The notes under the pieces are model-generated. The model was not told where the DNA came from. It made no database searches and saw nothing but the letters and a program-made list of their open reading frames with translations. The position numbers and the translations under genes are program-made. DNA of 64,000 nucleotides from Psychrobacter sp. JCM 18900. GTDB lineage: Bacteria > Pseudomonadota > Gammaproteobacteria > Pseudomonadales > Moraxellaceae. The stretch covers positions 434,001 through 498,000 of the forward strand of contig NZ_CAJHBL010000002.1 of assembly GCF_904846625.1 (NCBI RefSeq), in the 5' to 3' direction. Positions 1 through 64,000 of this stretch are shown piece after piece (within the stretch, counting starts at the first letter, position 1; each line of letters starts with the position of its first letter).

Positions 1-108
1 ACATTGCTATTGCCTGTGATTGCCCGTGGCTCTGATCCTCATGGCAGTATGCCCGCCGGAGAAAGTAAAACAATCAATCCATTCAAGCGTGTCAAGAATA
101 GTGGGTAA
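1..108 (+). CDS. C-terminal end of an unidentified gene (5' truncated)
   Basis: Frame 1 is open from the window edge to a TAA at 106-108 (35 codons). The tail includes PVIARGSDPHGS and ends KRVKNSG. The stop lies only 4 bases before the ATG of the RraA-like gene at 113, the spacing of an operon. This also shows that the 31 codons in front of that ATG in the other frame are not part of the RraA-like protein. I do not recognise the family from this tail. Confidence 0.5.
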   Translation, partial: TLLLPVIARGSDPHGSMPAGESKTINPFKRVKNSG

Positions 109-112
109 AATT

Positions 113-778
113 ATGAAATACCATAATGAGAACATAATGAATGATATTGATATTCGCGACCTTATAAACAGTTATAAAGAGATAGGTACCTCTACCATTG
201 GTCATCTGACGGAAAAGGGGTATTTACCAGATATCAAAGCACTGAATTCATGCACGGCTACTATAGTCGGCCGAGTGTTGACGGTGCAACTAACCTCGGA
301 CAACACGGATGTGATCAATCAGGCATTGATTCAAGCAGCGCCAAATGATGTGTTATGTATTGATGCTCAGATATTGGGCGTGAAAGCATGTTGGGGAGCA
401 CTACGCACTTGCGCCGCTATCTACGAGAAACTGTCTGCGGTCATTGTTATTGGACAGGCGACTGATTCGCTACAGATTCAACAATTGGGATTTCCTGTAT
501 TTGCACAAGGTATCAGTGCTGTGACCACCTTTAAAAGCGATCACATACAAGGCACGCTAGCATCCGATATTGCCTATCGCTTTGGTGAGCAGACAACGAT
601 GATCCGTTCAGGCGATATCGCTATGATGGATAATGATGGCGTGTTTATACTGCCTGTTGATGTCGCGCAGCAGCTATTACCAGATTGCCAAAAAAAGCAC
701 AAAGAAGATGAGGTGAAGTTTCAGATATTTTTTGAGGCGTATCGTAATAATCAGCTAGATAAGTTGTTTGAGAGCTAG
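113..778 (+). CDS. RraA-fold protein (HMG/CHA aldolase-like family), possibly catalytically altered
   Basis: This 221-residue protein belongs to the RraA / demethylmenaquinone-methyltransferase-like family (PF03737). The family includes 4-hydroxy-4-methyl-2-oxoglutarate/4-carboxy-4-hydroxy-2-oxoadipate aldolases and the RNase E inhibitor RraA. The family core is visible: GVKACWGALRTCAA (residues about 89-102) and LGFPVFAQG further on. The start at 113 was chosen because the upstream gene ends at 108; 137 (MNDIDIRD) is an alternative. In family aldolases the second signature is usually DGxxRD, with Arg and Asp serving substrate and metal binding. Here the equivalent stretch is IGQATD (residues 113-118): the Asp is kept but the Arg is Thr. 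Aldolase activity is therefore uncertain. The upstream gene is probably a pathway partner. Confidence 0.8.
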   Translation: MKYHNENIMNDIDIRDLINSYKEIGTSTIGHLTEKGYLPDIKALNSCTATIVGRVLTVQLTSDNTDVINQALIQAAPNDVLCIDAQILGVKACWGALRTCAAIYEKLSAVIVIGQATDSLQIQQLGFPVFAQGISAVTTFKSDHIQGTLASDIAYRFGEQTTMIRSGDIAMMDNDGVFILPVDVAQQLLPDCQKKHKEDEVKFQIFFEAYRNNQLDKLFES

Positions 779-860
779 GGCGTGTCGCTATTTTGAGATG
801 AGGATACACCCTAATACCATGAGAAGATAAACTTACATTATTGTAAATACACCTAGAAAT

Positions 861-879
861 AAAAACGATTATCATTTAG
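861..879. promoter_or_regulatory. Candidate Fur box upstream of the TonB-dependent receptor
   Basis: The sequence aaaaacgattatcatttag matches 13 of 19 positions of the consensus GATAATGATWATCATTATC, including an uninterrupted central GATTATCATT. It lies about 100 bp before the receptor start at 982. Iron repression of a ferric-siderophore receptor would fit. Confidence 0.5.
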
Positions 880-981
880 AATGCGATTCACAAAGTTAGT
901 ACACACAGTATTATTAGCTAAATATAACGCATACCACTATTTGACTACCCAACTAAGTGAAATAACCTAAGTGAAATAATT

Positions 982-3357
982 ATGAAAAGCCATCATCAAG
1001 TTGCTCTATCCGTTCTAACCCTCTGTATTAGCCAGCAGTTATATGCACAAACCAATGATAATACGGCATCTGTGGCTGAAGATACTTCAGCAGAGCTGGC
1101 GTCGAGTGCAGCATCAACTGAGACGCCCAATGTGACTTTAGACGCCATAAACGTCACTGCACAAGCCAGAACGGGGACTGCGCTGGCGCAAAAAATCAGT
1201 GAGATGCCAGCCGTCACGCAAGTGATTACTGAAAACGAGATTCAGATGCAAGCCACGGGTGACCGTACCACTGGCGACATATTGGCACAGCTGGTTCCGA
1301 GCTTGGGGGCGAGTAGCGGCTCAACTAGTAACTACGGCACCACCATGCATGGCCGCCCTGTGCAGTTTTTGTTGAATGGTGTGCCGTTGAGCAGCTCACG
1401 TAGCCTATCACGCGAGCTAAACAGTATTGATCCTGCGCAGCTTGAGCGGGTAGAAGTGCTCTCGGGTGCTACCAGTATCTATGGTGCTGGCGCGGCAGGT
1501 GGTCTTATCAACCTTGTGACAAAATCTCTCGTGGGTTATGGCCCGATCAGACAGACCAGAGTCGGCATCAGTAGCAGCCGAGATTTTGACTCAGATTCAT
1601 TGGGTTATCACGTTGGGCAAACTTTAGGATATGGTGGCGAGCGGGTTTATGGGCGTTTAGATGTCGACTATGATAGCAAAGGCGGCAAGTTTGATAGTCA
1701 TGGCGATCGTATCAGCCCAGACGCCAACCAAACGGATCAACAAGATACCGAATCACTAAGTGTGAATGGTAGCTTAGGTATAGAGCTAACGGATAGCCAA
1801 CGTCTTGATCTCGCAGCGACTTATTATAAAGATGAGCAGGACACCGACTATGGCCCAGACTATGGTAAGGGTTTAGGCGTATTATTTGGCGAGACACCCT
1901 CTCTAAAAGCTATTGATGGCGCGAATGTAAAAAACGAGCCTTATACGACTAAGACATCAGTCAACCTAAACTATAATAATGATGATATTGCAGGCTCAAA
2001 TCTGAGTGTTACTGGTTATTATCGTGACGAAAAAGGCCGTTTTTATCCTTCTGCCAAAAGTGCAGGAAGCCAAGCAGCTGAAGTATGGCAGGCGAATGGC
2101 CTTACTGACAAAGCCACGCTGAAAAAGCTTAAAAATGCCGCCGTATTTGTGACTCAGTCAGAAGCGGATATCGAAGTCATGGGTTTGCGTGCTGCTATGC
2201 AAACAGATAGTGAAATCGCGGGTAAAAAGACACTGTTTAGCTACGGCGCTGATTTCGAACGCGAAAACAGCGAGCAAACTTACTACGGTCAAGACCTAAA
2301 TACGTTTCTTGCTAGTAATGGCTTGACCGCCCAAACCAATGGGCTTACCTACAATGGTGGACCAGATACCACCATCGATAAATGGGGCGCTTTTGTCAAT
2401 GCAGATGTAGATCTAACCGACAAGTGGCATACTAGCGCTGGTGTGCGTTATCAAAAGCTAAAATCTGAGACTGATACCTTTACGCCCATCTATGAGCAGC
2501 TGCTTGAAGAGTATTTTAATAGCCCTGCTATCAGTGGGACAAGTGCAGCTTATGGCATTGACTATCAAGCAGGCGACGTAGAAAAAGGCAGCACAGATCA
2601 CGACAAAACCTTGTTTAATCTCGGTACTAGTTATCAATTGACACCAAATGACCAAATCTTTGCTAATTTTTCACAAGGGTTCACCACAGCGGATATCCAG
2701 CGTGCGCTGCGTGATGTGCGTGCAGGTTTTGTGGTTAACTCAGACAATGTGCAACCGATTACAACCAATAACTACGAGTTTGGCTGGCAAGGCAAACATG
2801 GCGATACCGCAGCACGCTTGAGTGGATTCTATAACGAATCAGACAAAGTCGTGCGCTTTACTGACAGCTATACCGTAGAAGTTGTCGATACCGATGAGCG
2901 CGTTTATGGCGTGGAAGGGTCACTTAGTCATGACATTAGTGATAAATGGCAAGTAGGCGGTAGTGTGGCGTACACTCGTGGTCAGTATGACAAAGATGGC
3001 GATTGGTTGGAGCTCGATGCAGTACGTCTAACACCGCTAAAAGGTACCGCATTTGCTCAGTATAACTTCGATGAAGGCAGCAATATTCGTCTACAAGCAT
3101 TGGCAATCGGTGGCGATGATAAAGCCTTTAAAGACCAACAACAAGACCCTGACTCTAGTGCCTTACCTGTCACTGGTTATATGACCCTTGATGTATTAGG
3201 GCAAGTAAATATGCCAGTCGGCCGAGTAGACTATGGCGTTTATAACTTGCTTAATAAAGACTATCTAACGGTCTATCATCAAACCACATTTGGTGATTTA
3301 AACCGCTTACCTGCATCAGGCACGACTTATGGCTTAAGCTATACCGTCGATTACTAA
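982..3357 (+). CDS. TonB-dependent outer-membrane receptor, siderophore type
   Basis: The 791-residue protein has a signal peptide (residues 1 to about 22, ending LYA). A TonB-box-like VTLDAINVTAQ follows near residue 50, then a plug domain with TGDILAQLVPSLG and the conserved YGAGAAGGLINLVTK. A long beta-barrel ends in an aromatic residue (TYGLSYTVDY), as expected for BAM-dependent insertion. It would import a ferric siderophore or similar iron chelate across the outer membrane using TonB-ExbBD energy. The gene stands alone, with a Fur-box-like site upstream and a terminator hairpin just downstream. The ligand cannot be read from the sequence. Family assignment is secure; the iron role is inferred from the Fur-like site and plug similarity. 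Confidence 0.9.
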   Translation: MKSHHQVALSVLTLCISQQLYAQTNDNTASVAEDTSAELASSAASTETPNVTLDAINVTAQARTGTALAQKISEMPAVTQVITENEIQMQATGDRTTGDILAQLVPSLGASSGSTSNYGTTMHGRPVQFLLNGVPLSSSRSLSRELNSIDPAQLERVEVLSGATSIYGAGAAGGLINLVTKSLVGYGPIRQTRVGISSSRDFDSDSLGYHVGQTLGYGGERVYGRLDVDYDSKGGKFDSHGDRISPDANQTDQQDTESLSVNGSLGIELTDSQRLDLAATYYKDEQDTDYGPDYGKGLGVLFGETPSLKAIDGANVKNEPYTTKTSVNLNYNNDDIAGSNLSVTGYYRDEKGRFYPSAKSAGSQAAEVWQANGLTDKATLKKLKNAAVFVTQSEADIEVMGLRAAMQTDSEIAGKKTLFSYGADFERENSEQTYYGQDLNTFLASNGLTAQTNGLTYNGGPDTTIDKWGAFVNADVDLTDKWHTSAGVRYQKLKSETDTFTPIYEQLLEEYFNSPAISGTSAAYGIDYQAGDVEKGSTDHDKTLFNLGTSYQLTPNDQIFANFSQGFTTADIQRALRDVRAGFVVNSDNVQPITTNNYEFGWQGKHGDTAARLSGFYNESDKVVRFTDSYTVEVVDTDERVYGVEGSLSHDISDKWQVGGSVAYTRGQYDKDGDWLELDAVRLTPLKGTAFAQYNFDEGSNIRLQALAIGGDDKAFKDQQQDPDSSALPVTGYMTLDVLGQVNMPVGRVDYGVYNLLNKDYLTVYHQTTFGDLNRLPASGTTYGLSYTVDY

Positions 3358-3374
3358 AAAGCGCCATACATTAA

Positions 3375-3414
3375 AAAACCCTTCAGGCTATGTAAATTTA
3401 GAGTAAAGGGTTTT
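3375..3414 (+). terminator. Rho-independent terminator after the TonB receptor
   Basis: The inverted repeat aaaaccctt (3375-3383) / aagggtttt (3406-3414) ends in a T run and lies 18 bp after the receptor stop codon. Confidence 0.7.
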
Positions 3415-3550
3415 CTTATGTTCATAACTATCTAAATCATTCATCTGCTCCAAGAGTATTTGTTAATGTTTCCAACTTTACGCTTTATCAGGTGCAAAAA
3501 TTATTTTTTGGCATTTTATGATTGACTTATAGCGTATCAATGCTAATCTA

Positions 3551-3700
3551 ATCTCTCTTTGGGGAGTAGCCTGCTTTCGTACTGCGAAAGCGTTCGTATC
3601 AACATACTTGGCCACATGCCATGGTGCGAACACCTCTCGGTTGGCGAGACCATCGATATATCTACACTGCAGGTCGGGGGTGTGGCTATGTCGTGGACTC
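3551..3700 (+). ncRNA. yybP-ykoY (Mn2+) riboswitch in the mntP leader
   Basis: The leader contains CTTTGGGGAGTAGCC (3557-3571), the 5' signature of the yybP-ykoY class. CAACATACTTGGCC follows (3600-3613), and GGCGAGACCA (3643-3652) is the 3' signature. Downstream, GGTCGGGGGTGTGG and CTCGACC can pair around the ribosome-binding region and could form the expression platform. The class senses Mn2+ and typically turns on Mn exporters such as MntP, which is the next gene. The exact 3' boundary is uncertain. An open frame runs through this RNA into mntP, so automated annotation could wrongly extend the protein by 55 codons. Confidence 0.88.
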
Positions 3701-3723
3701 TATACTCGACCAGAGAAAATCAC

Positions 3724-4299
3724 ATGAATCCTATCGCACTTCTATTACTTACGCTTTCTATGTCTACGGATGCCTTTTCTGTGGCAATCAGTAAAGGCGC
3801 AAGTCTCAAAAACCCTCGTTTTACCGAAGCTTTCAGAATGGGTGTTATTTTTGGCACCATGGAAGCGATCACGCCTATTATTGGTTGGTTAATTGGTCAC
3901 TCTGCCACATCCTTTATAGATGCGTCTTTTATTGAGGCATGGGACCACTGGGTCGCGTTTGTCATACTTTTTGCGCTCGGTCTGCACATGCTGTATGAGG
4001 GAATGAAGCCAAGTGATGAAACGGCAGAAGCACCGTCGAGACATTCTTTTTTCAAACTTGCTTTGACTGCATTTGGTACCAGCATCGATGCCATGGCTGT
4101 CGGTGTGAGCCTAGCATTTGTAAAGGTTAATATTTTACTGGCGGCAGGTCTTATTGGCTTGGCCACTACAGTAATGGTCACGCTAGGGGTGATGTTAGGA
4201 AAAGTATTGGGCTCCCTAATCGGTCATAGAGCTGAAATATTTGGTGGTGTGATGCTAATTGCTATCGGTGTATGGATTTTATTAAGCCATCTTCAATGA
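3724..4299 (+). CDS. mntP: Manganese efflux pump MntP
   Basis: The 191-residue inner-membrane protein has about six hydrophobic segments and two related halves. Each half carries an acidic motif: STDAFSVAISKG near the N terminus and GTSIDAMAVGVSL in the second half. The paired Asp residues are the hallmark of MntP (DUF204) exporters. It expels Mn2+ from the cytoplasm. The start at 3724 (MNPIALLLL) is chosen because everything upstream is riboswitch RNA and this gives the normal family length. Expression is probably induced by Mn2+ through the riboswitch. The gene is monocistronic, followed by a terminator at 4390. Confidence 0.93.
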   Translation: MNPIALLLLTLSMSTDAFSVAISKGASLKNPRFTEAFRMGVIFGTMEAITPIIGWLIGHSATSFIDASFIEAWDHWVAFVILFALGLHMLYEGMKPSDETAEAPSRHSFFKLALTAFGTSIDAMAVGVSLAFVKVNILLAAGLIGLATTVMVTLGVMLGKVLGSLIGHRAEIFGGVMLIAIGVWILLSHLQ

Positions 4300-4389
4300 T
4301 TATATACAAACTGCCTACTACGAACAGATGGTCATTGCGTGTATAAATTTATTATTGACTTTCAGATGTAGAAAACCTGTTTACCTAAG

Positions 4390-4421
4390 AAAAGCCTATC
4401 TATATTAATAGTTAGGCTTTT
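4390..4421 (+). terminator. Terminator after mntP
   Basis: The perfect inverted repeat aaaagccta / taggctttt (4390-4398 and 4413-4421) is followed by T residues, about 90 bp after mntP. Confidence 0.7.
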
Positions 4422-4591
4422 TGGGTCTAAAACTAGTACATTACGCTGTAGCGGCTCGCAAGAGGTCTGAAAAAAATCAGCACTATAAAACTATTAATAA
4501 TTATCCGTTGTCAGCGAAGAGGCTTGAATAAAGTGCCTATATCTATGCTTATACACATGGTTGTTATTTACTAAAAAAACAGTAGACAATA

Positions 4592-4623
4592 AAAAAGACC
4601 TTCAATCTCTTGAAGGTCTTTTT
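4592..4623. terminator. Terminator hairpin next to the left tRNA fragment
   Basis: The perfect 13-bp stem aaaaagaccttca / tgaaggtcttttt has a 6-base loop. Read on the minus strand it lies just beyond the 3' end of the tRNA fragment at 4639-4687. It could be the original terminator of the tRNA gene before the island was inserted. Confidence 0.7.
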
Positions 4624-4638
4624 ATTAATACTTAAATG

Positions 4639-4687
4639 TGGTGGGCCCAGTAGGACTTGAACCTATGACCAAAGGATTATGAGTCCT
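4639..4687 (-). repeat. Left attachment-site copy: duplicated 3' part of a tRNA gene
   Basis: These 49 bases repeat 31113-31161, the 3' two-thirds of the tRNA gene including CCA, with one mismatch (T at 4666, C at 31140). Both copies have the same orientation. Sequence similarity stops in the anticodon arm. The geometry fits site-specific integration into a tRNA 3' end: the intact tRNA is at 31.1 kb, its 3' end points left, and the duplicated 3' fragment is at the far (left) end. This is read as the distal att site of a 26.5-kb island. Confidence 0.85.
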
Positions 4688-5126
4688 TGTTTTTACAACA
4701 ACAATACACAATATATAGCGATAAATAGCTGTAATTTCCGGTTGTAAGTCAGTTGATATAAGGGTTTAGATTGTAATATAAACATATCTGTCAACAAGTA
4801 GATATATCTATCAATAAATTCAAAGTATCAAAATAGTATCAAAATTAATAGTGTTAGCAGTTTTTCGAAAAGTAAGGGTCTACAAATAAAACTTTTAAGT
4901 GATTAGCAATAAAGGATATATCTTCCGTTCAATGTATGAAAAAAGTCCACATGTAGTTGGACTTTCAAATTAAAGTCCCTCAAGTATTTTTACGGATTTT
5001 GGCAGGGGTCAGATCGACTTATCAACTTCCGAAGGAAAGGTTTGAATATTCAATTCACGAATAGCAGTAGCTCTATTTTCAAACCCCAATATTAAGCACA
5101 TCATCTAAGCAAAATACCAATTAAAG

Positions 5127-5169
5127 AAAAGTTGCTAACACTATGCACAATATAGTTTTGGCAACCTTT
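5127..5169. repeat. Hairpin repeat related to 28561-28607
   Basis: The stem arms aaaagttgctaacactat and atagttttggcaaccttt are a diverged copy of the strong hairpin behind tgnE. The 40 bases before both hairpins are also alike (atcatctaag-aaaatac), so a longer segment was duplicated between the left end and the interior of the island. Confidence 0.6.
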
Positions 5170-5721
5170 CTTACTTCTATAAAAATCAGTCATACCGTAT
5201 ATGGATTTATGATATTAATATTCTTATAACCGCACTAATTAGGTAGTTGGCATCTGACAAATCTCAAGCCAGCCTATAGAGTGATTTCTCTATAGCGCTA
5301 AACTTAGTTAAAGACAGCATGTGTCTTGAATATCAGTCAAGAGCGGTAAACATTGTCATTTGTATACGAACATGATTCATCTAGCTTAGCGGTTATGAGC
5401 CAGTCACCGCCACAATATGTGCGCTAGTCTGCGTCATAATGCAATCTAGTATGCACCCAAGCGGTTCGATTCACCTGCTGATACGTGATGGAACTCATCA
5501 AACCCCAATTTTTACAAAGCCATCTGACAAATCTTATGATTAGCAATCTGTAGTGTTAATTTTATATAAACAGGCTTAGATGAATTATCACTATAGTATT
5601 TTCATATTCTGGTTGATAATCATTATGTCTATAAATGCTACTTATAGATCCGTAATATTATAGGTAATCACATCTGATAACTTTTAAACATATGGATATA
5701 AGTTAATGCTGCAAGAGATCA

Positions 5722-5895
5722 TTACTTCAGAACCACCTTGCCAGCCACACCATCCATTCGATAGTTTTTAATATCCTCCTCAATAACCAAGTTAATTGCT
5801 TTTTCGATCTCATTAAGGAAAATATTGAATCATTCTGTCGCTTTGTAGAGCTTATAATTGTGTTTCTTCAATTTTCGACTAATTAGTCCTATCAG
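5722..5895 (-). pseudogene. Short degenerate coding relic, family unknown
   Basis: On the minus strand about 58 codons read as a plausible protein C-terminus (SRKLKKHNYKLYKATE, then FNIFLNEIEKAINLVIEED, ending GKVVLK). A TGA interrupts it after KATE. No start codon or upstream homologous part is evident. It may be the remnant of a mobile-element gene; I cannot name the family, and chance openness is possible. Confidence 0.3.
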
Positions 5896-6129
5896 ATTTA
5901 TAAGTTTAATGTTTTATTAACGAGCCAGCCTGTTAGGAAGCTTATTGCTTCGAGATATTGAATTAGCCACGCTTGGATAGGTGGAGTGGTTCAATAAAAA
6001 GCGTCTAAGTAATTTAATTAGCTATGGAGCACCATTTGAGTTTGCAACGCAGTATTGAGAGGATTTAATTCCATCAGGAAAAGCAGTCTGACTCCAATAA
6101 AAAACTTTAGATATTGTCGTGGCAGTTCA

Positions 6130-6858
6130 TTAAGAATCTTCGAATATATGTATTACATTCTGCAGATGTTTCTTCATCGCATCGTGTGCTGATTGAGCAT
6201 CCTGATTTTGAATGGCAGTCATAATTTCTTGATGCTCTAACTGTGAGCGTAGTGGCATATCTTCGGGAGTATAAAGACTGCGGAGCCGGCTGAAAAATTC
6301 CGTATAGTGTTTACTGAGTAAGAAACTGAGAAAAAAAGCGAAAGCATCATTTTGGCTAGATTCAGCAATACGGATATGAAATAAACGGTCACCAATATGC
6401 TCAGTAGAATGCTCCAAATTGTCTCGAACATTCATCAAGAAGGCTTCCTTAATACTTTCTAACTGTTCCTCTGTGCGGTTTTTAGCGGCCAATTCTGCCA
6501 AATGAGGCTCAATCAGCAGTCGCGCTTCCAATATTTCGAAGGGCGTAATCACTGCATCTTCTTGTAAATATGGAAGTAATAGCGGATGCACGGTTGTGTT
6601 AAATCCTGTTTGTGGATTGGCGGCATCTTGATGATCATCGATGACATATACACCACTTCCTAGTTTTACCTCAACAATTCCATTGACTTCTAAAGCAATC
6701 ATAGCTTCTCGAACTGAGGTACGGCTAACACCTAATTGTAGTGCTAAGTCCCTTTCAGGTGGAAGCTTAGAGCCGATCTCATAGATTCCAGCTTTGATAT
6801 CATTTTGGATCTCATTGAATATATGTTGATAAATCCGAGGCTTATGCATAAATTTCAA
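6130..6858 (-). CDS. GntR/FadR-subfamily regulator of the L-fucose module
   Basis: The 242-residue protein has an N-terminal winged helix (KLPPERDLALQLGVSRTSVREAMIALEVNGIVEVKLGSGVYV, about residues 32-75). A helical FCD effector domain follows, carrying Asp/His metal-site candidates (ARLLIEPHLAELA; HIRIAESSQNDAF). FadR-type regulators usually repress catabolic operons until a pathway acid binds the FCD domain. The gene is divergent from the sugar-catabolic genes starting at 6977, and the 118-bp gap contains several TTGGT/ACCAA palindromes. L-fuconate or 2-keto-3-deoxy-L-fuconate is the plausible effector (inference). A second in-frame ATG (MHKPRIY) lies three codons in. Confidence 0.88.
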   Translation of the reverse strand: MKFMHKPRIYQHIFNEIQNDIKAGIYEIGSKLPPERDLALQLGVSRTSVREAMIALEVNGIVEVKLGSGVYVIDDHQDAANPQTGFNTTVHPLLLPYLQEDAVITPFEILEARLLIEPHLAELAAKNRTEEQLESIKEAFLMNVRDNLEHSTEHIGDRLFHIRIAESSQNDAFAFFLSFLLSKHYTEFFSRLRSLYTPEDMPLRSQLEHQEIMTAIQNQDAQSAHDAMKKHLQNVIHIFEDS

Positions 6859-6870
6859 CTTAAATTAAAA

Positions 6871-6935
6871 ATTGGTCTTGCCAATTAAGCGAAAACATCG
6901 TAAATTGGTTGGACCAGGTATTGGTCTGCTCAATT
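6871..6935. promoter_or_regulatory. Cluster of GntR-type operator palindromes
   Basis: Three related sites lie in the divergent promoter region. ATTGG-tcttg-CCAAT (6871-6885) is a perfect palindrome of 5-bp arms. TGGT-tgg-ACCA (6906-6916) is perfect. ATTGGTCTGCTCAATT (6920-6935) is imperfect. FadR-subfamily regulators bind such TGGT/ACCA dyads, so autoregulation and control of the fucose operon are likely. Confidence 0.65.
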
Positions 6936-6976
6936 TCAAAATTAGTTCATTATAAAGTAAAAATCAGGGAAGAAAA

Positions 6977-7729
6977 ATGAGATTAATAAATAAAACTTGT
7001 GTCATCACAGCAGCTGCTCAAGGTATCGGTAAAGCCACTGCATTAGCATTTGCGCGCGAGGGTGCACATGTGATTGCTACAGATATTAACCAAGAACTGC
7101 TTAATGAGCTTAAAGCCCAGTCTGACAACGTTACAATTGAATATCTAGACGTCACCAATACAGAGCAAATATTTGAGTTCGCAAAAAAATATCAAGAAGT
7201 GGATGTGTTATTCAACTGTGCGGGCTGGGTACCTGCGGGTTCAATTTTAGAATGCGACCAAGAACAGTGGGAACGCGCCTTTAAGATTAATGTGGACTCG
7301 ATGTATTACATGATTTCCGCGTTTCTACCGTCGATGCTCAAAAAAGGCAATGCTTCAATAATCAATATGTCTTCTGCAGCCTCGAGTATAAAAGGCGTAC
7401 CCAATCGCTTTTCCTATAGCGTAACCAAAGCGGCTGTTTTGGGTATGACCAAATCCATCGCTGCCGACTACATTCTGCAAGGCATTCGTTGCAATGCCAT
7501 TTGCCCCGGTACAGTCGACTCCCCATCTTTACATCAACGTATTGAAGCGCAAGCAAAAGAGCAAAATAAAACTGTGGACGAAGTGTACCAACAGTTTGTG
7601 GCGCGTCAACCCATGGGCCGGGTAGGCAAAGCAGAAGAGATTGCTGCTTTGGCGCTGTTCTTGGCTAGTGATGAATCTGCATTTACCACAGGCACTATCA
7701 ATATGATTGACGGTGGTTGGTCGAATTAA
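6977..7729 (+). CDS. SDR dehydrogenase, probably 2-keto-3-deoxy-L-fuconate 4-dehydrogenase
   Basis: This 250-residue short-chain dehydrogenase has TAAAQGIGKAT at the nucleotide-binding turn (first Gly replaced by Ala). ATDIN provides an Asp that favours NAD+. FNCAGW, INMSSAASS and YSVTKAA (catalytic Tyr and Lys) follow, and CPGTVDSP and MIDGGW lie near the end. The TAAAQGIG and CPGTVDSPS features resemble the BDH2-like/KDF dehydrogenases of the Xanthomonas L-fucose pathway. The enzyme would oxidise 2-keto-3-deoxy-L-fuconate to the 2,4-diketo acid used by the next gene. It is the first gene of the operon divergent from the GntR gene. The ribosome site is aggga before 6977. The substrate is inferred from context. 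Confidence 0.82.
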   Translation: MRLINKTCVITAAAQGIGKATALAFAREGAHVIATDINQELLNELKAQSDNVTIEYLDVTNTEQIFEFAKKYQEVDVLFNCAGWVPAGSILECDQEQWERAFKINVDSMYYMISAFLPSMLKKGNASIINMSSAASSIKGVPNRFSYSVTKAAVLGMTKSIAADYILQGIRCNAICPGTVDSPSLHQRIEAQAKEQNKTVDEVYQQFVARQPMGRVGKAEEIAALALFLASDESAFTTGTINMIDGGWSN

Positions 7730-7823
7730 AAGCGTATTCGACGAAATAACGAATTAAGTCGATAGCAGAGAGAATAAGCTATCACAGCCATTTAATAAAT
7801 ATTAGATTCTCAAGGAGTTAGCA

Positions 7824-8666
7824 ATGAAACTTTTAAGATTCGGTGTAAAGGGACAGGAAAAACCAGGTATTCTGGATCAGGATGGAAATATTCGTGATCT
7901 ATCTGCAGTGGTCAACGATATTCATGGTCCAGTACTAGCAACTGAGCTGGATAGAATCCGCGCTTTAGATCTAAGTTCACTGCCGAAAGTAGACGCAGAA
8001 GTACGTATAGGAGCATGTGTTAATAATATTGGTAAATTTATCTGCATCGGCCTGAATTATTCGGATCATGCGGCTGAAACGGGTGCAGAAGTACCAGATG
8101 AGCCAGTTGTATTTAATAAATGGACTAGCGCAGTGGTTGGACCAAACGATGATATCGAGATTCCGCGTAACTCGCTCAAAACCGATTGGGAAGTTGAGCT
8201 TGGTATTGTAATTGGTAAAGACGGTAGTTATATCGGTAAAGACCAAGCTATGGACTACGTAGCGGGTTATTGTGTAATTAACGATGTTTCTGAACGAGCT
8301 TTTCAGCTAGAAGGCACAGGTACTTGGGATAAAGGCAAAGGGTGTAATACTTTTGGTCCAACCGGTCCTTGGTTAGTGACCAAAGATGAAATAGAAAATC
8401 CTCATAATTTAAAAATATGGTTAGAAGTAGATGGTCATCGTTATCAAGACGGTAATACCAATACTATGATTTTTGATGTCCCAACCATCGTTAGCTATCT
8501 CAGCCAATTCATGTGCCTACAAGCCGGTGATGTGATTTCGACAGGCACTCCGCCAGGCGTAGGTCTGGGGCAGACTCCACCCGTTTATCTTAAGCCGGGA
8601 CAAGTGATGCGTCTCGGTATTGAAGGGTTGGGCGAGCAGCATCAAAACGTGATTGCTGCCCAATAA
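7824..8666 (+). CDS. Fumarylacetoacetase-family hydrolase, probably 2,4-diketo-3-deoxy-L-fuconate hydrolase
   Basis: The 280-residue FAH-family enzyme has an N-terminal cap and a catalytic core with GLNYSDHAAETGAEVP. DWEVELGIVIG provides the two Glu metal ligands, with a third acidic ligand around NDVSERAFQ, and TGTPPGVG lies near the end. Such enzymes (LRA6-like) split 2,4-diketo-3-deoxy acids into pyruvate and a hydroxyacid; with the fucose skeleton the products would be pyruvate and L-lactate. The neighbouring LldD fits as the consumer of that lactate. A strong aaggag site precedes the ATG. Family is certain; substrate is inferred from the pathway context. Confidence 0.85.
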   Translation: MKLLRFGVKGQEKPGILDQDGNIRDLSAVVNDIHGPVLATELDRIRALDLSSLPKVDAEVRIGACVNNIGKFICIGLNYSDHAAETGAEVPDEPVVFNKWTSAVVGPNDDIEIPRNSLKTDWEVELGIVIGKDGSYIGKDQAMDYVAGYCVINDVSERAFQLEGTGTWDKGKGCNTFGPTGPWLVTKDEIENPHNLKIWLEVDGHRYQDGNTNTMIFDVPTIVSYLSQFMCLQAGDVISTGTPPGVGLGQTPPVYLKPGQVMRLGIEGLGEQHQNVIAAQ

Positions 8667-8816
8667 CTATCATTCCGTAATTTAAATCTAGCCTCCTATC
8701 TTTCACTTGCATGGTAATCGATGCAGGAGGGAGGCTCTGTTTGCAAAAAATATGACTTATCGATGCTAATTATCGATGCTAATCGCCAAAAATAACGTTA
8801 AAAATGGATTTTTATC

Positions 8817-10103
8817 ATGCTTAAAATTACAGACCTAGAAGTCTTAGACATCAGATTCCCCACCTCACAACACCTAGACGGCTCGGATGCCATGAATCCT
8901 GATCCGGATTATTCTGCCGCTTATGTCATTTTAAAAACAGACGATGCAGCACTGTCTGGTCATGGCCTCACTTTCACTATTGGCCGTGGCAATGAAATTT
9001 GCTGCACGGCTATCGAAGCGATGCGTCATTTGGTCGTGGGCTTAGATATCGACGAAATTAAACAAAACCCAGCCTTAATGTGGCGTCATTTGACATCAGA
9101 CAGCCAATTGCGTTGGATCGGTCCTGACAAGGGCGCAATGCATTTAGCAACAGGCGCGGTGGTTAATGCCATTTGGGACTTATGGGCGAAAAATGAAGGT
9201 AAGCCGGTATGGAAGCTGGTAGCTGACATGACCCCTGAACAAGTGGTGAATTGTATTGACTTCAGTTATATCACCGACTGCATTACCCCGGAAGAGGCGC
9301 TGATACTACTAAAAGGGAATGAAGCCTCTAAAGATCAGCGTGAGCAAACGCTGCTGCAAGAAGGCTATCCCTGTTATACAACTTCCGCAGGCTGGTTAGG
9401 CTATAGCGATGAAAAGCTAGCTCGCCTGTGTCAGGAAGCGATAGACGAAGGTTTTAATTACATTAAGTTGAAAGTCGGTCGTGATGTGGCAGAAGATATC
9501 CGCCGCGTGAGTATTGCTCGTGAAATTATGGGTCCAGACCGCCATTTGATGGTCGATGCCAATCAAATTTGGGAACGTCAAGAAGCCATTGACTGGATGC
9601 AGGAATTAGCATTTGCCAAGCCCTGGTTTATTGAAGAGCCCACTTCTCCAGATGATGTAGAAGCCCACCGTGCTATCCGTCAAGCCATTGCTCCTATTGA
9701 AGTGGCCACAGGAGAGATGTGTCAAAACCGCATTATGTTTAAGCAGTTCATTATGCGCGAAGCCATCGATGTAGTGCAGATTGATGCCTGCCGTATGGGT
9801 GGTATTAATGAAGTGCTGGCCGTGTTATTAATGGCCGCAAAATATGATTTGAAAGTATGTCCACATGCCGGTGGCGTAGGCTTATGCGAATATGTTCAGC
9901 ATTTATCCATGATTGATTATCTATGGTTCTCTGCCAAGAAAGATGACCGAGTCACAGAATTTGTCGATCATTTGCATGAGCATTTCGTTGAGCCATGTGT
10001 CATTGAAAACGCTGCTTATATGCCACCACAGATGCCAGGTTTCTCAATTGAAATGAAGCCGGCTTCCATTCAACAGTATTTATTCCGCAAGGAAAAGGCG
10101 TGA
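8817..10103 (+). CDS. L-fuconate dehydratase (enolase superfamily)
   Basis: The 428-residue mandelate-racemase-type protein carries the complete active site. Lys217 and Lys219 are in YIKLKV, metal ligands are Asp247 (VDANQ), Glu273 (IEEPTSP) and Glu300 (ATGEMCQNR), and His350 is in CPHAGGVGL. This spacing and the GSDAMNPDPDYSAAYV N-terminus match the characterised Xanthomonas campestris FucD, offset by one residue from the numbering I recall. It dehydrates L-fuconate to 2-keto-3-deoxy-L-fuconate in the cytoplasm. It sits between the downstream-pathway enzymes (6977, 7824) and the lactonase. A closely related substrate such as D-arabinonate cannot be excluded. Confidence 0.92.
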   Translation: MLKITDLEVLDIRFPTSQHLDGSDAMNPDPDYSAAYVILKTDDAALSGHGLTFTIGRGNEICCTAIEAMRHLVVGLDIDEIKQNPALMWRHLTSDSQLRWIGPDKGAMHLATGAVVNAIWDLWAKNEGKPVWKLVADMTPEQVVNCIDFSYITDCITPEEALILLKGNEASKDQREQTLLQEGYPCYTTSAGWLGYSDEKLARLCQEAIDEGFNYIKLKVGRDVAEDIRRVSIAREIMGPDRHLMVDANQIWERQEAIDWMQELAFAKPWFIEEPTSPDDVEAHRAIRQAIAPIEVATGEMCQNRIMFKQFIMREAIDVVQIDACRMGGINEVLAVLLMAAKYDLKVCPHAGGVGLCEYVQHLSMIDYLWFSAKKDDRVTEFVDHLHEHFVEPCVIENAAYMPPQMPGFSIEMKPASIQQYLFRKEKA

Positions 10104-10289
10104 GTAAAAAACAGGTCTAGCCGTTTTAATAGGACTTAAAGCTATTTATGTCAAAAGATGACTGAATACACAAGCCACCATTGAAGAATTGCGGCAAAAA
10201 TTATAGTTAGGCTTTTTTGGAATGACTATATTATGGTTGCTCAAGCGCGATTAGAAAATGTATAAAAAGCCATTAACAAGGAGCGTTAA

Positions 10290-11114
10290 GTGATCGATAG
10301 TCATTTACATTTTTGGCAGTATTCTCCGGATGATTTTCCTTGGATTAAGGGGGATTTAGCGCCCATTGCAAAGGATATGCTGCCAAAGGATTTATGCCCT
10401 CAACTTACCGATAATATAGACGGTATTATCGCAGTGCAAGCAAGACCATGCGCAGCAGAAAATGACTACCTCAATGACCTTGCCCAGCAACATGAGTTGA
10501 TCAAAGGGATCGTTGGTTGGTTTGATTTTGAACAGGATGCCGATAGGCAGTTGGAGGTATTTAAGCGCAATCCAAAGATGAAAGGCTTTCGCCATATGCT
10601 ACAGGACGAAAAAAATCCCAGTGCGTACATAACCCATCATAAAGGGTTTAACGCAGGCGTTGAAAAAATTCAGCAGGCAGAATTGTTATACGGTGTCCTA
10701 ATCCATCAAAAAGATCTCGATGCAGCCGTACAATTTTGCCAGCGGCATGACCGTCATGAACTAGTGGTCGATCATCTAGCAAAACCGCAAATGTATAGCA
10801 AAGCAGGTTTTGAGTGTTGGATTAAAATGATGCAACGCCTTGTACCATTAAAACATGTCAATCTAAAAATCTCTGGTTTAGTCACTGAAGGTGGTCCCAA
10901 CTGTAAGGCAGAAGATTTCCAAGCCCATCTCGATATGGCGTTAGAGCTGTTTGGTCCAGAGCGCTTGGTTTGGGGTTCAGACTGGCCAGTGTCTTATGCC
11001 ACGCATTCTTATACGCAGTTGATGGATTTTTGGCAACAATGGTCGCAGCAGTGGAGTGACTCAGAGCGTCTACAAGTCGAGAGTGGTACCGCTCAGCGCC
11101 TGTACAAGTTGTAA
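10290..11114 (+). CDS. Amidohydrolase-family lactonase, probably L-fucono-1,5-lactonase
   Basis: The 274-residue metal-dependent TIM-barrel hydrolase (COG3618, amidohydrolase 2) has the N-terminal metal motif HLHFW (residues 4-8). VDHLAKP lies mid-protein and VWGSDWPVS, with the conserved Asp, near the end. Members next to enolase-superfamily dehydratases hydrolyse sugar lactones; here it would open L-fuconolactone to L-fuconate. Translation starts at a GTG at 10290, supported by an aaggag site 6 bases upstream. Family certain, substrate from context. Confidence 0.85.
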   Translation: MIDSHLHFWQYSPDDFPWIKGDLAPIAKDMLPKDLCPQLTDNIDGIIAVQARPCAAENDYLNDLAQQHELIKGIVGWFDFEQDADRQLEVFKRNPKMKGFRHMLQDEKNPSAYITHHKGFNAGVEKIQQAELLYGVLIHQKDLDAAVQFCQRHDRHELVVDHLAKPQMYSKAGFECWIKMMQRLVPLKHVNLKISGLVTEGGPNCKAEDFQAHLDMALELFGPERLVWGSDWPVSYATHSYTQLMDFWQQWSQQWSDSERLQVESGTAQRLYKL

Positions 11115-11179
11115 AAATATATAAGTAAGCTCAGGTGAATTCGAGACATTAACATCAAAAAAATCAGGAGTACGTTTAA

Positions 11180-11956
<777 letters not shown>

Positions 11957-12014
11957 TTAAATAGGCTTGGGAACAAGCCAATCTCGCTAGAAGATCTTAA
12001 GCAGGAGAGCTTAA

Positions 12015-12350
12015 ATGAAACGCTATTGTTTAGCGCTTGATCTCATCAAGGATGTGGAAAAAATAAAGCAGTATCAGCACTTTCACCAAAACATCTGGCC
12101 TGAAATTGCTACCAATATTAAGCAGCGTGGTGTGCTAGATATGCAAATTTGGCAAATAGAAAGTCGGCTTTTTATGATCATGGATACTCGCGACGATTAT
12201 GATCCCGCCGTAGCCAATGAGATTGCGCTGTCTGAGCCGAAGAATGTGGAATGGGAGACCTTGATGTCTCAATTTCAGCAATCATTGCCAAGCTCTGCGG
12301 CAGATGAAAAATGGGTAGAAATGACAAAAATATTTGATTTAAACCCATGA
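12015..12350 (+). CDS. L-rhamnose mutarotase family protein, probably L-fucose mutarotase
   Basis: The 111-residue protein of the RhaM/YiiL family (DUF718) has a ferredoxin-like alpha/beta-barrel fold. The family pattern HQNIWPE is present, with His24 at the place of the catalytic His of E. coli YiiL, and IWQIESRLFMIMD forms the next strand. It would speed interconversion of the sugar anomers, supplying the form accepted by the dehydrogenase encoded just upstream. Its place between the dehydrogenase and the FucP-like permease argues for L-fucose as substrate. The ribosome site is ggaga. Confidence 0.88.
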   Translation: MKRYCLALDLIKDVEKIKQYQHFHQNIWPEIATNIKQRGVLDMQIWQIESRLFMIMDTRDDYDPAVANEIALSEPKNVEWETLMSQFQQSLPSSAADEKWVEMTKIFDLNP

Positions 12351-12390
12351 ATTAAAAACAAGGACGTAGCTCTTTACAAGGATGTAATAC

Positions 12391-13632
12391 ATGAAAGCGA
12401 AAATAACGGAACCACAATTCCGATTAGGTTTTATATTGGTCACTACACTGTTTTTTATGTGGGGGCTTTCATATGGTTTAGTCGATGTTTTAAATAAGCA
12501 TTTTCAAGAGGCATTACACATTACTAAAGCGCAATCAGGCTTAATTCAGGCCGCCTATTTTGGCGCTTATTTTGTCATTGCCTTACCTGCAGGCTTGTTT
12601 ATCAATAAGATGGGCTATAAAGCTGGTATTATTTTAGGCCTGTCCTTATATGCCGTTGGGGCTTTGCTGTTTGTACCGGCAGCCATGCAGTTAACCTTCG
12701 GTTTTTTTCTATTTGCTTTATTTGTATTGGCATTAGGATTAGGCTGTCTAGAAACAGCTGCCAATCCGTATGCCTCGGCACTGGGTGATCCGGCAACCGC
12801 AGAACAGCGTTTAAACTTATCCCAATCATTTAACGGCCTTGGCCAGTTTTTTGGTCCATTAATTGGTGGGCTATTCTTTTTCAGCGAGGGCGGTTCAGCC
12901 GCTTCAGGCGATTTTACAGCGGTAACCTATACCTATGTAGGTATCGCGTTGGTGGTCGTGGTATTGATTGCCTTATTTGCCAAAGCTAAACTACCTGATT
13001 TACTTGAAAATGAAGAAAAGCTCGATGCCGTTAATGCGCAAAAAGATAACGTCTCAATGTGGTCTCATAGCGAATTTAAATACGGTGTTATCACCTTGTT
13101 TTTCTATGTAGCCGCCCAAGTTGGGGTGGGAGCGTTTTTTATTAACCTAATGGTAGAAACGTGGCCAGACAGTTCGAGCCAGCAAGGTGCTTACTTCCTA
13201 TCGATCGCGATGCTAGCGTTTTTGATTGGCCGCTTCGTGAGCACGGCATTGATGTCTAAGATTGCGGCAAACAAACTGTTGATGATCTACGCTATTATTA
13301 ACATAGTACTTTGCGCGGTGATCCTTTCAGGCGCTGCCTATATTGCTGTCATTGCTGCCATTGCCATCTTCTTCTTTATGTCGAGCATGTTCCCAACTAT
13401 TTTTGCAATGGGCGTGAAGAATCTAGGATCCAAAACTAAGATTGGCAGCTCGTTTATGATTATGGCGATTGTTGGTGGTGCGGTGATGCCATACTTCATG
13501 GGTAAAATGGCGGATCATTTTGGGACTCATATTGCTTATGTCTTGCCATTAGTTTGTTTCATTATAGTGTTAGCTTATGCCTTCAGCTATAAAAATACAG
13601 CATTAGTCAAAGCGGAATCGGTAGCTCATTAA
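12391..13632 (+). CDS. fucP: FucP-type L-fucose:H+ symporter (MFS)
   Basis: The 413-residue inner-membrane protein has 12 predicted membrane segments and the FucP/glucose-galactose permease signature. The N-terminal FFMWGLSYGLVDVLNKHFQ carries the FucP Asp region (SYGLVDVLN), and QAAYFGAYF, GLCLETAANPYAS-like GLGCLETAANPYAS and SSMFPTIFAMGVKNLG follow. It imports L-fucose with protons. It is the sixth gene of the fucose operon, 40 bp after the mutarotase, with an aagga ribosome site. D-arabinose and L-galactose are known co-substrates of this family. Confidence 0.9.
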   Translation: MKAKITEPQFRLGFILVTTLFFMWGLSYGLVDVLNKHFQEALHITKAQSGLIQAAYFGAYFVIALPAGLFINKMGYKAGIILGLSLYAVGALLFVPAAMQLTFGFFLFALFVLALGLGCLETAANPYASALGDPATAEQRLNLSQSFNGLGQFFGPLIGGLFFFSEGGSAASGDFTAVTYTYVGIALVVVVLIALFAKAKLPDLLENEEKLDAVNAQKDNVSMWSHSEFKYGVITLFFYVAAQVGVGAFFINLMVETWPDSSSQQGAYFLSIAMLAFLIGRFVSTALMSKIAANKLLMIYAIINIVLCAVILSGAAYIAVIAAIAIFFFMSSMFPTIFAMGVKNLGSKTKIGSSFMIMAIVGGAVMPYFMGKMADHFGTHIAYVLPLVCFIIVLAYAFSYKNTALVKAESVAH

Positions 13633-13880
13633 GGCTGTATATAGATAGACAAGCCACTCTATATTTGCTGCAGAATCACTGGTGTAAAGTTATAGCTGCT
13701 GTGAGTCTATTACGACTTCTAATCAGTCATTTATACTAGTGATTTGCACCATATATCAGTTTTAGTGTGCATTGGCTTTATGGTTTATTAAATTAAAACT
13801 ATTCGTGCAAAAATATATCTCACAATTTGAGTTTCAAGAATATTATCTAGACATTGAATAGAATACAAAAGGGCAAACGT

Positions 13881-15017
13881 ATGATTATTTCATCTGCAAA
13901 TGACTACAGAGCTGCTGCCAAGCGCCGACTGCCACCATTCTTGTTTCATTATATAGATGGCGGTGCTTATGATGAACATACCTTAAAACGTAATACTGAA
14001 GATTTATCACAGATTGCCCTTAGGCAACGTGTACTGAATGATATGTCACAACTGAGCTTAGAGACGCAGTTATTTAATGAAACCCTGTCTATGCCAGTAG
14101 CATTATCACCCGTGGGTCTGACAGGCATGTATGCGCGCCGCGGAGAAGTACAGGCCGCTATGGCAGCCGATAAAAAAGGCATTCCGTTTACAATGTCGAC
14201 GGTTTCTGTTTGTCCGATTGAGGAGGTGGCGCCTAAAATCAACCGTCCGATGTGGTTTCAGCTTTATGTATTGAAAGACCGAGGCTTTATGCAAAATGCC
14301 CTAGAGCGTGCCAAAGCTGCAGGATGTTCGACACTGGTCTTCACAGTAGATATGCCAGTACCAGGGGCACGCTACCGCGATGCACACTCTGGTATGAGTG
14401 GTAAAAACGCAGCTATGCGCCGTTACTTACAGTCTATGACGCATCCCCAATGGGCGTGGGACGTAGGACTAAATGGCCGTCCGCATGATCTGGGAAATAT
14501 TTCTACTTATTTAGGTAAGCCTACAGGGTTAGAAGATTATATAGGCTGGCTGGGTAATAATTTTGATCCTTCTATTTCTTGGAAAGATTTAGATTGGATT
14601 CGAGAATACTGGGATGGGCCGATGGTCATCAAAGGTATTTTGGATCCAGAAGATGCTAAAGACGCAGTACGTTTTGGGGCAGATGGCATAGTTGTATCTA
14701 ATCATGGTGGGCGACAGTTAGATGGTGTTTTATCAAGTGCGCGGGCACTGCCTTCTATTGCCGATGCGGTGAAAGGAGAGATTAAAATTTTAGCAGACTC
14801 TGGTATACGCAATGGCTTAGATATTGTGCGAATGTTGGCTTTAGGGGCCGATATTTGTATGCTAGGGCGCGCATTTATATATGCTTTAGCGGTGGGTGGC
14901 GGTGCAGGGGTAAGTAACTTGCTAGATCTGATAGATAAAGAGATGCGCGTCGCGATGACTTTGACTGGCGCCAAAAAGATTACTGATATTAATTCAAACT
15001 GTCTGGTAAAACCCTGA
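13881..15017 (+). CDS. lldD: FMN-dependent L-lactate dehydrogenase LldD
   Basis: The 378-residue protein is very close to E. coli LldD from [22 protein letters not shown] onward. It has the FMN and catalytic motifs [33 protein letters not shown] (catalytic His) and [10 protein letters not shown]. It oxidises L-lactate to pyruvate, passing electrons to the membrane quinone pool. The ATG at 13881 (behind aaaggg) is preferred to one nine codons upstream, because it matches the family N-terminus. The C-terminal tail is shorter than in E. coli (396 residues). No lldP or lldR gene is nearby. Placed after fucP and followed by a terminator, it probably finishes the L-fucose pathway by consuming the lactate released by the FAH-family enzyme. 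Confidence 0.93.
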
Positions 15018-15044
15018 TATTAAAAGCATTGTCTAAGAAAATGA

Positions 15045-15400
15045 AACCTCATATCTAAGCCCTACATGCTGTATAAATATTAGCATGTAGGGATTTTCCG
15101 ATTTGTCAGAGTAAAATTGATCTATGGTATCTGTAGATATTGATGATATTTTAAGTACCGCAATATTGAAGGACTTACTACCTAATAAGTTATAGTTTTA
15201 ATAAGAACTTGATGTACTTTAGCGATAACTATTTCTAGTATCAATCTCAATTTTTAGCATAGGTCGACTACAAAATTGACTATATTAGTGTATTTGCACC
15301 GACTCTAACACTTGCTGGCATGCTTGAGCCAAATAAGGGTCAACACCGTCATGTTTAAGCACCCATTTAATATAACCAGTACCTTCAGAGCTTGTAGCTA
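15045..15400. repeat. Direct repeat copy A flanking the trigonelline module
   Basis: This sequence is repeated in the same orientation at 28653-29009 with roughly 80-85 percent identity judged by eye. Long exact blocks include ctacctaataagttatagttttaataagaactt and ttgctggcatgcttgag. The right half encodes the C-terminus of an ExoX-like pseudogene on the minus strand. The two copies enclose the BCCT-to-tgnE segment exactly. Confidence 0.85.
15060..15092 (+). terminator. Terminator after lldD
   Basis: The perfect 11-bp inverted repeat ccctacatgct / agcatgtaggg is followed by attttcc, 43 bp after the lldD stop. It also forms the left part of the 355-bp repeat. Confidence 0.65.
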
Positions 15401-15673
15401 AGTCTGCGATAGCCTTGCTCTTATATTTACTAAAACTTAAATGTATGGGTACATGTGCTATTTGTCTAAATTATATAAGTTATCCAAACCAGTGATAACA
15501 TAACCTTGATTGTTAGCTAGAGTAATCAGACTACCAAGCACTAGTTCAGTGAAGTAAATATCAGCAATGGCAGCATGCATTTTCTTTGCTTGAGCACGTG
15601 CCACATCTCGGTGGAAGGGTAATTTCCCCGAAAAATAAGAATACTCATAAATATGTAATTGCTTTATACAGTA
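15285..15673 (-). pseudogene. Frameshifted, N-terminally truncated ExoX-like gene
   Basis: Read on the minus strand, one frame gives LPFHRDVARAQAKKMHAA, then IADIYFTELVLGSLITLANN and GLDNLYNLDK before a TAG. A one-base shift near 15463 restores IAHVPIHLSFSKYKSKAIADL, then SEGTGYIKWVLKHDGVDPYL, ending at TAA 15285-15287. The last part (SKYKSKAIADLA...GYIKWVL) matches the short C-terminal domain found on ExoX-like 3'-5' exonucleases. The N-terminal nuclease domain is missing. Its C-terminal piece occurs again at 28902-29015. Confidence 0.65.
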
Positions 15674-15728
15674 TTAGAAGATCAATTTGTATAGAACTTA
15701 CTTCTTTAGAAAGTAGTTTCTCAAACCA

Positions 15729-15767
15729 AAAAAATCACTCTAGCTATTTAAGCTAGAGTGATTTTTT
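15729..15767 (-). terminator. Terminator of the tgn/BCCT operon
   Basis: The perfect 17-bp stem aaaaaatcactctagct / agctagagtgatttttt has a 5-base loop, about 140 bp beyond the end of the BCCT gene. Confidence 0.85.
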
Positions 15768-15905
15768 GTCTACGCAATAAGATAGGTAGCATATCAGTTA
15801 CGTAGATACAGCAAGATTTTGATTTCTTACAAAGACAGAGCCTTTATGAAATACCAGTCTAATTATAAGAGTTCTGACACAGGTGATGCTTTACATGCAC
15901 ACTAA

Positions 15906-17642
15906 TCATTTTTCTCTTGATCTTATATTATCTAAAATAAGAGCTTTCAATAAGCTAATTGCCATCAAAATAATGATGAGTGAAAAGGGTATTGCGGCAA
16001 TAATCATAGCCGAGGTAATAGCACTCAATCCACCAGCTAATAACAATGCTGCAATAACGGAAGCTAGAGCAAGACCCCACACGATGATGTGTTTTTGGCC
16101 ATTTTCAACTTCGACCTCACCTCCAGCATTTAGCATATTGACAACTAGCAGAGCAGAGTCAGCAGAAGTAACCAAATAGGTTAATAGCAATACCACCACC
16201 ATCGCTGATAATATTTTTGCCATCGTTGGCTCTAACATAAAGCCAATAATCTCGAATAGCTGAGCGGTTAACCCTGACTCAAATATTTTGCCACCAGCAA
16301 TACCACTTAATTCTAAATCGATGCCAGTACCACCAATGAAAGAGAACCAGACAAACAGTGTCAGACTAGGCGCTACGATACCAATCAATCCAAATTCACG
16401 AATGGTACGGTTTTTGGAAATACGTGCTAAAAACATACCAACGAATGGTGCAAAAGCAATCCACCATGCCCAGTAAAAAATAGACCAACTGGTTTGCCAG
16501 CTACCCAATTCAGTATTGGGATCCCAGACAGTAAGTACCATGGCAGGTAAGTGCAAGACGTAGGTAAAGATACCTTTGCCCAGCATTTCTAGGGCGAACA
16601 TAGAGGCCCCAAAAATCAAGAAAAAAGCTAAAAGGGAAAATGACAATACCATATTGATATTACTTAGCCATTTGACGCCGCGTCCAACACCTGACAAAGC
16701 AGAAATCATCGCTAGGCACATGACCACAAATAACGATAGTAACAATGCTCCGGTGGTTGGCTCAGGGGTATTAGTGTTGGTCACTAGCCAAGTAATACCA
16801 GTAATACTGTATAGCCCAGAAGCAAAAGAACTTAAGCCAATACCAATCGTTTGTGCAATACCAAATATCGTGGCAATTACTGCAGATATATCAATGATAT
16901 GACCCAATAACCCTTCTAAGTGTCTACCAAATAAAGGTGTTAATGCTGAGCGCATGGTTAATGGTAATCCACGAGAATAACTGAAATACGCCAAACAAAT
17001 ACCGACTAAGCAATAAGTTGCCCAAGCACTGATACCCCAGTGAAGAAAAGAGTAGCGAAAGGCTGCGTCTAGTGCTGACTCAGTTTTGGGTAATACCACG
17101 CCATCGATAGCAGTTAAAGTACTGGCCGCCACTTGGTCTTGATAAAAATTGAATACATCAGCACCTTGAGGTAGCTTGAGACCATTAGCATTCAACGCTG
17201 ACATGATTATTTCTTTGGACATAATAGTGTCGGGATTGTTTGCCAAATGCCAAATAGGTTCGGCAGCACTATAGGTGAGTACACCAATACCAATACCTGC
17301 CCCAAAAATCATGGAAAACCATGAAAAATTTGAAAATTCAGGTTTCCCATTAGGGTCGGAGCCAAGTTTAGTGCGTCCAAACGATGGCCATAAAATAGCG
17401 GTCAGGCAAACAAATATATAAAAAGCGATAGAATACGTATAGTAGCTATTGAGATTGGTATAAGACCAATTTTTCATATTATCCAGAATCGCACCGGAAC
17501 GATCAATGTCGCTTAAAATCCAGATAACAACTAATGTCACCAAAACCTTCGATGTTATGGTGACAATACGGTTAAAACCTTTGTAGAAACCTTTGTCATG
17601 AGTTTTTATATTTAACTCTGTCAATGGGGGACGAATAGGCAT
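15906..17642 (-). CDS. BCCT-family betaine/carnitine/choline-type transporter
   Basis: The 578-residue protein has 12 predicted membrane segments and strong BCCT signatures. These are MIFGAGIGIGVLTYSAAEP (substrate/Na+ site region), FLHWGISAWATYCLVG, GVGRGVKWLSNIN and the Trp-rich SIFYWAWWIAFAPFVGMFLARISKNRTIREF. BCCT carriers import quaternary-ammonium compounds. Trigonelline is N-methylnicotinate betaine, so this is a good candidate for its uptake, although the NCS1 carrier of the same operon competes for that role. It is the last gene of the minus-strand operon, with a good aagga ribosome site and a terminator behind it. Confidence 0.9.
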   Translation of the reverse strand: MPIRPPLTELNIKTHDKGFYKGFNRIVTITSKVLVTLVVIWILSDIDRSGAILDNMKNWSYTNLNSYYTYSIAFYIFVCLTAILWPSFGRTKLGSDPNGKPEFSNFSWFSMIFGAGIGIGVLTYSAAEPIWHLANNPDTIMSKEIIMSALNANGLKLPQGADVFNFYQDQVAASTLTAIDGVVLPKTESALDAAFRYSFLHWGISAWATYCLVGICLAYFSYSRGLPLTMRSALTPLFGRHLEGLLGHIIDISAVIATIFGIAQTIGIGLSSFASGLYSITGITWLVTNTNTPEPTTGALLLSLFVVMCLAMISALSGVGRGVKWLSNINMVLSFSLLAFFLIFGASMFALEMLGKGIFTYVLHLPAMVLTVWDPNTELGSWQTSWSIFYWAWWIAFAPFVGMFLARISKNRTIREFGLIGIVAPSLTLFVWFSFIGGTGIDLELSGIAGGKIFESGLTAQLFEIIGFMLEPTMAKILSAMVVVLLLTYLVTSADSALLVVNMLNAGGEVEVENGQKHIIVWGLALASVIAALLLAGGLSAITSAMIIAAIPFSLIIILMAISLLKALILDNIRSREK

Positions 17643-17680
17643 AGTTTCTTCCTTAAAACTAAATGCAATGAATTATTAAT

Positions 17681-19129
17681 TTATAGCCATTCAACGATGG
17701 TATTGCTCAGATACTTACCCTTTATATATTTTCCTAGTCTCAATGCTTCTTTATAGGCTTTTGTAGCACTGTCATGAGTGAAATTAGCTAACTCGTCAAT
17801 ACATTTATCTTTATCTAAAGTCGCCAAGTTATTATTCAAAGCCAACTGTTCAGAGAAAAATGTTTGTTGCAACTTGCTGAACTCAGGCTTTACTAATTTG
17901 TTGGCTATAGCGTCATAATTTCGGTAACAAAGTTGCCCGACTTCTTGAAATGCCCACCAAGCTGAATCTAAGTCATAATCACCAGTGTTTGCTATTTGAT
18001 AAGGGTGAGGTATGTCACTTGTCACTATATAAAAAGGGACGAAGCAACTTAACTTACTAGCTGCAGGTGCTATCCACATACACCCTTCTTGCATTTCATC
18101 AGCTTCAGAAAAGCGCTTATTGCCTTTAAATTCAAAGACCATGGAAAAGACGGTCCCACTCTGTCCAATACTGTGGCTTACCTCCATCCAAAGAGGGTTG
18201 CGAGCCATCCCTGCTTCTTGGTATTTGGATAAGTCATATTCAGTTCCTTCAAAGGTATCGCGCAAAATATCCATCATATTTAAAATAGATATTTTTTTAC
18301 TAGGCTTGCCTTTATAAATGTATAAACTAGGATTATGTTTTAACTCACATAATCTATGTACACAGTTATATCTTCTCAGTCTGTTTACATCCTTATCTGT
18401 ACCACCGAAGGCCTCCGAAACAATCGGTCCTTGACCAAAAATTTTGGAAAAATTAAAAGTGTCGCCTTCATGATATAGGTCGCTCGCTAGAGCATATGAG
18501 CGCAGATGTGATGAATACATGAATGTATCATCGTCTAGAAAATCAATCTCTTGTGTACCAAAACAGTTAGGGCGGCATTCAACTTCATCATTATTTACCT
18601 TTCTTGCTACCCATAGCCCACCTGGAACAACCTCTAAGAAGAATCCTTCATTGGGGTCGGCTACTGCTATGGTAACGGCACCAGAACCGCCTTCTATAGA
18701 AGATACGGTGTAGCCGTATTGATCGATTAGTTCACCAATCATTTCAATAGATTGCCTAGCCGTTTTACCTCTTTCTAAAATTAAAATTGATAGATCATCA
18801 GCTTCTAAGATGTCTGTATCTTGTTGGTTGTTGTGAAAGTTATAGACACCTGTCATGCCTACTGCAACCTGATTTTCGTTCATACCATCAGCCCATGAAA
18901 GATGCCGAGTACCTGTCTCATAGTCACAAACTGTATATGTGTAGGCAAATGTCTCTGGCAATTGTGGTATTTCTATACCCTTTACGGTGAGAAAAGTATC
19001 TTCACTGCCATACGATTTATGAGGTTTGTGATGGACTTGACCTGGACTACCTGGCCAATCATTGTTTACACCCATAATCACGCAGCCAGTTGTGGTGGTA
19101 TTACGCCCTGCTATGACCGAGAAACACAT
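17681..19129 (-). CDS. C69-family (PepD-like) N-terminal-nucleophile hydrolase
   Basis: The 482-residue protein begins Met-Cys (MCFSVIAGRNTTTTG). In the C69 dipeptidase family Cys becomes the N-terminal nucleophile after processing. GVNNDWPG, EGGSGAVTIAVADPNEGFFLEVV and WMEVSHSIGQSGT are further family features. No signal peptide is seen, so it is cytoplasmic. Family members cleave dipeptides or related amide bonds. The known trigonelline pathway has no step for it, so it may release a betaine or heterocyclic acid from an amide conjugate, or serve a side substrate (speculation). It lies between two transporter genes, with short gaps (51 and 38 bp) and a clear aaggag site. Confidence 0.85.
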   Translation of the reverse strand: MCFSVIAGRNTTTTGCVIMGVNNDWPGSPGQVHHKPHKSYGSEDTFLTVKGIEIPQLPETFAYTYTVCDYETGTRHLSWADGMNENQVAVGMTGVYNFHNNQQDTDILEADDLSILILERGKTARQSIEMIGELIDQYGYTVSSIEGGSGAVTIAVADPNEGFFLEVVPGGLWVARKVNNDEVECRPNCFGTQEIDFLDDDTFMYSSHLRSYALASDLYHEGDTFNFSKIFGQGPIVSEAFGGTDKDVNRLRRYNCVHRLCELKHNPSLYIYKGKPSKKISILNMMDILRDTFEGTEYDLSKYQEAGMARNPLWMEVSHSIGQSGTVFSMVFEFKGNKRFSEADEMQEGCMWIAPAASKLSCFVPFYIVTSDIPHPYQIANTGDYDLDSAWWAFQEVGQLCYRNYDAIANKLVKPEFSKLQQTFFSEQLALNNNLATLDKDKCIDELANFTHDSATKAYKEALRLGKYIKGKYLSNTIVEWL

Positions 19130-19180
19130 GGTTATTACTCCTTTTTATGCTGTATATCTCTCAATATTCATATCTCAGAT

Positions 19181-20602
19181 TCAGACTGAAACGTTCTGAG
19201 TGCTAGCTGCACTCTTGTTTGCTGCACCTCTACCTAGAAGGTAATAAACAATACAAGTCACTAAGAAACTAAAGAACACACTACCTATAGTATTACTGAC
19301 AAAAGAGATATTCGGAGCAACGAAGTATGACCCTGCACCTATAAACCAAGAGATAATAGCCATGATATTGATGCCATTGCCGTACCAGTACGGTCCAGTT
19401 TTGTCGTTGAATTTAGTAATGTCATAGTTTTGCTTACGCATTAGATAGTAATCAACCAACATAATAGCGATGCAAGCTGGAAAAAATGCGCCTAGGAAAA
19501 TGAGAAAGACTTGGAAAGTATCTAGGAAGGAGCCTAGTATTAGAGGAGAGAATCCAATGAGAGCAGCTAACACACCCACGCTAATCATTGAGATTTTGGC
19601 TGGTAATTTTTCGATAATATTGGCAGTTGAAAAGCCACCCGAATATATATTGATCATATTAACGGCAACGGTAGAGATGACAATTAATATGTTTGCTACC
19701 ATGCCCATGCCCAATGTGCCAGTAATATAAGCTAAATCTGCAGAGTATGGGTCAAACAAACCATTGTTCATAACGGCAACGGCGATTGCACCAGCGGCAC
19801 CAACAATAAGAAACCAGAGCATACCAAATGCTGCACCAAGCATTGGCCAAACTGTAGCTGCTCTTTTGCTAGTCGTATAGCGAGTATAATCAGCGATACA
19901 CATGACCCATGCAAAGCCATTAGCCAAGACAATATCTAGACCACCACCCATGGTTAAGGACCAAGTAGTGTTCTTTGGGTTGTCTGCTAATGACCAATTC
20001 CATAGATCAGCAAAAGAAACTAAGGTAAAGACTTTGTATGATATCCAAACACTTAACACTACTAGACAAACGACAGCTATCATTTGCGCTTTGGAGATAT
20101 ATTTAGCCCCGTATACAGCGGTAGCAGTTGAAACAAATAGAATTAGAAGAACAGAGATAATAATATTACCCGCGGAGTAAATATCGCCGCCAGTAAAGGA
20201 GGTGATTATCGTAGATAACGCTGTGGCTGCAATATAAGTATTTACACCACACCAACCAACGAATTGTAACGCATTAAGAACGGACGGTAATTTACTACCT
20301 TTGATGCCAAAAGGTACTCGGCACAAACCCATGTTAGTTGACGCTATTTTATAGCCCATGAATCCCACTAAGGCTAGAATAATATAAACGATCGGATTAC
20401 CTATTAAAGAGGCAATAATGACTCCACTCAAACCCAAAGCACCCATGATGGTGCCCATATACCAAGTAGTAGGATTCGCGTTTGCGCAGATCCATGTGGA
20501 CATCATCTCCTTGCCACCATAGTATCTTGCGTCTAAGGGTACATATTCATCAATCGCATAATCGCGAACTTTGTTTTGTTGAGTATCATTGGTATTTTCC
20601 AC
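19181..20602 (-). CDS. NCS1-family permease (cytosine/purine/N-heterocycle type)
   Basis: The 473-residue inner-membrane protein has about 12 hydrophobic segments, the NCS1 N-terminus with SLIGNPIVYIILALVGFMGYKIAST, and GFAWVMCIADYTRYT in the middle. PACIAIMLVDYYLMRKQNYD near the C-terminal helices is a CodB-type motif. NCS1 carriers import nucleobases, allantoin, hydantoins, thiamine or nicotinate-like heterocycles. In this operon trigonelline or a related N-heterocycle is likely. Translation appears to start at a GTG (20602) with an aagga site. It lies between the tgnC-like gene and the C69 gene. Confidence 0.88.
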   Translation of the reverse strand: MENTNDTQQNKVRDYAIDEYVPLDARYYGGKEMMSTWICANANPTTWYMGTIMGALGLSGVIIASLIGNPIVYIILALVGFMGYKIASTNMGLCRVPFGIKGSKLPSVLNALQFVGWCGVNTYIAATALSTIITSFTGGDIYSAGNIIISVLLILFVSTATAVYGAKYISKAQMIAVVCLVVLSVWISYKVFTLVSFADLWNWSLADNPKNTTWSLTMGGGLDIVLANGFAWVMCIADYTRYTTSKRAATVWPMLGAAFGMLWFLIVGAAGAIAVAVMNNGLFDPYSADLAYITGTLGMGMVANILIVISTVAVNMINIYSGGFSTANIIEKLPAKISMISVGVLAALIGFSPLILGSFLDTFQVFLIFLGAFFPACIAIMLVDYYLMRKQNYDITKFNDKTGPYWYGNGINIMAIISWFIGAGSYFVAPNISFVSNTIGSVFFSFLVTCIVYYLLGRGAANKSAASTQNVSV

Positions 20603-20726
20603 TGTAAATTCCTTTTCATATCTTATTTAAGGTAGATCTAAAATCATGGAAGATTTTTTTAGCAAAGATCAGACAAATAGCTATAACATTCTCTTCAAAA
20701 CAAAGTCCTCTAATGACATTTATTCA

Positions 20727-22214
20727 TTACCTCATGATAAAAGGATTGGCCATCGGCTCCGCTGAGATATTGATCCATGTCGTTTTTGTACGAGTATATT
20801 GAAGTACAGATTCGCTACCAGCTTCACGGCCATAACCAGACTGATTGTAGCCACCGAAGGGTGCTGTAGGAGAGATAGCTCGATAGGTGTTTACCCAGCA
20901 AATACCTGAACGAATCTGTTGTGAGACACGGTGAGCTCTCGCTAAGTTTTGAGTAAATACACCAGAGCCTAAGCCATAGACGCTGTCATTTGCCATAGCA
21001 ATGACTTCGTCTTCAGTGTCGAAAGCCACCAAAGACATTACAGGTCCAAACATCTCAACGCTTTGGGTTTCGATATCAGTATGAGGACATTCGACTAAGG
21101 TAGGAGTAAAGTAATTGCCGCTAGCTAAAGCAGGGTCGGTAGGAGGCTGACCACCGAAACGAATGGTAGCGCCTTGTGAAACTGCCTTCTGAAGAGTATC
21201 TTTAATACGATCGACTTGAGCTTTAGTACATAAAGGACCTACGTGAGTACTGGTATCAAGAGGATTGCCGATGACAATATTTTTCGCTTTTTCTTCTACA
21301 CGTCTGATAATTTCAGGCAGGATAGAGCGATGAACAAACCCGCGAGAACCCGCCACACAAGACTGTCCAGAAGCACCAAAGTTTCCAGCAATTAGACCGT
21401 TGGCCGCACTTTCTAAGTCAGCATCATCAAAGACGATAATTGGCGATTTACCACCTAACTCTAAGCTAGTAACTGCAAAGCTATTGGCAGAGTTTCTGAC
21501 TACATGTCTTGCTGCATCGGGCCCACCAGTAAATGCAATTTTATCTACGTCGGGATGGCTAGTAAGTGGAATGGCACAGTTTTCAGCATCACCTGTGATT
21601 ACAGATACGACACCTTTAGGGAAGCCTGCTTCTTCCACGAGCTCTGCAAAAGCAAACATAGGGCAGGGCGCTATTTCAGAAGCCTTCAAAATGATAGTGC
21701 AACCTGCTGCTAGCGCTGGTCCTAGCTTAGTCGCTGTTAAAAACATTTGCGCATTCCATGGAACAACAGCAGCTACTACGCCAATAGGTTCACGTGTAGT
21801 AAAAACGTGCATATCTGACTTATCAATTGGTAGTGTAGCGCCTTCTACTTTGTCGGCTAGCCCTGCAAAGTAACGATAATAATCGCTGACATAACGAGTT
21901 TGAGCCACAGTTTCGTGAGCCAGTTTGCCACTGTCTGTCGTTTCAATTCTTCCTAGTTTTTCGGCGTTTTGCTCGATTAGATCTGCTAATTGATACAGTA
22001 ATTTTCCGCGTTGAGTGGCAGTCATCTTAGCCCATTCAGGGTTGCTCAAAGCAGCCTTGGCACCATCGACAGCGCGTTCGACGTCAGCAGGGCTAGCACA
22101 GGCAAAAGTTGCCCATGCTTCATTCGTCGCAGGGTTATAGCTGTCTAGGACTTGGTTGGTGCTCCCTTCGCACCACTCGCCATTGATATAGAGTTGATAA
22201 TGAGGTTTGGCCAT
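20727..22214 (-). CDS. tgnC: NAD-dependent aldehyde dehydrogenase, TgnC-like
   Basis: The 495-residue ALDH has the standard motifs: VVPWNAQMF, ITGDAENCAIPLTSHPDVDKIAFTGG, the catalytic Glu in LELGGKSP and the catalytic Cys in SGQSCVAGSR. In the Acinetobacter baylyi trigonelline pathway TgnC oxidises the hydroxybutyrolactone product of ring cleavage (MFMB, an aldehyde equivalent) to the N-methylformamido-methylene succinate. Position directly after the monooxygenase component gene (62 bp) and a ggag ribosome site support membership of the same operon. The ALDH assignment is certain; the specific step follows from gene order. Confidence 0.8.
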   Translation of the reverse strand: MAKPHYQLYINGEWCEGSTNQVLDSYNPATNEAWATFACASPADVERAVDGAKAALSNPEWAKMTATQRGKLLYQLADLIEQNAEKLGRIETTDSGKLAHETVAQTRYVSDYYRYFAGLADKVEGATLPIDKSDMHVFTTREPIGVVAAVVPWNAQMFLTATKLGPALAAGCTIILKASEIAPCPMFAFAELVEEAGFPKGVVSVITGDAENCAIPLTSHPDVDKIAFTGGPDAARHVVRNSANSFAVTSLELGGKSPIIVFDDADLESAANGLIAGNFGASGQSCVAGSRGFVHRSILPEIIRRVEEKAKNIVIGNPLDTSTHVGPLCTKAQVDRIKDTLQKAVSQGATIRFGGQPPTDPALASGNYFTPTLVECPHTDIETQSVEMFGPVMSLVAFDTEDEVIAMANDSVYGLGSGVFTQNLARAHRVSQQIRSGICWVNTYRAISPTAPFGGYNQSGYGREAGSESVLQYTRTKTTWINISAEPMANPFIMR

Positions 22215-22275
22215 GGTGGTTCTCCAAATTTCTTATTGGGTTATCTGTTTATCATTTACTAGAAACTAAGTATGG

Positions 22276-23313
22276 TTATGCAAATGCTGGCATGACGTCA
22301 TCAATAAAACGGCGCAAGGATGCCTGTTTCTGCTCGAAAGTCATACTAGAGTCAATCCAAAATGCAAACTCGTCATAACCCAATCCTTCATATACTTTGA
22401 GTTTTTCGATGACCTGATCAGATGTGCCAATAGGCATGTTTTCTAACATTTTTTCAGGAGCATACATGTCGATTTTTGCCATTTCTTCTTCGCTCAATGG
22501 CTCAAGCAGTCCTTGACGAATAGGACGTTCGTTTTTGAACCACGCGCCAAAATAGCAGTAGAAACGGCTGATACATTTGGCCGCTTCAGCAACGTCATTC
22601 GCATCACTACCAACATAAGCATGTTGCAAAAGCATGATTTTCGGGTTTTTACCTTCGCCGTGTTCAGCTTTGGCATTGTTAAAAGCAGTCATTAGATTTT
22701 GAATCTCTGTCATCCCTTGCCACAGTGGAGTGACTTGAACGTTACAACCATTTTCTACCGCAAAGTTGTGGCTGTGAGGGTCACGTGCTGCAATCCACAT
22801 TGGTACGCCACCTTTTTGTAAAGGTTTTGGCGCTGAAGTTGTCGATGGGAATTGGGTATATTTTCCATCATGGGTATAGTCGCCTTTCCACAATTGCTGT
22901 ACAGCAGGAACCAGCTCACGCATACGCCCGCCAGCTTCCATTGCATCCATACCAGGCATTAAACGTTCGTATTCGAAATTATAGGCGCCGCGAGCAATTC
23001 CCAGATCCAATCTTCCTTTGGTGAGAATATCAGTCATTGCTGCTTCACCAGCAAGTTTGATAGGATGCCAAAATGGCGCAATGACTGTACCTGTACCCAG
23101 TCGCACATTTTTAGTGTGATGAGCCAGATCAACTAGGTTTAAAAACGGATTAGGAGCAATGGTAAAATCCATACCATGGTGTTCACCAGTCCAGATGGCA
23201 TGCATTCCACCTTGGTCAGCCATTTTTGCTAGCTCGATAAAATCGTTATGGAGCTGTTGATAGCTCTGTGATTCATCAATTCTTTCCATATGTAAAAATA
23301 AAGAAAACTTCAT
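22276..23313 (-). CDS. tgnA: LLM-class flavin-dependent monooxygenase, TgnA-like (trigonelline ring cleavage)
   Basis: The 345-residue luciferase-like monooxygenase has WTGEHHGMDFTIAPNPFLNL, VRLGTGTVIAPFWHPIKLAGE, GRLDLGIARGAYNFEYE and a late FWIDSSMTFEQKQASLRRF. TgnA of A. baylyi, with its reductase, inserts oxygen into trigonelline and opens the pyridinium ring. The N-terminal MKFSLFLHMER and the combination with an adjacent flavin reductase, ALDH, hydrolase and SSADH match that locus. It lies between tgnC-like and tgnB-like genes with an aagga site. Activity on another N-heterocycle is the main alternative. Confidence 0.82.
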   Translation of the reverse strand: MKFSLFLHMERIDESQSYQQLHNDFIELAKMADQGGMHAIWTGEHHGMDFTIAPNPFLNLVDLAHHTKNVRLGTGTVIAPFWHPIKLAGEAAMTDILTKGRLDLGIARGAYNFEYERLMPGMDAMEAGGRMRELVPAVQQLWKGDYTHDGKYTQFPSTTSAPKPLQKGGVPMWIAARDPHSHNFAVENGCNVQVTPLWQGMTEIQNLMTAFNNAKAEHGEGKNPKIMLLQHAYVGSDANDVAEAAKCISRFYCYFGAWFKNERPIRQGLLEPLSEEEMAKIDMYAPEKMLENMPIGTSDQVIEKLKVYEGLGYDEFAFWIDSSMTFEQKQASLRRFIDDVMPAFA

Positions 23314-23378
23314 AACACAATTCCTTTGTTTATTTTTTAGTGTGACTTTTAACTTAGTATTGACGATAAATATAAAGT

Positions 23379-24290
23379 TTAATGAACATTGCCGTGTTCT
23401 TCTTGACCGACATATACACCGTACAACCCATTTTTATTTTCAGTTGCGTAGCGTGTCATCATCGAACTCATGGCCGGTGTAATAAAATGCTGTTCGGAAA
23501 TACTATCGATTGAGATATATTCACCTAGCCCTTTAGGGTCAGCCGATTGAGCGGTAGCTCGATAAAAAATGTAATTGGTATTTGTTTTAGTATTCTCATA
23601 AATAGAGAAGACAGCGCCCAACTGAACGTCAATATTACTGTCTGCTAAAAACTGTTGGATCGTGCTAACGGCATTGGTATTGTCATCGGTAGTCGTACTA
23701 GGCAAGGTTGCTTTGCCATCCTTTTGACTGAGTAGGATTTTTCCATTGTGCTCTATAATCACACCCACATTGACATGTTTTTCTTGGGTACTGATTTCTG
23801 CGGCTTCACGCTCTAGTGCTAAGCTGAAATAACCTCCAGACGCGTAGCCCAAGCCATATCCTTCACGAGATGAAAAATCAAGCACTTCACCAATCAAGAG
23901 GTGATGATCACCAGCGTCGAGATTACGGTCTGTTTTACAAGAAAAATGTGTCAAGGCACCTTTTATAATTGGATTGCCGTATTCATCTTTATGCCACTCA
24001 ATTTGACTAAAGCGCTCGTCTTTTGAGCCCGCAAAGATGTTCGAGATGTTCTGTTGATCTTCGCTCAAAATATTGACAGCAAAATGTTCACAATTAGCGA
24101 ATACATCGAAGCTAGATAACGATTTTGCTGGGCATACTAGTAGAAGTGGTGGATCCAGTGATACTGATGTAAAGGAGTTAGCAGTGAAGCCAACAGGTTT
24201 GCCTTCATTGGACATCGCAGTTATCACAGTAACGCCAGTCATATAGCTACCAAAGGCTTTGCGTAGGGTTTTAGGATCAAGTTGCTTCAT
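23379..24290 (-). CDS. tgnB: Flavin reductase with C-terminal Nudix-like domain, TgnB-like
   Basis: The 303-residue protein has an N-terminal flavin-reductase-like domain (about 8-165: FGSYMTGVTVITA, GFTANSFTSVSLDPPLLLVCP, HHLLIGEV). It supplies reduced flavin to the LLM oxygenase encoded 65 bp downstream. Residues about 173-300 (VGVIIEHNGKILLSQKDGK) look like the first strands of a Nudix fold. The catalytic Nudix box (GX5EX7REUXEEXGU) is absent, so it is probably a binding or regulatory module. It corresponds to the reductase component TgnB of the trigonelline monooxygenase. An agaggt ribosome site precedes the ATG. Confidence 0.82.
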   Translation of the reverse strand: MKQLDPKTLRKAFGSYMTGVTVITAMSNEGKPVGFTANSFTSVSLDPPLLLVCPAKSLSSFDVFANCEHFAVNILSEDQQNISNIFAGSKDERFSQIEWHKDEYGNPIIKGALTHFSCKTDRNLDAGDHHLLIGEVLDFSSREGYGLGYASGGYFSLALEREAAEISTQEKHVNVGVIIEHNGKILLSQKDGKATLPSTTTDDNTNAVSTIQQFLADSNIDVQLGAVFSIYENTKTNTNYIFYRATAQSADPKGLGEYISIDSISEQHFITPAMSSMMTRYATENKNGLYGVYVGQEEHGNVH

Positions 24291-24325
24291 GAGAACCTCT
24301 TTTTAAAAATAGGCGTGCTTTTAGA

Positions 24326-25162
24326 TTAAGCAAGCGTCATATTGTGTGAGTCACATTGAGTAAAAAATGTTGCCAATGCAGCGTTAACCGTATTCGAATG
24401 TGTCATTTGAGTCATATGACGGGCTTCGGGTACGATAACGGCATCAGCATTGGGTAATATATTTGCCATTGCCAGTGACATTTCGGGCTTAGAGTTAACA
24501 TCCAGTTCGCCTGTTAGAAATAACGCAGGTACTGTAATGGGTCGCAAGTCCGCTTCTGTAATACCACGTAAATGTGCAAACATCTGATAGGCTCGTGCAT
24601 ATCCTAAGCGACTGCCATTATCTAACCATTTTTGACATAGCTCTGCCTCTGAGCGGTATTTAGGATTGCCATCGAACCATCTGGCTATTGGTTGCTCAGT
24701 GACATTTTGATTGAGATCATTGATGAGTGATTCGGCTCTAGCTTGTACATTTTGAGCCGCCTCATCTGGACGATTATAAATCGCATTCAATGCCGCGATA
24801 CCGAGTACTACTTTGGGAGACGATACGGCAGTCTGTAACGCCATCATCGCGCCTAATGAGTGACCAACAATGATGGCTGGTTGACCCACAACATTATTAA
24901 TGAATGTTGTTAGCACATCAGAAAAGTCTTCCAACGTCAGGACAGGGTTGGATAATAAATCGCTCTCCCCATGTCCTGGCATATCAATCGCATAACAATG
25001 ATAGTGTTTAGTAAATACAGACAGCTGTTGGTACCAACTCTCTGCTCGTAAGCCCACACCATGGATAAAAACAATTGGGGTGGATTTTTCATTAACGCTA
25101 TCACTGGCATTTACACTGTAATGATAAGCGATTCCGTTGGATGTTTTACGTGACCACTTCAT
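24326..25162 (-). CDS. tgnD: Alpha/beta hydrolase, TgnD-like amide hydrolase
   Basis: The 278-residue alpha/beta-hydrolase has the oxyanion strand HGVGLRAESWYQQ and DMPGHGES. The nucleophile elbow is GHSLGAM (Ser), the acid is in GELDVNSKP and the catalytic His in EARHMTQM. In the trigonelline pathway TgnD hydrolyses (E)-2-((N-methylformamido)methylene)succinate to succinate semialdehyde, methylamine, formate and CO2. RutD of uracil catabolism is a similar fold in a similar operon, but RutB and RutC are missing here, which argues against a Rut system. Operon spacing is 35 bp to tgnB and 13 bp from the AA_synth gene. Confidence 0.78.
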   Translation of the reverse strand: MKWSRKTSNGIAYHYSVNASDSVNEKSTPIVFIHGVGLRAESWYQQLSVFTKHYHCYAIDMPGHGESDLLSNPVLTLEDFSDVLTTFINNVVGQPAIIVGHSLGAMMALQTAVSSPKVVLGIAALNAIYNRPDEAAQNVQARAESLINDLNQNVTEQPIARWFDGNPKYRSEAELCQKWLDNGSRLGYARAYQMFAHLRGITEADLRPITVPALFLTGELDVNSKPEMSLAMANILPNADAVIVPEARHMTQMTHSNTVNAALATFFTQCDSHNMTLA

Positions 25163-25175
25163 TAATATCTACTCC

Positions 25176-25778
25176 CTATACGGCTGCTGGATTATCTAGA
25201 TCGCGGCCCAAATCTTCTAAGTCTTGATAACGATCACCAATACGATGATGCGGACGGCCACCAGTAGCACCTCCTAAGACGATGATTACCTCATCATCAC
25301 GAGGGGCATCTGGAATGGCGAATTGAATGGTCAGATAATGTGAACGTCGACCGACATCATCTTTATCCATCAACGGCACCATAATGGGGGAGTTTGCACC
25401 GCCACGCATGTTAGTAAACGATAAATAACTACTGGCAGATAAAGCTTCACGATAAAAATTGCCAAAACGCAGCGTATGAATCAGGCCTGAGGCGTGTTCG
25501 ATTTCACCATTAAGTCCAACGACAGCCGCTTTGCCATACGCTTGTATTTTGTCTGCACCGCCAGCTAGAGCGATGATCTTATCGGTCATTAGCTTACCTA
25601 ATACAGGACCGAAGGCTTGAATCTCAGGTTTTAGATCTTCGACATAACGTCCTGCCCACGGGTTAGTAATCACCGCCGCAACAGCAAACATTCTAAGCGG
25701 TGTATCAGCGGCCTTGAATCCTTCAATAAACGTTTCTTCCTCAAAAGTTACGATTTTTCTGATTTCTGGTTTTAGCAT
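25176..25778 (-). CDS. AA_synth (PF06684, formerly DUF1185) family protein
   Basis: The 200-residue protein carries LRMFAVAAVITNPWAGRYVEDL, LIALAGG-like IIALAGGADKIQAYGKAAVVG, GEIEHASGLIHTLRFGN and PRDDEVIIVLGGATGGRPHHRIGDRYQDL. All are typical of the AA_synth family, whose name is historical and whose reaction is not established to my knowledge. The start at 25778 (MLKPEIRK) is supported by aggggac; a start 13 codons upstream has no ribosome site. It is the first gene of the minus-strand catabolic operon. Family members often neighbour LLM monooxygenases in N-heterocycle or amide clusters, so a hydrolytic or tautomerase role on a ring-opened intermediate is possible (speculation). Confidence 0.82.
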   Translation of the reverse strand: MLKPEIRKIVTFEEETFIEGFKAADTPLRMFAVAAVITNPWAGRYVEDLKPEIQAFGPVLGKLMTDKIIALAGGADKIQAYGKAAVVGLNGEIEHASGLIHTLRFGNFYREALSASSYLSFTNMRGGANSPIMVPLMDKDDVGRRSHYLTIQFAIPDAPRDDEVIIVLGGATGGRPHHRIGDRYQDLEDLGRDLDNPAAV

Positions 25779-25818
25779 TATTGGTCCCCTACAGTGATGA
25801 ATAATCTTTAACAACATT

Positions 25819-25898
25819 GGTATACCATAATACGGTATTAAATTAATTACTAGCTTTTTTTGAAAAAAAATATTATGGTATGCCGTAATACTATATTA
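25819..25898. promoter_or_regulatory. Paired TgnR-type operators in the divergent promoter
   Basis: The 187-bp gap between the AA_synth gene and the GntR gene holds two facing copies of TATTATGGTATRCC. One is read on the minus strand within 25819-25840 (ggtataccataatacggtatta) and one on the plus strand at 25871-25884. Each copy also contains a local GGTA/TACC dyad. Such paired sites suggest the adjacent GntR protein controls both arms of the module. Confidence 0.65.
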
Positions 25899-25965
25899 AA
25901 GCGTACTGTTTTTTTGCTTCACAGTCGTTATACTCTGCATTTACATCTTACAAAATAGAGGTCGT

Positions 25966-26619
25966 ATGTTAGAGAAAGTGGAAAAACCAAAAACGTTGAA
26001 AGAGACAACATTAGAACAGCTACGCTTAGCGATCATGATTGGACAGCTTGAACCAGGTAAGCGTTTGGTTGAGCGCACTATCTGTGAGCAGTTGGGTGTC
26101 AGCCGGACTGTTGTACGTGAATGTATAAGACATTTAGAAAGTGAGCACTTAGTGACGTTTTCTGCGGGAGGATCTTCAGTTGCTGTTTTAGAAAGTGATG
26201 AGATTCGCCAAATTTACCATTTACGTACGATGCTAGAGAGCGAAGCAGTTCGCTATTGTGCTGAGCAAGTGACACCTGAGCTAGTAGATAAGTTACAAAA
26301 CCACTTAGTCCAGATTCGAGAAAACTTACATGCAGGAGATGTGGTGGAGGCGCTTGCGCATTCTTATTCATTTTACGAGCATTTATTCGTGACGGCTGGT
26401 ATGACGGTCGCATGGGAGTTAACGGAGAGATTGAATGGACGTATTGGTCGTTTGCGTTTTATGACTTTATCTACACAAGAGCGTGCTGCTAAAGGTCCCA
26501 ATAACTTGCAAGATATCGTTAATAGTATTGCCAAAGGTGACAGTAAGTCGGCAATCGAAGCTTGTCGAAAACACATTGATGAAGCCTGCCATATGGGGTT
26601 GCATCTTAATAAACAGTAA
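25966..26619 (+). CDS. tgnR: GntR/FadR-subfamily regulator, TgnR-like
   Basis: The 217-residue protein has an N-terminal winged helix (LKETTLEQLRLAIMIGQLEPGKRLVERTICEQLGVSRTVVRECIRHLE, about residues 12-58). An FCD ligand domain follows, with IRQIYHLRTMLESEAVRY and a late HIDEACHMGLH supplying acidic and His metal-site residues. It is divergent from the catabolic operon and 12 bp upstream of the CMD gene. The paired operators in the gap make it the likely pathway regulator. A pathway carboxylate is the likely effector. An agagg site precedes the ATG. Confidence 0.85.
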   Translation: MLEKVEKPKTLKETTLEQLRLAIMIGQLEPGKRLVERTICEQLGVSRTVVRECIRHLESEHLVTFSAGGSSVAVLESDEIRQIYHLRTMLESEAVRYCAEQVTPELVDKLQNHLVQIRENLHAGDVVEALAHSYSFYEHLFVTAGMTVAWELTERLNGRIGRLRFMTLSTQERAAKGPNNLQDIVNSIAKGDSKSAIEACRKHIDEACHMGLHLNKQ

Positions 26620-26631
26620 GAGGGGGTAGTA

Positions 26632-27012
26632 ATGGACAAACAACGATTTGAATTGGGGCTTACTCAACGCAAAGCCACTTTGGGTGCTGAGTACGTCGAG
26701 AAAAACCTACAAGCTGCTGACGATTTTAACCGTCCATTTCAAGAAGCCATGACCGAATGGTGCTGGGGATTTGGATGGGGCGATGAGACGATTGATGCCA
26801 AAACCCGTTCATTAATGAATTTAACCATGATTGCTGCCTTGGGGAAAATGCATGAATGGGAGTTGCATCTAAATGGAGCAATTAATAACGGTTGTTCTGT
26901 TGAAGAGATACGCGCTGCTATACATGCTATTGCGATTTATTGCGGTGTACCACAAGGTGTAGAGTGCTTTCGAATTGCCCGTGAAGTGCTGACCACACGC
27001 GGACTGTTGTAG
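26632..27012 (+). CDS. Carboxymuconolactone decarboxylase (PcaC-like) family protein
   Basis: The 126-residue protein resembles PcaC: RFELGLTQRKATLGAEYVEK, TRSLMNLTMIAALGKMHEWELHLNGAINNG and AIHAIAIYCGVPQGVECF. It is the decarboxylase type rather than AhpD, as the CxxC peroxidase motif is lacking. It would decarboxylate or isomerise a small lactone or carboxylic intermediate. The published trigonelline route has no such enzyme, although that route passes through a hydroxybutyrolactone and loses CO2. The gene lies between tgnR-like and tgnE-like genes (12 and 26 bp gaps), with a strong ggggg site. Confidence 0.88.
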   Translation: MDKQRFELGLTQRKATLGAEYVEKNLQAADDFNRPFQEAMTEWCWGFGWGDETIDAKTRSLMNLTMIAALGKMHEWELHLNGAINNGCSVEEIRAAIHAIAIYCGVPQGVECFRIAREVLTTRGLL

Positions 27013-27038
27013 TCCTAAAAAACCAGTTGGAGTGAGAA

Positions 27039-28490
27039 ATGCAATTAAAGAATAATGCGTTGTTTAGACAACAAGCCTTTATCGATGGCGTGTGGTGTGA
27101 TGCTGATAATCAAGAAACCCATGAAGTACTGAATCCTGCAACGGGAGAGCTGATTGGTACTGTACCAATGATGGGAAGTGACGAGACTCGACGCGCCATT
27201 GAAGCTGCAGATATTGCTCAATCAACTTGGTCGAAAAAAACAGGTAAGGAACGTAGTAGTATTTTGCGTCGTTGGCACACGCTGATTGCTGAAAATATGG
27301 AAGACTTGGCTGTCTTAATGACCCATGAACAGGGTAAACCCATCGCTGAAGCAAAAGGTGAAATACAAAGCGGGCTGGATTACTTAGAATGGTTTGCTGA
27401 AGAAGCGAAACGTATCTACGGTGATTTTATCCCTGGGCACATGCCAGATAAGCGTTTAGTCGTGATTAAACAACCTGTTGGCGTCACTGCAGCTATTACC
27501 CCATGGAATTTTCCGCACTCTATGATCAGCCGCAAAGCAGGTCCTGCGCTAGCAGCGGGATGCCCGATGATTGTCAAGCCTGCAATGGAAACGCCTTATT
27601 CTGCGTTAGCAATGGCTTATCTTGCTCAGAAAGCTGGTGTTCCTGACGGTATATATAGCGTAGTCACAGGTGATCCGATAGCGATCGGAGAGGAGATGAC
27701 GACAAACGCTTTAGTTAAGAAAATCAGCTTTACTGGGTCCACGCGGGTGGGGAAAATTCTAATGAAACAGTGTGCTGATACTGTCAAAAAGATGTCATTA
27801 GAATTGGGAGGTAATGCACCTTTCATCGTTTTTGATGATGCAGATATAGATGCTGCTGTGATAGGCGCAATGATGAGCAAGTATCGTAATAGCGGTCAAA
27901 CATGTGTATGTGCCAATCGTCTTTTTGTACAGGCCGGTGTTTATGATGAATTTACCAAAAAACTAGCAGAGCAAGTACGAGATATAAAAATTGGTAACGG
28001 TTTAGAAGAAGGAATAACACAAGGACCTTTGATTTCTCAGTCTGCAGCAGATAATGCGGAGGCGCTGGTTGCTGATGCGAAAAGTAAAGGAGCAACTGTA
28101 TTATGTGGTGGTCAAAGAGTTGAGGCTGGTAGTAATTTTTTTGAGCCAACTATTTTGACCGACGTCAACAACGATATGCGCGTCGCAGATGAAGAAATTT
28201 TCGGTCCTATTGCGCCAATTTTTAAATTCGAGACAGATGAAGAGGGTGTTGCTCTCGCAAATCGTACTGAATATGGTTTGGCAGGTTATTTCTATAGCCG
28301 AGATATCGGGCGTGTATGGCGTATTGCTGAAGCACTCGAAGTGGGTATGGTCGGAGTCAATACTGGGATGCTGACGACAGAGTTGGCACCGTTTGGGGGT
28401 ATCAAAGAATCCGGCTTGGGACGTGAGGGCTCAAAGTATGGTATCGAAGAGTATGTTGAGACTAAGTATATTTGTTTAGATATTAATTAA
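27039..28490 (+). CDS. tgnE: Succinate-semialdehyde dehydrogenase, TgnE/GabD-like
   Basis: The 483-residue ALDH is of the GabD type. It carries FIDGVWCDADNQETHEVLNPATGE, AITPWNFPHSMISRKAGPALAAGC, FTGSTRVGK, the catalytic Glu in LELGGNAPF, and NSGQTCVCANR with the catalytic Cys next to a second Cys (CVC), as in redox-regulated GabD enzymes. It oxidises succinate semialdehyde to succinate, feeding the TCA cycle. In the trigonelline route this is the last step (TgnE). It is the third gene of the plus-strand arm, followed by a strong terminator. Confidence 0.88.
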   Translation: MQLKNNALFRQQAFIDGVWCDADNQETHEVLNPATGELIGTVPMMGSDETRRAIEAADIAQSTWSKKTGKERSSILRRWHTLIAENMEDLAVLMTHEQGKPIAEAKGEIQSGLDYLEWFAEEAKRIYGDFIPGHMPDKRLVVIKQPVGVTAAITPWNFPHSMISRKAGPALAAGCPMIVKPAMETPYSALAMAYLAQKAGVPDGIYSVVTGDPIAIGEEMTTNALVKKISFTGSTRVGKILMKQCADTVKKMSLELGGNAPFIVFDDADIDAAVIGAMMSKYRNSGQTCVCANRLFVQAGVYDEFTKKLAEQVRDIKIGNGLEEGITQGPLISQSAADNAEALVADAKSKGATVLCGGQRVEAGSNFFEPTILTDVNNDMRVADEEIFGPIAPIFKFETDEEGVALANRTEYGLAGYFYSRDIGRVWRIAEALEVGMVGVNTGMLTTELAPFGGIKESGLGREGSKYGIEEYVETKYICLDIN

Positions 28491-28560
28491 AACTAGATTA
28501 AAGTAAAGTACTATTCAAGTCTCGATATTCAGCAGATCATCTAAGTAAAATACTAAATAA

Positions 28561-28607
28561 AAAAAGGCTGCTAACACTATGCATAACATAGTGCTAGCAG
28601 CCTTTTT
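28561..28607 (+). terminator. Strong terminator after tgnE
   Basis: The 21-bp arms aaaaaggctgctaacactatg / catagtgctagcagccttttt enclose a 5-base loop and are nearly perfect. A diverged copy is at 5127-5169. Confidence 0.85.
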
Positions 28608-28652
28608 TACTGTTTCAAACCCCGATATTAATAGCGTCACCTAGGAAAAGTA

Positions 28653-29009
28653 AGTCTCATACCCCAGCTCTCTATACTATATAACTAATAGCATGTAGAG
28701 CTTTTTCGATTTTTCAGAGTAAGATTGATCCATGGCATATGCAGATATTGAGGATATTTTAAAAACCACAATATTGAAGGATTTACTACCTAATAAGTTA
28801 TAGTTTTAATAAGAACTTGATCTACTTTAGTGTTAACTATTTCTAGTATCAATCTCAATTTTCAGTATAGCTCGACTATAGAACCCACTACATCAATGTA
28901 TTTATACCGATTCTAATGCTTGCTGGCATGCTTGAGCTAAATAAGGGTCAATATTGTCCTGTTTAAGCAGCCATTTAATATAGTCAACACCTTCAGAGCT
29001 CGCAGCTAA
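28653..29009. repeat. Direct repeat copy B flanking the trigonelline module
   Basis: This is the same-orientation copy of 15045-15400, offset by about 13.6 kb. The hairpin that ends lldD in copy A is degraded here (tagcatgtagagc without its partner), while the ExoX-like C-terminus is kept. The divergence shows the duplication is not recent. Confidence 0.85.
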
Positions 29010-29015
29010 ATTTTT
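28902..29015 (-). pseudogene. ExoX-like C-terminal fragment, second copy
   Basis: The minus strand reads NLAASSEGVDYIKWLLKQ then DNIDPYLAQACQQALESV and a TAA at 28902-28904. It corresponds to the end of the pseudogene at 15285 (about 75 percent identical residues by eye) but lacks everything upstream. Confidence 0.6.
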
Positions 29016-29136
29016 GCTGCAAATAAAGCAGAGTCCGATAAATGGATGGCAATATTTGGTGCATTATTAAACTAATAATGACTATAATATATTACCAAAC
29101 TAAAATTGGTAAATAACTAAATTTGGAGAGTATTTG

Positions 29137-29820
29137 ATGAACCGTAAAATTATCGCTTTGAGTACTGCTTTGGGATTAAGTATGAGTATGAGCATGAGCA
29201 CGACAACTATAGCTGCAGAATATAATCAATTTTTATCGCCAAGCTCTTTAGGTAAAGATGTTAAAGCTTTAAGTAGTCAATATAAGCTCGGTCTTAAAAA
29301 GCAGAGCTGGGGTGGCTATAGTAATAGCGAAGCCTATGACTGTATGTTAAACGTTGAAGTCAATAGTCAGGGTAGAATTAATAGTATTAGAGCCGAACCG
29401 AACAACTAAAAGTGTAGATTTAAGACCGCGTCAAGCGGCGTAACCTACAACACCGAGTCTACGAAAATTATAGACATACTCAATCAGGCTAATATAGATA
29501 GCATTAAATTTCTACCCGGTTGTTTCAACTGTCCTTCCGGTCTTGAGCTTGCAGACAACCTCGTTATCAGTAGATCTCAGGACAATTACTATACTGAGTT
29601 TGAGATAGAAGGTTACAACAATGAGTACCTGAAGTTCATGGGTACCAAGCTCATTGGTGGTCTTAATCAAAATAACTACTACTCAATTATGGATAAGCTA
29701 GATGCTAAGCTTAATAGTGATTCCCCTGAATATAATCGTAAAGACTTTAAGCTAAAAGCTATAAAAAGTTATGATCTGCAGCAGCAGCCCTGGAGCTATT
29801 ATAAGATTGGCTTAAAATAA
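29137..29820 (+). pseudogene. Secreted protein gene interrupted by an in-frame TAA
   Basis: The ATG at 29137 follows a good ttggagag site and starts a signal peptide (MNRKIIALSTALGLSMS, cleavage near TIAAE). The frame meets TAA at 29407-29409, then stays open in the same frame for 136 codons to TAA at 29818-29820. The downstream part is protein-like (VTYNTESTKIIDILNQ; FLPGCFNCPSGLELADN; DFKLKAIKSYDLQQQ). The whole would be a 227-residue periplasmic protein. A single substitution explains it; recoding or a sequencing error are alternatives. The family is not recognised. It lies just before a lipoprotein gene of similar size at the right end of the island. Confidence 0.7.
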
Positions 29821-29878
29821 ATATTAATCGCCATACTATTTGAGAACTTATAAATAACAGCTAAAAGGATTTCTACTG

Positions 29879-30550
29879 ATGATATTAAAAAAGATATCTA
29901 GTATACCCGTCAGGGCTATGACGTTGACACTTATAGTGAGCACGGTGTTAATAGGCTGCAGTGATATGAATACGTTTATGGATGATTTGCAGACGACGAC
30001 TAGCTCGACAATGCCAAATCTAAATGCATCTAAGGTCAACAAAACATCGCCACCACCTACTGAAAAACTAGATCTAGTCGGATTGCTTAAATGGTTTGAA
30101 AATAGTTGCGGATTTAATGAGGTGGCTTATACTCCGGGTACTGAAGAGAGTAAGAGACAGCAAGCTTTCAATGCTTTTGAAGAGAGTTTTATGGGCAAGC
30201 GCTATCAGGAGAATGGCGATTATACACCATATGTTAAACCTGATTATCGTCAAAATTTACCTGCTTTACTGACTAATGTTATCAAAGACATATCAGTAGT
30301 CCAAGATGATGAGGGCATCCACTACTACGTGAATTTCAACAATGCAACTTATCGTGGGTATGATTTATCACGCTTAGAGCTATTTAATCGGCCAGAGTCT
30401 GACTATGTCTACAAATCATTATATTTCAAAAATAGTAACTTTATGGAACTAAAGCCAATTTTTAAAACCACGAGAGATGATCTAGACATCTCTCGAGGGG
30501 GTGAGTTTGATAGTAATAGTCGTTCGGTAATGTGTTATTTGGGGTTATAA
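29879..30550 (+). CDS. Predicted lipoprotein of unknown function
   Basis: The 223-residue protein has a type II signal peptide with lipobox LIGC (Cys at about residue 27), followed by a Ser/Thr-rich linker and a mature domain from about residue 62. That domain contains GLLKWFENSCGF, KRYQENGDYTPYVKPDY and VVQDDEGIHYYVNFNNATYRGYDL. It is probably anchored in a membrane facing the periplasm. I do not recognise the family. The interrupted secreted-protein gene lies 58 bp upstream, so the two may have formed one unit. An aaaagga site is 8 bases before the ATG. A terminator follows. Confidence 0.75.
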   Translation: MILKKISSIPVRAMTLTLIVSTVLIGCSDMNTFMDDLQTTTSSTMPNLNASKVNKTSPPPTEKLDLVGLLKWFENSCGFNEVAYTPGTEESKRQQAFNAFEESFMGKRYQENGDYTPYVKPDYRQNLPALLTNVIKDISVVQDDEGIHYYVNFNNATYRGYDLSRLELFNRPESDYVYKSLYFKNSNFMELKPIFKTTRDDLDISRGGEFDSNSRSVMCYLGL

Positions 30551-30573
30551 ATTGATCTTATAGTTTTAAAAAT

Positions 30574-30614
30574 AAAAAGGAGTACGAAGAAATTACGTTT
30601 TCGTGCTCCTTTTT
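30574..30614 (+). terminator. Terminator after the lipoprotein gene
   Basis: The arms aaaaaggagtacgaa / ttcgtgctccttttt (30574-30588 and 30600-30614) have one G-U pair and start 24 bp after the stop codon. The following bases to 31066 show no gene. Confidence 0.8.
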
Positions 30615-31066
30615 TAATAGGTACGAAGAAAACAAGGAAGATTTTAGGAGTAAACGTGGCTCAACCTGAGTAAGTAAAATTAATCTAAATATACTCTAAC
30701 AACTGAAAGCTACAGCTATCAGTTTTAATCGTAATCACTACGATAGACACTAACTGTGCAATATCAAACCCCAATTTTCGCAAAGCCACCTGAGTATTCC
30801 GCAAAATATTAAAAATTCAGCTGAGTCATGTCAGAAGGCGTTTAGCAGCACTTTCATGTGTTAGATTGCGTTGAATACACGGTTCTGTGTTTTATTGAAG
30901 TTGGTAATAGCATACCCAAGAAAACGCTGATATTGTCATCTGAGCAGTAGAGTTTACTTGATCTATGATTATAGATAAGAGTAAATCATTTCGTTATTTA
31001 TTATATACCAACTTTCTATATAGTTCGCCACATACCAAGATATTCGTAAATCTCGCAAAACCCCAT

Positions 31067-31101
31067 AAAAAAAGGCTTGCCGCATCGCTGCGAACAAGCC
31101 T
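31067..31101 (-). terminator. Terminator of the tRNA gene
   Basis: The stem aggcttg / caagcct has an inner CGCA/TGCG pairing. Read on the minus strand it ends in a run of seven T, 12 bp beyond the tRNA 3' end. Confidence 0.7.
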
Positions 31102-31112
31102 GATTTAATATA

Positions 31113-31189
31113 TGGTGGGCCCAGTAGGACTTGAACCTACGACCAAAGGATTATGAGTCCTCTGCTCTAACCAACTGAGCTATGGGCCC
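31113..31189 (-). tRNA. tRNA with anticodon CAU (probably tRNA-Ile2, possibly elongator tRNA-Met)
   Basis: The 77-base gene folds into a full cloverleaf. The acceptor is GGGCCCA/TGGGCCC with encoded ACCA, the D arm is GCTC-AGTTGGTTA-GAGC and the anticodon stem is GAGGA/TCCTT with loop CTCATAA. The variable loop is TGGTC and the T arm GTAGG-TTCAAGT-CCTAC. The anticodon is CAT. The GGGCCC acceptor and the TTGGTC...TTCAAGTCC part resemble tRNA-Ile2 (lysidine-modified, reading AUA) more than elongator tRNA-Met, but this is not decisive. Its 3' part is duplicated at 4639-4687. Confidence 0.92.
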
Positions 31190-31284
31190 TAACGTTAGAC
31201 GCACAATGATACCTGATTTTTTTAATTTTTCAAGTAAAAGATAGGCAGTAATTGAGATATTTTTTATTGAGCCATATTTTTGTA

Positions 31285-32097
31285 TTACAGGTGACCACCA
31301 GCTATGGTTAGACTACGACCTCCATCCACGGTGATGATCTCTCCTGTGACATAATTTGCCTGCACAAGATACAGTACGCTATGAGCAATCTCATCAGGTT
31401 GGCCTATACGCCGCAGAGGGATAGCATCGATGATACTTTGTTGTTGCTCGTTATCAATAGCTTGGTCGCTAGTAGGGTCAGGTAAAATATTGACCCCAGG
31501 TGCCACCCCATTGACCCGCACTTCTGGCGCCATCTCTAACGCTAGCGACTGTACCATCATTCGATGCGCAGCCTTTGCCATGTTGTAGACAGTATAGTTG
31601 TTAAACGGTCTATCATGCGCGTGTATATCCAACAAACTGATAATACAGCCTTGTTGTTGCTTTAGATAAGGTAATAGGGCTTGGCTTAGTAATAAAGGGG
31701 CCTTGGCATTGGTTAAAAGCAACTCATCCCACTGTGCATGATTGATACTACCGAGTGGGCTAGGATAAAATCGCGAAGCATTATGCACCAATACATCAAG
31801 CTGACCAAACGCCTCTACGATATTTTTAACGAAGCTGTCTAAAGCCGCCCCATCGTTGACTATCGTTAAATTAGCAACGATAACTTTTGCACTATTGGCA
31901 CGGATATCGTTCAGATAGTCAGCTAAGTCATTAGCGTCTTGTTCACTACGGTGACAATGAATGATGACGCGATAACCCTGCCTATGAGCTTTTTTAACAA
32001 TAGCAGCCCCAATGCGCCTAGCACTACCTGTGACAAGCATCACTGGCGCTTGGCTACTTATATTTTCTGCTTGGTAGGCATTAACTTCTTGGTTCAT
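31285..32097 (-). CDS. SDR of the pteridine reductase (FolM-like) type
   Basis: The 270-residue SDR carries TGSARRIGAAI, the TGxxRRIG loop typical of pteridine/dihydromonapterin reductases. HCHRSEQDA, VHNASRFYPSPLG, TNAKAPLLLSQAL, YNMAKAAHRMM (Tyr/Lys) and VRVNGVAPGVNI follow. The xNASxFYPxPLG and NxxAPxxLSQ motifs are diagnostic of the PTR1/FolM branch, which reduces dihydropterins with NADPH. The start at 32097 (MNQEVNAYQ) avoids overlap with the cca gene 37 bp upstream on the same strand and gives the family length. Probably co-transcribed with cca. Confidence 0.85.
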   Translation of the reverse strand: MNQEVNAYQAENISSQAPVMLVTGSARRIGAAIVKKAHRQGYRVIIHCHRSEQDANDLADYLNDIRANSAKVIVANLTIVNDGAALDSFVKNIVEAFGQLDVLVHNASRFYPSPLGSINHAQWDELLLTNAKAPLLLSQALLPYLKQQQGCIISLLDIHAHDRPFNNYTVYNMAKAAHRMMVQSLALEMAPEVRVNGVAPGVNILPDPTSDQAIDNEQQQSIIDAIPLRRIGQPDEIAHSVLYLVQANYVTGEIITVDGGRSLTIAGGHL

Positions 32098-32134
32098 AGC
32101 AATACTACTTTTTTCTATAAGGTGCTTGTCTATA

Positions 32135-33316
32135 TCATTGTTGCGCTTGCAAGCGTTCAATCCTGCTTTGGCGTAAGGCCGCACCAATAGCGGGGCCTTT
32201 AAGGTCTGGCGCAATGTCAGTCATACCGATGGCGTGAAAGCTGTTTAGTGCTAACATCATTTGGCGATGCTGTGTTGCTAGCTGTAACACATGACTGCAC
32301 ACTAGCAGTTGAGATAGTTTGTCAGGCTCCTTATGCGCACCGCAGGCTTGGATTAGATCGATTTTTTCAGCAGCACTAAGACTATTTATAGCACTTATTT
32401 TCTCTGCTTGTTGCACGAATAAGTTGGCAAATTGGGTATGTGCTTTTGGTACTTTGGCTATATTACCTATGTTATTAATTTCTTTTAGATTAGCTGCTGC
32501 GTTAACATTTTCGTCTGTAGGCTCTGAGGTAAATAGAGATGGATTAAGGCTGCTCATTAGCAGTGCCCAACGCTGTGACAAATTAAGCTGCATTTGCCCT
32601 GCGAAATACAGCGCCGTCTGCACCGTTTCTCGTATATGAGCATTGTCCCAAGCATGATGCAAAGGCGCGAAATACTCTGTGAGGGCACCAATTTCAAACA
32701 GTTTTTGCCAATAGACTTGCGGTGATAGTTGCATAGTCGCACGGCTCGACTCTTGCCAGATACGCTCAGCACTTAAATGAGCAAGCTCTCCTGTATCGAC
32801 CAATTGACGCATCAGAGTTAAAGTGTCATCCGCGATGGTAAATCCCAAATCGTAGTAACGGCTATAGAAGCGCACTGTTCGAAGTACACGTAATGGGTCT
32901 TCATTAAAAGCACTGGACACATGACGTAATGTCTTGTCTTTTAAGTCTTGTAGTCCGCCATAGTAGTCGATGACCTGTCCATTAATCGGGGTATCATCGG
33001 TTAAGCTGGTAACTTCGATTGCCATCGCGTTGATGGTTAAGTCACGACGGCGCAAATCATCCTCTAGACTAACATCAGGACTGGCATGTACGCTAAAACC
33101 TTTGTAGCCTGAGCCTTGCTTGCGCTCTGTACGTGCCAATGCATACTCTTCATGAGTGGTCGGATGCAAAAACACGGGAAAGTCAGCGCCCACTTGTTGA
33201 AACCCTGCATCAATCATTTCTGCAACAGTAGCGCCGACGACGACAAAGTCCTTGTCCTTGATAGGACGCTTGAGCAGTCGATCGCGTACAGCACCGCCTA
33301 CGAGGTAAATTTGCAT
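32135..33316 (-). CDS. cca: tRNA nucleotidyltransferase (CCA-adding), HD domain degenerate
   Basis: The 393-residue class II nucleotidyltransferase has VGGAVRDRLLKR (GG motif, 7-12) and KDKDFVVVG with catalytic Asp21 and Asp23. RRRDLTINAMA, EDPLRVLRTVRF and LSAERIWQES also follow the class. It adds or repairs the 3' CCA of tRNAs. Gammaproteobacterial multifunctional CCA proteins carry a C-terminal HD phosphohydrolase domain. Here the aligned segments read HIRETV and RWALLMSSLNP instead of HTL and RFAALxHDLGK, so the metal-binding HD pair is missing and phosphatase activity is unlikely. The gene is upstream of the folM-like gene. Confidence 0.9.
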   Translation of the reverse strand: MQIYLVGGAVRDRLLKRPIKDKDFVVVGATVAEMIDAGFQQVGADFPVFLHPTTHEEYALARTERKQGSGYKGFSVHASPDVSLEDDLRRRDLTINAMAIEVTSLTDDTPINGQVIDYYGGLQDLKDKTLRHVSSAFNEDPLRVLRTVRFYSRYYDLGFTIADDTLTLMRQLVDTGELAHLSAERIWQESSRATMQLSPQVYWQKLFEIGALTEYFAPLHHAWDNAHIRETVQTALYFAGQMQLNLSQRWALLMSSLNPSLFTSEPTDENVNAAANLKEINNIGNIAKVPKAHTQFANLFVQQAEKISAINSLSAAEKIDLIQACGAHKEPDKLSQLLVCSHVLQLATQHRQMMLALNSFHAIGMTDIAPDLKGPAIGAALRQSRIERLQAQQ

Positions 33317-33370
33317 AGAAGCCTCTTGTTATTATCGAGCTTTATATCATCAGTTCAATTTTTATAAATC

Positions 33371-33409
33371 AAAAAAACAGCCAATGCTCTATAAGTTGCA
33401 TTGACTGGT
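33371..33409 (-). terminator. Terminator after the malic enzyme gene
   Basis: On the minus strand cagtcaatgc / gcattggctg is followed by seven T (complement of 33371-33377). A second hairpin, agaagggctct / agagcccttct, lies at 33421-33455. Both are between the malic enzyme stop and cca. Confidence 0.65.
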
Positions 33410-33593
33410 TTTAGTATAGCAGAAGGGCTCTATCAATGGATGACAGAGCCCTTCTTAATATAGTAAGTCCTCTATAAATTGGGTCCGGTGTCAGCCTCGC
33501 TCAGTCTACTATTTGTAGTACTTTCACTCGGCTTCCTGGTATCCAAATTATATTAAACCGATATAGTGCATTCATACTGTGTATGATATATGA

Positions 33594-35924
33594 CTATTTT
33601 TCGCTTTCTAAGTCTTGAGCTTCAGTCACTGTCAGTGCAGTCATGTTGACGATACCACGTGCAGTCGCTGATGGTGTCAAAATGTGTACCGGCTTGCTAG
33701 TACCTAACAAGATAGGACCAATAGAAGCACTACCAGTTGCTGTTTTAAGCAAGTTGAAGGCAATATTCGACGCATCGAGTGTTGGCAAGATAAGCAGGTT
33801 CGCGGCACCTTTCAATGGACTTGATGGCATATCGTTTAGACGAATATTTTCGTTAAGCGCGGCATCACCTTGCATTTCGCCTTCAAATTCGAAGTCGACG
33901 TTCATATTGGTTAGTAGCTCATGAACCTTACGCATTTTGACAGCGCTGGCACGATCTGAAGCACCAAAGTTAGAATGAGACACTAGCGCAACGCGTGGCG
34001 TGATACCAAAACGACGTAATTGATCCGTTGCCAAGACAGTCATTTCAGCCAATTGTTCAGCCGTTGGGTCTTCATGGACATAGGTGTCAGCAATAAAGAT
34101 ATTACGATCTTGCATGAGTACTGCATTCATCGCATAGAAGTCGTTCATACCTTGTTTTTTGCCAATGACGCTTTCAACGTATTTCAGATGCAATTGGTAA
34201 TGGCCAAATGTACCACATACCATACCATCTGCCGCACCGTTTTCGACTAGCAAAGAACCAATCAAAGTCGTCTTACGGCGAACATCACGACGAGCAAGCT
34301 CAATGCTTACACCGCGGCGTTTGTTCTTCTCGTAGTAGCCCTGCCAGTAGTCTTTGTAGCGAGGATCATCATCAACGTTGACGATGGTAATATTTTCGCC
34401 AGCTTTTAGACGTAGGCCCAGTTTTTTAATATTGGCTTCGATAACTGACGGACGACCAACCAAGATAGGTTGCGCTAATTTCTCATCAACGACCACTTGT
34501 ACAGCAAGCAAGATGTTGTTGTCTTCACCTTCACAGTACACAATGCGCTTTGGATCAGCTTTAGCACGAGCAAAGATTGGCTTCATCACAAACGCTGAGT
34601 TATAAACAAACTCAGACAGACGCTGACGATAGGCTTGCATATCATCGATCGGTAGCGTAGCAACGCCTGAATCCATCGCTGCTTTGGCAACAGCAGATGC
34701 GATCTCAATGATTAAGTTTGGTTCTAGAGGGCCAGGGATTAAGTAGTCACGACCAAAGCTCTGCATCTTTTCGATGTTTCTAGCGCTGGTAGTTGGAGTA
34801 GCTTCGACGTGTGCCATCGCAGCGATTGCTTTTACGCAAGCGACTTTCATCTCTTCGTTAACAGTGGTTGCACCAACATCTAATGCACCGCGGAAGATAT
34901 ACGGGAAGCATAGCGCGTTGTTTACTTGGTTTGGATAGTCTGAACGACCCGTTGCCATGATGACGTCTGGACGTACCGCATGTGCCAACTCTGGCATGAT
35001 TTCAGGTGTTGGGTTGGCAAGTGCAAAGACGATAGGGTCTTTTGCCATACGGCGAACCATATCTTCTGATAGTGTGCCTGGCATTGATAGGCCTAGGAAC
35101 ATATCGACATCGTCCATGACTTCTTCGATAGAAGTAGCCGTGATATCACGAGCATAACGCTGTTTGGTTTCATCAAGGTTTTCACGGCTAGTACTGATGA
35201 TACCGCGTGAATCTGAAACAATAATGTTGTTCTTATTAACGCCAAGTGCGCAAATAATATCTAGGCAAGAAATGGCTGCTGCGCCTGCGCCTGAACAGAC
35301 AATTTTAATCTCTTCGATTTTTTTGCCAGTGATCAACAAAGCATTTAGCATGGCTGCAGCAACAATGATTGACGTCCCATGTTGGTCATCATGGAACACA
35401 GGAATGTTCATGCGCTCACGTAGTACGCGCTCAATTTTGAAACATTCTGGTGCTTTGATATCTTCTAAGTTGATACCACCAAAGGTAGGTTCAAGCGAGG
35501 CAACCGCTTCGATGAACTTATCTGGATCGTTCTGAGCAATTTCAATATCAAAAACGTCGATACCTGCGAACTTCTTAAATAGAACGCCTTTACCTTCCAT
35601 AACTGGCTTCGATGCCAATGGACCGATATTACCCAGACCCAATACAGCAGTACCGTTAGTGATAACACCAACTAGGTTGTTACGTGCCGTGTATTTAGAC
35701 GCAAGTTTTGGATCTCTTTGGATCTCAAGACAAGGTACAGCAACGCCTGGAGAGTAGGCGAGTGCTAAATCACGTTGGTTGGCCAGCTGCTTAGTAGGGG
35801 TTACCGAAATTTTACCTGGGCGTGGAAACTCATGGTAATGTAAGGCAGCTTGTTCAAACTGCTCTTTTTCTGTACTGAGGTTATCCGTATTCGAAGTGGT
35901 ATCGTCATTCATAATAATTGCCAT
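33594..35924 (-). CDS. maeB: NADP-dependent malic enzyme with phosphotransacetylase-like domain
   Basis: The 776-residue two-domain enzyme has a malic enzyme part at residues about 20-440: [56 protein letters not shown] and [13 protein letters not shown]. From about 455 the phosphate acetyl/butyryl-transferase-like domain ([48 protein letters not shown]) is typical of MaeB. It decarboxylates malate to pyruvate, making NADPH; the second domain generally senses acetyl-CoA rather than acting catalytically. An ATG four codons in (MNDDTT, 35912) is an equally likely start. Monocistronic. Confidence 0.94.
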
Positions 35925-36278
35925 GGTTGGAATAAATTGGAATAAATTAAATGGTGATAAAAAACAACGTCCAACCCTCCAAAAATCATTGAATGATAAT
36001 AATTGAAAAGTATAAAGACGTTAAACGACTCACGACCATTAGAATCATGGTCGACGATCAAAGATCAGGTCAAAAAAGCAAACTAGCTAAAATATTCATT
36101 CTAGCATTATTGCCAATTCACTGCCTAGTCAACAACAATGAATTATGCGAATAATATAATAAAATGATATTCGTTATTTATCTCGTTGATAATGCCAAAA
36201 AATGCGTCTAGATATCAACCTTAATTTCATAATGTTTCAAAATATTACAGAATTGAAAGGTGCTAAGACAAGCAACTA
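35925..36278. other. Intergenic region between maeB and selO
   Basis: These 354 bp lie upstream of maeB and downstream of selO on the minus strand. I see AT-rich promoter-like sequence (for example ataatataataaaatgata near 36151) but no gene, RNA or clear terminator. Confidence 0.4.
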
Positions 36279-37742
36279 CTAAGATGAGCAACTAATAGGC
36301 ATCTGCGGTGTATCAGGCGCGGGCGCACTGCTATCTAAATCATTAGCAATATCTTGCACGCTATAAGGGTTGGCTAGTAAACGGAATACCCGGTCAACTT
36401 CTTCAAACTGGCCTTGCTCTGCGGCAGTAATTGCTCGCTGCGCCATGCTATTACGAAGGACGTAGATAGGGTTATTTGTCTGCATGTCGTTAACTACCTG
36501 CTCAATTGGCAGCTGCTCAATCTGTGCCAGATAACGTGTTGACCAGTCTTGCCATACTTGCTGCGCATCAGCGCTTAATTCAGTGGTCATAGTAGCCAGC
36601 AGCTTTTGCTCATAAGGATGATCTGCTGGTGCGACCAAACCGAGTAGGGCGCGGAAGCTATTGGTATAATCGAGCAAATTGTCTTCTAATAGTGTTAACC
36701 ATTCAAAGGCCAAACTGAGGCTTTCTCTTTGATGCGGTAGGCCAAGCTTGCGGCACAGACCTTGCTGATAGTGCTGCATAAAGGTTGCTTCATAAGGTGC
36801 TAAGCAATCAGCAAGCGTCTCACGAGTGACGCCTTCTAGACGCATAAAGTGTGGCAGCCAAACGTTTAGGTTCCAATGCCCGATAGCAGGCTGATTCTGA
36901 TAAGCATAGCGACCCGTATGGTCTGAGTGATTATTAATCCATGCAGGATTAAAGCGCTCCATAAAGCCAAACGGCCCGAAGTCTAAAGTACTGCCTGTGA
37001 TAGATAAGTTATCAGTGTTCATCACACCATGAGCAAAGCCAATCAATTGCCAATCAGCAATCATACGCGCCGTACGCTCGACCACTGCGGTCAAGAAAGC
37101 CAAGACAGGCGTTTCGCTATCGCGGCATTCTGGATAATAAGTGTCAATCATATAGTCGGTGAACTCACCCAGTACATCAGGGGCAAAGCTGGCAATCCAT
37201 TCGACATGACCGAGACGAATATGACTGTCTGCCACACGCATCAACGCTGCACCTGCTTCGATACGCTCACGGCGCACTCTCGTATCAGATACCACAAACC
37301 CCAAAGCGTTAGACGAAGGGATGCCAAGCTGGGTCAATGCATGACCGCACAGGTACTCGCGAATAGTACTACGTAATACTGCGCGTCCATCACCCATGCG
37401 TGAGTAGGGCGTCAAACCAGCACCTTTAAGATGCAAGTCTTGTGGCTGTCCATCATTATCGAGTACCTGCGCCATTAGCAAGCCGCGTCCGTCGCCCAAT
37501 TGCCCAGCCCATTGTCCAAATTGGTGACCGGCATAGGCCATCGATAATGGTTTAAAGTCAGCTGGCACGTATTGACCGCCCAATATCTCAACCCAATTGG
37601 TCATCAGGTCCTCGTCGTTTGTCCAGCCTAACTGCTGAGCAACTTGAGTGTTGAAGTGACCGACACGAGGATTGTCTAGTGGCGTCGGTGGCTGCTCATG
37701 ATAAAGGCGCGTGTCTAGGTTGACGTAAGTGTTTTGATAACG
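36279..37742 (-). CDS. selO: SelO/YdiU-family protein AMPylase
   Basis: The protein of about 487 residues has the SelO pseudokinase hallmarks. AYAGHQFGQWAGQLGDGRGLLMAQ forms the nucleotide loop, and DLHLKGAGLTPYSRMGDGRAVLRSTIREYL, GFAHGVMNTDNLSITGSTLDFGPFGFME and YQNQPAIGHWNLN follow. SelO transfers AMP from ATP to Ser/Thr/Tyr of client proteins in the redox stress response. The C terminus ends CSS, as in non-selenocysteine bacterial homologues where the penultimate Sec is replaced. The chosen ATG (MRYQNTYVN) has ggaaac upstream; another ATG six codons earlier is possible. Confidence 0.92.
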   Translation of the reverse strand, partial: RYQNTYVNLDTRLYHEQPPTPLDNPRVGHFNTQVAQQLGWTNDEDLMTNWVEILGGQYVPADFKPLSMAYAGHQFGQWAGQLGDGRGLLMAQVLDNDGQPQDLHLKGAGLTPYSRMGDGRAVLRSTIREYLCGHALTQLGIPSSNALGFVVSDTRVRRERIEAGAALMRVADSHIRLGHVEWIASFAPDVLGEFTDYMIDTYYPECRDSETPVLAFLTAVVERTARMIADWQLIGFAHGVMNTDNLSITGSTLDFGPFGFMERFNPAWINNHSDHTGRYAYQNQPAIGHWNLNVWLPHFMRLEGVTRETLADCLAPYEATFMQHYQQGLCRKLGLPHQRESLSLAFEWLTLLEDNLLDYTNSFRALLGLVAPADHPYEQKLLATMTTELSADAQQVWQDWSTRYLAQIEQLPIEQVVNDMQTNNPIYVLRNSMAQRAITAAEQGQFEEVDRVFRLLANPYSVQDIANDLDSSAPAPDTPQMPISCSS

Positions 37743-38008
37743 CATACAGGCCGTTTCCATTAAAATATAAAAGTGAGAATGTCACTATAGCATAGCTCTC
37801 ATATGGCATCGTTGCACTCTGTCCGTCTCTTGTAATATCTGACCAAAAAACAAAATTATCGGTCTTTAATTAACTGAATATGATGGATGAGATGGTTATT
37901 GTTTTTGGATTAGAGAAAGCAATGGTTCAGCCAAAGTATTTGACCATTTATTATGATAATAAGGTCATTAGAAGTAGCTAAAATGACATAAGCAATAAAT
38001 TATAAGCA

Positions 38009-38042
38009 AAAAAATCCCCCTATCTAGGACGGATAGGGGGAT
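38009..38042 (-). terminator. Terminator after the desaturase gene
   Basis: The arms atccccctatc / gatagggggat have a 7-base loop and a T run on the minus strand, 39 bp after the desaturase stop. The rest of 37743-38080 is AT-rich and contains no gene I can support. Confidence 0.85.
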
Positions 38043-38080
38043 GGAGAAGCTTCAAAATTATAAAACAAATCAAAGGTTAA

Positions 38081-39484
38081 TTAAGCCGCTTTTTCATTCG
38101 CGCCAATAGAGCGGAAAGCGGTTTTTAGATTGCTGTTATGCTCAAGGATTTTCTGTTCGATTTTGGCATAATCATGCTTTAACTTATCATCAACTTCATG
38201 CAAACGATCAGCAAACTCTGTCTTCTTAAGCTCGATAGTTTTTGCTTTTAGTGCTTGCCATTCTTCAACAGTCTGCGTAAAGGCATCATATTCAAACTTA
38301 ATACGGTCTTGGAAACTCTTCATCGCATGAGGAAGATCAATGCCGCTTACTGCTGCTGTATCGATTTGCTGCTGAGCTTTCTTAAACTGCATTTGTACTT
38401 CTGCATGCTTGATAGTCGTATCATCAACGGTACGCAACTCAGAAGTCAAACCAAGTTTTGATAAACCAGCGATTAACCATTTGGTTGGGTCATATTGCCA
38501 CCATTTCACGCCATTACGATAGTCGTATTGGAAGAAGTGATGATAGTTATGATAACCCTCACCCCACGTAAAGATAGCCAAGAAGAAGTTATCACGAGCA
38601 CTGTTGGTATCTGTATAAGGACGTGTACCAAACATATGGCAGAACGAGTTGATAAAGAACGTAAAGTGATGCGTCAATACCAAACGTAGTAGGCCTGCGA
38701 TAACCAACGTACCCCAAACATCACCAAGCAACCAACCGATAGCGGCAACCATACCAACGTTCATGGCAACTACCCATAGACCGTAGTATTTATGCTGAAT
38801 CTGTAAGACTCTATCTTTAGTCAAATCAGGAATGTTTTTGTAGTCGAACTTGCCGCTAGGGTAGTTACGTAGCATCCAGCCAATATGACTGAACCAAAAT
38901 CCACGCTGTGCTGAATACGGATCATCCAAACGATCATCTACATGACGATGGTGAGTACGGTGACCAGAAACCCAATCAAACGCAGAACCCTGTACCGCTA
39001 GGGTAGAACCAAGCAATAAAAAGTTTCTGACAATTGGATGCGCTTTATAAGCACGATGCGCCATTAGACGATGGTAACCTGCCGTAATACTGATACCAGT
39101 CCATACCATAAAGGCACCAAATACACCCCAAACAGGTGCGCTCACTTCATGAGTGAACAAGTACCATGGCGTAATGATAGCAGCAGCAATCGGCGTCGCC
39201 ACCAAAATAGTTGCCGGAATCCAGTTGATCGGTGCTTTGGTAAATTCAAACTCGCGCATATCAATGCTTTGCTCTTGCGCAGAAAGATCCGCTTGCTCAG
39301 AAGCTTTAGCATAATTGCGTTTGGCAACAGGCTGCTCATCAAGCGCCATTTGCGCTTTTTTCTCATCAAAACGAGTTTTAAAACGCGTTACTTGAGTGCT
39401 GGCGGTTTTTACAAGCGTGTCACCAGATTTGATAGCGAAACGTAAGCCTTTAAGCGGTAAGCCAAGTGCTTTTTTTGCAATCAT
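38081..39484 (-). CDS. Membrane acyl-lipid/acyl-CoA delta-9-type fatty acid desaturase
   Basis: The 467-residue di-iron desaturase has three His boxes: HRLMAH (138-143), HRTHHRH (175-181) and EGYHNYHHFF further on, with four hydrophobic membrane segments between them. It introduces a double bond into saturated acyl chains, keeping membranes fluid in the cold. It is longer than typical bacterial desaturases (about 300-400). There is a charged N-terminal extension of about 85 residues and a Lys/Glu-rich helical C-terminal tail of about 110 residues with coiled-coil character (QDRIKFEYDAFTQTVEEWQ; DDKLKHDYAKIEQKILEH). An aggga ribosome site precedes the ATG; monocistronic. Confidence 0.92.
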   Translation of the reverse strand: MIAKKALGLPLKGLRFAIKSGDTLVKTASTQVTRFKTRFDEKKAQMALDEQPVAKRNYAKASEQADLSAQEQSIDMREFEFTKAPINWIPATILVATPIAAAIITPWYLFTHEVSAPVWGVFGAFMVWTGISITAGYHRLMAHRAYKAHPIVRNFLLLGSTLAVQGSAFDWVSGHRTHHRHVDDRLDDPYSAQRGFWFSHIGWMLRNYPSGKFDYKNIPDLTKDRVLQIQHKYYGLWVVAMNVGMVAAIGWLLGDVWGTLVIAGLLRLVLTHHFTFFINSFCHMFGTRPYTDTNSARDNFFLAIFTWGEGYHNYHHFFQYDYRNGVKWWQYDPTKWLIAGLSKLGLTSELRTVDDTTIKHAEVQMQFKKAQQQIDTAAVSGIDLPHAMKSFQDRIKFEYDAFTQTVEEWQALKAKTIELKKTEFADRLHEVDDKLKHDYAKIEQKILEHNSNLKTAFRSIGANEKAA

Positions 39485-39730
39485 ATAATATCCCTAACGG
39501 TATTAATTTAAGCCACCATAGTACCTTAAAATGCGTGTAAAGTGAACACTTATACACTATAAAAATATTGCTAAATAACAATAACTTGTATGGATTATAG
39601 AATGTATTGGTCAAAAATACGAGTGACTTATCAGACATGAAGGAGAAGTGTAACAATGAGGGTAGATATGTAGGAAAGAATGCGTTTATCGAAAAAGTGA
39701 TTAAATATCAAAAAAGTACAGTTAAGTCAG

Positions 39731-40459
39731 TTAAGGCAACAGCAAATGACTTGGAAAATCCGTAATGATGACATCGGTTTCCCATTTTATGAGCTGTTCA
39801 ATGGTGGGAATATCATTAACCGTCCAAGCACTTACTGGCAATCCGTAACGGTGGCTATGCTTGATGACAGCTTGGGTCAAAAGCGGATAATGAATACCCA
39901 GTTGAATACAACCGAGTTGCAATGCGGTATTGGTTGCGCTTGCCAACGCTTCTGGCGTACGAATAAGCAAGCCGCGAGGCATATGAGATAATAGTTTGTG
40001 ACGTTGCAAACGGTTGTGTAGCTCGACATCGAAGCTCGTCAATACAACTGGTAAGCTGGCAAGAGGTGTATCAATAAATGCCTGCCGAAGCGCTGCAATC
40101 AATACTGCGTAGTTGGTACGGCTATGCGTCTTAATTTCAAGCTCAATAACGTTAAACCCACTAAGCGCAGGTGCTATGCTTGCCAATGTCATAATAGGTT
40201 GACCAAACTGCAACTGGCATTGAATCTCAGTCAGTTTTAACTGGTCAATACGTGATTGCCGACCGCACATACGCTCTAGATCGTCATCGTGGAATACGAT
40301 TAAGTGACCGTCAGCGTTTAGTTGTATATCAAATTCTACGCCTGCTAAGCCTCTTGACTTGAGGTCTTGAGAGTATTGAAAGCCTGAAAAGGTATTTTCT
40401 AACGCCTCACCGCGTGCGCCTCGATGACCTAATAACAACGTATCTCTAAAATTTATCAT
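39731..40459 (-). CDS. Glycerophosphodiester phosphodiesterase
   Basis: The 242-residue GDPD-family TIM barrel carries LGHRGARGEALENTFSGF (catalytic His, Arg and Glu), VEFDIQLNADGHLIVFHDDDLERM (metal Glu/Asp and second catalytic His), a central FNVIELEIKTH and late VSAWTVND. It hydrolyses glycerophosphodiesters to glycerol-3-phosphate and an alcohol. No signal peptide is seen, so it is cytoplasmic like UgpQ. The ATG at 40459 is preferred to a TTG three codons earlier. It stands alone. Confidence 0.9.
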   Translation of the reverse strand: MINFRDTLLLGHRGARGEALENTFSGFQYSQDLKSRGLAGVEFDIQLNADGHLIVFHDDDLERMCGRQSRIDQLKLTEIQCQLQFGQPIMTLASIAPALSGFNVIELEIKTHSRTNYAVLIAALRQAFIDTPLASLPVVLTSFDVELHNRLQRHKLLSHMPRGLLIRTPEALASATNTALQLGCIQLGIHYPLLTQAVIKHSHRYGLPVSAWTVNDIPTIEQLIKWETDVIITDFPSHLLLP

Positions 40460-40789
40460 ATGCACCAATTATCGATGATTTTTATGCCCAATCATATAGC
40501 GTCATATCCATGACGTCTAACAAAAACTGCGATGCAATCCGTACTTTTTTAAATATGACTTTTTAGAGTCCAAATCTGCGAATGTTTGTTATGTTTTTGC
40601 AACCAAACGCAGGTTTTTTCCATAGTGAGGGGCACTATTTGTATATCCATGGGATACACTAATGACCATTTGATTTAAACACCGTATAATGATGTGGTTT
40701 TCATATCTGTAGCAGCTAGCGTTGCATTTGAATGTTGAACACTGTCAGTCAGTGGCGGTACGAACCTGTAAATTGGGAGTAGAGTTAGT
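40460..40789. other. Divergent promoter region of the GDPD and lipoprotein genes
   Basis: These 330 bp separate two divergently transcribed genes. A weak imperfect hairpin (ctgcg...cgcag followed by T residues, about 40576-40619) is present but no gene ends here. No RNA gene or operator is recognised. Confidence 0.35.
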
Positions 40790-41728
40790 ATGAGCGTAGC
40801 AAATATAAGTTTGAGCAAGTGGCATAAAGTTGCTGGGATTGGATTGGTATGTGGTTTGGCGCTTGCAGGCTGTGATCGCTCAGATAAAGAAGACACTACT
40901 GAGCAGGCAGAGCTAACAGAACAAGAGACTGTCGACGCTGAAAATAGCGTTGCACCTGCGATCAGCTGTGATGATCCTATGGTGCAAGATCGCCTTAAGT
41001 CAGCTCTAAAAAATACGCTCAATCAACAAGCACAGTCATTGGCTGCCAACTATGCAAATGATGCTGAAATCAGTTTAGCCAATGGTGTGGTTAGCGAAAA
41101 AACCAATGGCGTTGTCATTGATGTCCAAAACGCTGCCATCTTGCAACAAGCCAATGAGAACGGCATGACCACTTGTCAAGCCAGTGTCAGCATGACGCTA
41201 CCCAGTGAAGACTTGTATCAAGCCAGTCAGGTACAAGCGGCCAATAATCAGCCAAGTCTACAATCGCGTTTAGCGCAAGACAATATCCGTATCAATAACA
41301 ATATGCTCGTTGATGACGCGTTTACTTACATCGTCGGGACTCAAGGCGGTCAAGTGCGTACGCGTATTGCGGGTCAGCCTGCTTTGATTACTGTTGTTGC
41401 AGATGTAATGGCAGGTTCTGTATTTAAAACTGCAATGGATGAGCAACGTGCCCAACGTGCTGCTGAGCGCCGTGCAACGCAGAACAACGATACGACTCAA
41501 ACAGCCCCAATCCGTCAGCCACGAACTGTAACGCCAGTTGAGCCAATTCGTCCAACTGAACCTACGCCGCCGCCAACCATCAATAAGCCTGCTGAAAGTC
41601 AGAGCAGTTCGACTGCAAACACTCAAGCAGCTGCTGTTGAGCCTAGTAAGCCTGCCACGCCAAAAGCCGTACCTAAAGATGAAACCATCGATATGGTTAT
41701 CATTGAAGACAACAGCGCGACTTATTAA
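40790..41728 (+). CDS. Predicted lipoprotein with Pro-rich C-terminus
   Basis: The 312-residue protein has a lipobox LAGC (Cys near residue 29) after a hydrophobic stretch, then an acidic Glu/Thr-rich linker. A domain of about 150 residues follows (VQDRLKSALKNTLNQQAQ; CQASVSMTLPSEDLYQAS; DDAFTYIVGTQGGQVRTRIAG). The tail is rich in Pro, Thr and Ala (PVEPIRPTEPTPPPTINKP). It is probably anchored in the outer or inner membrane, with the tail spanning toward peptidoglycan or a partner. The family is not identified. A gggag site precedes the ATG, and a bidirectional terminator follows. Confidence 0.8.
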   Translation: MSVANISLSKWHKVAGIGLVCGLALAGCDRSDKEDTTEQAELTEQETVDAENSVAPAISCDDPMVQDRLKSALKNTLNQQAQSLAANYANDAEISLANGVVSEKTNGVVIDVQNAAILQQANENGMTTCQASVSMTLPSEDLYQASQVQAANNQPSLQSRLAQDNIRINNNMLVDDAFTYIVGTQGGQVRTRIAGQPALITVVADVMAGSVFKTAMDEQRAQRAAERRATQNNDTTQTAPIRQPRTVTPVEPIRPTEPTPPPTINKPAESQSSSTANTQAAAVEPSKPATPKAVPKDETIDMVIIEDNSATY

Positions 41729-41786
41729 TTTATCATTGTAGTAAGAGATAGCGATTTCTAGTAAGCTGAATTGCTATCGCTCAATA

Positions 41787-41822
41787 ATAAAAACCCCGCA
41801 ACAATTATGTCGCGGGGTTTTT
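41787..41822. terminator. Bidirectional terminator between the lipoprotein and cobalamin adenosyltransferase genes
   Basis: The stem aaaccccgc / gcggggttt has A runs before and T runs after. The genes on both sides converge on it. Confidence 0.85.
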
Positions 41823-41867
41823 AGTGTTTAAGTGTTTAAGTATTTATTGCTAAATACTTAGTTTGTA

Positions 41868-42464
41868 TTATTGACTGTCAGTGAACGTTTTCAAGGCTTG
41901 ACTGTCCCACAACACCTCAGAGATTTTTTCTGGATCTGTACAAAAGCGTGCAGCAACAAACAGCCAATCGGATAAGCGATTGATAAAGCTGACAGCAGTA
42001 CGACGAATCGCTTGTGGACGCTGCTGTTGCAATATCACAGCTTGACGTTCAGCGCGGCGGCACACACTACGCGCCACGTGTAACTGACTGACCAATATAG
42101 AACCTGTCGGCAAAATAAAGTCTTTTAGCGGTAGCAATGTGGCATTCATCATATCTATTTGCTGCTCTAACCATTCAATATGAGTGGCATTAACCCCTTC
42201 ATACTCTGGCATAGCAAGCTCGCCGCCTATATTGAATAACAAGTGCTGAATGATGACCAAGGCTTCAGAGAACTCTTTCTCTATAGATTGCCCTTTATTG
42301 TGCTTTAGTTGCGCACGTACCAAGCCAACATGCGAATTGAGTTCGTCGATGTCACCCATGACGCTAAATAGATCGTCCGCTTTACTAAGGCGGCTGCCAT
42401 CAGCCATACCAGTGCTGCCGTCATCTCCAGTACGTGTGTATATTTTGCTTAAGCGATTGCCCAT
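41868..42464 (-). CDS. PduO-type cob(I)alamin adenosyltransferase
   Basis: The 198-residue protein has the ATP-binding N-terminus KIYTRTGDDGSTGMADGSRLSKAD, then GDIDELNSHVGLVRAQL and the C-terminal signature ILPTGSILVSQLHVARSVCRRAERQAV with SFINRLSDWLFVAAR. It transfers the adenosyl group of ATP to cob(I)alamin, making coenzyme B12. No other cobalamin gene is in the window, so it probably works in salvage for a B12-dependent enzyme encoded elsewhere. An aagga site precedes the ATG. Confidence 0.92.
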   Translation of the reverse strand: MGNRLSKIYTRTGDDGSTGMADGSRLSKADDLFSVMGDIDELNSHVGLVRAQLKHNKGQSIEKEFSEALVIIQHLLFNIGGELAMPEYEGVNATHIEWLEQQIDMMNATLLPLKDFILPTGSILVSQLHVARSVCRRAERQAVILQQQRPQAIRRTAVSFINRLSDWLFVAARFCTDPEKISEVLWDSQALKTFTDSQ

Positions 42465-42695
42465 CTCTACATCCTTAACGGTTTTTATGATTGAATAGCG
42501 TTAGTTGCACGCTCATTGTAGTATTTTACGCCTGTTTTCGCTAAGATAATGGGTTACGTTTTATATCACGACGTTTTTGGTCTGAATTTTTTATTTTCTG
42601 GATTTATAGTTACAGTCGTTGGTATGGCTTATTCATACACGGCGGCTGAGATTTCCCATTTCTCTATTTTATTCACGTTACAAGGCTTTTTTACT

Positions 42696-44156
42696 ATGAC
42701 CACACCACTTGCAGATGCGATGTCCCAACTTGCCATTTACGATTCATTGACTGGCAGAAAACGTCAGTTTGTACCACTTAAATCAGGGCAGGTTGGTATG
42801 TATGTATGCGGCATGACCGTTTATGACTATTGTCATATTGGTCATGCGCGAGTGATGGTCGGTTTTGATATGGCCGTTCGTTGGTTGGTACGTTTGGGTT
42901 ACGACGTGAACTATGTACGTAATATCACTGATATCGATGATAAAATCATTGCCCGTGCCGCTGAAAACGGTGAAGAGATTGGTACATTGACGCAGCGTTT
43001 TATTGAAGCGATGCATGAAGACGCAACAGCCCTTGGTTGTGAGATGCCAAATGCTGAGCCACGTGCGACCGATCATATCGATGATATGCAGAATATGATT
43101 GAGACGTTAGTCACTGGCAACTATGCGTATGCAGGCGACAACGGTGACGTCTACTATGCTGTTGATAGCTTTGACGGTTATGGTAAATTATCTAAGCGCA
43201 ATCTGGACGATATGCAGGCAGGTTCGCGAGTCGAAGTTGAGAATGATAAACGCAATCCATTTGACTTTGTACTATGGAAAGCGGCAAAACCTGACGAGCC
43301 GCAGTGGGCATCGCCATGGGGTCAAGGGCGTCCAGGCTGGCATATTGAATGTTCAGCGATGTCGACTAAGTGCTTGGGTAGCACCTTTGATATTCATGGC
43401 GGTGGTCATGACTTACAGTTCCCGCATCATGAAAACGAAATCGCGCAGTCTGAGGCAGCAACTGGTTGTGAGTATGCACGCAACTGGATGCATGTTGGTT
43501 TTATCAATGTCGATGGCGAAAAAATGTCTAAATCATTAGGCAACTTTTTTACCATTCGCGATGTCATGGCGAAGTACTTACCTGAAACGGTGCGTTTTTT
43601 CTTATTATCGAGCCATTACCGCAGCCAAGTTAACTTCTCTGATAGCGCATTAGATGAAGCGCATAATAGCCTAAGCAGACTGTATAATGCACTAAAATTG
43701 GCTGAGCAGCAAAAAGGACAAACAATCGTAATCAATGAAGACTTAGTGACTGAAGCTTATAATAGCGCGGTTGGTCAAGACTTCATCAAGGCGATGAATG
43801 ACGATTTTAATAGCTCGACGGCTATCAGCGTCTTATTCGGATTGGCACGTGATATCAATAAAGCAATCAAAGCGGAAGACGTCGATACCGCATGGCAATT
43901 AGCCCAGCAACTAAAAGCATTGGCGCAAGTATTAAATATTTTACAGCAGCCAGTGCAGCAGTTTTTGCAAGCAGTGACTGGTGATCAGGCAGAAGATGGT
44001 CTAACGGATGCCGTTATTGATAATTTAATCATCGAACGTGCAGAGTCTAAAGCCAACAAAAACTTTGCTCGTGCTGATGAGATACGTGAGCAACTAAAAG
44101 AGGCTGGTATTGAGCTCGAAGATAGCCGTGCTGGCACGACATGGCGCCGCGCTTAA
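42696..44156 (+). CDS. cysS: Cysteinyl-tRNA synthetase
   Basis: The 486-residue class I synthetase has zinc-site Cys in [10 protein letters not shown], the HIGH sequence in CHIGHARVM, and [20 protein letters not shown] and [20 protein letters not shown] provide the further zinc ligands, and KMSKSLGN is the KMSKS loop. It charges tRNA-Cys. The frame is open 49 codons upstream, but [21 protein letters not shown] at 42696 is the natural N-terminus. The ribosome site is weak. Monocistronic, with a terminator 50 bp downstream. Confidence 0.96.
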
Positions 44157-44207
44157 AATAATTTTTGCCGTTTATAGGGTAAATAGCTACAAATCTCGTA
44201 ATAAATT

Positions 44208-44234
44208 AAGTCAGCTTTAGGCTGGCTTTTTTTT
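44208..44234 (+). terminator. Terminator after cysS
   Basis: The stem aagtcagc / gctggctt includes G-U pairs and is followed by eight or more T. Confidence 0.75.
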
Positions 44235-44309
44235 GCTTACTGAATTAGGTTAAAGCAGCACCGATATATTTTTTATACTTTCCTTTTGTAGACTGATGGC
44301 TTTGAAAAC

Positions 44310-46295
44310 ATGAATACTCTTAAACACAACCCTATGGACAATCATTGTGCCGTTTTGCGCTCAGATGATAATCATCAAGTAGATGTAGAGAAAAGTCGTT
44401 TTAAAAGTCATGTGCTGCAAGTATTGTTGGGCTTTTTGATTGTCGCTATAAGTGTCATCTATTCACCTGTTTATGCAGCAAATAGTGAAAATGGACAGAG
44501 TACGAGCGAGCCGGAAAAACAAACGCCTAGTAAGCCTGATAGTTTTACTGAATATGCCGCACAGCAAGTCAATGCACTTAAAGATGAAAGTGTCAGTATT
44601 TCTGGTATTACTGAAGAGATCTTCGATCCTACTGAGCGTAACGCAGTAGAGCAGGCAGGCAGGCTACAAGGTGATACGGCACTGACCGGAGAATATAGTG
44701 AGAGCTACTATATACTCGATAAGCTAAATGCTGGGTTGCCGCCGTTATCTGAGCCACCTAATTTAGAAACGCCGCTTGCAGCCTTAGAGTTTTTTCAATC
44801 AGCGTTAATGAAGCAGCAGTATGATTTGGCCGCTTACGCGCTAAACATGAACTTGATTGATGAAAAAAGTCAACGTAGCCGTGCGCTTGATCTCACAAAG
44901 CGACTGGATTTCTTATTGTCTGAAAAAGAGCTCTATGTATTCGACGATATGCCAGATCGCCCCGATGGCTTAATTGAACCACCGCTTGGTAATAATAGCA
45001 GTGTCATGGGTATTGCTAGACGCTCTATTCAGCTTGGCTATGTTGATTATCGCGAGCGCCGTGTCCCTATCTATTTGCAGCGAGTGCGGGTAGGGGATCA
45101 AGCCCCTGTTTGGGTGTTTTCGGCGCAGACAGTAGGCAATATTGATAATCTCTATGAGCAGTATCATCCAGCTGAGTTTGAGCGTTATTTGCCCACTTGG
45201 TTAAAGCTAAAGTTTTTTGGGATTGCGCTATGGGAATTCTCAGCGCTGATATTGTTCTTTTTATTAACCATGGGTATGGGTTGGCTACTGAGTAAAGGTA
45301 CTGCAAAAATCATCAATCATTATATCGATGAAGAAAAATACAGCATGTATGTTGGCAGTACCAACGGCGTCGCAGATTTGGTTAGCAAACTGACAGTACC
45401 ATTAACCTTCACAATTAGTTTTTCACTCGTTTTTACCTTGGTTTCTGGTGGCTTTCCTTATTTAGATGCAGTCGCCTCATCTACTCGTCCATTGATTTGG
45501 ATTGGACTGGTATTTAGTACCATGTGGTTAGGCATTCGTATCATTAACTTTTTTGCCAATCGCTATCAAGACATGCAGATTGAGAATCTAGCTGCAGAGC
45601 ATTTTGATAAAGAACGTCGTCGCCGTACTTATGTATCGATATTCCGTCGTGTGTTTATTTTCGCGATGATTTTGGGAAGTTTCTGGATAGGTCTTAGTGA
45701 ATTCGCCAATATGGAAGGCCTTGGCAAGACATTACTGACTTCAGCGGGTATTGCAGGTGTGGTTATCGGTATTGCGGCACAGCCAATATTGGGGAATATC
45801 ATCGCTGGTGTACAGGTAGCAGTGACGCAGCCAGTACGGATTGGTGATAGTGTGATAGTGGATGGTAATTTTAGTACGGTCGAAGACCTGCGTTATACGT
45901 ATGCCGTGTTAAAAACATGGGATGAGCGTCGTTTGATCGTGCCGATGCGTGAGCTAATCACTGAACGAGTGGAGAACTGGTCGCATACGGAAGTACATCA
46001 GACCTGTCCTGTGTTTTTGTATATTGATTATGGCGCAGATATCGACGCTATCCGAGAGGCATTTATATCGATGGTCAAGGACAATAAGCTTTGGGATAAT
46101 AAAACAGAACCTGAAATGTACGTGGTGGACGTGACTGAGAATACCATTCAACTGCGCGGCGCTGTTTCATCGGTAGGGCCTATAGAGGCATGGACACTGG
46201 CCTGTGAGATACGGGAGCAAATGCTTGGTTATTTGCATGCACAGCAAAACAAGTATCTACCTACAGAGCGTTTTACGTTAACAAAAGACGACTAG
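44310..46295 (+). CDS. MscS-family mechanosensitive channel, large form
   Basis: The 661-residue inner-membrane protein has a hydrophobic N-terminal segment (about 36-53) that may be a signal or anchor. A periplasmic region follows, then several membrane helices (from about residue 307 onward). The MscS core contains the pore helix pattern GIAGVVIGIAAQPILGNIIAGV and the beta-domain RIGDSVIVDGNFSTVEDLRYTYAVLKTWDERRLIVPMREL. Such channels open under membrane tension and release solutes during osmotic downshock. The extra N-terminal portion resembles the larger YnaI/YbdG/Ynai-like relatives rather than the 286-residue MscS. Its trigger is unknown. Confidence 0.88.
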   Translation: MNTLKHNPMDNHCAVLRSDDNHQVDVEKSRFKSHVLQVLLGFLIVAISVIYSPVYAANSENGQSTSEPEKQTPSKPDSFTEYAAQQVNALKDESVSISGITEEIFDPTERNAVEQAGRLQGDTALTGEYSESYYILDKLNAGLPPLSEPPNLETPLAALEFFQSALMKQQYDLAAYALNMNLIDEKSQRSRALDLTKRLDFLLSEKELYVFDDMPDRPDGLIEPPLGNNSSVMGIARRSIQLGYVDYRERRVPIYLQRVRVGDQAPVWVFSAQTVGNIDNLYEQYHPAEFERYLPTWLKLKFFGIALWEFSALILFFLLTMGMGWLLSKGTAKIINHYIDEEKYSMYVGSTNGVADLVSKLTVPLTFTISFSLVFTLVSGGFPYLDAVASSTRPLIWIGLVFSTMWLGIRIINFFANRYQDMQIENLAAEHFDKERRRRTYVSIFRRVFIFAMILGSFWIGLSEFANMEGLGKTLLTSAGIAGVVIGIAAQPILGNIIAGVQVAVTQPVRIGDSVIVDGNFSTVEDLRYTYAVLKTWDERRLIVPMRELITERVENWSHTEVHQTCPVFLYIDYGADIDAIREAFISMVKDNKLWDNKTEPEMYVVDVTENTIQLRGAVSSVGPIEAWTLACEIREQMLGYLHAQQNKYLPTERFTLTKDD

Positions 46296-46554
46296 AAATT
46301 GGGAATAGCGATGAGCCTTGCGAGCCGGATTGTTTTCAAAAGGGAGCTATTAATGGTTTGAGATATGACTGACATCGATAAAGACGCACTTGTGTAAAAT
46401 AATCTGACAAATATAGTGTGTCAGCGAGGCGCTTATTTGTTATAATGTGGCGTTATTTTTATAGGATAACTGAGTGGTTGGCGATGAGTCGGCACTGTGC
46501 TTGCAGCTGCAATGATTGATACGCTTAACCCTGAGCTCCTACCCATCAAAATAA

Positions 46555-48045
<1,491 letters not shown>

Positions 48046-48130
48046 ATCGTTCCGTAAGACGCTTCACTTTTGTAGATTTACATCGTATTAGTGTTAGCTG
48101 AGACGTAAGGCTGCAGCGAGCTTAAGATAC

Positions 48131-48171
48131 AAACAGCCAACAATGCTATGTTATTGTTGGCTGTTTTTTTT
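48131..48171 (+). terminator. Terminator after guaB
   Basis: The perfect 14-bp stem aaacagccaacaat / attgttggctgttt is followed by T residues. Confidence 0.9.
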
Positions 48172-48257
48172 GTAAAATACAGAAACAGATTATTACAACA
48201 ATAGTATTGCCTGCGTATACGCTTGGCCTTTTATTTTTTTGACTTGAGGAACACATA

Positions 48258-49625
48258 ATGAGCTATTTTGGCACTGATGGAATTCGCGGAAAATTTGGTG
48301 AATTGCCAATTACACCGGACTTTATCTTAAAACTAGGCTATGTCACTGGGCTTGTTCTCATAGAAAAAAATGAAAATCCTACGCGTAAGCCAAGTGTGGT
48401 GATTGGTAAAGATACGCGTCTGTCAGGCTATGTGATAGAGGGAGCATTACAAGCAGGTTTTAATGCAGCAGGTGTTGATGTGTATATGCTTGGTCCATTG
48501 CCAACCCCAGCGATTGCGCATTTAACCCGTAGCTTTAATGCAGATGCTGGCGTGGTTATCTCAGCCTCGCACAATCCTTATTATGATAATGGCATCAAGT
48601 TTTTCTCAGGCGACGGCAAAAAGATAAGTGATGAGATGCAAACTGCAATCAATGATAAATTGACGGCAATTATGAACGACGTTGGTAGTGATGTTGCCAT
48701 AATGCCTATTCTTGATCCTGCACATCTGGGCAAAAACAACCGTATTGATGATGCGAAAGGTCGCTATATTGAATTTTGCAAAGGTAGCTTCCCTTATCAA
48801 TACGACCTCAGTCATCTGACGGTAGTAGTGGATTGTGCCAATGGCGCGGGCTATAGCGTAGCACCTAGAGTGATGCGCGAGTTAGGAGCAAACGTGATTG
48901 CCATCAATAATACGCCAGACGGTATCAATATCAATGCTGAATGTGGTTCTACCCATCCTGAAAGCTTACAAAAGGCCGTGCTTGAGCATGAAGCAGATGT
49001 CGGTATTGCACTAGATGGTGATGGCGATCGTATCGTAATGGTTGATGAGACGGGTAAGCTAGTCGATGGAGACGGTATTTTATATGTGCTTGCTACCCAA
49101 GGTAAAACCAAAGCTGAAGGTGTTGTCGGCACGCTCATGAGTAACATGGGGTTAGAGTTGGCACTGAAAGATGCAAATATCCAGTTTACCCGTGCAAAAG
49201 TGGGTGATCGCTATGTGATGCAGAATTTAGAAGCTAATGGCTGGATATTGGGCGGTGAGCCATCTGGTCATATTTTATGCTTAGACAAAAGTCGTACAGG
49301 GGATGCTATCATTGCTGGTTTGCAAGTACTAGCAGTGATGCAAGCTAGAGAGCGTGCGTTGAGTGAGCTTGTTGAAGGTTTTGAAGTGTTACCGCAAAAA
49401 CTAGTCAATGTACGCTTATCTCAAATGCAAGATCCATTCAAACATGAGGAGTTGGTTGCTGCTTTTGACAAAGCACAGGCAACGCTAGAGGGTCGTGGGC
49501 GTCTGTTGATACGTCAGTCGGGCACAGAGCCTATGATTCGTGTGATGGTAGAGTCAGATGATGAAATAGAATGCGATGTAATGGCTAATGACTTAGCTGA
49601 TCTTATAAAATCAGTACTAGGCTAA
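48258..49625 (+). CDS. glmM: Phosphoglucosamine mutase
   Basis: The 455-residue alpha-D-phosphohexomutase starts [13 protein letters not shown]. The active Ser loop is [17 protein letters not shown] (Ser104), the metal-binding loop [11 protein letters not shown], sugar recognition [19 protein letters not shown], and the phosphate site [14 protein letters not shown]. It converts glucosamine-6-phosphate to glucosamine-1-phosphate for UDP-GlcNAc, peptidoglycan and LPS. A good gagga site precedes the ATG. Confidence 0.96.
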
Positions 49626-49724
49626 TAGTATTTGAAGCAATAACTGGTGTTAAAGATAATGACTGTTATCTAAATGACCGGTATTTAAGACAACAACATT
49701 ATAGTTTTCAAATAAGGAACTGCT

Positions 49725-50393
49725 ATGAGCATGGACTTTACCGACCAACGCCTCTCATACGAGAAAGGCGAGCTTGACCAACAGTCAGTACCAACGTCAC
49801 CATTCGAGCTTTTTAAAGCTTGGATGAGTGAAGCGTTAGCGCAACAGGTGCAAGAGCCTTATGCAATGAGTTTGGCAACATGTGGCGCAGACAATAAGCC
49901 TAGCGTCCGTATTGTGTTATTACGCGAAATTACTGAGACAGGTATTGTTTTTTATACCAATTATGAAAGCGCAAAAGGGCAGGATATTGCAGAGAACCCT
50001 AACGCTGAAGCGTTATTCTTCTGGCATGAACTCGAGCGACAAGTCCGTATCAGCGGTAGTATCGCTAAAATTGCTGCTGATAAATCGGCTGCTTACTTTC
50101 AAAAGCGTCCCCATGATAGTCAAGTAGGCGCTTGGGTCAGTCAACCGCAAAGTGGTGAAGTGGCCAATCGTGAAGTCATGGAGCAAACGTTTGAACAGCT
50201 TCAAGCAGAGCACCCTGACAATACCACTGTACCAACGCCAGAGTTTTGGGGTGGGTATGAGATTACGATTGAAAGTATTGAGTTTTGGCAAGGTCGCGCC
50301 AATCGAATGCATGACCGAATTGTGTATATGCAGAGTGGCGGCGACGACAGTGAAGGCAGTACAGGCTGGACAACCAAACGCTTATTACCATAG
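49725..50393 (+). CDS. pdxH: Pyridoxamine 5'-phosphate oxidase
   Basis: The 222-residue FMN enzyme carries SMSLATCGADNKPSVRIVLLRE, NYESAKGQDIAENPNAEALFFWHELERQVRISG, HDSQVGAWVS, PEFWGGYEI and C-terminal WQGRANRMHDRI, which contact FMN and substrate. It oxidises PNP or PMP to pyridoxal 5'-phosphate. It is 99 bp after glmM with its own aagga site, so co-transcription is possible but not certain. A terminator at 50429 separates it from the convergent efflux genes. Confidence 0.95.
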   Translation: MSMDFTDQRLSYEKGELDQQSVPTSPFELFKAWMSEALAQQVQEPYAMSLATCGADNKPSVRIVLLREITETGIVFYTNYESAKGQDIAENPNAEALFFWHELERQVRISGSIAKIAADKSAAYFQKRPHDSQVGAWVSQPQSGEVANREVMEQTFEQLQAEHPDNTTVPTPEFWGGYEITIESIEFWQGRANRMHDRIVYMQSGGDDSEGSTGWTTKRLLP

Positions 50394-50428
50394 TTGTTAT
50401 AGTTTGAAGCTATAGATTATAGAAAAAT

Positions 50429-50478
50429 AAAAAAGCCACTCTAAATCCAATTTCTTTGGTGTCTAAAGTGGCTTTTTT
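50429..50478. terminator. Bidirectional terminator between pdxH and the efflux operon
   Basis: The arms aaaaaagccact and agtggctttttt extend with partial pairing inward; genes converge from both sides. Confidence 0.8.
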
Positions 50479-50538
50479 ACGTTAAATACTATTTACCTTG
50501 TTTGGCATTATTCTCTATTTATTTTTTTATTCAACCTC

Positions 50539-51801
50539 TCATTTAATATCGGTATCGACATCCACTGAGACTGACATACCAGGGCGTAAGCGTGCAAGTT
50601 CAGGCTGGTTTTGGTCTAAGTCAATGCGTACAGGAATACGTTGAGCGATTTTTATGTAGTTACCTGTCGCAGGGTTGGCAGCAGCAGCACTAAACTCGCT
50701 ACCAGTTGCTGGCGAGATATTACTCACGTGCCCCGTAAATTTGGCACCGCCAAGCGCATCGACATGAATGGTCGCAGGCTCGCCGATTGCCATATTGGCT
50801 ATTTGAGTTTCCTTAAAGTTTGCAATGATCCAAATGCCTTTTGGCACGATATACATAAGCTGCGTACCAGCGCTGACGTATTGACCTTCTTTGACACTGA
50901 CTTGGCTTAGCTGGCCAGATTCAGGCGCAGTGATGATAGTATTGTCTAGATTGATTTGCGCTTGCTTGACGCCTGCTTCAGCATTTTTGATATTTGCGTC
51001 CAGCGATGAGCGACTGCCGCTAGTCTTTTCACGGTTTTCTTGAGCGGCTTGTAAATTGGCTTCTGCTTGCTGTACGCCTGCTTGTGCTTGAGCCAATTGC
51101 GCCTTGATGTGAGCAACTTCTGCTTTTGATACCGCACCAATAGCATCCAAACCTTGGTAGCGGTTTACATCTTCACGAGCGCTCTGTACGTTGATTTTGG
51201 CACTATATAAGTCAGCTTTGCGTGCTTCGATTTGTGCTTGGCTGGTTTGTGTGTCTTGATCGTTGGTAGAGCGGTTGGTGACCGCCACCTCAGTATTCGC
51301 TTGCGCTTGTTCGAGCTGCTGCTGAAACGTTCGATCGTCTATCTTTATGAGTAAGTCACCCGCTTTTACATTGGCGAAGTCTTGCACTGCTACTTTGGTG
51401 ACATAACCAGAAACCTGCGGGCTAATAATAGTCGTCTGACCTTTGACAAAAGCATTATTGGTTTGCTGTACCGTTGGGGTAAATGGTGGGAGCTTCCATG
51501 CATACAAAATCAATGCCACGCCAATGACAATCAATAAAATTAATAAGCCTAAGTTTAGATAGGATTTTTTCTTGGGCGACCAACCAGTAGTATCGGGGAT
51601 TGGCTCTTTTGGCGGCATTGGTGTTTCATTGCTGTCTGAACTGTTTTCTACATCACCTTCTACTGTCTTAGTTACTGATGGCGAAGAAGTTGTAGCAGAC
51701 TCTTCTTTACCTATGTTGGACGTTATAGGTGTGTCTGTTGTTGGAGCGCCAGTGGACGTCTGAGGTGTTTGATTAAGCTCATTTGGTTTTTCTTGGCTCA
51801 T
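50539..51801 (-). CDS. EmrA/HlyD-type membrane fusion protein
   Basis: The 420-residue protein has an unusually long, low-complexity cytoplasmic N-terminus (about 75 residues rich in Thr, Ser, Pro, Glu). One membrane helix follows at about 80-105 (LGLLILLIVIGVALILYAW). The lipoyl/barrel-sandwich region (NNAFVKGQTTIISPQVSGYVTKVAVQDFANVKAGDLLIKID), a long alpha-helical hairpin rich in Ala/Gln and a C-terminal beta-barrel follow. It bridges the MFS pump encoded next to it with an outer-membrane channel. No TolC-like gene is adjacent. It is 85 bp downstream of the pump gene; an agga site precedes the ATG. Confidence 0.9.
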   Translation of the reverse strand: MSQEKPNELNQTPQTSTGAPTTDTPITSNIGKEESATTSSPSVTKTVEGDVENSSDSNETPMPPKEPIPDTTGWSPKKKSYLNLGLLILLIVIGVALILYAWKLPPFTPTVQQTNNAFVKGQTTIISPQVSGYVTKVAVQDFANVKAGDLLIKIDDRTFQQQLEQAQANTEVAVTNRSTNDQDTQTSQAQIEARKADLYSAKINVQSAREDVNRYQGLDAIGAVSKAEVAHIKAQLAQAQAGVQQAEANLQAAQENREKTSGSRSSLDANIKNAEAGVKQAQINLDNTIITAPESGQLSQVSVKEGQYVSAGTQLMYIVPKGIWIIANFKETQIANMAIGEPATIHVDALGGAKFTGHVSNISPATGSEFSAAAANPATGNYIKIAQRIPVRIDLDQNQPELARLRPGMSVSVDVDTDIK

Positions 51802-51886
51802 GACGTGCTCCTAAACTTTTAATAAATATTAAAATAGACTGGCTATAAACGAACAGGGTGAAACATTATTAATAGAATAAACTGAG

Positions 51887-53575
51887 TTATTTTGACTCAC
51901 GCATTTTTGCAATAACGGCAAGCTCTTTAGCAAGTGGATTGCGCTTGTGGTAACGGTTATAAAAATAGTTGATTAATAAAATGGCTGTAACGAAAGTAGC
52001 AAAACTGGCCATCAAAAAGAACAGGTCGCTATAAGCGGAGACAGTTGCTTGGCGTTGAATCCCTTGCAAAACTTGGCTCATCGCGGCCACATTCGCTTGC
52101 GCTGCGTCCGTCGTTTGGTTTGACAATACACTACGAGTACCAGCAATTTGAGCGCTGAACGTAGGATCACCCAAATTCAGTGAGCTGACCATATCTGCAT
52201 AATGCATTTGTGTACGAATGGTCGTAAATGCCTGAATAGCCGCTGCACCTGCCAATCCACCAACCGTTTGGGAAATACCAAAGATAACCGAAAAACTAAT
52301 GATATAAGCAGGGCCACTAGCAATAGCCCGCAAAAACCCTTCAAAAACCAAAGGGCCCATGAAGTATACTGCGGCAAATGCAATCAAAAACTGGCTAATA
52401 TAAAACATATAGGGAGCGGAGTTGATAGAGACCCCAACGTCCATCCAAGAACCTAAGGCAATCAATGCCACTGCAAAAATAACGGGACGGCGCAAGTCCA
52501 TCGGATTGGTACTAAAAATACTAATCACCAAAGCCAGCACACTGGCAGCCATTATGACAGCATAAAAAGTAACCAGCTGATCGTTACCATAACCCAAATT
52601 GGCAAGTAGGCCTGCAGCACCGACATTTTGCTCAGATAGCAAAATTCGCATGACTGCGCCGGTAATCATAAAGGCAATAATATTGCGACTACGCATCCAG
52701 CGAACTTGTAGCATCGGGTTTTTGCGATGCGTTTCAATCCATAAAGCGACGCCAATTCCAACAATGGCAATCATTAGGGGATAGACGAGCCAAGGCGTCG
52801 TCCACCATAAAATCCTACCTTGCACCAAAATTACAGCCAGTGCCGCCAAACCGCTCGCAAAAAAAGCAAAGCTTAAAAAGTCGAGTTTTTCAAATACTTT
52901 TTCGGTATTGCCTGGTGGTAGTTCCAATATATTAATCAGTCCAAAACAAATCAGTGCCAAACCAAATTGAAATAGAAATAAGTTTTCAAGCTGACCGTCG
53001 ATGGCGAGATAGGGCGAGATGATTCGTGATAATGGAATACCAAACTGCACCAAGCCAAAACCCAATATTAAGCCACTAGTACGCTTGACGGTTGGCATAC
53101 CTTGCAAACAATAGAATAACCCTAAGATGGTCATGCCACTTGCGACCATACCGCTAAGTCCCCTGGCGACAATTTCTAGGTAATAAGGCTCAATTCCTAT
53201 ATTAGGTGTATCTAATAAATGACTACTGATCAGCCACTGTAAACTCGTGGCGGCTAATAAAAAGAACAGAGTGATTTTACTAAAAAGTGACATACCAAAC
53301 TGCTGGCGAATTTTGTATAGCAGAACGGTGATACAGGCATTGGTCATATTGTAGCTGACAGATATCCAACCACCTTCGGCTGGTGTTAAGCCCAGTTGAC
53401 CTTGAATTTGAGTAAGATTTGCGACAAGCAGACCGTTTTGGAAACTGGCTGTGAGACCAACGAAAATTCCGATCAGTAAGTAAAATAATTTGCGGCGTGC
53501 AGGATGATCAGGATTGGCAGGAGAGCCCACCATTATCGGTTGTTCGTGGGGCTTAAATTGATATTCGTTACTCAT
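51887..53575 (-). CDS. DHA2-family MFS drug exporter (EmrB-like)
   Basis: The 562-residue inner-membrane protein has about 14 hydrophobic segments. GLTASFQNGLLVANLTQIQGQLGLTPAEGGWISVSYNMTNA is at the entrance, ARGLSGMVASGMTILGLFYCLQ follows, and LVFEGFLRAIASGPAYIISFSVIFGISQTVGGLAGAA lies in the second half. It exports hydrophobic drugs or acids using the proton gradient, with the fusion protein encoded downstream. The D/E-rich canonical EmrB motifs are weakly kept, so the substrate is uncertain. Transcribed first in a two-gene operon; the 384-bp region upstream contains no further gene. Confidence 0.88.
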   Translation of the reverse strand: MSNEYQFKPHEQPIMVGSPANPDHPARRKLFYLLIGIFVGLTASFQNGLLVANLTQIQGQLGLTPAEGGWISVSYNMTNACITVLLYKIRQQFGMSLFSKITLFFLLAATSLQWLISSHLLDTPNIGIEPYYLEIVARGLSGMVASGMTILGLFYCLQGMPTVKRTSGLILGFGLVQFGIPLSRIISPYLAIDGQLENLFLFQFGLALICFGLINILELPPGNTEKVFEKLDFLSFAFFASGLAALAVILVQGRILWWTTPWLVYPLMIAIVGIGVALWIETHRKNPMLQVRWMRSRNIIAFMITGAVMRILLSEQNVGAAGLLANLGYGNDQLVTFYAVIMAASVLALVISIFSTNPMDLRRPVIFAVALIALGSWMDVGVSINSAPYMFYISQFLIAFAAVYFMGPLVFEGFLRAIASGPAYIISFSVIFGISQTVGGLAGAAAIQAFTTIRTQMHYADMVSSLNLGDPTFSAQIAGTRSVLSNQTTDAAQANVAAMSQVLQGIQRQATVSAYSDLFFLMASFATFVTAILLINYFYNRYHKRNPLAKELAVIAKMRESK

Positions 53576-53860
53576 GGACGTACCATAATCTGTATAAGGA
53601 AATAGAATGGCATAGAACAGATTCCAGACGCAAAATCAGGTCAGTACGATGAATGTTCATAGCTTAAAAACAGCGGAGTTACTGATATAAATGCTGGTCA
53701 AACTGGAAAGATAACCCAAGAAATGTAGGGAGTATTTTATCATAATCTTTATAACGCTTTTGTCATTAGCGCGTAACTCATTGGCGCTGCTGAATAAAGA
53801 TATAGCAGTGTCTCATGCAATTTAACGAACCGTAAAACGGGTAAAAAATGCTATACGCAT

Positions 53861-53885
53861 AAAAAACAGCTCTATACAGAGCTGT
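53861..53885 (-). terminator. Terminator after the GST gene
   Basis: The stem acagctct / agagctgt has a 4-base loop and six T on the minus strand, 75 bp past the GST stop. The rest of 53576-53959 holds AT-rich sequence without a gene. Confidence 0.75.
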
Positions 53886-53959
53886 CTTTATGTAACGAAA
53901 AATTGGTCAGTCAGTATATAACATGTCAGTTAATAGATAATATCAATTAATACCAAATA

Positions 53960-54589
53960 CTAAATTGATTCATCATATTTTGCTTCTAGCTGCATCGCAC
54001 GCTGATAGCTATCAAGACCAGCCAGTTTTTCAGCATACTGTTTGATATGCGGATAGGCGTCAAGTTTCTGACGCTTAGCAAGAATAATCAAATCGAATGA
54101 TAGCATAAAGTCAGCACCGCTCAACTTATCACCCACAATAAACGACTTACCTTCAACTGAGGTATCCAGATACTTAAACAGTCTGGTTTTTTCTGTCTCA
54201 ATATAGCCGTTTAAAAACTCATTGTCATTGATGCCTGCTTTGTTAGTAAATAACTCAAGCATTAATGGCAACATGAGTGAGCTTTCTGCGAAATCAATCC
54301 ACTGTAGATAGTAACCATAGTCTGAGCTTCCTGTAGCAGGGCGCAGACGCTCTGGCGCAAACCGTTCAATCAACAGCTCAGTGATAGCACCTGACTCAGC
54401 ATAAATTTGTCCATCCATTTCGATAACCGGAGACTTACCGAGTGGATGTACAGCTTTTAGAGAATCTGGTGCTAAATGAGTCTTGGCATCGCGCTGATGA
54501 CCAACGACTTCATAAGGAACGCCTAGCTCTTCCAAGAGCCATAGCGTACGTAATGAGCGTGATTGATTGAGATGATGTAAGCGAATCAT
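53960..54589 (-). CDS. Glutathione S-transferase
   Basis: The 209-residue protein has a thioredoxin-like N-terminal domain (MIRLHHLNQSRSLRTLWLLEELGVPYEVV; HPLGKSPVIEMDGQIYAESGAITELL with the glutathione gamma-Glu site). The helical C-terminal domain contains SGADFMLSFDL. It conjugates or reduces electrophiles with glutathione. It is the last gene of a run of minus-strand stress genes, 30 bp after the DJ-1-like gene. The Ser in the NQSRSLR turn is the likely thiol-stabilising residue. Confidence 0.9.
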   Translation of the reverse strand: MIRLHHLNQSRSLRTLWLLEELGVPYEVVGHQRDAKTHLAPDSLKAVHPLGKSPVIEMDGQIYAESGAITELLIERFAPERLRPATGSSDYGYYLQWIDFAESSLMLPLMLELFTNKAGINDNEFLNGYIETEKTRLFKYLDTSVEGKSFIVGDKLSGADFMLSFDLIILAKRQKLDAYPHIKQYAEKLAGLDSYQRAMQLEAKYDESI

Positions 54590-54619
54590 AGTATCGACCT
54601 TATTGCGTAGTGAGTTTGA

Positions 54620-55297
54620 CTAACCTTTCAGCTTCGCCATTAGACGCTTAGCAGCTTCTTCTGATGATGCAGGGTTTTGACCTGTGATTAGTAAACCATC
54701 TTCAACGACAAACGATTCCCAATCAGCCGCTTTTTCGTAGTTACCGCCATTGGCTTTCAATGCGTCTTCTACTAGGAACGGTACTACGTCTGTTAGGCCA
54801 ACTGCGTCTTCTTCAGAGTTCGTGAAACCAGTCACTGTTTTGCCTTTTACTAAGTACTCACCATCGACTTTAACGTTTTTAAGCGCTGCAGGAGAATGAC
54901 AAACAAAAGCAACAGGCTTGTCTTGCTTAACAAAAGTCTCGATCAGATTGATAGAGTTTTTATCTACTGCCAAATCCCACAATGGGCCATGGCCACCTGG
55001 GTAGAATACTGAATCGAAATCTTCAGCGTTCATATCAGCAAGTTTTTTGGTATTAGCCAAATGCTCTTGCGCGTCTTTATCGTCTTTAAAACGAGTGGTA
55101 TCTTTGGTTTGCGTGTCTTCTGTGTCACTACTAGGATCTAGTGGTGGTTGACCGCCAGCTGGAGAAGCTAGAGTTACATTTACGCCAGCGTCAAGAAATG
55201 CGTAGTAAGGAGCAGCAAATTCTTCTAGCCAAAAGCCAGTTTTCTTACCAGTATCGCCTAAACGGTCATGAGAAGTTAGTACCATTAAAATGTTCAT
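54620..55297 (-). CDS. DJ-1/PfpI superfamily protein, Hsp31-like (possible glyoxalase III)
   Basis: The 225-residue protein starts MNILMVLTSHDRLGDTGKKTGFWLEEFAAPYYAF with Glu in the conserved early position. VTLASPAGGQPPLDPSS and VFYPGGHGPLWDLAVD follow, and the nucleophile elbow FVCHSPAAL contains the reactive Cys followed by His. These features match Hsp31-type proteins with glutathione-independent glyoxalase or deglycase-like activity on methylglyoxal. Upstream of GST in the same operon; an aagga site precedes the ATG. Family is firm; enzymatic activity is inferred. Confidence 0.88.
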   Translation of the reverse strand: MNILMVLTSHDRLGDTGKKTGFWLEEFAAPYYAFLDAGVNVTLASPAGGQPPLDPSSDTEDTQTKDTTRFKDDKDAQEHLANTKKLADMNAEDFDSVFYPGGHGPLWDLAVDKNSINLIETFVKQDKPVAFVCHSPAALKNVKVDGEYLVKGKTVTGFTNSEEDAVGLTDVVPFLVEDALKANGGNYEKAADWESFVVEDGLLITGQNPASSEEAAKRLMAKLKG

Positions 55298-55536
55298 AAT
55301 TATCCTTGTTTATTATTTATGTGTTAGTAACTATATAGCCAACAGTCATAAGTTTTACGTTACATCATTAGCCGTTTTTACTTAATTAGCCTAAATGCAA
55401 ATAATGACTGTTAGCATTATTCCTGCTTTGTAAGCAACTTTCAGTAGTGATATTAGCAATTTATGTTGTTAAGTAGTTATTCACAACGATTGCTAACTGT
55501 CAGTAGCTACTTAAATAGTCAATGTTTAACCAGTAA

Positions 55537-56586
55537 CTATTTAACGTCAGATACTTTGATTACAGTCTTACCAAAGTTATCACCGTTTAACATACTGACA
55601 AATGCATCTGGGGCATTATCTAGACCGTCAGTAATATGCTCTTTGGTTTTCACTTCGCCTGACTCTACCCATTTGCTCATGGTTTCCAAGAACTCGGGGA
55701 AGTGGTCGCCGTACTCTTCAAAGATAATGAAACCTCTGACAGTTAAGCGTTGGCTTAAGATAAGACCCATCAACATACCTAGGCGATCTTTGCCATCCGG
55801 TAAATCAGTTGCGTTGTACTGCGATACCAGACCACATACTGGAATACGTGCGTGGTCGTTAAGTAATGGCATTACCGCATCAAATACTTTACCGCCAACG
55901 TTTTCATAGTAGATGTCGATACCATCTGGACACGCTGCTTTTAATTGCTCAGCGAAGTCGTCAGCTTTGTGATCGATACAGATATCGAAGCCAAGCTCAT
56001 TGACCGCAAAGTCACATTTCTCTTTACCACCTGCCACACCGACAGTGCGCAGACCATATTGATTGCCCACTTGGCCGACAGTGGCACCGACCGGTCCAGT
56101 TGCTGCTGCCACAACTAAAGTCTCGCCTTTCTGCGGTTTACCGATATCAGTCAGCCCCATGTAACCAGTGAAACCTGGCATACCTAACACGCCTAAACCA
56201 TAAGAAGGGTTTGACATGTTTTTGTCCAGTTTGAGGACGCCTTCGCCATCACTGACACTGTAGTCCTGCCAGCCTGAGTTTGATACGACTAAGTCGCCTA
56301 CCGCGAAGCTATCGATATTTGACTTGACCACTTGAGCAACGGTACCACCCATGATGACGTCACCGACTTCTAATGGGTCTGCATAGCTTTTTGCATCGCT
56401 CATACGCCCACGCATATATGGATCTAGTGATAGATATACAGTGCGTAGTAGCATCTCGTTATCTTTTGGCGTAGGAATGTCGCTAGTCGCCATGTCAAAG
56501 TTGTCAGCAGTTGGCTCGCCATTAGGACGGCTCGCTAATTTGATTTGACGGTTTGTTTGTTGATTCTGTTGTTTGTCGAAGCTCAT
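55537..56586 (-). CDS. curA: CurA-like NADPH-dependent enone/curcumin reductase
   Basis: The 349-residue zinc-less medium-chain reductase is very similar to E. coli CurA along its length. It carries IKLASRPNGEPTADNF, RTVYLSLDPYMRGRMSD, GVLGMPGFTGYMGLTDIGKPQ, the NADPH site VVAAATGPVGATVGQ, VGVAGGKEKCDFAVNELGFD and DIYYENVGGKVFDAV. It reduces carbon-carbon double bonds of alpha,beta-unsaturated aldehydes and ketones, removing reactive electrophiles. It lies between the DJ-1-like and yqhD-like genes on the same strand but with gaps of 239 and 166 bp, so separate promoters are possible. A good aaggag site precedes the ATG. Confidence 0.9.
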   Translation of the reverse strand: MSFDKQQNQQTNRQIKLASRPNGEPTADNFDMATSDIPTPKDNEMLLRTVYLSLDPYMRGRMSDAKSYADPLEVGDVIMGGTVAQVVKSNIDSFAVGDLVVSNSGWQDYSVSDGEGVLKLDKNMSNPSYGLGVLGMPGFTGYMGLTDIGKPQKGETLVVAAATGPVGATVGQVGNQYGLRTVGVAGGKEKCDFAVNELGFDICIDHKADDFAEQLKAACPDGIDIYYENVGGKVFDAVMPLLNDHARIPVCGLVSQYNATDLPDGKDRLGMLMGLILSQRLTVRGFIIFEEYGDHFPEFLETMSKWVESGEVKTKEHITDGLDNAPDAFVSMLNGDNFGKTVIKVSDVK

Positions 56587-56752
56587 TGTAAGACTCCTTT
56601 ATATTTATTAATTGTCATTATTATAGTGGTGGTAAATGTAGTAGCTACTCAGCATGGAATAGCTACTCTATAAATAGCATAACGATATGTACTTATTGTT
56701 ACTGTCGCGATTTTTCTTATAATTCTTTAAACAGTTCTTGCTAAAGCGCTTA

Positions 56753-57964
56753 TTAAGACGCTTTGCTAGTTACAGCGCGCTGCAAGATACGACGTGATAC
56801 TTCTAAGTCGTTGGTACCATGTTCACCAAGCTTAACCATGTTATGCACTTCAAGTTGCTTGATAATTGGATCAATCGCTGATTCCGTCAAGTCAACGTCT
56901 TCTAGGCTAACTGGCAAGCCAAGCTCGCGGAAGAAGTTTTCAGTGTAAACAATAGCAGTTTCGATGATAGCATCGTCGTCTAGGTCAGTATCGGTAATGT
57001 TCCATACGTTACGCGCATACTGAAGCAGTTTTTCTTTTTTGCTTTCTTTTAGCTCACGCATCACTGATGGCAATACGATGGTTAGCGTACGTGCATGATC
57101 GATAGCGTGTAGTGATGTTAGCTCATGACCAACCATGTGAGTTGTCCAGTCTTGTGGTACACCAGTACCGATCAGACCGTTCAATGCCATGGTCGCTGTC
57201 CACATAATGTTCTTACGTGTTTCTAGGTTTTCTGGATCTTGCTTAACAACTAGACCTTCATCGATAAGAATTTTAAGCAAGCTTTCAGCAAATGCATCTT
57301 GTACTTTCGCATTTACTGGGTAAGTCAGATACTGTTCCATTACATGAACAAATGCATCAGCAACACCATTCATAACCTGACGCTCAGGCAAGGTAAGTGT
57401 TTTGATTGGATCTAGAATTGAGAATTTAGGGAAGGCAAGTGGGTTACCAAACGGTAGTTTTGCTTGGCGTTCACTATAGTTGATCACGCCGCCTGAGTTC
57501 ATCTCAGAACCTGTTGCTGGGATAGTCAATACTGCGCCCAAGTCGACAGCAGAATCGATGTTTTTGCAATAACCAGTTAAGGCATCCCAAGCTTGGTCGC
57601 GTGAGACAGTGCCGTCTTCTTCAGTCAATGAAGAAACGAGTGCGACAAATTTACTACCGTCAATCACAGAACCACCGCCAACTGCTAATAAGAAGTCGAT
57701 GTTGTGCTCATTAACCATATCAGCGGCTTTAAGTAGTGTGGTGAACTCTGGGTTAGCTTCGATGCCACCAAACTCAAATACAGTACGGTTACCGCTTGCC
57801 GCTAATGCTGTTTTTACTTCATCTAATGTACCAGTACGCTGTGCTGAACCACCACCATAAGTAATAAGTACACGCGCATCAGTAGGGACTAGATCTGATA
57901 ATTGTTCGATTTGACCTTCACCAAAAACGATACGGACTGGGTTGTAGTATTGGAAGTTATTCAT
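56753..57964 (-). CDS. yqhD: YqhD-like NADPH-dependent aldehyde reductase (iron-type alcohol dehydrogenase)
   Basis: The 403-residue group III alcohol dehydrogenase closely follows E. coli YqhD: MNNFQYYNPVRIVFGEGQIEQL, VLITYGGGSAQRTG, LLAVGGGSVIDGSKF, LTIPATGSEMNSGGVI, metal ligands in NGVADAFVHVMEQ (Asp and His) and HMVGHELTSLHAIDHART (two His). It reduces short-chain aldehydes, including lipid-peroxidation products, glyoxal and methylglyoxal. A NemR-type operator lies about 150 bp upstream at 58115. It is slightly longer than E. coli YqhD (387). An agga site precedes the ATG. Confidence 0.92.
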   Translation of the reverse strand: MNNFQYYNPVRIVFGEGQIEQLSDLVPTDARVLITYGGGSAQRTGTLDEVKTALAASGNRTVFEFGGIEANPEFTTLLKAADMVNEHNIDFLLAVGGGSVIDGSKFVALVSSLTEEDGTVSRDQAWDALTGYCKNIDSAVDLGAVLTIPATGSEMNSGGVINYSERQAKLPFGNPLAFPKFSILDPIKTLTLPERQVMNGVADAFVHVMEQYLTYPVNAKVQDAFAESLLKILIDEGLVVKQDPENLETRKNIMWTATMALNGLIGTGVPQDWTTHMVGHELTSLHAIDHARTLTIVLPSVMRELKESKKEKLLQYARNVWNITDTDLDDDAIIETAIVYTENFFRELGLPVSLEDVDLTESAIDPIIKQLEVHNMVKLGEHGTNDLEVSRRILQRAVTSKAS

Positions 57965-58113
57965 AAGATTCCTAATTAGTAATAAAAAGTTTTTAATAAA
58001 AACGGTTCAATTAAATTGTTTTGACATGAGATATTGTCTGATATCAATCAATGAATGATAAGCAACGCTCGTATAGACATTCATTCTTAATATTTGTGCG
58101 CATTGTACACCAA

Positions 58114-58130
58114 TTAGACCAGTCGTCTAG
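58114..58130. promoter_or_regulatory. NemR-type operator upstream of the yqhD-like gene
   Basis: The sequence ttagaccagtcgtctag contains the dyad TAGAC-N5-GTCTA. The identical 17 bases recur at 59122-59138. It lies about 150 bp upstream of the yqhD-like start, in a 369-bp gap with no gene. Confidence 0.8.
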
Positions 58131-58333
58131 TGATATTTACAAAACTCTTGTATAACTGTCTAAGCCGTCTGCAAATGTCTTTAAGAAATTCGTTCAGAAA
58201 ATAGAAGGCAATGAAGCACACTGAATACTCAAGCATAGTACTGACAGCTACTATCTATGAGCGTTATAAATATTCAATGTGCCTTAATGGTTACGTTAGA
58301 GGTGCAGTCGCTAGAAATCCGAACAGTTAACGA

Positions 58334-58933
58334 TTAGCGTCCCATTTGGGTCGTTGTCATTTGCCAAATTTCTGCTAAAGGCGTATTGGTTTGGCTAATC
58401 TTTGCAATCAAGCTTGCGCCAAGCCATGCAAAATACCAACGCTTGGCCATACTCTCAGCCGAGATGTTATCGTGACGAGGGACAGACTCATCGAGCCAGC
58501 CAGCTTTGATCTGCTTGGCGAGCCACATGGTCGTCTGCTGATAGCCAGTATCGAGTGCCTTACGCATGGTTTCTGACATATCAGCTACCTCTGCGCTGAG
58601 CTTAACCACCAAGCACTTCTCATGGTCACAGCCGTTCTGCTGCGTGTCATACCAGTTTTGAAAATAATCATATAGCTTTTGCTGCGCACTGACATCTTGT
58701 GCATCGATGACATCTAACCGAGTCTTATATAAACTAAAATAATGATTGATAATGGCTTCACCAAAGGCTTCTTTAGAAGCAAAGTAGTGGTAGAAGGAGC
58801 CCTTTGGCACACCTGCTGTATCTAAAATTTGCTTTAGACCAACAGCGGTAAAACCTTTTTTAGCAATTAATTGGTAGCCAGTAGCAAGTAAATGAGCTTT
58901 GGTATCTGGGGTAGTTGCGTCTGTATTAGACAT
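58334..58933 (-). CDS. nemR: TetR-family regulator, NemR-like electrophile sensor
   Basis: The 199-residue repressor aligns with E. coli NemR over its length. HLLATGYQLIAKKGFTAVGL and VPKGSFYHYFASKEAFGEAI form the DNA-binding domain, and CLVVKLSAEVADMSETMRKALDTG and LGASLIAKISQ lie in the ligand domain. Cys107 and Lys178 occupy the places of NemR Cys106 and Lys175, the redox switch that reacts with HOCl, quinones and aldehydes. A second Cys (102) is nearby. It should repress the yqhD-like and ALDH genes through the two identical operators and be released by electrophiles. An agggag site lies upstream. Confidence 0.9.
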   Translation of the reverse strand: MSNTDATTPDTKAHLLATGYQLIAKKGFTAVGLKQILDTAGVPKGSFYHYFASKEAFGEAIINHYFSLYKTRLDVIDAQDVSAQQKLYDYFQNWYDTQQNGCDHEKCLVVKLSAEVADMSETMRKALDTGYQQTTMWLAKQIKAGWLDESVPRHDNISAESMAKRWYFAWLGASLIAKISQTNTPLAEIWQMTTTQMGR

Positions 58934-59121
58934 AAACAGGATTGTCTCCCTTAGTAGTCGCTTGTATTAGCATATGTATTAAACAGTCAGTTAAAACAGC
59001 TAGCGTTCATTTGAACGTCACGTTGATGGCGTATTGTAATAGGATATAGTTATATATGTTACGTTTTATCAACAATATTCACTGACAAAGTAGTCTTGTT
59101 TTATTAGTAGCTATGGTAGCA

Positions 59122-59138
59122 TTAGACCAGTCGTCTAG
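59122..59138. promoter_or_regulatory. NemR-type operator between nemR and the aldehyde dehydrogenase gene
   Basis: This is the identical 17-base copy of the site at 58114-58130. It lies 188 bp upstream of nemR and 223 bp upstream of the ALDH start in a 428-bp divergent region, so it can serve both promoters. Confidence 0.8.
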
Positions 59139-59361
59139 CAAGGTAGGTTTTGTTGTTATCCGTTACCGTTAGTATTTATTGCTAAAGATCATTTTTCATT
59201 AGAGCTCTTTTTAATTGATAACTATTGATTGATCGCTCGGTAACGATTTTAGACTTACTACTTGCCAGATATTTTCTCATTAAGATATCGCCGACTTCAT
59301 AGTTTTATTTTAATAATTGAAAACCAATACTTAACATAACAAATTAAAAATAAGGATGATT

Positions 59362-60840
59362 ATGCCAACCAATACTACGAGTGCATACAGTGACTTCCAT
59401 TTGCAGTTCATCGCTGGTGAATGGCAAACCGGTAAAGACGATAGCACCAACACCAATACCAACCCATATAACGGTGATACGCTGGTAGAGATCCAGCAAG
59501 CGACCAAGGATCAGTTGAACGAAGCCTATGATGCTGCGACCCAAGCTCAAGAAGCGTGGGCCAAGCAGACGCCAGCAGAGCGTTCTGCAGTGTTGTATAA
59601 AGTCGTAAACATACTTGATCAGCGCCAAGAAGAAATCGTCGATTGGCTAATCAAAGAGTCGGGCAGTACCCGTATCAAAGCCATGGTCGAGTTCGGTGCG
59701 ACGCGCGCGATTACCCTTGAAGCAGCGACATTCCCTAATCGTGTACATGGTGAGATTCGTCCATCGAATACCCCTGGTAAAGAAAACTTCATTTATCGCG
59801 AGCCAATCGGCGTTGTCGCTGTCATTAGCCCATGGAACTTCCCACTACATTTAACTCAGCGCTCTATCGCGCCTGCCTTAGCACTTGGTAACGCGGTGGT
59901 ACTCAAGCCTGCTAGTGATACGCCAGTGACAGGTGGTCTGTTACTTGCAAAAGTGTTTGAAGAAGCGGGTCTGCCAAAAGGTCTATTAAACGTCGTGGTC
60001 GGTTCAGGTAGTGAGATAGGTGATGCAATCGTTGAACACAAAGCGCCAAGTTTAGTGTCGTTCACAGGTTCGACCTCAGTGGGCAAACATATCGGTGAGC
60101 TGGCCAATGGTGGCGAATACATCAAACAAGTGGCGCTTGAGCTAGGTGGTAACAGTCCATTTGTGGTACTAAAAGATGCTGATATCGAGCAAGCGGTAAA
60201 AGCAGCTGCCTTTGGTAAATTCTTACATCAAGGTCAAATCTGTATCGCGATTAACAGAGTCATCGTAGAAGACGAGATATATGATGATTTCGTAGAGCGT
60301 TTCTTAGCACACGTTAAAACATTGAACGTCGGTGATCCTAATAAGCAAGATACCGCTGTTGGTCCAATCATCAACGAAAAACAAGTTAAATCGCTCAAAG
60401 AAAAAATCGCTAAAGCGCAGGAAGAAGGCGCAAAAATGATACTCAGTGGCGAGATTGAAGGTCAAGTCGTGCCACCGCACATCTTTACAGAAGTCACTCG
60501 CGAAATGGACCTATCACGTAATGAAGTGTTTGGACCACTGGTCGGTATCATCCGTGCTAAAGATGAAGACGATGCACTATCGATCGCCAATGATTCTATG
60601 TATGGTCTGTCTAGTGCCGTGTTCACTGCTGATATGCAAAAAGGTCTGCGCTTCGCTCGCGGTATCAGAGCTGGCATGACCCATATCAATGACATCTCGG
60701 TCAATGATGAAAGCAATACGCCATTCGGTGGTGAGAAAAACTCAGGTATCGGCCGCTTTAACGGTGAGTGGGTACTAGAAGAGTTTACTAGAACACATTG
60801 GATCTCAATGCAAAATGAGCCACGTGAATATCCATTCTAA
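59362..60840 (+). CDS. Aldehyde dehydrogenase, aromatic-aldehyde (benzaldehyde/vanillin) type
   Basis: The 492-residue ALDH carries [56 protein letters not shown], the catalytic Glu in LELGGNSPF and the catalytic Cys in [15 protein letters not shown]. The HQGQICIA motif is typical of XylC/YfmT-like aromatic aldehyde dehydrogenases. It would oxidise toxic aldehydes to acids, complementing the reductive YqhD. It is divergent from nemR with an operator between them. The ATG at 59362 has an aagga site; one two codons earlier overlaps that site. A terminator follows at once. Confidence 0.9.
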
Positions 60841-60863
60841 TTGTCCTAAATTAAAATCTAGCT

Positions 60864-60897
60864 AAAAAAAAGACCGCTTTGATAGCGGTCTTTTTTT
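60864..60897 (+). terminator. Terminator after the aldehyde dehydrogenase gene
   Basis: The stem aaaaaaagaccgct / agcggtctttttt lies 24 bp after the stop. Confidence 0.9.
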
Positions 60898-60950
60898 GTA
60901 TGTCATTTGGCAATTTACTAATAATGACGTATTTGAAGCTGGTCAATCTC

Positions 60951-61199
60951 TTATCTGGCATGAAAACCAAGTAACCCTTCAATCTCTTCCATCGTCATTC
61001 GTCTTACCAGTGCTTGTTCTTCTACCGACAGGCGATTGGTGTGTTCTTTTATCATTGTATGAATACTTCGCGATATCTCAGAGGTGGTCGCGTAATACAT
61101 TTGAGGCTGTTCCTTTGTCAACCTCATCAGAAATCGATTGATAAGTTTACGCTTTTCATCTGATTTATTTTCTTCAGTCGTAGTATTATTTTGAGTCAT
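60951..61199 (-). CDS. Small conserved-looking protein of unknown function
   Basis: The 82-residue soluble protein is rich in charged residues: TTEENKSDEKRKLINRFLMRLTKEQP, then MYYATTSEISRSIHTMIKEH and MTMEEIEGLLGFHAR. It has no signal peptide or membrane segment and is probably all-helical. An aggag site 7 bases before the ATG and protein-like composition argue that it is real. Its function is unknown. It sits between two strong transcription units. Confidence 0.65.
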   Translation of the reverse strand: MTQNNTTTEENKSDEKRKLINRFLMRLTKEQPQMYYATTSEISRSIHTMIKEHTNRLSVEEQALVRRMTMEEIEGLLGFHAR

Positions 61200-61412
61200 G
61201 GTGTTCTCCTAGAGGTAAGCCATTTAAGCAGTCAGACACATGAGAGTCAATGCTTATAAGTGGTTTCTGGGGCTGAGCGCATTGCCTTACAAGTGTTAGG
61301 CTCGCATCATAGTTGAATGCTAAGTATGTTTTACATCGTATATGATATTTCAAGATTAAAGACTAAATATTAAAAATAATAGATAAGCTCTAAACAGCCA
61401 GAAGGATAGGGT

Positions 61413-62807
61413 ATGCTAAATCAAGCAGCGAACAACTCAGAGAATAACTCAGCGAACAGAAATGTCACATTGGTGCTATTTCATAATGACTTAAGAGTGG
61501 CGGACAATGCCACTTTATTGAAAGCATCTGAAATTTCCACTGATGGAAGGCTGCTATTTGTTTATGCTTCATCTTTGACAGATATATTAGACGATAAAGA
61601 CTATTACGATGCTTATTATTACGACAGTATGGGGCAAGCTCGTCAGCAGTTTTTGCATGAGAGCCTAGCTGATTTAAATGCGTCATTGATGCAGCGGGGT
61701 AATAGATTGCTGTATTTACAGAAAGACGAAGAAGTATTGGACGTCTTTACTCAGTTGAGTGATCTAATAGCGCAGCAACAAGTAACAGATATCTGCGTCA
61801 GCCAGACGGCAGATTATAATCAAAACAAAGTATATGACCTTCTACAGGCGAAATATCCAGAGATACAGTGGCATATACATACAACAGCGACTTTGTTTGA
61901 CGAGTTACCGCTAGAGAGATTACCCAAAAGTTTTACACAATTTCGTAAACAAATCGAAACCGATTATGATTTGCTGCATGCAGAAAAAGATATTGTCATT
62001 TATCCAATGCCAGAAACACTTGCTCCATTGCCTGACAATATGCAGAGTAGGGACGAGTACTTTTTTGAATCGCAGTTGTCTAATCAGGCAGAGCTTGATA
62101 AGCCATCGCAGCCGTCATCCAGTTTTAGAGGTGGAGAGTCAAATGGTGTCAAGCATTTAGATGCTTATTTTGATTCCGATGCGCCGAGCACTTATAAAAC
62201 AACCCGAAATGCACTAGATGAGTGGGCGCATTCCACAAAGTTCTCCGCTTGGCTTGCAAACGGCTCACTGTCTGTAAACACAGTATTAAATCGTCTGCGT
62301 CGCTATGAGCGCGATATTATCGCAAATGACTCTACCTACTGGATATGGTTTGAACTGCTGTGGCGTGAGTATTTCTACTGGTATGCTGTGACCCACCAGC
62401 AAAAGTTATTTTGGTTTAAGGGCATCGCTCAGCACGCGCCTTCAACTCAATTGATTGAGAGTCTGTTAGCACAATGGAAAAATGGTACAACACCATATCC
62501 TATCGTCAACGCATGCATGAACCAACTGAACGCGACAGGTTATATGTCGAATCGCGGACGACAACTGGTTGCCAGTTGCTTTATCCATGAGCTAGGCCTT
62601 GATTGGCGTTACGGGGCAGCTTACTTTGAGCAACATCTTGTTGATTATGATGTCGGCAGTAATTGGGGCAATTGGCAATATCTGGCAGGCGTAGGCGCTG
62701 ACCCAAGAGGATGCAGGCAGTTTAATCTCGACAAGCAAACCCAGCAATACGATCCAAACGGTGAGTTTATTCGTCAGTGGCAAGGCAACACTCAAAAGAG
62801 CGATTAA
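61413..62807 (+). CDS. DASH-type cryptochrome / photolyase
   Basis: The 464-residue flavoprotein has an N-terminal Rossmann-type antenna domain (LVLFHNDLRVADNATLLKA; VTDICVSQTADYNQNKVYDLL). The C-terminal FAD-binding helical domain contains STKFSAWLANGSLSVNTVLNRL, WFELLWREYFYW, CMNQLNATGYMSNRGRQLVASCFIHELGLDWRYGAAYFEQHLVDYDVGSNWGNWQYLAGVGADPRGCRQFN and KQTQQYDPNGEFIRQW. The last block is the DASH signature. Such proteins repair cyclobutane dimers, mainly in single-stranded DNA, using blue light. An aagga site precedes the ATG; the gene is followed 69 bp later by a membrane protein gene. Confidence 0.92.
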   Translation: MLNQAANNSENNSANRNVTLVLFHNDLRVADNATLLKASEISTDGRLLFVYASSLTDILDDKDYYDAYYYDSMGQARQQFLHESLADLNASLMQRGNRLLYLQKDEEVLDVFTQLSDLIAQQQVTDICVSQTADYNQNKVYDLLQAKYPEIQWHIHTTATLFDELPLERLPKSFTQFRKQIETDYDLLHAEKDIVIYPMPETLAPLPDNMQSRDEYFFESQLSNQAELDKPSQPSSSFRGGESNGVKHLDAYFDSDAPSTYKTTRNALDEWAHSTKFSAWLANGSLSVNTVLNRLRRYERDIIANDSTYWIWFELLWREYFYWYAVTHQQKLFWFKGIAQHAPSTQLIESLLAQWKNGTTPYPIVNACMNQLNATGYMSNRGRQLVASCFIHELGLDWRYGAAYFEQHLVDYDVGSNWGNWQYLAGVGADPRGCRQFNLDKQTQQYDPNGEFIRQWQGNTQKSD

Positions 62808-62876
62808 TGTATGTTGCAAACGCCCACTCGACAGGTGATAACTATTATTAGAGTAATCATAAGATAGGTTTAAACG

Positions 62877-63314
62877 ATGAAAAAGCCCAGTCCTTATTTA
62901 ACTTTTGCAGGTGCTATTCCGTTTGTCGCCTGTGCATTTTTGCTGATGATAGACATTGTTACCGTGCCTATGCTTGGTTCAGTACTCGATGTATTGAGTG
63001 CTTATGGACTAGTGATTGGCTCATTTATGGCAGGTGCGCATTGGGGTAATCATTTAGATTTAGCTGAAGACAATAAGTGGGCAGTTAGGCTTCCATTATA
63101 TAGCAATGTCATTGCGCTTGGCCTTTGGCTTGGGTTTTTAATCTTATCAGCCAGCAGTTTTATTTGGCTATTAGTGATTGGGTTTATAAGTCTGTTGGTT
63201 ATTGATTATAGCCTTCATCAAGCGCAGATTATCAGTCACACATATTTTAAAGTTAGGCAGTATGTCACGGCGATAGTGGTCATATCGTTAGTCATCGCGG
63301 CATTACAGTTGTAA
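62877..63314 (+). CDS. DUF3429-like small membrane protein
   Basis: The 145-residue protein has about five hydrophobic segments (TFAGAIPFVACAFLLMID; GLVIGSFMAGAHWGNHL; NVIALGLWLGFLILSASSFIWLLVIGFISLLVID; late VTAIVVISLVIAALQL). The motif GxFMAGAHWG and the YxxYYxxxR-like KVRQYVTAIVVISL end resemble DUF3429 proteins, often neighbours of photolyase/cryptochrome genes in marine bacteria. It sits right behind the DASH gene on the same strand and may be co-transcribed. Role unknown. Confidence 0.75.
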   Translation: MKKPSPYLTFAGAIPFVACAFLLMIDIVTVPMLGSVLDVLSAYGLVIGSFMAGAHWGNHLDLAEDNKWAVRLPLYSNVIALGLWLGFLILSASSFIWLLVIGFISLLVIDYSLHQAQIISHTYFKVRQYVTAIVVISLVIAALQL

Positions 63315-63489
63315 GTGAAATTAACTAAATAATGGCTAAAGAACAGCCAGCCTGATTTCTCTATTTTTATACTTGGGACGCTGATTTTAGAGATTTCCGT
63401 AAATGCTATCTCTAAATGTTATTACCAAAAATGCGACTTACTTTGTCGAGCTTAATATATAAAATTTATAAAAATAGGAGCGCAAGTAC

Positions 63490-64000
63490 ATGCGACTGAC
63501 CAATTATAGTGACTACGCGCTACGTTCGTTAATTTACTTAGCTGTGAGACCAGATCCGTCGCTACTAGCTAATATTAGTGATATCGCTGACAGCTATGGT
63601 ATTTCTAAAAGTCATTTGACCAAAATTATTCATCAGCTGGGTCAGCTTGGTTATATAGAAAGTGTGCGTGGCAAAAACGGTGGCATACGCTTGGCACGTG
63701 CGCCTAAGGATATCAACTTGGGCGTATTGATCAAACAGATAGAGCCTGATTTTAATCTGGTAGAGTGCTTTGCCGTACCAGTGTCTCATAATGATAGTGA
63801 GCAGTGCGCTCATCAGACGGATTTGCCAGTGATATTCATTGAGGAAAAAAAGAATAAATCACTAGGCTGCGTGATTAGTCCAGCCTGTCAGCTTAAAAGC
63901 GTGTTTTTTGAAGCACTCACCGCATTTTTCAATGTGCTTGAGCGTTATACGTTGGCAGATATTCTGAACAATGAAGATGAGTTAGCGACATTGCTGTTTC
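63490..64000 (+). CDS. nsrR: Rrf2-family regulator, NsrR-like (3' end beyond the window)
   Basis: The first 170 codons are present. They hold a winged helix (MRLTNYSDYALRSLIYLAV; ISDIADSYGISKSHLTKIIHQLGQLGYIESVRGKNGGIRLAR) and the NsrR-type cluster region with VECF and GCVISPACQLKSVFFEAL. NsrR senses nitric oxide through an Fe-S cluster held by three Cys and represses NO-detoxification genes. Between VECF and CVISPAC there is a longer spacer than usual, about 38 residues, with an extra Cys (SEQCAHQ). The ATG is preceded by ataggag. No target gene is within the window. Confidence 0.85.
   Translation, partial: MRLTNYSDYALRSLIYLAVRPDPSLLANISDIADSYGISKSHLTKIIHQLGQLGYIESVRGKNGGIRLARAPKDINLGVLIKQIEPDFNLVECFAVPVSHNDSEQCAHQTDLPVIFIEEKKNKSLGCVISPACQLKSVFFEALTAFFNVLERYTLADILNNEDELATLLF

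Follow-up and report, generated by a model that had tools for sequence, protein, structure and literature searches.

Positions 15906 to 28490 of the window, the whole 64,000-nucleotide stretch of Psychrobacter sp. JCM 18900 DNA that was analyzed, hold eleven open reading frames in a two-arm layout (Table 1). All eleven were found in the open reading frame listing, and a Pfam scan of ten of them returned BCCT, Peptidase_C69, NCS1, Aldedh, luciferase-like, flavin reductase, alpha/beta hydrolase, AA_synth, GntR/FCD, and CMD domains, confirming the two-arm operon with AA_synth, a PcaC-like CMD, C69, BCCT, and NCS1 of the preliminary description. The intergenic gaps, taken from the ORF coordinates, are 13 to 124 bp in the minus arm and 12 to 26 bp in the plus arm. 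The core arrangement is repeated in another 15 Psychrobacter genomes as well as in other proteobacteria and so is not a product of chance.

Table 1 Genes and predicted operator sites of the Psychrobacter locus, in positions of the window
Feature	Position	Strand	Basis
BCCT-family carrier, likely betaine (trigonelline) uptake	15906..17642	-	PF02028 461.9 bits; substrate predicted
C69 Ntn-hydrolase, starts Met-Cys, optional add-on	17681..19129	-	PF03577 150.4 bits
NCS1-type permease, travels with C69	19181..20602	-	PF02133 133.7 bits
ALDH, TgnC-like, predicted oxidation of ring-opened aldehyde	20727..22214	-	sequence identities
Luciferase-like (LLM) oxygenase, TgnB-like	22276..23313	-	63.5% to protein annotated tgnB, Acinetobacter sp. 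PK01
Flavin reductase with C-terminal extension, TgnA-like	23379..24290	-	PF01613; 41% to PK01 tgnA
Alpha/beta hydrolase, TgnD-like, predicted deformylase	24326..25162	-	conserved residues; 37% to PK01 protein
AA_synth, TgnF homologue	25176..25778	-	PF06684 241.7 bits; start moved from 25817
Operator site 1, TTGGTATACCATAATAC	25817..25833		conserved in Psychrobacter and tgn-type loci; predicted
Operator site 2, ATGGTATGCCGTAATAC	25875..25891		predicted, between arms
GntR/FCD regulator	25966..26619	+	PF00392, PF07729
PcaC-like CMD, predicted 2-formylsuccinate decarboxylase	26632..27012	+	TIGR02425 120.1 bits; L139 mini-cluster
Succinate-semialdehyde dehydrogenase (SSADH), TgnE-like	27039..28490	+	TIGR01780 704 bits versus cut-off 646.35

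Counts for Psychrobacter refer to 16 clusters, namely this locus and those of the 15 further genomes. We use tgn-type for a group of 12 loci that we drew up ourselves: 11 come from the 326 plasmid records that matched the oxygenase and one from the Moraxellaceae genome G153 (L125). Marine loci were gathered by AA_synth similarity, the best 80 of 257 comprising 67 marine, 2 Oceanospirillales-type, and 11 Psychrobacter loci; the frequency of AA_synth among marine loci is therefore no evidence, and Ruegeria served as the oxygenase-first check on the marine type. Eleven duplicates (L040-L048, L099, L108) of the Psychrobacter loci L025-L039, the short loci L001, L003-L019, and L120-L124, rows below 80% of the query length, and ALDH rows below 40% identity were left out before counting, while loci L133-L140 stand outside the trees and counts.

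The locus is a tgn-type (trigonelline) operon. The tgn cluster of A. baylyi ADP1 was reportedly described by Perchat et al. in 2018, and an annotated tgnA/tgnB/tgnC cluster is present in Acinetobacter sp. PK01 (L020). The PK01 cluster shares with Psychrobacter the reductase, oxygenase, ALDH, hydrolase, AA_synth/TgnF, SSADH, CMD, NCS1, and GntR genes as well as the core gene order, with AA_synth first, and the operator. Together with the domains, this match bears out the earlier assignment of the oxygenase, flavin reductase, ALDH, hydrolase, SSADH, and GntR set to the tgn type. However, Psychrobacter differs from the Acinetobacter type in having no DUF1330 gene beside GntR, in the position of CMD 12 bp after GntR, in carrying both CMD and SSADH on the same arm as GntR, and in AA_synth and ALDH sequences that lie nearer the marine set. 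In addition, BCCT is present in 16/16 Psychrobacter clusters (15/15 of those other than this one), whereas C69 and NCS1 are present in 4.

The regulator and its predicted operator were compared across the loci. By blastp, GntR homologues are found in 11 of the 12 tgn-type and both Oceanospirillales-type loci and in 0/67 marine loci (best 80 of 257). The palindrome ATGGTATACCAT was sought in the 600 bases that precede the start of AA_synth. It occurs within 1 mismatch in 16/16 Psychrobacter, 2/2 Oceanospirillales-type, and 9/11 tgn-type loci, the remaining two tgn-type loci carrying it at 2 mismatches. At 1 mismatch it is absent from both loci of a third type, and none of the 67 marine loci among the best 80 of 257 has it even within 2, row L116 offering just 115 bases. 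The scrambled control of ATGGTATACCAT gave 0/98 within 1 mismatch and 3 marine rows at 2. Within the Psychrobacter genome itself, only sites 1 and 2 lie within 1 mismatch of ATGGTATACCRTAATAC and two more places differ from it by 2 mismatches. As a control, the pattern was reversed and matched two places within 2 mismatches. Gene content, its conservation, and the conservation of this operator are direct observations, and the sequence suggests that the GntR protein acts at the two sites between the arms. Homologues of AA_synth start at Met14 of its ORF as listed, so translation probably begins at 25778, which would be 38 bases from the nearer operator.

AA_synth, CMD, and C69 had been described as three unexplained enzymes whose tight spacing placed them in the pathway and made the cluster the best candidate for undescribed biochemistry in the window. 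Two of them have counterparts in tgn clusters. A citing paper, PMC7913881, names TgnF of the A. baylyi pathway as a DUF1185 homologue, and AA_synth is homologous to it. PF06684 occurs once in the genome, and AA_synth stands in first position in 11 of the 12 tgn-type loci outside the genus, including one annotated tgnABC, the twelfth locus being cut. Likewise, CMD adjoins SSADH in the annotated PK01 tgn cluster and in G153; it is recurrent in tgn-type clusters, and its role in the pathway is predicted. It scores below the PcaC (4-carboxymuconolactone decarboxylase) equivalog cut-off (TIGR02425, 120.1 versus 155.7 bits). SSADH is 57 to 58% identical to the copies in the 4/12 tgn-type loci that hold one (58% to the PK01 copy) and is found at 55% identity or more in 11/16 Psychrobacter, 2/2 Oceanospirillales-type, and 4/12 tgn-type loci. 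A plasmid mini-cluster (L139) is arranged hydrolase-AA_synth-SSADH / GntR-CMD; its operator has 1 mismatch, and a search of the 858-kb plasmid at 1e-30 found no oxygenase. As it groups AA_synth and CMD without an oxygenase, it ties both to the lower half of the pathway. The expected co-occurrence with tgn genes held for AA_synth and CMD and did not hold for C69, which is present in just 4/16 Psychrobacter clusters, so that its tight spacing is no sign of a core step. Overall, we see here a known pathway in modestly altered form, its core biochemistry already described.

We consider it probable that this operon, under predicted GntR control, serves the uptake of trigonelline (N-methylnicotinate) and its degradation to succinate, methylamine, formate, and CO2. 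The predicted steps follow the chemistry of the A. baylyi tgn pathway; the substrate, every reaction, and the direction of regulation are inferred. The BCCT carrier would import the betaine, and the luciferase-like oxygenase, fed by the flavin reductase (residues 3-302 of which match 3rh7 with 213.8 bits), would open the ring. The ALDH would oxidize the ring-opened aldehyde to N-methylformamidomethylene-succinate, from which the alpha/beta hydrolase would take off the formyl group to leave an unstable enamine. AA_synth (TgnF) and CMD would then speed the collapse to succinic semialdehyde, the former by promoting conversion of the enamine to 2-formylsuccinate and methylamine and the latter by decarboxylating 2-formylsuccinate, and SSADH would yield succinate. 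GntR would act at its two predicted sites, and C69 with NCS1 would be optional, perhaps releasing trigonelline from a conjugate. A similar logic is found in the Rut pyrimidine pathway, in which a luciferase-like oxygenase, a flavin reductase, and an alpha/beta hydrolase are joined, once the ring is open, by a helper with the chorismate-mutase fold; the proteins matched by profile to our hydrolase include RutD (3v48). The enzyme kinds and the presence of a helper are alike, whereas the substrate is different and the helper belongs to another sequence family.

To our knowledge, enamine breakdown and 2-formylsuccinate decarboxylation in N-methylpyridine breakdown have so far been taken as spontaneous. 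It is possible, though we hold it only tentatively, that members of PF06684 hydrolyze enamines and this CMD decarboxylates 2-formylsuccinate, the two together catalyzing these steps. PF06684 would then supply the catalyst shared by the trigonelline pathway on land and a sister marine one, and C69 and NCS1 would let some Psychrobacter use conjugated trigonelline. AA_synth and CMD might instead stand outside the pathway chemistry, with AA_synth stabilizing SSADH and CMD detoxifying a by-product that N-methyl chemistry produces, a reading we regard as rather unlikely. A passage of PMC7913881 states that TgnF "stimulates" TgnE-dependent oxidation, consistent with a stabilizer, and that the homologous HcdD showed no effect that could be measured in the pathway to which it belongs, consistent with a non-enzymatic role. 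However, conservation of AA_synth is high in marine clusters without a linked SSADH (best 80 of 257). Moreover, the columns invariant in 20/20 rows include Glu90, Arg176, and four histidines, all four of which are described near the BB2672 cavity, the mapping of residues onto AA_synth being ours. BB2672 (3byq) and SPO0826 (2qtp), both of PF06684/DUF1185, are 36 to 37% identical to AA_synth by structural alignment; according to a published passage, their genes lie in other contexts. Related CMDs are found in Rieske and sarcosine-oxidase-type clusters, as a detoxifier might be, but this CMD lacks the CxxC pair, the peroxidatic motif.

A second alternative arises from sequence relationships. As had been supposed, the oxygenase is not far from the tgn one (Table 1), and its tree puts it beside the marine sister group. 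Oxygenase and AA_synth trees, in which support for the deep branches is weak, together with the identities of ALDH and AA_synth, place these three proteins beside the marine set and not inside the tgn clade. The ALDH, placed by identity, is 54 to 57% identical to 12 tgn-type ALDHs (54% to the PK01 protein) and 67 to 74% identical to marine ALDHs in those loci in which the match was the copy inside the operon (best 80 of 257), and AA_synth is 63% identical to the PK01 copy and 72 to 82% to marine copies, again among the best 80 of 257. This closeness counts against a simple tgn reading, but in our view the pathway is not defined by whether these proteins fall in the tgn clade. The marine Rhodobacteraceae and Granulosicoccus clusters with which they group have a divergent LysR gene and are possibly, we assume, the homarine operon, a marine set of five genes and a regulator reportedly described by Ferrer-Gonzalez et al. 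in 2026. The Psychrobacter operon could accordingly degrade homarine (N-methylpicolinate) to 2-oxoglutarate or N-methylglutamate, as its marine sisters may, a reading we judge distinctly unlikely. Homarine is reported to be commoner in seawater than trigonelline in passages of PMC8269262, and a later correction, PMC10134881, states in its abstract that the homarine values were overstated.

Among the best 80 of 257, the marine operon has the Psychrobacter-like order AA_synth-hydrolase-(reductase)-oxygenase-ALDH. Unlike Psychrobacter, it carries a LysR-family gene (cluster c67, 59/67 loci, found outside Psychrobacter, one member confirmed by Pfam), has neither the operator nor a linked SSADH, lacks the reductase gene in 23 loci, and has changed hydrolase and oxygenase residues. 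The Psychrobacter locus has GntR/FCD, identified by Pfam, and its predicted operator in place of a marine-type LysR regulator. The SSADH and CMD arm is, on chemical reasoning, unexpected for a 2-carboxylate; SSADH at 55% identity or more is found in 0/67 marine loci, where the best matches, in 62 loci, reach 31 to 37% (best 80 of 257). The hydrolase carries the tgn-type Asp221 and Arg248, its GHS motif, Asp221, and Arg248-His249 being kept in 18/18 rows of alignment A3 (numbering in alignments A1 and A3 is one below that of the listed ORF because the reference lacked the first codon, with no other effect on the results), and the marker residues of the oxygenase also follow tgn. Furthermore, although a passage in a citing paper has Mgd taking part in homarine catabolism, a search of 16/16 Psychrobacter genomes returned no full-length N-methylglutamate dehydrogenase alpha subunit, with partial matches of ~31% only. 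The Agrobacterium/Rhizobium etli third type (L024, L131) likewise has all five enzyme families and CMD, and AA_synth lies within or close to the group, but its oxygenase (42 to 44%) and hydrolase (25 to 26%) identities are low, and it has another order, another regulator, and no operator.

The least probable alternative is that the substrate is another N-alkyl pyridine-3-carboxylate or a conjugate, such as a trigonelline ester or N-methylnicotinamide, which C69 would hydrolyze first. C69 occurs in 4/100 Psychrobacter genomes, always inside this cluster beside NCS1, which ties both to something the cluster does. However, 12/16 Psychrobacter clusters have neither, so the core works without them, and a search of plasmids, the source of 11/12 tgn-type loci, gave no C69 match at 1e-30. 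C69 and NCS1 are an optional add-on, as both occur together in just the same 4/16 clusters; the C69 protein scores below the C69 dipeptidase equivalog cut-off (NF033678, 163.4 versus 250 bits).

As the gene content and control site match the gene set annotated for trigonelline breakdown, Psychrobacter likely feeds on trigonelline, a common plant compound. The pathway, known from soil Acinetobacter, is hereby extended to Psychrobacter. GntR, ATGGTATACCAT, and SSADH together offer a usable marker separating tgn-type clusters from very similar marine LysR-linked ones, possible homarine degraders, and the findings suggest that PF06684, still named "amino acid synthesis", acts in catabolism at a late stage of N-methylpyridine breakdown.

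The eleven open reading frames of the cluster, with the strands and domains listed for them in the preliminary description, were borne out by the ORF listing and by domain and family profile scores. PF06684 (DUF1185), the family of the TgnF homologue AA_synth, is present as a single copy in the genome, and the frame listed for it probably starts 13 residues too early, since homologues begin at Met14. The PcaC-like protein (CMD) scored below the PcaC cut-off. The flavin reductase carries a C-terminal extension (residues about 165–303) without a Pfam match, and a match to 3rh7 spans the protein over its full length. A terminator-like hairpin of 20 pairs lies 3' of the SSADH gene. Among the papers listed on DUF1185/PF06684, trigonelline (in connection with CMD or Psychrobacter), homarine operons, and tgnA, no title or abstract opening was seen to describe this Psychrobacter operon.

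Coordinates of features in the window and in compared genomes
Feature	Sequence	Position	Remark
C69 Ntn-hydrolase	window	17681-19129
Flavin reductase	window	23379-24290
AA_synth, probable start	window	25778	Met14
Terminator-like hairpin	window	28561-28607	reported for minus strand
AA_synth match in two frames	G024 (L039)	G024:C236:8113-8735
Tandem AA_synth paralogues	G200, Ruegeria genus	G200:C11:92203-93320
Reduced cluster	Nitratireductor sp. OM-1 plasmid NZ_CP029209.1	L139:3259-7381

AA_synth occurs in 16 of 100 Psychrobacter genomes, the present one included, and all 16 clusters also encode the hydrolase, reductase, oxygenase, ALDH, GntR, and BCCT proteins. CMD is found in 15 of them and a high-identity SSADH in 11; the cluster without CMD (L028) ends at a contig end and is cut before SSADH as well. 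The AA_synth match of G024 is split over two reading frames, a frameshift or sequencing error. C69/NCS1 is an optional module, because the two genes occur together in only four of the 16 clusters (the window, G079, G035, and G091) and C69 was found nowhere else, either among the 100 genus genomes (1e-60) or among a further 273 gammaproteobacterial genomes (1e-70). Its named relatives beyond the genus, at 46 to 59% identity, include Allofustis, Pseudoflavonifractor, Dehalobacterium, and Treponema; such anaerobic Firmicutes and Treponema relatives suggest, from sequence comparison, that C69 was acquired by gene transfer.

Outside the genus, we grouped 12 loci as tgn-type: 11 from plasmid records (Rhizobium, Sinorhizobium, Pantoea, Leisingera, Marivivens, Thioclava, Acinetobacter, and others) and one from another Moraxellaceae genome (G153), which encodes AA_synth, hydrolase, reductase, oxygenase, ALDH, GntR, SSADH, and CMD. 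The locus of Acinetobacter sp. PK01, the sole one examined with tgn names, has annotated tgnA, tgnB, and tgnC in window-like order, with AA_synth first and GntR divergent, followed by NCS1, SSADH, and CMD. AA_synth is the first operon gene in 11 of the 12 loci, the record of the other (L126) ending before it; L130 has a hydrolase–reductase fusion as its second gene.

The reduced cluster of the Nitratireductor plasmid is built of two arms: SSADH (57%), hydrolase (37%), and AA_synth (66%) make up one, GntR and CMD the other. Its operator has one mismatch, and no oxygenase was found on that plasmid. This arrangement groups AA_synth and CMD with the pathway's lower half, and the locus may be a half-pathway that takes an N-acylaminomethylene-succinate from elsewhere. 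CMDs 70 to 76% identical to that of the window adjoin Rieske/FAD-oxidoreductase genes in four plasmid loci (L134, L135, L137, and L138), the last three also with an adjoining ALDH gene; by our reading of the annotation, these look like betaine breakdown clusters. Related CMDs occur in other gene settings too, which together counts against a fixed role for CMD.

Fetched by AA_synth among the best 80 of 257 matches, 67 marine loci (from Rhodobacteraceae, Granulosicoccus, and others) share the window-like gene order, and 59 of them carry a divergently oriented LysR gene. The reductase is present in 43 and, judged by gap size, missing in 23, the remaining locus (L074) having AA_synth alone. In those 23 (L054, L059, L088, and 20 more), fewer than 200 bases separate hydrolase and oxygenase, leaving no space for a flavin reductase gene, so the oxygenases there must borrow a reductase. 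Searching the genus of Ruegeria conchae (54 genomes) by oxygenase (1e-100) gave 42 genomes that have it, and each of these 42 carries a co-oriented AA_synth gene no more than 4 kb away. Tandem AA_synth paralogues lie apart from the oxygenase operon in G200 and 12 other genomes of that genus, one copy being of 2qtp type and its neighbor about 45% like it; from these pairs, PF06684 may take part in a second pathway.

A GntR gene was detected by blastp in every Psychrobacter locus, both Oceanospirillales-type loci, and all tgn-type loci but the truncated L126 (11 of 12), and in none of the 67 marine loci. The palindrome ATGGTATACCAT, sought at up to one mismatch in the 600 bases before the AA_synth start (98 rows), was present in every Psychrobacter locus (16/16), in both Oceanospirillales-type loci (2/2), and in 9/11 of the tgn-type loci, the other two having it at two mismatches; an earlier scan anchored on ORF ends had given 7/11. 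It was found in 0/2 loci of the third type (Agrobacterium/Rhizobium etli) and 0/67 marine loci, none of the latter coming within two mismatches. A scrambled control matched no row within one mismatch and three marine rows within two. Across the window's own genome, a longer pattern matched only the two cluster sites within one mismatch and two additional places at two mismatches, as did the reversed control at the latter level. Marker residues follow the same division: at oxygenase position 38, His occupies all 16 Psychrobacter rows and 11/12 of the tgn-type rows, against Arg in 64/65 of the marine ones; at position 190, every Psychrobacter (16/16) and tgn-type (12/12) row has Cys, and 63/65 of the marine rows have Phe. 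In the hydrolase, all 16 Psychrobacter rows and 10/11 of the tgn-type rows have Asp at position 221 and Arg at 248. Most marine rows have Glu at 221 (58/64) and Ala at 248 (58/64); at the latter position, which adjoins the predicted catalytic His, five marine rows keep Arg and one has Lys.

Whereas these function-linked marks point towards tgn, descent appears marine-like. The window AA_synth is 72 to 82% identical to the marine set versus 58 to 65% to tgn-type, and the ALDH has median identities of 71% versus 55%, with 28 conserved positions matching the marine set and one matching tgn; the oxygenase median is 65% to both. Quick trees group Psychrobacter with the marine set with supports of 81 (oxygenase) and 88 (AA_synth), neither starred. 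As for end products, methylamine is probably set free rather than consumed via the N-methylglutamate dehydrogenase route, because the 16 Psychrobacter genomes and G153 yielded no full-length alpha subunit of that enzyme. Overall, we read the sequences as indicating that the Psychrobacter enzymes share common descent with the marine set but retain the tgn control circuit and succinic semialdehyde ending.
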